18,216 nucleotides of DNA, taken from positions 1 through 18,216 of the forward strand of contig JADGGM010000003.1 in NCBI GenBank assembly GCA_019689955.1, in the 5' to 3' direction. This document shows, piece after piece, positions 1-18,216 of the stretch; position 1 is the stretch's first letter, and every line of letters starts with the position of its first letter. The DNA is from Gemmatimonadaceae bacterium. Lineage in GTDB: Bacteria > Gemmatimonadota > Gemmatimonadetes > Gemmatimonadales > Gemmatimonadaceae. Both the position numbers and the translations under genes were made by a program. The notes below the pieces were generated by a model that saw nothing but the letters and a program-made list of their open reading frames with translations, made no database searches and was not told where the DNA came from.

Positions 1-78
1 GGCGGGGGCGGGGAGCGCGGGCCACCAGGCGAGGCTCGCCGCGACGAGGGCCGCGGCCGGGCGGCGCGCGACCCGCAT
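1..78 (-). CDS. N-terminal fragment of an exported protein, cut by the window edge
   Basis: Reading leftwards from an ATG at 78-76, the frame stays open for all 26 codons to the window edge. It begins MRVARRP and continues with an Ala/Leu-rich stretch and an Ala-Pro-Ala ending. A short Arg-rich start, a hydrophobic core and small residues after it are the layout of a Sec signal peptide, so this is probably the start of a secreted or periplasmic protein. Nothing of the mature protein is visible, so its function cannot be named. Two further in-frame ATGs at 96 and 105 would add MHFPRS or MHFMHFPRS. I prefer 78 because it places the Arg residues directly at the N-terminus. No strong ribosome binding site distinguishes the three starts. 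Confidence 0.5.
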   Translation of the reverse strand, partial: MRVARRPAAALVAASLAWWPALPAPA

Positions 79-88
79 GGATCTCGGG

Positions 89-106
89 AAGTGCATGAAG
101 TGCATG
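89..106. repeat. Perfect 9-bp tandem duplication
   Basis: The unit AAGTGCATG occurs twice back to back (89-97 and 98-106). The duplication keeps the reading frame and supplies two of the three in-frame start codons for the exported protein at the left edge (ATGs at 96 and 105 on the minus strand). It may be a replication-slippage product in the leader or N-terminus. Confidence 0.8.
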
Positions 107-146
107 GTGATGGAGAAGAAGGGGACGATCGGAGAACGTGCGGTGC

Positions 147-428
147 TCAGGCGGGGCGCGGCGCGGGCTCCAGGACGGCCTGGTCCACGTAGCACCAGGC
201 CCAGTCCTCCCCCGGCTCGAAGCTGCGCACGATCGGGTGGTGGGTCCGGTGGAAGTGCTTGGTGGCGTGCTTGTGCTGCGACGAATCGCAGCACCCGACG
301 TGCCCGCACGTCATGCACAGGCGCAGGTGCACCCAGGTGGCACCCATCTTCAGGCATTCCTCGCACCCGTTCGGGGTGTTGGGCTCGACGTCGCGGACCT
401 GATCGAGGTGCGTGCACGGTGCGGTCAT
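147..428 (-). CDS. UBP-type zinc finger protein
   Basis: This 93-residue protein consists almost entirely of a ubiquitin-hydrolase-type zinc finger (ZnF_UBP). The family signature is visible: C5-x-H7 near the start, GCEEC (C22, C25), the CMTCGHVGCCDSS block (C38, C41, C46), then a His-rich segment HKHATKHFHRTHHP and the closing W-CYVD motif around residues 77-82. In eukaryotes this fold binds the C-terminus of ubiquitin. Free-standing bacterial versions are common but their ligand is not known. The start at 428 is supported by GAGAGGA four bases upstream. It lies 25 bp after the DksA-like gene on the same strand and is probably co-transcribed with it. The family call is secure; the role is unknown. 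Confidence 0.9.
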   Translation of the reverse strand: MTAPCTHLDQVRDVEPNTPNGCEECLKMGATWVHLRLCMTCGHVGCCDSSQHKHATKHFHRTHHPIVRSFEPGEDWAWCYVDQAVLEPAPRPA

Positions 429-453
429 GGAGTCCTCTCGTCTCGGGATGTGT

Positions 454-810
454 TCACTCGCGGCACCGGTGCGCCCAGGGGACGATGTCGAGCCGCTCGA
501 AGGGGATCTCGTCGCCGGTGTCGTCGCAGATGCCGTAGCGCTCCGGCTCGTGATACAGGCGCCGGAGCGCTTCGTCGATCTCCTCGAGCACGCGCCCTTC
601 GCGGGCGACGAGCGAGGCGTCGAGCTCCGCCTGCATGGTGTCGGTGCCGAGGTCGGCCAGGTGGAGCGGCACCTTCGTGAGGTCGCCGGCCTCGTTCTGC
701 TCGGTGTCGCCGAAGCGTTCGTCGTAGCGCGCGAGCGAGCGGACGATGCGTTCGCGCTCCTCGATCAGTCTGCGCTCGAGGTGCTTGCGCTGTTTGGCGG
801 TCAGCGGCAT
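454..810 (-). CDS. DksA/TraR-family protein with degenerate zinc finger
   Basis: This 118-residue protein has the two-helix coiled coil typical of DksA/TraR/YteA proteins (about residues 5-90, rich in Glu and Arg), followed by RYGICDDTGDEIPFERLDIVPW, which matches the family's zinc-finger core. Family members bind the RNA polymerase secondary channel and modulate transcription. The usual C-x2-C...C-x2-C set is incomplete: C95 and C116 remain, position 98 is Thr, and the reading frame ends exactly where the fourth Cys would be. Zinc binding is therefore doubtful, as in Cys-poor DksA paralogues. The acidic DxxDxA tip motif of canonical DksA is also not apparent. The start at 810 (MPLTAK) has GGAGGGA eight bases upstream; a longer open frame to 1617 overlaps DUF5996 out of frame and is rejected. 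Confidence 0.88.
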   Translation of the reverse strand: MPLTAKQRKHLERRLIEERERIVRSLARYDERFGDTEQNEAGDLTKVPLHLADLGTDTMQAELDASLVAREGRVLEEIDEALRRLYHEPERYGICDDTGDEIPFERLDIVPWAHRCRE

Positions 811-893
811 CGGGTCGGTCCCTCCATCCGTCGCTCCGTCGCGTGTCTTGCGCGACGCGCTGTCATCACTCAACTCAGCGGTCGGCCTCACGT

Positions 894-910
894 CGCGGTT
901 CCCGACCGCG
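894..910. other. GC-rich stem-loop between DUF5996 and the DksA-like gene
   Basis: CGCGGT (894-899) and ACCGCG (905-910) form a perfect 6-bp stem around a 5-nt loop. It lies 40 bp after the stop codon of the DUF5996 gene in the 139-bp gap before the DksA-like gene. No T-run follows on the minus strand, so it is at best a weak terminator or an mRNA processing element. Hairpins of this size are frequent by chance at this GC content. Confidence 0.3.
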
Positions 911-949
911 CTCGCTCGGGCGCGGGGCGCGCGCCTGCGCCGGGGGTGC

Positions 950-1894
950 TCACGGCGACGCGCGCTCGAGCGCCTGGCGATCCCACCGGCCGAGGTTCGC
1001 CGCGGTCTCGTAGCTGCTCTGGCAGAAGTCGAGCACGAGCTCATCGGGTCGCGCGGCGGAGCGAACGGCCGCGTACGGCAAGATGAGCTCGCGCAGCACT
1101 GCGTCGTAATACGCGCCCGGCGGGCGAACCGTGGCGGCGGCGTACCCGGCCGGCTCGGGGTACGCGTAGGCGTAGAACGCCGGCTCGGCGACCGCGCCGC
1201 CGCCGGGCCACCACCCGACGCTCGCGCACTCGTGCGAGTACGCTTCGCGCGTGACGCGGTCCGCGAGGTGCGGGATCCCGCCCGGGTGCGGCGGGGCGCG
1301 ACGCCCCGAGAAGCGGGTGACGGCGAGATCGAAGCTCCCCCAGAAGAAGTGCACGGGGCTGCACTTGCCGAGGAAGCGCCCGCGAAACTGCTCCAGGACG
1401 CGCGTCGCCTGCGCGAGGATCTGCCAGCAGCGGTGCGCGGCGTCGGGGTCGTACGCGCGATGCCGTTCGTCGTCGAGGAAGGGGGTGGCGTCATCGGCGA
1501 TCTCGACGGGGACGGGCCAGAGGTGCACGGCGAGGCCGAGCGCGTCGAGCATGGCGACGTACCGGCGGTAGAGCTCGGCGACGGATCGCGGGACGAGCGC
1601 GAGTGTGCGCACCGCACCGTCGCTCGATCGCACCGTGAGGGTGTGGTCGATGAAGTCGATGTCGACCTGGAAGGTGCGCGCGTCGTGCGGGATGGGGGAT
1701 GTGGTGAGCCCGCGCGCGGTCACGTAGAGCGCGACCTGCCACCAGTGATTCACCATGGGGGCGCGCGCGAGACGCGTCTTCCCGACGATCTGGAGCCAGC
1801 GGTGCAGCGTGTCGTACGTGTCCTGCCACTCGGCGAGTGGAAGCGCGGGCCAGGGCGCATCGTTGACCGCGGCAGGATGGACAGGGGTCGCCAT
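950..1894 (-). CDS. DUF5996 family protein
   Basis: This 314-residue cytoplasmic protein has no signal peptide or membrane segment. It shows the hallmark beginning of the DUF5996 family: WPALPLAEWQDTYDTLHRW, then KTRLA, NHWWQVALYVTARGLTT and the acidic FQVDIDFIDHTL strand. A second conserved block, FFWGSFDLAVTRFSGR, sits around residues 186-201, and an Asp/Tyr-rich AYAYPEP segment follows. Family members are widespread, often stand alone and have no established function. The start at 1894 is well supported by CGGAGGT six bases upstream. It lies 25 bp after the MaoC-like gene on the same strand, so the two are probably co-transcribed, although nothing in the sequence shows that they work together. 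Confidence 0.9.
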   Translation of the reverse strand: MATPVHPAAVNDAPWPALPLAEWQDTYDTLHRWLQIVGKTRLARAPMVNHWWQVALYVTARGLTTSPIPHDARTFQVDIDFIDHTLTVRSSDGAVRTLALVPRSVAELYRRYVAMLDALGLAVHLWPVPVEIADDATPFLDDERHRAYDPDAAHRCWQILAQATRVLEQFRGRFLGKCSPVHFFWGSFDLAVTRFSGRRAPPHPGGIPHLADRVTREAYSHECASVGWWPGGGAVAEPAFYAYAYPEPAGYAAATVRPPGAYYDAVLRELILPYAAVRSAARPDELVLDFCQSSYETAANLGRWDRQALERASP

Positions 1895-1919
1895 GACCGG
1901 ACCTCCGAGGCACGGGGAG

Positions 1920-2333
1920 CTACGATGGCGCCGTCGGGGTGAGCGTGTAGCACCACGCTTCCCCCTCGAGCACCGTTTCCCCCGTCTGCCGCGTGACGTG
2001 CACGCGGAGCTGCGTGACCGGCTTGCTCGGGTGCACGCTCAGCACTTCGGCGGCGGCGGTGATCGTGTCGCCGATGTAGACGGGGGCGGTGAACTTCCAT
2101 TGTTGGCTGAGGAAGACGCTCCCCGGTCCGGGGAGATCCATCGCCACGAGCGCGTGCAGGAGCCCGGTCGTGAGCCCGCCCTGCACGACGAGCCCGCCGA
2201 AACGCGTGCGCGCGGCGAAGTCCGCATCGAAGTGGAGGGGGTTGTAGTCACCCGTGAGCTCGGCGAATCGCTCGACGTGCTCGCGGGTGAGCGTGAGCGT
2301 GCGACGTGCGGTCTGGCCGACGGCAACCGACAT
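1920..2333 (-). CDS. MaoC-like (R)-specific enoyl-CoA hydratase / dehydratase
   Basis: This 137-residue single-hotdog protein carries the hydratase-2 motif of the MaoC/PhaJ family, GDYNPLHFDADFA at residues 28-40, with the catalytic Asp29 and His34, and the following GGLVVQGGLTTGLL helix. Relatives hydrate trans-2-enoyl-CoA to (R)-3-hydroxyacyl-CoA, linking beta-oxidation to other pathways. The exact substrate cannot be told from sequence. Length and motif spacing are normal for an intact enzyme. Two in-frame ATGs (2339 and 2333) are possible. A GGGAG directly abuts the first and lies six bases before the second, so 2333 is preferred. The DUF5996 gene follows after 25 bp. No polyhydroxyalkanoate or beta-oxidation gene is in the window to fix the pathway. 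Confidence 0.9.
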   Translation of the reverse strand: MSVAVGQTARRTLTLTREHVERFAELTGDYNPLHFDADFAARTRFGGLVVQGGLTTGLLHALVAMDLPGPGSVFLSQQWKFTAPVYIGDTITAAAEVLSVHPSKPVTQLRVHVTRQTGETVLEGEAWCYTLTPTAPS

Positions 2334-2339
2334 GGGCAT

Positions 2340-2344
2340 CTCCC
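2340..2344 (-). promoter_or_regulatory. Shine-Dalgarno site that decides the MaoC start
   Basis: GGGAG on the minus strand touches the ATG at 2339 but has a six-base spacing to the ATG at 2333. This favours the shorter reading frame (MSVAVGQ). Confidence 0.55.
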
Positions 2345-2370
2345 GGCATCGAGGGGACGAGGGCGCCGCA

Positions 2371-2391
2371 GCGTCCGTGCACGACGGATGC
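2371..2391. other. 8-bp stem-loop between the GH26 and MaoC genes
   Basis: GCGTCCGT and ACGGATGC pair over 8 bp (one G-T wobble on the plus-strand transcript) around a 5-nt loop. It lies 77 bp past the GH26 stop codon and 38 bp before the MaoC start. There is no T-run after it on the minus strand, so a factor-independent terminator is not well supported. It could also be leader structure of the MaoC transcript. Confidence 0.35.
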
Positions 2392-2424
2392 CACGCGCAG
2401 ACGCTCGATGCGCACCTCGACTGT

Positions 2425-2435
2425 CCTAGACTAGG
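2425..2435. promoter_or_regulatory. CTAG-containing palindrome upstream of the MaoC gene
   Basis: CCTAGACTAGG is a perfect 5+1+5 inverted repeat holding two CTAG tetramers, in the 134-bp gap upstream of the MaoC/DUF5996 pair. CTAG is usually rare in bacterial genomes, especially GC-rich ones, so two copies in an 11-bp symmetric site suggest a protein binding site. No regulator is identifiable nearby, and chance cannot be excluded. Confidence 0.3.
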
Positions 2436-2467
2436 CCGCGGCGCTGGGCTGCGCGAGAGGGGGGCGC

Positions 2468-3682
2468 TCACCGGCGCGATCCGAGCCCAGCAGGGAGGCG
2501 ATAGAGGTCCGGCAGGTCGTCCTCGAAGACGATGAGCGGGTCGTCGCGGAACCGCACGAAGTCGCGTGCGCTCACCTGCCCGGGATAGGGCGCGTAGAAG
2601 TGGCCGCGCCCTCCCGTCGCGCGGTTCGCGTTCCGCCAGACGAGCACGTACGCGATCTTCCGCGCGACCGAGTCCCCCTCGATCGCGGCGAGGAGCTTGT
2701 TCGTCCACCAGGTGGGATCGGGGATCCCCTCGTATCCCGTCTCGGTGAGAGCGGCGATCTTGCCGCGTGCGTCGGCCTGTCGCACGAGCCAGCGGAGATA
2801 CTCGGTCATGCGCGCGACGGGGTGCCGGAGCGTGTGGTCGTATCCCCCCTGGAGGGTGAAGTAGTCGTCGAAACCGAGGATATCGACGTAGGCGTCGCCC
2901 GGATACCAGGTCCAGTATGCGTTGCGGGGGAACTCGCTGAGGGCGTTGGTGGAGTAGGCCCAGAGCAGGTTGTGCACCCCGCGCACATCGCGCAGGTACT
3001 CGACGGTGAAGCGCCACAGGCGGCGGTAGTCCTCTGCGCGCGCGTGCCGCGCGCCCCACCAGAACCAGCTCCCGCTCATCTCGTGGAAGGGGCGGAAGAT
3101 CACCGGCACGAGCACCGTGTCCCCCGACGGCCCCACGGCGCGGAGGCTGCTCACGAAGTCGGCGAAGCGGTCGAGCCACCGCACGTATCGCGCGTGGTGC
3201 GAGCCGCCGGGGAGCAGCGTGGCGAGCGCGCGCGTCGTGTCCCACGCGCTCCCGCCGGTCAGGGGGTTGCTCATGTGCCACGAGATCGTGTTCACGCCGC
3301 CGCGCTCGAAGGCCTGGACGATGAGCCGGCGCAGCTCGCCGGCGCTGGTGCGATCGAGCGTCGGCGATGCGCCACGCTCGATGCCGCCAACGTCCCATCC
3401 GTACACGGCCGGATAGGAGCCCGCGACCTCCTTCACGTCCGACCGCCCCGGCTCATCGTGCCAGGTGACGCCGTCGACCAGGTCATCCTGGTGCCCGAAC
3501 ATCACCTGTCGGCCGGCGAGGCGGTACAGGTTGACGAAGAGGGCTCGTGTCTCGGGCGTGGCGTGGGGATCGACCATCGGCGGGGCGCTGGGTGTCACGT
3601 TGTCGATGCCGCCGTGCGTGCCACAGGCGGCGAGCGCGGCGCACAGCGTGGCCGTGAGGCATGACGCGAGGTTCGGCCTCAT
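2468..3682 (-). CDS. GH26 beta-mannanase-like lipoprotein
   Basis: This 404-residue exported enzyme begins with a lipoprotein signal peptide (lipobox LAAC, acylated Cys20), so it is probably anchored in the outer membrane or periplasm. The catalytic domain (about 42-395) is glycoside hydrolase family 26: FGHQDD at 63-68, SWHMSNP at 135-140, FRPFHEMSGSWFWWG with the acid/base Glu201, and ALTETGYEG with the nucleophile Glu314. Known GH26 enzymes are mostly endo-1,4-beta-mannanases with a retaining mechanism, so mannan or galactomannan is the likely substrate; other GH26 activities are possible. No carbohydrate-binding module is seen. Start chosen at 3682 because the signal peptide begins there; a 25-residue upstream extension looks non-coding. 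It stands alone, divergent from the antiporter, not inside the SusCD operon. Confidence 0.92.
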   Translation of the reverse strand: MRPNLASCLTATLCAALAACGTHGGIDNVTPSAPPMVDPHATPETRALFVNLYRLAGRQVMFGHQDDLVDGVTWHDEPGRSDVKEVAGSYPAVYGWDVGGIERGASPTLDRTSAGELRRLIVQAFERGGVNTISWHMSNPLTGGSAWDTTRALATLLPGGSHHARYVRWLDRFADFVSSLRAVGPSGDTVLVPVIFRPFHEMSGSWFWWGARHARAEDYRRLWRFTVEYLRDVRGVHNLLWAYSTNALSEFPRNAYWTWYPGDAYVDILGFDDYFTLQGGYDHTLRHPVARMTEYLRWLVRQADARGKIAALTETGYEGIPDPTWWTNKLLAAIEGDSVARKIAYVLVWRNANRATGGRGHFYAPYPGQVSARDFVRFRDDPLIVFEDDLPDLYRLPAGLGSRR

Positions 3683-3740
3683 GAATCTCGACGCTCCGTC
3701 TCGAGGATCGGCCGCGGCAATGGGTCCTACGCCATGGCCC

Positions 3741-3769
3741 GCGAGCCCGCCGCGCACCGCGGGGCTCGC
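3741..3769. promoter_or_regulatory. 8-bp inverted repeat in the divergent promoter region
   Basis: GCGAGCCC (3741-3748) is repeated in perfect inverted orientation as GGGCTCGC (3762-3769). The half-sites start 21 bp apart, about two helical turns, the spacing expected for a dimeric regulator on one DNA face. It lies 59 bp upstream of the GH26 start. It could also form a hairpin in the leader RNA. Confidence 0.35.
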
Positions 3770-3951
3770 TCACAGGGGGCGCCCAGCGCGCAGGGTGTGT
3801 GCCGGGGCGCCATGGACGCGTCCGGCCCGCGCTGGCGCCGCGGGTGGCCGGCGCTCGCGGTCATCGACTCGATGGGCCGCGCGGGCTTATTTCTTAGGGA
3901 GCCATTCTCCGGATCGGAAGCGCGATCCGCGTCACGACGACCCGCAGAGCC

Positions 3952-3957
3952 GAGGGA
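3952..3957 (+). promoter_or_regulatory. Shine-Dalgarno site that decides the antiporter GTG start
   Basis: GAGGGA lies seven bases before a GTG at 3965-3967. From this codon the protein starts VLHFYTTVALLG, directly before the first membrane helix, as expected for the family. Upstream in-frame ATGs (3734, 3811, 3871) would add Arg/Pro-rich sequence without homology features. Confidence 0.6.
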
Positions 3958-3964
3958 CCGCGCC

Positions 3965-5440
3965 GTGCTGCACTTCTACACCACCGTCGCCCTGCTGGGA
4001 CTCGTGATCGTCGTGGCATCGCTCCTCTCCGGCGCGCTCGAACGGAGCGGGCTCCCGCTCGTGGCGGCGTTCCTGGGGCTCGGGGCCTTGCTGGGACCGG
4101 CTGGGCTCGGCGTGGCCGACTTCGATCTCGGCTCGCCGACGCTGCAGGTCCTCGCGATCCTCGGGCTCACGCTGGTGCTGTTCAGCGATGCGGTGACGGT
4201 GGACACGAAGGAGGTCCGTACCCGCTTCGCGCTCGTGTGGCGCATGCTCGGCCCCGGCACGCTCCTCCCGGCGATCCTCATCGGCATCGCCGCGCGCGTA
4301 CTGCTGCACCTCTCCGTCCCCGCGGCCGCGATCCTCGGCGCCGCGCTCGCGTCGACCGACCCGGTGCTCCTGCGCACCGTGCTGCGCTCGCGGGAGCTCC
4401 CGGAGAGCGCGCGGGTGGCGCTCCGGCTGGAGAGCGGGATGAACGACGTCGTCCTCCTGCCGATCGTGGTGCTGAGCATGCTGCTCGTGCGCCCCGAGGG
4501 AGCGCCGGCGCCGCGCGAGGTGGCGCGCACGGTGGTCGGGCTCTTCCTGCTCGGGCCCGTGCTCGGTGGGCTGATCGGGTGGCTCGGGATCACGGTGCTC
4601 GTCCACGTGCGCGAGCGCTTCGGCGTGCGGCGCGACTACGAGTCGCTGTACGCACTGGGGCTCGCGTTCAGCGCGTTCGCGGCGGCGGAGGCGGTAGACG
4701 GGAGCGGGTTCCTCGCCGCGTTCGCGGCCGGGCTCGTGGTCAGCGCGCAGGATGTGGAGCTCTGCGACTGCTTCCTCGAGTACGGCGAGGCGACGGCGGA
4801 GATGCTCCTCCTGCTCACCTTCGTCGCGTTCGGGACGTCGCTCATCTGGACGGGGTTTCTGGTGGCCGATGGGCCGACGCTCCTGTTCGCGTTGATCGCG
4901 CTGGTCGCGCGCACGGTGGTGCTCTACCCGATGCTCGGCGCCGCGGGGGTGCGCGGCCGCGACCGCCGTCTCACGGCGTTCTTCGGGCCGCGCGGCCTGA
5001 GCTCGCTCCTCCTCGTGCTCCTCCCGGTGTTCGCGGGGATCCCGGGGGCGGACGCGCTGTTCCGGGTGACGTGCCTGGTGGCGCTGCTCTCGCTCGTGGT
5101 GCACGGGGGGCTGATCGGTCTCTTCCTCCGCGGGAACGCGCCGCCGCGCGAGCGGGTCCGCCTCACGCGTCCGGCGCACCGCGAGCTCCCCACGGCGCCG
5201 CCCGAGGCGACGCCGGCACCGCGTGACGATGCGTCGGCGCGCATCACGGTGGACGAGGTGCAGGAGCTGCGGCGGCGCGGAGAGCCGGTGATCATCGTCG
5301 ATGCGCGCGCGGAGCGCAGCTATGCGCAGGACGACCGGCGAGCGGTCGGCGCGGTCCGCCTCCCGCCCGACGATCCCGTCCGCACGGCGACGGCGCTCCG
5401 GCTCTCGCAGCACGCGACGCTGGTCGTCTACTGTGCCTGA
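3965..5440 (+). CDS. CPA1/NhaP-type sodium(potassium)/proton antiporter with C-terminal rhodanese domain, ended by an in-frame TGA
   Basis: The 491-residue product up to the TGA has about 12 hydrophobic segments (residues 8-390) forming an inner-membrane cation/proton exchanger. CPA1 signatures are present: ALASTDPVLL with TDPV at 131-134, and LESGMNDVVLLP with the ion-binding Asn160-Asp161 pair. The helix-rich AFSAFAAAEAVDGSGFLAAF block (about 234-253) and GPRGLSS (341-347) also fit. A Pro-rich linker (about 401-424) leads to a rhodanese domain starting ITVDEVQELRRRGEPVIIVDAR and reaching VVYC, whose Cys490 aligns with the rhodanese active-site Cys. Translation then meets TGA at codon 492, although the same frame continues with rhodanese sequence to 5572. 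If read through, the protein would be 535 residues. If not, the rhodanese lacks its C-terminal third. The antiporter part is complete. Confidence 0.9.
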   Translation: MLHFYTTVALLGLVIVVASLLSGALERSGLPLVAAFLGLGALLGPAGLGVADFDLGSPTLQVLAILGLTLVLFSDAVTVDTKEVRTRFALVWRMLGPGTLLPAILIGIAARVLLHLSVPAAAILGAALASTDPVLLRTVLRSRELPESARVALRLESGMNDVVLLPIVVLSMLLVRPEGAPAPREVARTVVGLFLLGPVLGGLIGWLGITVLVHVRERFGVRRDYESLYALGLAFSAFAAAEAVDGSGFLAAFAAGLVVSAQDVELCDCFLEYGEATAEMLLLLTFVAFGTSLIWTGFLVADGPTLLFALIALVARTVVLYPMLGAAGVRGRDRRLTAFFGPRGLSSLLLVLLPVFAGIPGADALFRVTCLVALLSLVVHGGLIGLFLRGNAPPRERVRLTRPAHRELPTAPPEATPAPRDDASARITVDEVQELRRRGEPVIIVDARAERSYAQDDRRAVGAVRLPPDDPVRTATALRLSQHATLVVYCA

Positions 5441-5572
5441 CACGATGAAGCGACGAGCGCCCGGGTGGCGCGCGATCTCCGACGAGCCGGGTGGTCCAAG
5501 GCGCGCGCGCTGCTCGGCGGCTGGGCGGCGTGGCAGGCGGCGGGGCTTCCGGTGGAGCGGCGGGCGGCGTGA
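5438..5572 (+). pseudogene. In-frame TGA and open continuation of the rhodanese domain (nonsense mutation or selenocysteine codon)
   Basis: After TGA (5438-5440) the same frame runs 44 codons to a second TGA at 5570-5572. It encodes HDEATSARVARDLRRAGW, then a stretch reading SKARALLGGWAAWQAAG and an ending LPVERRAA. These are the expected last helices and strand of a rhodanese domain, including the LLGGW-AWQAAGLPVE ending. The active-site loop in this antiporter-rhodanese group often reads YC-x-CP-x-E-x-TSA; here it reads YCA-TGA-H-D-E-A-T-S-A. The TGA therefore replaces the second Cys, one base from TGC, and the Pro is a His. No frameshift is involved. The alternatives are a young nonsense mutation, a base-call error or selenocysteine insertion. 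Confidence 0.75.
5457..5471 (+). other. Small stem-loop downstream of the in-frame TGA, possible bacterial SECIS
   Basis: GCGCC (5457-5461) and GGCGC (5467-5471) form a 5-bp stem with a CGGGT loop, starting 16 nt after the TGA. Bacterial selenocysteine elements are short hairpins just 3' of UGA, with a G among the first two loop bases and the loop about 16-37 nt from the UGA; this hairpin meets those loose criteria. At this GC content such hairpins are common by chance, so it is weak support on its own. Confidence 0.25.
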
Positions 5573-5578
5573 CGACGC

Positions 5579-5591
5579 GCCGGACGCCGGC
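5579..5591. terminator. Short GC hairpin between convergent genes
   Basis: GCCGG-ACG-CCGGC lies in the 24-bp gap between the end of the extended antiporter frame (5572) and the stop of the HD-domain gene (5597). The position suits a shared terminator for convergent transcripts, but no T-run follows on either strand and the stem is only 5 bp. Confidence 0.3.
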
Positions 5592-5596
5592 CGAGG

Positions 5597-6358
5597 CTAT
5601 TCCTCGAACGGCGCCTCGGCGATGGCGTCGCAGATGTTCGGCGGGTGGAACCCCGGCACCTCGCGCTCGGCGATGTCGCGCATGAAGCTCCGCGTGGCGC
5701 CGCGCGGGTGGTGCGCGGCCACGCTCGCGCACGTCGCCACGAACGCGTGCTTGAAGCCGAGCCGCGGGAAGGCGCGCACCACGGCGGCGCGATCCGCGTC
5801 GCTCACCGCCGACAACCCCGCCCCGACGACGTCGGCACCGGCGCCGGCCGCCACGAGCGCGATCTCGGGCTGCTTGAACTCTGCGAGCGCGAGCGGGTGC
5901 ATCGCGATCCCATCCCACACGATCGACGCTCTGGCCTCCGAGAGTCCCTGCTCGCGGAGAAAGCGCTCGGCCGCGACCGCACCCTCGATCTCGAACGGCC
6001 GGTCCCCGGCGAAGCGGTCGGTGAGGCCGAGGTCGTGCAGCACGCAGGCAAGGTAGAGGAGCTCGGCGTCGACCCGCTTGCCGTGCGCCTTGCCGATCAG
6101 AGCGCCGAAGAGATAGGTCCGCAGCGCGTGGTTGAACAGGTACGGGGGCGAGACCTCGCGCGCGAGCTCGACGGCCGCTCGCGCGACGCGAGAATCCACG
6201 AGGCGGATGCCCGCCACTTCCTTCGGAAGATCGAGCGGCGACGACGTCTGCACGGTGAGTCCTCTCATCACGGCGCTGAACGCCGATCCGGCCGTACGAG
6301 GGAAGAGCGCGGCCACGACGGCAGCGCCGAGCTTCTGGTGAAAGCGTCGGCGGTCCAT
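5597..6358 (-). CDS. Tat-exported HD-domain protein (cyanamide-hydratase-like)
   Basis: This 253-residue protein starts with a twin-arginine signal (MDRRRFHQKLGAAVVAALFP), so it should be exported folded. The rest is an HD metal-dependent hydrolase domain: NHALRTYLFGALIG with His77, then LYLACVLHDLGLTDRF with the diagnostic His108-Asp109, DGIAMHP with His154 and a C-terminal Asp-rich helix. This arrangement resembles the cyanamide hydratase-like or DJ-1-unrelated HD group often found as stand-alone enzymes, but the substrate cannot be inferred. It is the last gene of the operon, 59 bp after the thioredoxin-like gene. No Shine-Dalgarno site is visible, so the start at 6358 rests on the Tat motif. 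Export of an HD enzyme is unusual, as most act on nucleotides in the cytoplasm. Confidence 0.85.
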   Translation of the reverse strand: MDRRRFHQKLGAAVVAALFPRTAGSAFSAVMRGLTVQTSSPLDLPKEVAGIRLVDSRVARAAVELAREVSPPYLFNHALRTYLFGALIGKAHGKRVDAELLYLACVLHDLGLTDRFAGDRPFEIEGAVAAERFLREQGLSEARASIVWDGIAMHPLALAEFKQPEIALVAAGAGADVVGAGLSAVSDADRAAVVRAFPRLGFKHAFVATCASVAAHHPRGATRSFMRDIAEREVPGFHPPNICDAIAEAPFEE

Positions 6359-6417
6359 AGGTCGATGAAATGTGATGGCCGGACCACCGAACGCCAATTC
6401 CCCCTCCCCGGCCGCCG

Positions 6418-7872
6418 TCAGTCGCTCGCCGTCTGCTGCCGAAGGAGGATCTCGATGTACCGAGCGAGGTGGAGCTCGACGTCCCCGACGCCGAGGACAT
6501 CGTGCTGGCCGAGAACGCCGCCGTCGATGATGATCCCGTGCGGGTCGACCAGGAACGCCATCCCCGGCAGAAGCGACCACCGCCCGCCGAACGCGTAGTG
6601 CGTCTCGTTCGCGACGGGCCGATCGATGCGCCGCCGGTCCGGCGCCTCGACGCGCGTGAACGCGGTCGTCGTCACGGCCAGGGCGCCGGGGAGGTGATGG
6701 AACTCCTGCCACCATTCGTGGAGCGCCTGTGCTTCTTCGGCCGGCGTGGGGGGCGCCATCCGCGAGAAGAAGCCGTGCGTGCGCGCCATGAGCGTCACTT
6801 CGAGCGTCGGGAACCGCTGCGCGAGGCGGTGGAGCGCGGCGTACGCGGGCCAGCAGGCGCCGAGGCTGAAGTCGCGGCAGTCGGAGTCGAGGTAGACCAC
6901 GAGCCCGACCTTCCCCGGCGTGGGACGCGGCGCGGCCGTGGTGTCGCGGCCGAACCAGAAATCCCCCTCGACCCGCGGCGCCGGCTCGCCGATGGCGAAG
7001 CGCGGCGCGTCCGGGTTCCCGCTGCTCGCTCTGGCCCACAGGGCGCGTTGGAGCGCGACGTATGGCGCCGTGCCGCGACGGAGGCTGTCCTCCAACGCCG
7101 CCTCGTTCATGATGACGTCGGCGGCGTAGCCGATCAGGCGGCCGGTGAGATAGATGGGGGCTCGTCGCAGGGCAGGAGGAACGCCGGCGAGGATGTCGAG
7201 GTATCGCTGCGCGGTGCGCTGGACCATCGCGGTGTCGCCGGCGCGCTCGGCGGCCCCCAGGAGTGGGATGAGCGCGACCGCTCGCGCTTCCGTGGACCAC
7301 ACGCTGTCGGGGAGACGATTGGCTTCCACGAGCAGCGATTCCGCGACCGCGCGGCGGGCGGGCTGTGCTCTGAGCCCTGGGCCGCCGAAGCTGTACAGCA
7401 GCAAGCCGCGCACGGCCGAGTCCAGCACCGCGGCCCGCTCGCGGAGCGCCCCACGCGGCACGCGCTCCAACCGGCGGCGAACGATGGTCATCGCATCGGT
7501 GTCGCGATCGGCGAGGAGGTACAGCTGCAGCAGTGGCGCGAAATCCGTGACGGGTGCCGTCACGGCCGCGAAGCGCGCACCGCAGCGCCGGGCGGTCCCG
7601 ACCACGGCATCGGGGAGCGGCGCTGTCGCGCGCTCAGGGGTGAGCGGGAGGGTGTCGTCCCACACCGCGCTCCAGCGCGTCGTGTACGATCGCACGCGCT
7701 CGACAGCCGCGAGGCACTCCTCGACGGTCGTGTAGCGCGCGACATCGCCGGTATCATCGGGCCACGCGAAGCGGGTCTGTGCGGCGAGCGCCGGTGCGAC
7801 GAGCGTGCCGGCGTGCAGCAGGAGCCCGGCCACGAGCAAACGAGATCGGCGGGGACGGCGAATCGATGGCAT
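6418..7872 (-). CDS. Secreted protein with C-terminal thioredoxin-like domain
   Basis: This 484-residue protein has a Sec signal peptide (MPSIRRPRRSRLL..., cleavage likely after APALA at residue 30). Residues about 45-285 are helical and Ala/Arg-rich, without a family I recognise, possibly repeat-like. The C-terminal part (about 291-478) has the thioredoxin/TlpA layout: IGEPAP, a strand GLVVYLDSD, a helix after ACWPAYAALHRL, and LLPGMAFLVDPHGIIID with the expected cis-Pro436. The usual CxxC is not intact. C340-W-P-A343 aligns with it and keeps only the first Cys; C332 lies eight residues before. It may act as a one-Cys periplasmic redox or chaperone protein, or be inactive. The start has AGGAGAG upstream, overlapping the end of the PmbA-like gene 13 bp before. 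Confidence 0.75.
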   Translation of the reverse strand: MPSIRRPRRSRLLVAGLLLHAGTLVAPALAAQTRFAWPDDTGDVARYTTVEECLAAVERVRSYTTRWSAVWDDTLPLTPERATAPLPDAVVGTARRCGARFAAVTAPVTDFAPLLQLYLLADRDTDAMTIVRRRLERVPRGALRERAAVLDSAVRGLLLYSFGGPGLRAQPARRAVAESLLVEANRLPDSVWSTEARAVALIPLLGAAERAGDTAMVQRTAQRYLDILAGVPPALRRAPIYLTGRLIGYAADVIMNEAALEDSLRRGTAPYVALQRALWARASSGNPDAPRFAIGEPAPRVEGDFWFGRDTTAAPRPTPGKVGLVVYLDSDCRDFSLGACWPAYAALHRLAQRFPTLEVTLMARTHGFFSRMAPPTPAEEAQALHEWWQEFHHLPGALAVTTTAFTRVEAPDRRRIDRPVANETHYAFGGRWSLLPGMAFLVDPHGIIIDGGVLGQHDVLGVGDVELHLARYIEILLRQQTASD

Positions 7873-7885
7873 TCGGATCGCTCTC

Positions 7886-9298
7886 CTACACGGCGTCGAT
7901 CACGCTCGTGAAGCTGAAGTCGTGCGCCATGAGCGGCGGCACGATCGCCGGCGCACCGGGGCTGAACACGGGGACCGGGACACCGAGCTGCTCCACGCTG
8001 TTCAGCACGAAGAGCGGCGACTCGGTGAAGCGGAGGTTCTTGACGGCCTTCGAGATCGTTCCGTTCTCGATGAGCCAGAGCCCATCGCGCGTGATGCCGG
8101 TCGACAGCAAGCTGTCGGAGTCGAGCACGGTGATGTTGGAGAGCCGCGTGACCAGGAGCCCGCGCTTCGTCGCCCTGATCATGTCCTCGATCGACGCCGT
8201 GCCGCCGCTCATGCGATAGCTCTCGCTGTTGAGGGTGCCGAACGGATCGTTGCGGGTACGCAGCGCGTAGTCGCGCTCATCAGCGAGCGCCGTGAGGATG
8301 CCGTGGTCGATCCACGTGACTGGTCGGAACGGCTCATCGTTCGCCCCGAACGGCACGACGCCGAGCTGCGGGTCCGAGGGATCGTGGCTGATCGTGACGC
8401 GCTCGTCGACGACCTTCCGGCCAAGCTTCGAGCGGTGGAGGCGGAGCGACGCGTCGTAGCCGGCACCAAAGGGCCCGTTTCCCCCGCTCTCGGGGAGCCA
8501 TCGCGCGATCCGCGTGCCCGGCCTGAGGATCAGCGACACGAGATCGTGCACCGCTTGCGGCTCGAGGATCACCGTGTAGCGCCCCGGCTCGAGCGCGACG
8601 GGGTTGCGCGAGGCGAGGCACTTCTCGAGCGCGCGCTGGGCCAGCGCCTGCGGTGCGATCGCGGCGACGTCGTACGCGCTCGCGCCGGCCCACCCGGACC
8701 CGGTCCCCTTGGGATCGCGTACCGTCATGGAGCACTGCGCGTGCGTGCTCGCCGCGTAGAGGGGCGGGTCCTCCGCCGGGACGTGCGCGATGGTTTCCGC
8801 GCGGACGGCGAGATAGCCGGCGGAGAGCATCCCGGCGGCTTCGGCGGGATCGATGATCGCGCGCGCGGCAGCGCCGCGTTCGGGAGCGGGCTGGGCGTAC
8901 GTCGCATCGCTCCAGATCGCGGTCCTGGCATACTCGTACGGCGGGTGCGGCGTCTCGTAGTCGCGAGGGCGTGGGGGCATCCGGCGGGCCGCGCGCTCGG
9001 CGGCCTGCACGGCCGCGGCGAGCGAGATGTCGTCGAGCTGGTTGGTGCTCGCGAAGCCCTCGGCGCCGCGAATGGCGCGCCGAATCGTCACCGTGATGTC
9101 GCGCCGGTCTCCCGCGAGGCTCACGCGATTCCGTGCCCAACGAAGCTCCCCGGCCCACCAACTCTGGATCCACGTCTCGGTCGTCCCGCCCCCCGACGCC
9201 GCGCTCGTGATGCGCCGCGCGATGCGCTCGCACTGCTCCCGCGGCAGAATGCGGTCGCGATCGTCGAGACGGAACAGCGCCCTGACGGAGGTGCTCAC
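7886..9298 (-). CDS. PmbA/TldE-like subunit of a TldD-TldE protein pair
   Basis: This 470-residue protein belongs to the TldD/PmbA family: an N-terminal domain with TETWIQSWWAGELRWARNRVSL and a C-terminal beta-rich domain beginning near PGRYTVILEPQAVHDLVS. It continues through PVTWIDHGILTALADERDYA and the typical RLSNITVLDSDSLLS ending. PmbA/TldE subunits pair with TldD to form a peptidase that clips small or modified peptides (microcin B17 leader, CcdA in E. coli) and normally lack the metal motif themselves, as here. The GTG start at 9298 overlaps the TldD stop as GTGA, indicating translational coupling and equal production. No export signal is present, although its partner has a Tat signal. 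The longer open frame to 9556 lies inside TldD and is rejected. Confidence 0.9.
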   Translation of the reverse strand: MSTSVRALFRLDDRDRILPREQCERIARRITSAASGGGTTETWIQSWWAGELRWARNRVSLAGDRRDITVTIRRAIRGAEGFASTNQLDDISLAAAVQAAERAARRMPPRPRDYETPHPPYEYARTAIWSDATYAQPAPERGAAARAIIDPAEAAGMLSAGYLAVRAETIAHVPAEDPPLYAASTHAQCSMTVRDPKGTGSGWAGASAYDVAAIAPQALAQRALEKCLASRNPVALEPGRYTVILEPQAVHDLVSLILRPGTRIARWLPESGGNGPFGAGYDASLRLHRSKLGRKVVDERVTISHDPSDPQLGVVPFGANDEPFRPVTWIDHGILTALADERDYALRTRNDPFGTLNSESYRMSGGTASIEDMIRATKRGLLVTRLSNITVLDSDSLLSTGITRDGLWLIENGTISKAVKNLRFTESPLFVLNSVEQLGVPVPVFSPGAPAIVPPLMAHDFSFTSVIDAV

Positions 9299-10893
9299 GC
9301 TTTCCTCGTCGGATCGATGATCGTGAGCGACTCGAACAGCGCGGGGGGCGCGGTAACGCTCGCGAAGGTTTCCTGCTCGGGCTCTCCTTTCGTGGCGCTC
9401 ATCCCGAAGCGATGCGCGCTCGCCGGCCCGCCGATGGTGCGCAGCGCCTTCCAGAGCTCCGGCGCGCGCAGGAGCACGCCGGCGGGGGCGATCCGCGCGA
9501 CGCGCTTCCCCCCCTTCACCTCGTACGCACGCCCCTGAGCAAAGCCGTTGAGGCACTGGAAGTCCATCCCGAGCTCCGCACCCTTGATCGCGACCCCGCG
9601 CCCGAGCTCGGCGACGAGCCCGTCGAAGTCGAGCGCGCGCGCGCCGGGAGCCATGACGAGATTGGGGGCGTGCTGCAGCGGCGCGAACACCGCCGATGGC
9701 GCCGCGGCGCAGCCGTGCGAGCGGACCGGCGCGCCGTGCGCGGCGTAGTACGGCGCGAGCCAGGTGGCGCTCTCGCGCGTGGTCTGGTAGTCCATGAGGA
9801 TGCCGTTCTTCACGAGGGTGATCTCGTCGGGCGCGACGCCATCGTCATCCCACGCAACCGTCGCGCACCCGCCGGGCTCGGAGCGGTTCGCGGTGATCGT
9901 GAGGCCCGGTGCGCCGACGCGATGGTGGCCGAGCATCGCGAGGGGATCGTTCAGGTAGCTCGTGCCGCCGGCGTTGGCCTCGTAGCCCATCGCGCGGTCC
10001 AGCTCCGTCGCGCGGCCGATGGTCTGCGCGACGAGCCGCGCGACGCTCCGGGCATCGAGCACGGTCGGATAGCGCCCCACGTCCACGGGTTTGACAGGGA
10101 GCGCCATGTCCTCCTCGATCTCCTCGACCAATCGCCGGATCGCCTCGTAGAGCGGTTGCGCGCGGTAGAGCTCCCACCCCGCGCCCTCCGGGCCGAGCCC
10201 TTGGAGGCGCCCTGCACCGCGCCGGTCGCCGCGCTCGACGCCGAGCTCGAAGACGCCGGTCGTGCGATACGTGCGTTGCGTGCAGTACGTCCCCGCGGTC
10301 GAGCCGAACGCTTTCTCCTGGGTGAACAGCTGGCAGAAGTTCTTGCCGGGGGAGACGCCGGGGATCCGCGTCGCATGGAGGGACAGTCCCGCGAGGAGGT
10401 CGACGATCTCGTTCGGCGGCACGTCGAACGGATCGATGGCGACGGGCATCACCCAGTGCCCGCGTCCGACGACCGGCGCCGATGCGAGCTCGGCGATGCG
10501 CGGCTTGCCGAGCGCGTTGGTCGTTGCCTGAGCCACGGCCTCGTTCCCCAGGCGGACCATCTCATCGGCGCTCCACACGGGCCCCGCGGCGAACCCCCAG
10601 TACCCGCGCACCAGCGCGCGCACGCCGACGTCCAGCGCCTCCGCATCGAGCACCGCGCCGGTGGCGTCGATCGTCCGAGTGCGGTCGTGCGTGAGGCGGA
10701 CATCGGCATAGGCCGCGCCCGCGGCGCGCGCGGCGTCGAGCGCGCGGGCAACGAGCGCCTCGAGACGCGGGTCGTCGATGGGGGGCACCGGCTCCGGGGT
10801 CCGGCCCAGCCGAACGAGGAGCGGCCGCGGCACCGCGGCGAACGCCGCAGCGGTGACGCCGGCCTTCACGAAGTCACGACGCGAGATCGTCAT
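9295..10893 (-). CDS. TldD-like protein with Tat signal and lost HExxxH motif
   Basis: This 532-residue TldD/PmbA-family protein has a strong twin-arginine signal, SRRDFVKAGVTAAAFAAVP (residues 4-22). Family blocks are clear: AYADVRLTHDRTRTI (61-75), GVRALVRGYWGFAA (90-103), KNFCQLFTQEKAFGSTAGTY (184-203), ATELDRAMGYEANAGGTSYL (295-314) and ITLVKNGILMDYQTTRES. TldD is normally the metallopeptidase subunit with H-E-x3-H before the TELD segment. Here that position reads A289-Q290-T-I-G-R294, confirmed from the DNA, so both zinc-binding His residues and the catalytic Glu are gone. It is therefore probably not a classical metallopeptidase. ATG at 10893 is preferred to a TTG at 10905; neither has a clear ribosome binding site. 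It overlaps the PmbA-like gene by 4 bp. Confidence 0.9.
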   Translation of the reverse strand: MTISRRDFVKAGVTAAAFAAVPRPLLVRLGRTPEPVPPIDDPRLEALVARALDAARAAGAAYADVRLTHDRTRTIDATGAVLDAEALDVGVRALVRGYWGFAAGPVWSADEMVRLGNEAVAQATTNALGKPRIAELASAPVVGRGHWVMPVAIDPFDVPPNEIVDLLAGLSLHATRIPGVSPGKNFCQLFTQEKAFGSTAGTYCTQRTYRTTGVFELGVERGDRRGAGRLQGLGPEGAGWELYRAQPLYEAIRRLVEEIEEDMALPVKPVDVGRYPTVLDARSVARLVAQTIGRATELDRAMGYEANAGGTSYLNDPLAMLGHHRVGAPGLTITANRSEPGGCATVAWDDDGVAPDEITLVKNGILMDYQTTRESATWLAPYYAAHGAPVRSHGCAAAPSAVFAPLQHAPNLVMAPGARALDFDGLVAELGRGVAIKGAELGMDFQCLNGFAQGRAYEVKGGKRVARIAPAGVLLRAPELWKALRTIGGPASAHRFGMSATKGEPEQETFASVTAPPALFESLTIIDPTRKA

Positions 10894-10926
10894 GGAGCAC
10901 GACAATGAGTGTGAGGCGGCGCGGCG

Positions 10927-10953
10927 GCATCGAGCGATGCATGGCGCGCATCG
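10927..10953. repeat. Alternating GCATCG/CGATGC elements in the gap before tldD-like gene
   Basis: GCATCG (10927-10932), CGATGC (10935-10940) and GCATCG (10948-10953) alternate. The central copy can pair with either neighbour, so two hairpins exclude each other (10935-10953 has a 6-bp stem and 7-nt loop). It sits in the 63-bp gap between the Ig/cupredoxin lipoprotein and the TldD-like gene, the largest gap inside the operon, and could influence mRNA stability or read-through. Confidence 0.4.
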
Positions 10954-10956
10954 TCG

Positions 10957-12024
10957 TCACGGGCTCGCGCGCTCGTCGACGACCGTGACCTGCCCGGATG
11001 CGCCGGTGAGCGTGCTGTGAAAGGTGTAGACTCCCGGCACGGGGAAGGTGCGCGAGCGGAAGCACCCGAAGGGGTTGTCGCTCGTGCACGTGGTCACGGC
11101 CGGGATGTTTCCGGGGCCGGATACGCCGAGGTGCAGCGGGCCGAAGATCCCCACGGTGTCGGCCGCGACGTTCGTGGGATCGTCGAACGTCACATCGGTC
11201 GCGGGAATGTCGGGACGCCAGGTCCACATCACGGTACCACCGGTGCCGATGGTGACCTTCGACGGCGAGAACGTGGTGGCCGTCGCCGCCCCGGCGACGG
11301 CCGGCCGGTCGACCTGGATCCAGTACATGACCGGCTCGCCGATGGTGAACGGGAGCGTGTCGGCGCGCGTGGCGCCGTAGACGGTGCTGCTCGCGACGAT
11401 GGTCACGTGCCCGGGGCGCTTCCCCTGGACGATCCCGGTGTTGCGGTCCACGGTGGCGATGGCGGGGTCCGAGGAACGGAAGTCGACGAGCGCCGAGAGG
11501 GGTGCGCTGCCGACGTCGAACGCTCGAACCGTGAGCTGCTTGCCGGCGGCGGACTGCGCGGCGACTTTCGCGCTGTCCGGGGACACGGGGTGGATCGAGA
11601 GGCTCGCGATGGGGCGCGGGTTCGGGTTCGACGTGATGTCGACGACGGCGGTGTCGGCGTGCGTGACGCCGCCGGCCTGGAGCGAGGCGATGACGAGCAC
11701 GCCCGTCCCGTCCGCGAGGGCCTGCACGACGCCGTCCGCGCTCACGCGCACGCGCGCGAGATCGGTGGAGGTGTAGGTCACGGGCCCGAGCCCGTCGAGC
11801 GCCGCGCCCCACGGGTTTCGCGGCACGGCCGTGAGCCGTACGGTGTCGTAGGGTGGCGTCAGCGCGAGCGTCACGGCGCGGTGATCGAGGGTGAGCGACC
11901 AGTAGAGGGCGCTCGTGTCGGCGGACGGCCGCGTGGCCAGCGCGCCGTCGCTGCACCCGCCGGCCACTGCGATGGTGAGCGCGGCCGCCAGAACGATGCG
12001 AGGGTCGATGTTCGATGCTCTCAT
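10957..12024 (-). CDS. Lipoprotein with two Ig-like (Big_2) domains and a cupredoxin-like C-terminal domain
   Basis: This 355-residue protein starts MRASNIDPRI with a hydrophobic segment ending AGGC, a weak but plausible lipobox (Cys24). Residues about 45-131 and 138-228 look like bacterial Ig-like Big_2 domains (VTYTSTDLARVRVSADGVV; FRSSDPAIATVDRNTGIV). Residues about 233-350 match the cupredoxin fold: FSPSKVTIGTGGTVMWTW, TDVTFDD, then FPVPGVYTFHSTLTGASGQV. The copper ligands expected there (His before VTF; Cys, His, Met near the end) are Asp277, Ser337, Thr340-region and Ser343, so copper binding is unlikely. C313 and C321 may form a disulfide. The start codon overlaps the SusD stop (TGATG), which ties it to the SusCD complex; a surface-exposed accessory or substrate-binding role is inferred. 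Confidence 0.85.
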   Translation of the reverse strand: MRASNIDPRIVLAAALTIAVAGGCSDGALATRPSADTSALYWSLTLDHRAVTLALTPPYDTVRLTAVPRNPWGAALDGLGPVTYTSTDLARVRVSADGVVQALADGTGVLVIASLQAGGVTHADTAVVDITSNPNPRPIASLSIHPVSPDSAKVAAQSAAGKQLTVRAFDVGSAPLSALVDFRSSDPAIATVDRNTGIVQGKRPGHVTIVASSTVYGATRADTLPFTIGEPVMYWIQVDRPAVAGAATATTFSPSKVTIGTGGTVMWTWRPDIPATDVTFDDPTNVAADTVGIFGPLHLGVSGPGNIPAVTTCTSDNPFGCFRSRTFPVPGVYTFHSTLTGASGQVTVVDERASP

Positions 12025-13502
12025 CACGCGCCTCGGCTCACGCAGCCGGTGAACTTGGGGTTGAACGCGCGCTCGCTCGCGGGGATCGGCGCGGTCACGT
12101 CGGTGCCGTAGGCGCCCGTGCCGCCCGGGTACGATCCGGTGGGATACACGGCACTCGGCGCGCGGCCGTACTGGCGGATAAGGCGGCGCATGTCCCCTTG
12201 CCGGTGGCCGGTGAGGAAGAGCCACGCCGCGCGCTCACGAAAGAGGAGATCCACACGCGCGTCCCTCGTGCCGGGATCGCTGAGCGGCGGGAGCCCCGCC
12301 ACGCCGCCGAGTCCCGGCGGCGCGGGATCGGGACAGCTCGCCGCGTCGGTGCACGTCGTGCGGAGCGCGTTGAGCGTGGCGAGCCAGCTCGGGTCATTCG
12401 CGTTGAGCGCCGCCTCGGCCCGGATGAGATGGGCCTCGATGGCGTCGGCGAGCACGATCGGCGTGTCGCCGCTCGCCGAGTACTTCGCCGGGACGTAGAG
12501 CGTCACGCCGTAGGTGTTCGTCCCGCCATCGGGAACCGCCGCGGTCCGCGGATCACCGCTCGCGATGTAGTCGAGCCCCGTGCCCCCCTCGCCGTTCGAG
12601 ACAGTCGCGAACCACGCGAACCCGGCGGGACGATAGCGGAAGTTGGCAAACGCATCGGGCGTCGTCGTGACCTGGTCGTAGTAGTTCTCCAGGTACCGGA
12701 AATCGTCGGGCACATCGGCCACGGCCTGCGCGGCTTCGGCATACCGGTCGAGGTCGAGGAGCGCGCGCCCCTTCCCCACGCGCGCGAGGTTCATCACCCG
12801 TGCGCTGTCCGCGGCGAGCGTGAGCGCCGTGTCGAACAGCGCGACCGCGTGTTGCAACACCTCCTCGGTCGTCGACGGCGGTGCGAGCGTGTAGTCGCCG
12901 TCGAAGTCGACGGTGGTGAGCGGGATCCCGGAGCAGAACAGCTCGGCCAGCATCACCTCCGTGTAGCCCAGCACGGCGTAGAGGTGCCCGGTGAGCGCGG
13001 GCGAGGTGTCCGGCGCGTACGTGCGCAGCAGCCCGATCGCCTGACGCGCCTGCGCGCGCACGACCTGCAGCTCCGAGTACGTCGTGCGGTACGTCGCGTC
13101 CGGCTCCGTGCTCGGATCGGTGTACTCCGGCAGCGTGCGCGCATCGACGCGCTCGTACTGCGAGCTCGTTCCCAGGGGCCCGCCGAGGTCCCCTGCCTGC
13201 AGCTCGTCGGAGAGGAGCCCGGTCGTGGCGATGAACGAGCCGTTCGGATGGCCGAAGTGCACGACGTACGGCTGATAGCCGCCGAATGCCGCGTCGAGCT
13301 GGACGAGCGCGCCGCGATACGCGGCCATGGCGCCGGCGGGCGTCTTGACCGCCGCCGGGTCGAGGATGTCGTTGGGGAGGTCCGCGGAGCCGACGACCTG
13401 GTCCGGCGAGCACGCGGCGAGGACGGCGACGAGGAGCGGCACGAGACGCCGGCGCGAGGCGATGCCGCGCGCCGCGCGGCTCGCGCGCAGGGAGAGAGAC
13501 AT
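12024..13502 (-). CDS. SusD/RagB-family outer-membrane lipoprotein
   Basis: This 492-residue protein has a lipoprotein signal peptide (RRRLVPLLVAVLAAC, lipobox LAAC, Cys31). The mature part is mostly helical with TPR-like repeats and the SusD-type C-terminal region. Visible family features include the early AAYRGALVQLDAAFGGYQ segment, the LRTYAPDTSPALTGHLYAVLGYTEVMLAELFCSGIP helices and LFRERAAWLFLTGHRQGDMRRLI near residue 430-455, typical of the SusD C-terminus. SusD forms the hinged lid of the SusC channel and captures the substrate at the cell surface. Start at 13502 has GGAG eight bases upstream; an ATG at 13535 would add MPRLSMLGVIP. It follows SusC by 34 bp. Substrate class cannot be read from sequence, and peptides are as possible as glycans. 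Confidence 0.93.
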   Translation of the reverse strand: MSLSLRASRAARGIASRRRLVPLLVAVLAACSPDQVVGSADLPNDILDPAAVKTPAGAMAAYRGALVQLDAAFGGYQPYVVHFGHPNGSFIATTGLLSDELQAGDLGGPLGTSSQYERVDARTLPEYTDPSTEPDATYRTTYSELQVVRAQARQAIGLLRTYAPDTSPALTGHLYAVLGYTEVMLAELFCSGIPLTTVDFDGDYTLAPPSTTEEVLQHAVALFDTALTLAADSARVMNLARVGKGRALLDLDRYAEAAQAVADVPDDFRYLENYYDQVTTTPDAFANFRYRPAGFAWFATVSNGEGGTGLDYIASGDPRTAAVPDGGTNTYGVTLYVPAKYSASGDTPIVLADAIEAHLIRAEAALNANDPSWLATLNALRTTCTDAASCPDPAPPGLGGVAGLPPLSDPGTRDARVDLLFRERAAWLFLTGHRQGDMRRLIRQYGRAPSAVYPTGSYPGGTGAYGTDVTAPIPASERAFNPKFTGCVSRGA

Positions 13503-13536
13503 GGGGATCACTCCGAGCATGGAGAGTCGCGGCACG

Positions 13537-16500
13537 TCAGTACTGCACGCTCACGCGGAGCTGCCAGGTGCGCGGCGCGGGGAGCGCGCCGGCATCGAGG
13601 ACGTTGTTGCCGTTCGGGTACGAGTTCACGTTCGGGTCCTTGCCGCGGTAGTGCGTGAACAGCCCGAGGTTCGTCCCCTGCAGGGCGAGCATCACGGCGC
13701 TCGCCCCCAACCGCCGGGCGAACGTCGGCGGCGCCGCGTACGCGACCGACAGGCTGCTGAAGCGCAGGAGGGAGACGTTCTGGATCACGGCGTACGGCGT
13801 CGCCTGCGGGCCCTGCAGCCCGGCGCCGAGGTCCGGGGCAAGCGCCACGATGCCGGCGAGCTCGCCGGGCGACGCGGTCGGATCGTTGAGCGCGCGCGAG
13901 GCGGCGCTGCGTCCGGCTTCGGCCCCATCGATCTGCGTGAGCCCGTGCTCGTACTGGAAGCTGGCGTCGACACGCACCGCGCCGCGGAACAGGCTCACAC
14001 CAGTGCTCAGCGACGCGTCGTAGTCCGGCATCGAGGCGCCCATGTACATCGCCGAGTCGCCGACCTGGACCTCGCCCGGCTCGATGACGCCGTTCCCGTT
14101 CACGTCCGCGTAGCCGACGATCGGCCGTGCCCAGATCCCGAAGAGCGGGTACCCAACGGCCAGGCGGTAGAGCGATCCGACGCCGCCGGTCGCGTTGTTG
14201 AGCCCCGCCACCCCCGGCGCGAGCGAGACGACGACGTTCCGGTTGTGGCTCACCTGGAGCTGCGCGCTCCACGTCAGCGCATCGCGCCGGAGGAGCTGCG
14301 CGCTGATCGACGCCTCGATCCCCGTGTTGCGCACGACGCCGATGTTTCGCTCGATCGTCGCCTGGTCGCCGAACACCGAGGGCGGGAGCGGGAAGCGCAT
14401 CAGCGCATCCTTGCGCGTCTTCCGGTAGCCGCTCACGCTGAGCGAGAGCCGGTCGTCGAGGAGGTCCGCATCGATCCCCCCTTCGAGCTCCGTCGACCGC
14501 TCGGGCTTGAGCGTCGTGTTCCCGATCCCGGTGAGCAGCACGATGTCGACGGCCTGCGAGTCGAGCGGCACGCCGATCGGGGCGCCGTAGATCCGCAGCT
14601 GGTCCCCGACCCCGGGTTGGACGCCGGCGTGCCCGTACGCGGCGCGCAGGCGGAGCGTGTTGAAGAGCCCCTTGAAGGGGAAGAAGGGCTCATCCGAGAG
14701 GAGGTACGACAGGCTCACCTTGGGGAACCCGGCGAGCTTTGCGTGCTCGCCGAAGGTGCTCCCGCCGTCCATGCGAAGCCCGGTGGAGAGCCAGAGGTGC
14801 TTCCGGCTGAGCGTGGGCTCGACGTACATCCCGAACGTCGCCATGCTGGCTCGGCTCGCGCTGGAGCGCACGGACTTCGCCTGCATCGGCGAGACGGCGG
14901 CGACCGGGATGTCGTAGCCGTAGAACGACGCGTCGTCGGTGCGCGTCCCGGTGTAGTTGGCGCCGACCGCGGTCTGGAGGGCGAAGCCCCACGGGAGCGG
15001 CGCGGTCGCCGTGCCGCGCAGGTTCAACGTGCTGACGAGCGAGCTTCCGGTCCCCCGATTGAAGACGCCGACGCTGTCCTCGGCCGGCGAGTAGCCGCGC
15101 GGGACGAGGATCTCGTCGGCGCGGTTGATCAGGTCGAGCCCTGCATCCGCGCTCCCGCTCAGCCACCCGGCCGGGCGCCAGGTCACACTCAGCGCGTTCC
15201 GGAACGTCGTGGCCTCGTCGGTTGCGCGCTGGTAGAAGTCGCTGATGAGCGAGGGGGAGCTCAGGTAGCCCCCGTTCCCGGCGAGCAGGTACGCGTTCGT
15301 GGCAGGATCGATGTAGGTGTACATGAGCTGCCCGAGCTGGTTCTCGAGCGAGGAGCGCTGCTGGTCGTCGCAGCTGAACATCGTGGTGAGCGAGACGTCG
15401 GCGTCGGCGCCGAGTCGCACGCGGATGCGGCTCGTCCCGCTGAAAGCCTTGTAGTCGTGCGGACGCCGCATCCACGACGGCGGCGCGCTCCCGTGCGCCG
15501 CGCGGAACTGCCGATTCACGAAGCGCGGGAGCGTGAGCAGCCCCACCTCCTCCGAGGCGCTCCCGGTGAAGGCGTAGCTCAGCGCGTCGGAGCCGCCGGA
15601 CACGCCGGCCGTTGCGCGCGTCACCTCTCCGTGCCCGAGCATCGTGAGGTCGGGATCGTTGAGCGGCTGGAAGCGCACCACGCTGTCGGCCGTGCACGAG
15701 AGGTCGATGACGGGGCACCAACGCGGCGCGTCGTCGGAGGTCGTATGCCCCCAGCGGAAGTACTGCGCCGGGTAGCGTCCGGGCATGTACGTCAGCCCGC
15801 GATCGGCGCTCACGGTCCAGCGCGGCGGCCCGGACCGCCCCTTCTTCGTCGCGATGACGATGACGCCGTTGGCCGCATCCGCGCCGTAGAGCGTGGCCGC
15901 CGAGGGGCCTTTCAGCACCTCGATCGTCTCGATGCTGTTCGGGTCGATCTCATCGAGGGGCGATGGCGTCGCGGCGCCGAACCCGCCCGGCCGGCCGGAG
16001 TAGGCGGCGAGCGCGTCCCCCTCGTCGGCGAGGTTGGTGCTCCGCGCGTCGGACTGGGCCGCGTAGATGCGCACGCCATCGACGATCACGATCGGATCGT
16101 TCGACCGCGTGAAGCTCGCCGCGCCGCGCAGGCGCAGTCGGCTCGGGTCCCCGGGCGCGCCGGAGGTGTGCTGGACCGTGAGCCCCGGCACGCGCCCCTC
16201 GAGCAGCGCGGTCACGTTCGACACGGGCTGCGTGGCGACGATCGAGTCGGCGTTGACGATCGTGATGTCGTTCCCGAGCTCGTAGCGCCGCCGTGGGCCG
16301 CTGGCCGTCGTGACCACATCCTGGAGCCGCGTCATCCCCATCCGGAGGGCAATGTCCACGCGCACCGGCGCGCCGGCGGTCACGACGACCTGCCGCGTGG
16401 CCGCCACGTACCCCAGGTGTCGCACGACGATCGTGCGCACGCCGACGGGCACCCTGGAGAGGACGAAGTACCCGCTGTCGTTGGCGACGAACTGCACCGT

Positions 16501-17055
16501 GGTCCCTTCCACGCTCACGACCGCTGCGGCGAGCGGCTGCCGGCTCGTGGAGTCGACCACGCGGCCGAGCACGGTCCCGGTGCCGGAGTCCGGCGCGGCC
16601 GCGGGAGCGGCGCTCCGCCGCTTCGCTGCGCTGAGCGCGATGCGATGGTCCGAGATCCAGGTCACGCTCACGTCGAGCCCGTGCAGCACGGTATCGAGCG
16701 CCTGCATCAGGGGGGCGTCGACGAGGTCGATGCTGATGCGCCGGTCCACGGGGATGGTCGAGGCGCTGTAGGCAAGCTCGATCCCGGACTGCGCGGCGAT
16801 CGCGCGCAGCGCGGTGTCGATGGTCGCGTTGGTGAGCCGGAGCGTGACGCGCTTCCCCTGGACGCCGCGGGCGCGCGTGGCCGGCGCGTTGCGCGGCGCG
16901 ACCGCGTCGCCCGGCGTGGGTGGCGTGCTCACGGCGGGGCGCGCAACCTCGGGGAGCGTCTGCGCGTCCGCGGGCCGGCCGGCCGCCGCCAGAGCGAGCA
17001 CGAGCCCGCCCGCAGCTCCGAGAGATCTCAGCACTGCGATGGTCATGGTCACCAT
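13537..17055 (-). CDS. SusC/RagA-family TonB-dependent outer-membrane transporter with STN signalling domain
   Basis: This 1172-residue protein has a signal peptide (cleavage near ADAQ, residue 31). An STN domain follows at about 67-143 (KRVTLRLTNATIDTALRAI...), as used in transporters that signal to a FecR anti-sigma factor. Next come a carboxypeptidase-regulatory-like domain (about 160-238, GRVVDSTSRQPLAAAVVSVEG) and a plug (about 262-390) with LLEGRVPGLTV, LRLRGAASF and the SusC signature NDPIVIVDGVRIY. IETIEVLKGPSAATLYGADA closes the plug. The rest is the 22-strand beta barrel, ending LRVSVQY with a terminal aromatic residue as required for insertion. It should import a large ligand in a TonB/ExbBD-dependent manner together with SusD. 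ATG at 17055 has GAGG two bases upstream; the ATG at 17046 is an alternative. Confidence 0.95.
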   Translation of the reverse strand: MVTMTIAVLRSLGAAGGLVLALAAAGRPADAQTLPEVARPAVSTPPTPGDAVAPRNAPATRARGVQGKRVTLRLTNATIDTALRAIAAQSGIELAYSASTIPVDRRISIDLVDAPLMQALDTVLHGLDVSVTWISDHRIALSAAKRRSAAPAAAPDSGTGTVLGRVVDSTSRQPLAAAVVSVEGTTVQFVANDSGYFVLSRVPVGVRTIVVRHLGYVAATRQVVVTAGAPVRVDIALRMGMTRLQDVVTTASGPRRRYELGNDITIVNADSIVATQPVSNVTALLEGRVPGLTVQHTSGAPGDPSRLRLRGAASFTRSNDPIVIVDGVRIYAAQSDARSTNLADEGDALAAYSGRPGGFGAATPSPLDEIDPNSIETIEVLKGPSAATLYGADAANGVIVIATKKGRSGPPRWTVSADRGLTYMPGRYPAQYFRWGHTTSDDAPRWCPVIDLSCTADSVVRFQPLNDPDLTMLGHGEVTRATAGVSGGSDALSYAFTGSASEEVGLLTLPRFVNRQFRAAHGSAPPSWMRRPHDYKAFSGTSRIRVRLGADADVSLTTMFSCDDQQRSSLENQLGQLMYTYIDPATNAYLLAGNGGYLSSPSLISDFYQRATDEATTFRNALSVTWRPAGWLSGSADAGLDLINRADEILVPRGYSPAEDSVGVFNRGTGSSLVSTLNLRGTATAPLPWGFALQTAVGANYTGTRTDDASFYGYDIPVAAVSPMQAKSVRSSASRASMATFGMYVEPTLSRKHLWLSTGLRMDGGSTFGEHAKLAGFPKVSLSYLLSDEPFFPFKGLFNTLRLRAAYGHAGVQPGVGDQLRIYGAPIGVPLDSQAVDIVLLTGIGNTTLKPERSTELEGGIDADLLDDRLSLSVSGYRKTRKDALMRFPLPPSVFGDQATIERNIGVVRNTGIEASISAQLLRRDALTWSAQLQVSHNRNVVVSLAPGVAGLNNATGGVGSLYRLAVGYPLFGIWARPIVGYADVNGNGVIEPGEVQVGDSAMYMGASMPDYDASLSTGVSLFRGAVRVDASFQYEHGLTQIDGAEAGRSAASRALNDPTASPGELAGIVALAPDLGAGLQGPQATPYAVIQNVSLLRFSSLSVAYAAPPTFARRLGASAVMLALQGTNLGLFTHYRGKDPNVNSYPNGNNVLDAGALPAPRTWQLRVSVQY

Positions 17056-17102
17056 TGCCTCGTCGTGGATGGGATCAGCGCGATCTGGCGTCGCGCGTCT
17101 CG

Positions 17103-18173
17103 CTACCTGGAATCATTGGGCATCAACGTGACCGCTCCGTTCCGCTGCTCGGCGCGAAGGTCGAGCGTCACGGCAATGGTGCGGAGCACTTCGGCGAGTG
17201 AGTCGTCGTGGAAGGACGCCGTGAGTCGCTTGCCGGCGAGCGACGGATCGCCCAGCTCGAGCCGCACGTCGTACCAGTGCCGGAGCTGCGCCACCACGTC
17301 GGCGAGCGTGGCGTTGTCGAACACGAGCGTGCCGGTGCGCCAGGCGAGATAGGCCGCGGGGTCGACGCGCTGCACGGTCACGGTCGCGCTGTTCGCGCTC
17401 ACGCGGCCGAGCTCTCCGGCGCCGAGCACCGGCGCGGCACCCGATGCGTTCGCGGGCTGGAGCGACACCCGCCCCGATTGCACGACCACCTGCACCGCCG
17501 TGTCCCCGGGGTACGCGCGCACGCCGAACTCCGTGCCGATGTCCTCCGCGCGCGCGCCGTTCGCGTGGACGATGAACGGGTGCTTCGCATCGTGCACCAC
17601 TTCGAAGTAGCCCTCGCCCTCGAGGTAGACGTCGCGCGTCTTCTCGCCGAACGCGTTCGCGTACCGGAGCTTGCTGTCCACGCTGAGCTCCACGCGCGTC
17701 CCGTCGCGGAGCAGGATGCGCGTGCGCTGCCCTTTGGTGGTTGCGATCTCCCGCATCGGCGCCGCGGCGTCCGGCGCCGGTCGCGCCGCCGCGCGCCAGA
17801 GCACCGCCCCCGCGGTGACGAGCAGCGCCGCGGCGATCGCGCCGACGGCGGGGCGCCACCGCGCGCCACTCGCCTCCACCCATAGGCGCGGCGCCGCGCG
17901 GGGCGTCGTGTGCGCGGGGCGGAGCACGAGCGGCGGCGTCTCGCGCGTGGCGCGATCGACGCGCGCCCACATGCCGTCGATGTCGAAGCGGGGACGCTGC
18001 GCCGCGGCCTCGCTCCACCGCGCGCGCAACGTCTCCAGCCGCTGCCGCCGCGCCAGGTCCGCGCCGACCCAGCGCTGGATGACCTCGCGATCCTCGCGCG
18101 TCCCCTCGCCGGAGAGGTAGCGCGCGAGCACTGCGGGATCGACATCATCGAGCTCATCGCGATCGTGGGTCAT
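17103..18173 (-). CDS. FecR-family anti-sigma factor
   Basis: This 356-residue inner-membrane regulator has an N-terminal cytoplasmic sigma-binding region (about 9-75, VDPAVLARYLSGEGTREDREV, and a Trp-rich helix). One transmembrane segment follows at about 107-127. The periplasmic FecR domain (about 143-236) has RTRILLRDGTRVELSVDS, the YLEGEGYFEVVHD strand pair and GTEFGVRAYPGD. The C-terminal STN-like domain (DUF4974, about 282-350) shows FDNATLADVVAQLRHWYDV and LTASFHDDSLAEVLRTIA. It should receive the signal from the STN domain of the SusC protein encoded 47 bp downstream and release an ECF sigma factor, whose gene probably lies just outside the window. ATG at 18173 is preferred over 18212 because the extra 13 codons have poor G/C at third positions. 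Confidence 0.93.
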   Translation of the reverse strand: MTHDRDELDDVDPAVLARYLSGEGTREDREVIQRWVGADLARRQRLETLRARWSEAAAQRPRFDIDGMWARVDRATRETPPLVLRPAHTTPRAAPRLWVEASGARWRPAVGAIAAALLVTAGAVLWRAAARPAPDAAAPMREIATTKGQRTRILLRDGTRVELSVDSKLRYANAFGEKTRDVYLEGEGYFEVVHDAKHPFIVHANGARAEDIGTEFGVRAYPGDTAVQVVVQSGRVSLQPANASGAAPVLGAGELGRVSANSATVTVQRVDPAAYLAWRTGTLVFDNATLADVVAQLRHWYDVRLELGDPSLAGKRLTASFHDDSLAEVLRTIAVTLDLRAEQRNGAVTLMPNDSR

Positions 18174-18216
18174 GGCGGTTCGGTCCAGGCGTTCAGAGGG
18201 TTGGACATTCATCCCC

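Follow-up and report, generated by a model that had tools for sequence, protein, structure and literature searches.

An antiporter–rhodanese fusion gene with an in-frame UGA that very probably encodes a selenoprotein

Selenoproteins that carry a rhodanese domain have been catalogued previously. In the portion available to us, a 2026 article on prokaryotic selenoproteins (PMC13188914) presents its Table 1 as the most comprehensive inventory to date; the table has 119 families or subfamilies, among them five rhodanese forms, one of the CxU kind ("Rhodanese-like domain-containing protein form 3") and one described as DsbD fusion-like. An antiporter fusion is absent from Table 1 in that portion, and the words antiporter and exchanger are absent from the main text of the article. 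No such protein appears in the portions available to us of PMC9312934, PMC2398784, PMC12013277, PMC5029168, PMC11097638 and PMC4210487. A title and abstract search of the open-access literature, a scope that leaves out subscription papers and preprints, returned no paper describing an antiporter–rhodanese selenoprotein.

The model NF041203 (rhodanese_LYCAU) describes a rhodanese domain with a C-A-U loop, and the protein studied here (the window protein) covers positions 18–126 of its 126 with an E value of 5e-25. The model contains no antiporter, whereas the window protein is an antiporter fusion; its score of 87.6 bits (90.1 for the domain alone) falls short of the curated cut-off of 115, and this criterion places it outside NF041203. 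TsoB, the rhodanese/DsbD fusion-like selenoprotein of NF045694, is likewise a rhodanese selenoprotein fused to another domain, but it has two selenocysteines (Sec) in a UxxxxU motif and a different partner, and the window protein reaches 14.9 bits against a cut-off of 805. We take the DsbD-like partner of TsoB to be a membrane protein. On the antiporter side, the solved NhaP-type CPA1 antiporters 4cza and 4cz8 ("Na+/H+ antiporter, putative") share the membrane domain and its TDP and ND motifs, and their chains of 420–422 residues are about as long as the antiporter part of the window protein alone. Alr3790, the closest solved rhodanese in sequence, lacks a Cys at the column of Cys490 in its alignment. 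In the KefC and KefB potassium efflux antiporters, a cytosolic redox-responsive domain gates the antiporter; both the antiporter family and the regulatory domain differ from those of the window protein, and the likeness is an analogy only.

The window, the whole stretch of 18,216 nucleotides analysed here, corresponds to contig C253; the draft genome to which it belongs totals 3.76 Mb, is split into 751 contigs and is 88.7% complete. The features of the gene are as follows.

3965..5572, + strand: whole predicted coding sequence, with a GTG start at 3965, the putative Sec codon at 5438 and a terminal TGA; 535 residues, Sec492
4013..5131, + strand: membrane domain of a CPA1/NhaP-type cation:proton antiporter (Pfam PF00999, 132 bits against a cut-off of 26.2)
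4355..4363, + strand: TDP motif, residues 131–133, aligned with the TDP of 4cza
4442..4447, + strand: ND motif, residues 160–161, invariant in 18 aligned proteins and aligned with the ND of 4cza
5246..5542, + strand: rhodanese domain (PF00581, 36.7 bits against a gathering cut-off of 22.2), complete only when the TGA at 5438 is read as a residue
5432..5434, + strand: Cys490, the first Cys of the loop, invariant in 18 aligned proteins
5438..5440, + strand: UGA, probably read as Sec492, second member of a C-x-U pair; 70 TGA and 9 Cys in 79 loci
5457..5471, + strand: SECIS-like hairpin GCGCC-CGGGT-GGCGC, 15 bases with a five-pair stem, 16 nt past the UGA
5570..5572, + strand: terminal stop TGA

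The original prediction, of a TGA directly after YCA in a frame that stays intact to its own stop, was borne out. TAC TGT GCC (Y-C-A) precedes the TGA at 5438-5440, and 43 sense codons lie between it and the TGA at 5570-5572. Taken alone, an open frame of 43 codons in GC-rich DNA is weak evidence, but the frame and the codon are conserved across 70 named loci, which is beyond chance. Because the terminal stop is also TGA, recoding of UGA in this gene would be context-dependent. The putative start at GTG 3965 was picked by alignment with relatives, and further in-frame starts lie upstream. Without read-through, Pfam sees the Na_H_Exchanger domain alone, and read-through adds PF00581. A search of the gene's own genome recovered the 5246..5542 stretch with one TGA inside it, as well as rhodanese matches on two further contigs, which have no internal stop.

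The antiporter part aligns with the solved antiporter 4cza/4cz8 at an E value of 2e-7. In 18 aligned proteins, T131 and D132 are invariant and P133 is nearly so; the ND motif we take to be the CPA1-type ion site and the mark of a CPA1 exchanger. The best antiporter equivalog, NF003716 (PRK05326.1-3, potassium/proton antiporter), gave 142.5 bits against a curated cut-off of 355, so the transported ion is not nameable from that model. In the rhodanese part, Cys490 presumably occupies the position of the catalytic Cys of rhodaneses, and the second residue, Sec492 or Cys492, makes the loop pair C-x-U or C-x-C.

We searched for relatives in 198 genomes, the gene's own included. At least 152 had some match, many of these being other antiporters or rhodaneses. 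Among the matches listed, the fusion extends to the Sec site in at least 23 of the 198 genomes; all 23 have TGA there, and no listed match shows Cys at the site. The pattern in which relatives have TGC and decay is confined to this one strain was therefore not what we observed. Some of the 23 are partial: G002 begins inside the antiporter, two pieces make up G003, and the match in G182 diverges about 17 codons past the TGA. Outside the 23 stand G110, which is cut by a contig end, and G143, which has the rhodanese part with TGA at the site and a TAG ahead of it. Two further loci also lie outside: in G064 (L063) the fusion is in two pieces with the middle missing and TGA at the site, and in G066 (L064) the frame diverges inside the rhodanese part, ahead of the site; the fusion gene may have been lost or mis-assembled there. 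In G120, G139, G175 and G196, members of one genus (g38), a second antiporter gene adjoins the fusion on the opposite strand (contigs G120:C44, G139:C64, G175:C105 and G196:C174).

Among named GTDB genomes, 275 places encode a relative, and the best 80 of these 275 were kept; all but one (L114) reach the site. At the Sec codon, these 79 have 70 TGA and 9 Cys codons (6 TGC, 3 TGT), and TAA, TAG or any other residue occurs in 0 of 79. A tree of 79 rows, which omits L119 on account of its short frame, requires at least six changes between Sec and Cys. Among its rows 11 phylum labels occur, 10 of which include TGA rows, and three rows are unlabelled; the labels are taken from submitters' titles, and two that fall among Chloroflexota rows, L098 (Gracilibacteria) and L131 (Scytonema), may be mis-assigned. 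The Cys forms include CACPAE, CACPNDET and CACPDEATS, so the YCxCP loop expected for this group does occur. The original prediction had also read the His after the TGA as a Pro-to-His change. This residue need not reflect a mutation, because family members differ at this position (V, H, L, M, K, T, Q, P and others). Past the hairpin, the differences at codon positions 1, 2 and 3 are 0.34, 0.32 and 0.61, the pattern of protein constraint.

Two database searches, with the best 120 proteins of each kept, gave 191 distinct proteins among the matches listed. The ending of a protein is by itself silent on which stop codon follows, and the TGA was established on the DNA of the relatives and named loci. 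Of these closest listed proteins, 185 stop exactly after [YF]C[ADT], directly before the Sec codon, so the family goes unseen there as a selenoprotein. The source labels P0161, one of the remaining six, as partial; the other five are full-length with Cys at the site. P0001, from an ENA source, is 95% identical to the window protein, comes from a different contig and terminates at this codon as well. When the rhodanese part of a Cys form served as the query in a third search, 12 proteins were listed, with no additional Cys fusion among them: the query itself, eight antiporters ending in YCA or YCT (P0025 and seven new ones) and three other proteins. A plasmid search returned a single weak antiporter match, with 35.7% identity over 60% of the query.

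The genes for selenocysteine synthesis and insertion that the original prediction had named, selA, selB, selC and selD, are all present in the same genome. The scores were 553.9 bits for selA, 379.4 bits for selD and 295.1 bits, against a cut-off of 242.25, for the N-terminal part of selB, the rest of which is cut off by a contig end. The tRNA-Sec gene (selC, anticodon tca) begins 98 bases past the selD match on the same contig. On the minus strand of another contig of this genome (G000:C35:3401-4189) lies a formate-dehydrogenase-like frame with one in-frame TGA. It is possibly a second selenoprotein of the genome, and the Sec machinery may therefore serve another client.

We searched for selA in the genomes of 50 of the 79 loci, comprising all 9 with Cys and 41 with TGA; the omitted loci were 17 TGA loci of Gemmatimonadota, left out by choice, and 12 further TGA loci. 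selA scored above the cut-off in 35 of the 41 TGA genomes and in 2 of the 9 Cys genomes (Fisher p = 0.0005, with genomes treated as independent despite their kinship), and at E ≤0.001 the counts were 38 of 41 and 2 of 9. The six TGA genomes without selA over the cut-off comprise three with no match and three with a partial or weak one; most of the genomes are drafts. Among the 23 TGA relatives, no selA was found in G002 and G070, and G153 has a fragment only. Within the 198 genomes the link between the fusion and selA is marginal (21 of 23 versus 124 of 175, p = 0.044), because selA is common there. The named strains that carry the gene include Pyrinomonas methylaliphatogenes, Thermosporothrix hazakensis, Ktedonosporobacter rubrisoli and Dictyobacter aurantiacus, and these four have selA above the cut-off.

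The region just past the TGA was then compared across the loci. All five pairs of the hairpin form in 69 of the 70 TGA loci, whereas 4.52 would be expected if the same peptide were recoded synonymously following the codon use of each gene. The loop reads CGnG in 70 of 70. In its available portion, PMC1088965 gives a small apical loop containing G as a criterion for bacterial SECIS elements, and CGnG is such a loop. When the pairing partner was shifted by one to three columns, pairing dropped from 99.7% to 21–65%. In the 70 TGA loci, double-sided changes affect three of the five pairs in 11 cells (shuffled mean 0.8, with 0 of 500 shuffles as high); by weaker measures of covariation, the number of pairs changed on both sides was matched by 8 of 500 shuffles and the number of pair types by 290 of 500. 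The 23 related rows (22 fusions and G143) show 4 double-changed cells, again with 0 of 500 shuffles as high, and the weaker measures were matched by 46 and 483 of 500 shuffles, respectively.

Codon use in the same region shows a similar pattern. The third-position difference is 0.136 in codons +6 to +10, compared with 0.526 in codons +1 to +5 and 0.607 in codons +11 to +36, and the first two positions of the hairpin codons are also better conserved (0.038 and 0.116). The Ser at +6 is encoded by AGC in 67 of 71 rows and by AGT in the other 4, and the commonest Ser codon in these genes is TCG. The Cys loci serve as a weak control: 2 of 9 form the five pairs, and the peptides of the other 7 permitted the full stem in none of 2000 recodings each. 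Over the 45 nt that follow the codon, folding energy was not unusual against synonymous recoding (mean z of -0.49 for the 70 TGA loci and -0.34 for the 9 Cys loci), and Rfam gave no match. By our own reading, the minimum-energy fold of the single sequence contains the hairpin in 19 of 23 rows, the exceptions being G050, G153, G082 and G143. Further downstream, the Arg codon at +14 past the TGA (5480-5482 in the window and its counterparts in relatives) is AGA in 12 of 22 rows, and by eye this choice tracks a preceding CTG, not CTT.

With the machinery present, the TGA shared by relatives and Sec exchanged for Cys, the selenoprotein reading gained support. The gene very probably encodes a selenoprotein in which an NhaP-type antiporter is joined to a C-terminal rhodanese domain with the loop Cys490-Ala-Sec492, and in which Sec would be directed by SelB and the hairpin. 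A recent nonsense mutation, which would leave a truncated antiporter and a decaying rhodanese tail, is extremely unlikely: the frame does carry a TGA, and the fusion in G064 is present only as two pieces, but even that remnant keeps TGA at the site, 70 of the 79 named loci have TGA, and the tail shows protein constraint. A base-call or assembly error at 5440 and 5442 would fit a genome as fragmented as this draft; it is scarcely credible given that P0001, on its different contig, ends at the same codon and that TGA recurs in relatives and named loci. The original prediction had itself listed these two rivals, and we rejected both on the recurrence of TGA, P0001 and the constraint on the tail; in practice both are excluded. 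A conserved leaky stop, decoded by another tRNA to give a short and a long form without selenium, we regard as very unlikely. Failed Sec insertion could always yield a short product, but the exchange with Cys, the SECIS-like hairpin and the link with selA point to Sec. General reassignment of TGA was also rejected, since the gene itself ends in TGA, as do 32 of the 70 TGA genes (19 end in TAG, 16 in TAA, and 3 run off the locus).

Judged from these sequence comparisons, the Sec reading is all but certain, and the window protein is very probably a real, so far unlabelled selenoprotein and a new fusion variant of the known Sec-rhodanese (CxU) kind. It would add to the known selenoprotein architectures one that combines a Sec domain and an ion antiporter in a single chain, with TGA under 10 phylum labels. 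The genome's own SelA, SelD and selC would supply the Sec-tRNA, and SelB with its Sec-tRNA would bind the hairpin past the UGA, so that Sec is presumably inserted in the cell. Since the named strains carry the gene, Sec insertion and its effect on transport are directly testable in cultured isolates.

As to function, we suggest that the Cys/Sec pair either closes into a selenenyl-sulfide or accepts sulfane sulfur to give a persulfide state. Its change of state would then open or close the antiporter and make ion and pH balance follow the redox or reactive-sulfur state. This switch between a reduced and a selenenyl-sulfide or persulfide state that gates ion exchange is our best guess, which falls just short of an even chance. 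Somewhat more tentatively, the members may form a widespread, unlisted selenoprotein family in which a putatively cytosolic Sec-rhodanese senses redox state or reactive sulfur/selenium and thereby gates a cation:proton antiporter. If true, this would directly link selenium chemistry to ion and pH balance. The main rival, which concerns function only, is that the Sec-rhodanese does enzymatic work of its own, as a transferase for sulfur or selenium or as a peroxide reductase, and is attached to the antiporter without gating it; we consider this possible but rather doubtful. In its favor, stand-alone rhodaneses with the same YCA-TGA motif and stem occur in 7 relatives, and the solo model NF041203 is named rhodanese-related (seleno)protein. 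Against it, the two domains have stayed fused in 70 TGA and 9 Cys loci under 11 phylum labels, which suggests that the two parts work together but is not proof. From 32 loci the 63 nearest flanking frames were picked by a simple rule and 54 were scanned; no Pfam family occurs in more than 3 of these 54 frames (31 loci). With no neighbor family more frequent than that, the Sec domain probably has the antiporter itself as its partner.

The stand-alone rhodaneses (L054, L055, L056, L057, L058, L059 and L060) show, by eye, YCA-TGA and the GCGCC/GGCGC stem in 7 of 7. Six of them were scanned (all but L055) and gave 57–69 bits against the NF041203 cut-off of 115. They may represent a second unlabelled Sec-rhodanese group. 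Elsewhere in the window, on the minus strand at 7886-10905, two adjoining frames have PmbA/TldD metallopeptidase domains, and we take them to resemble TldD/TldE pairs.
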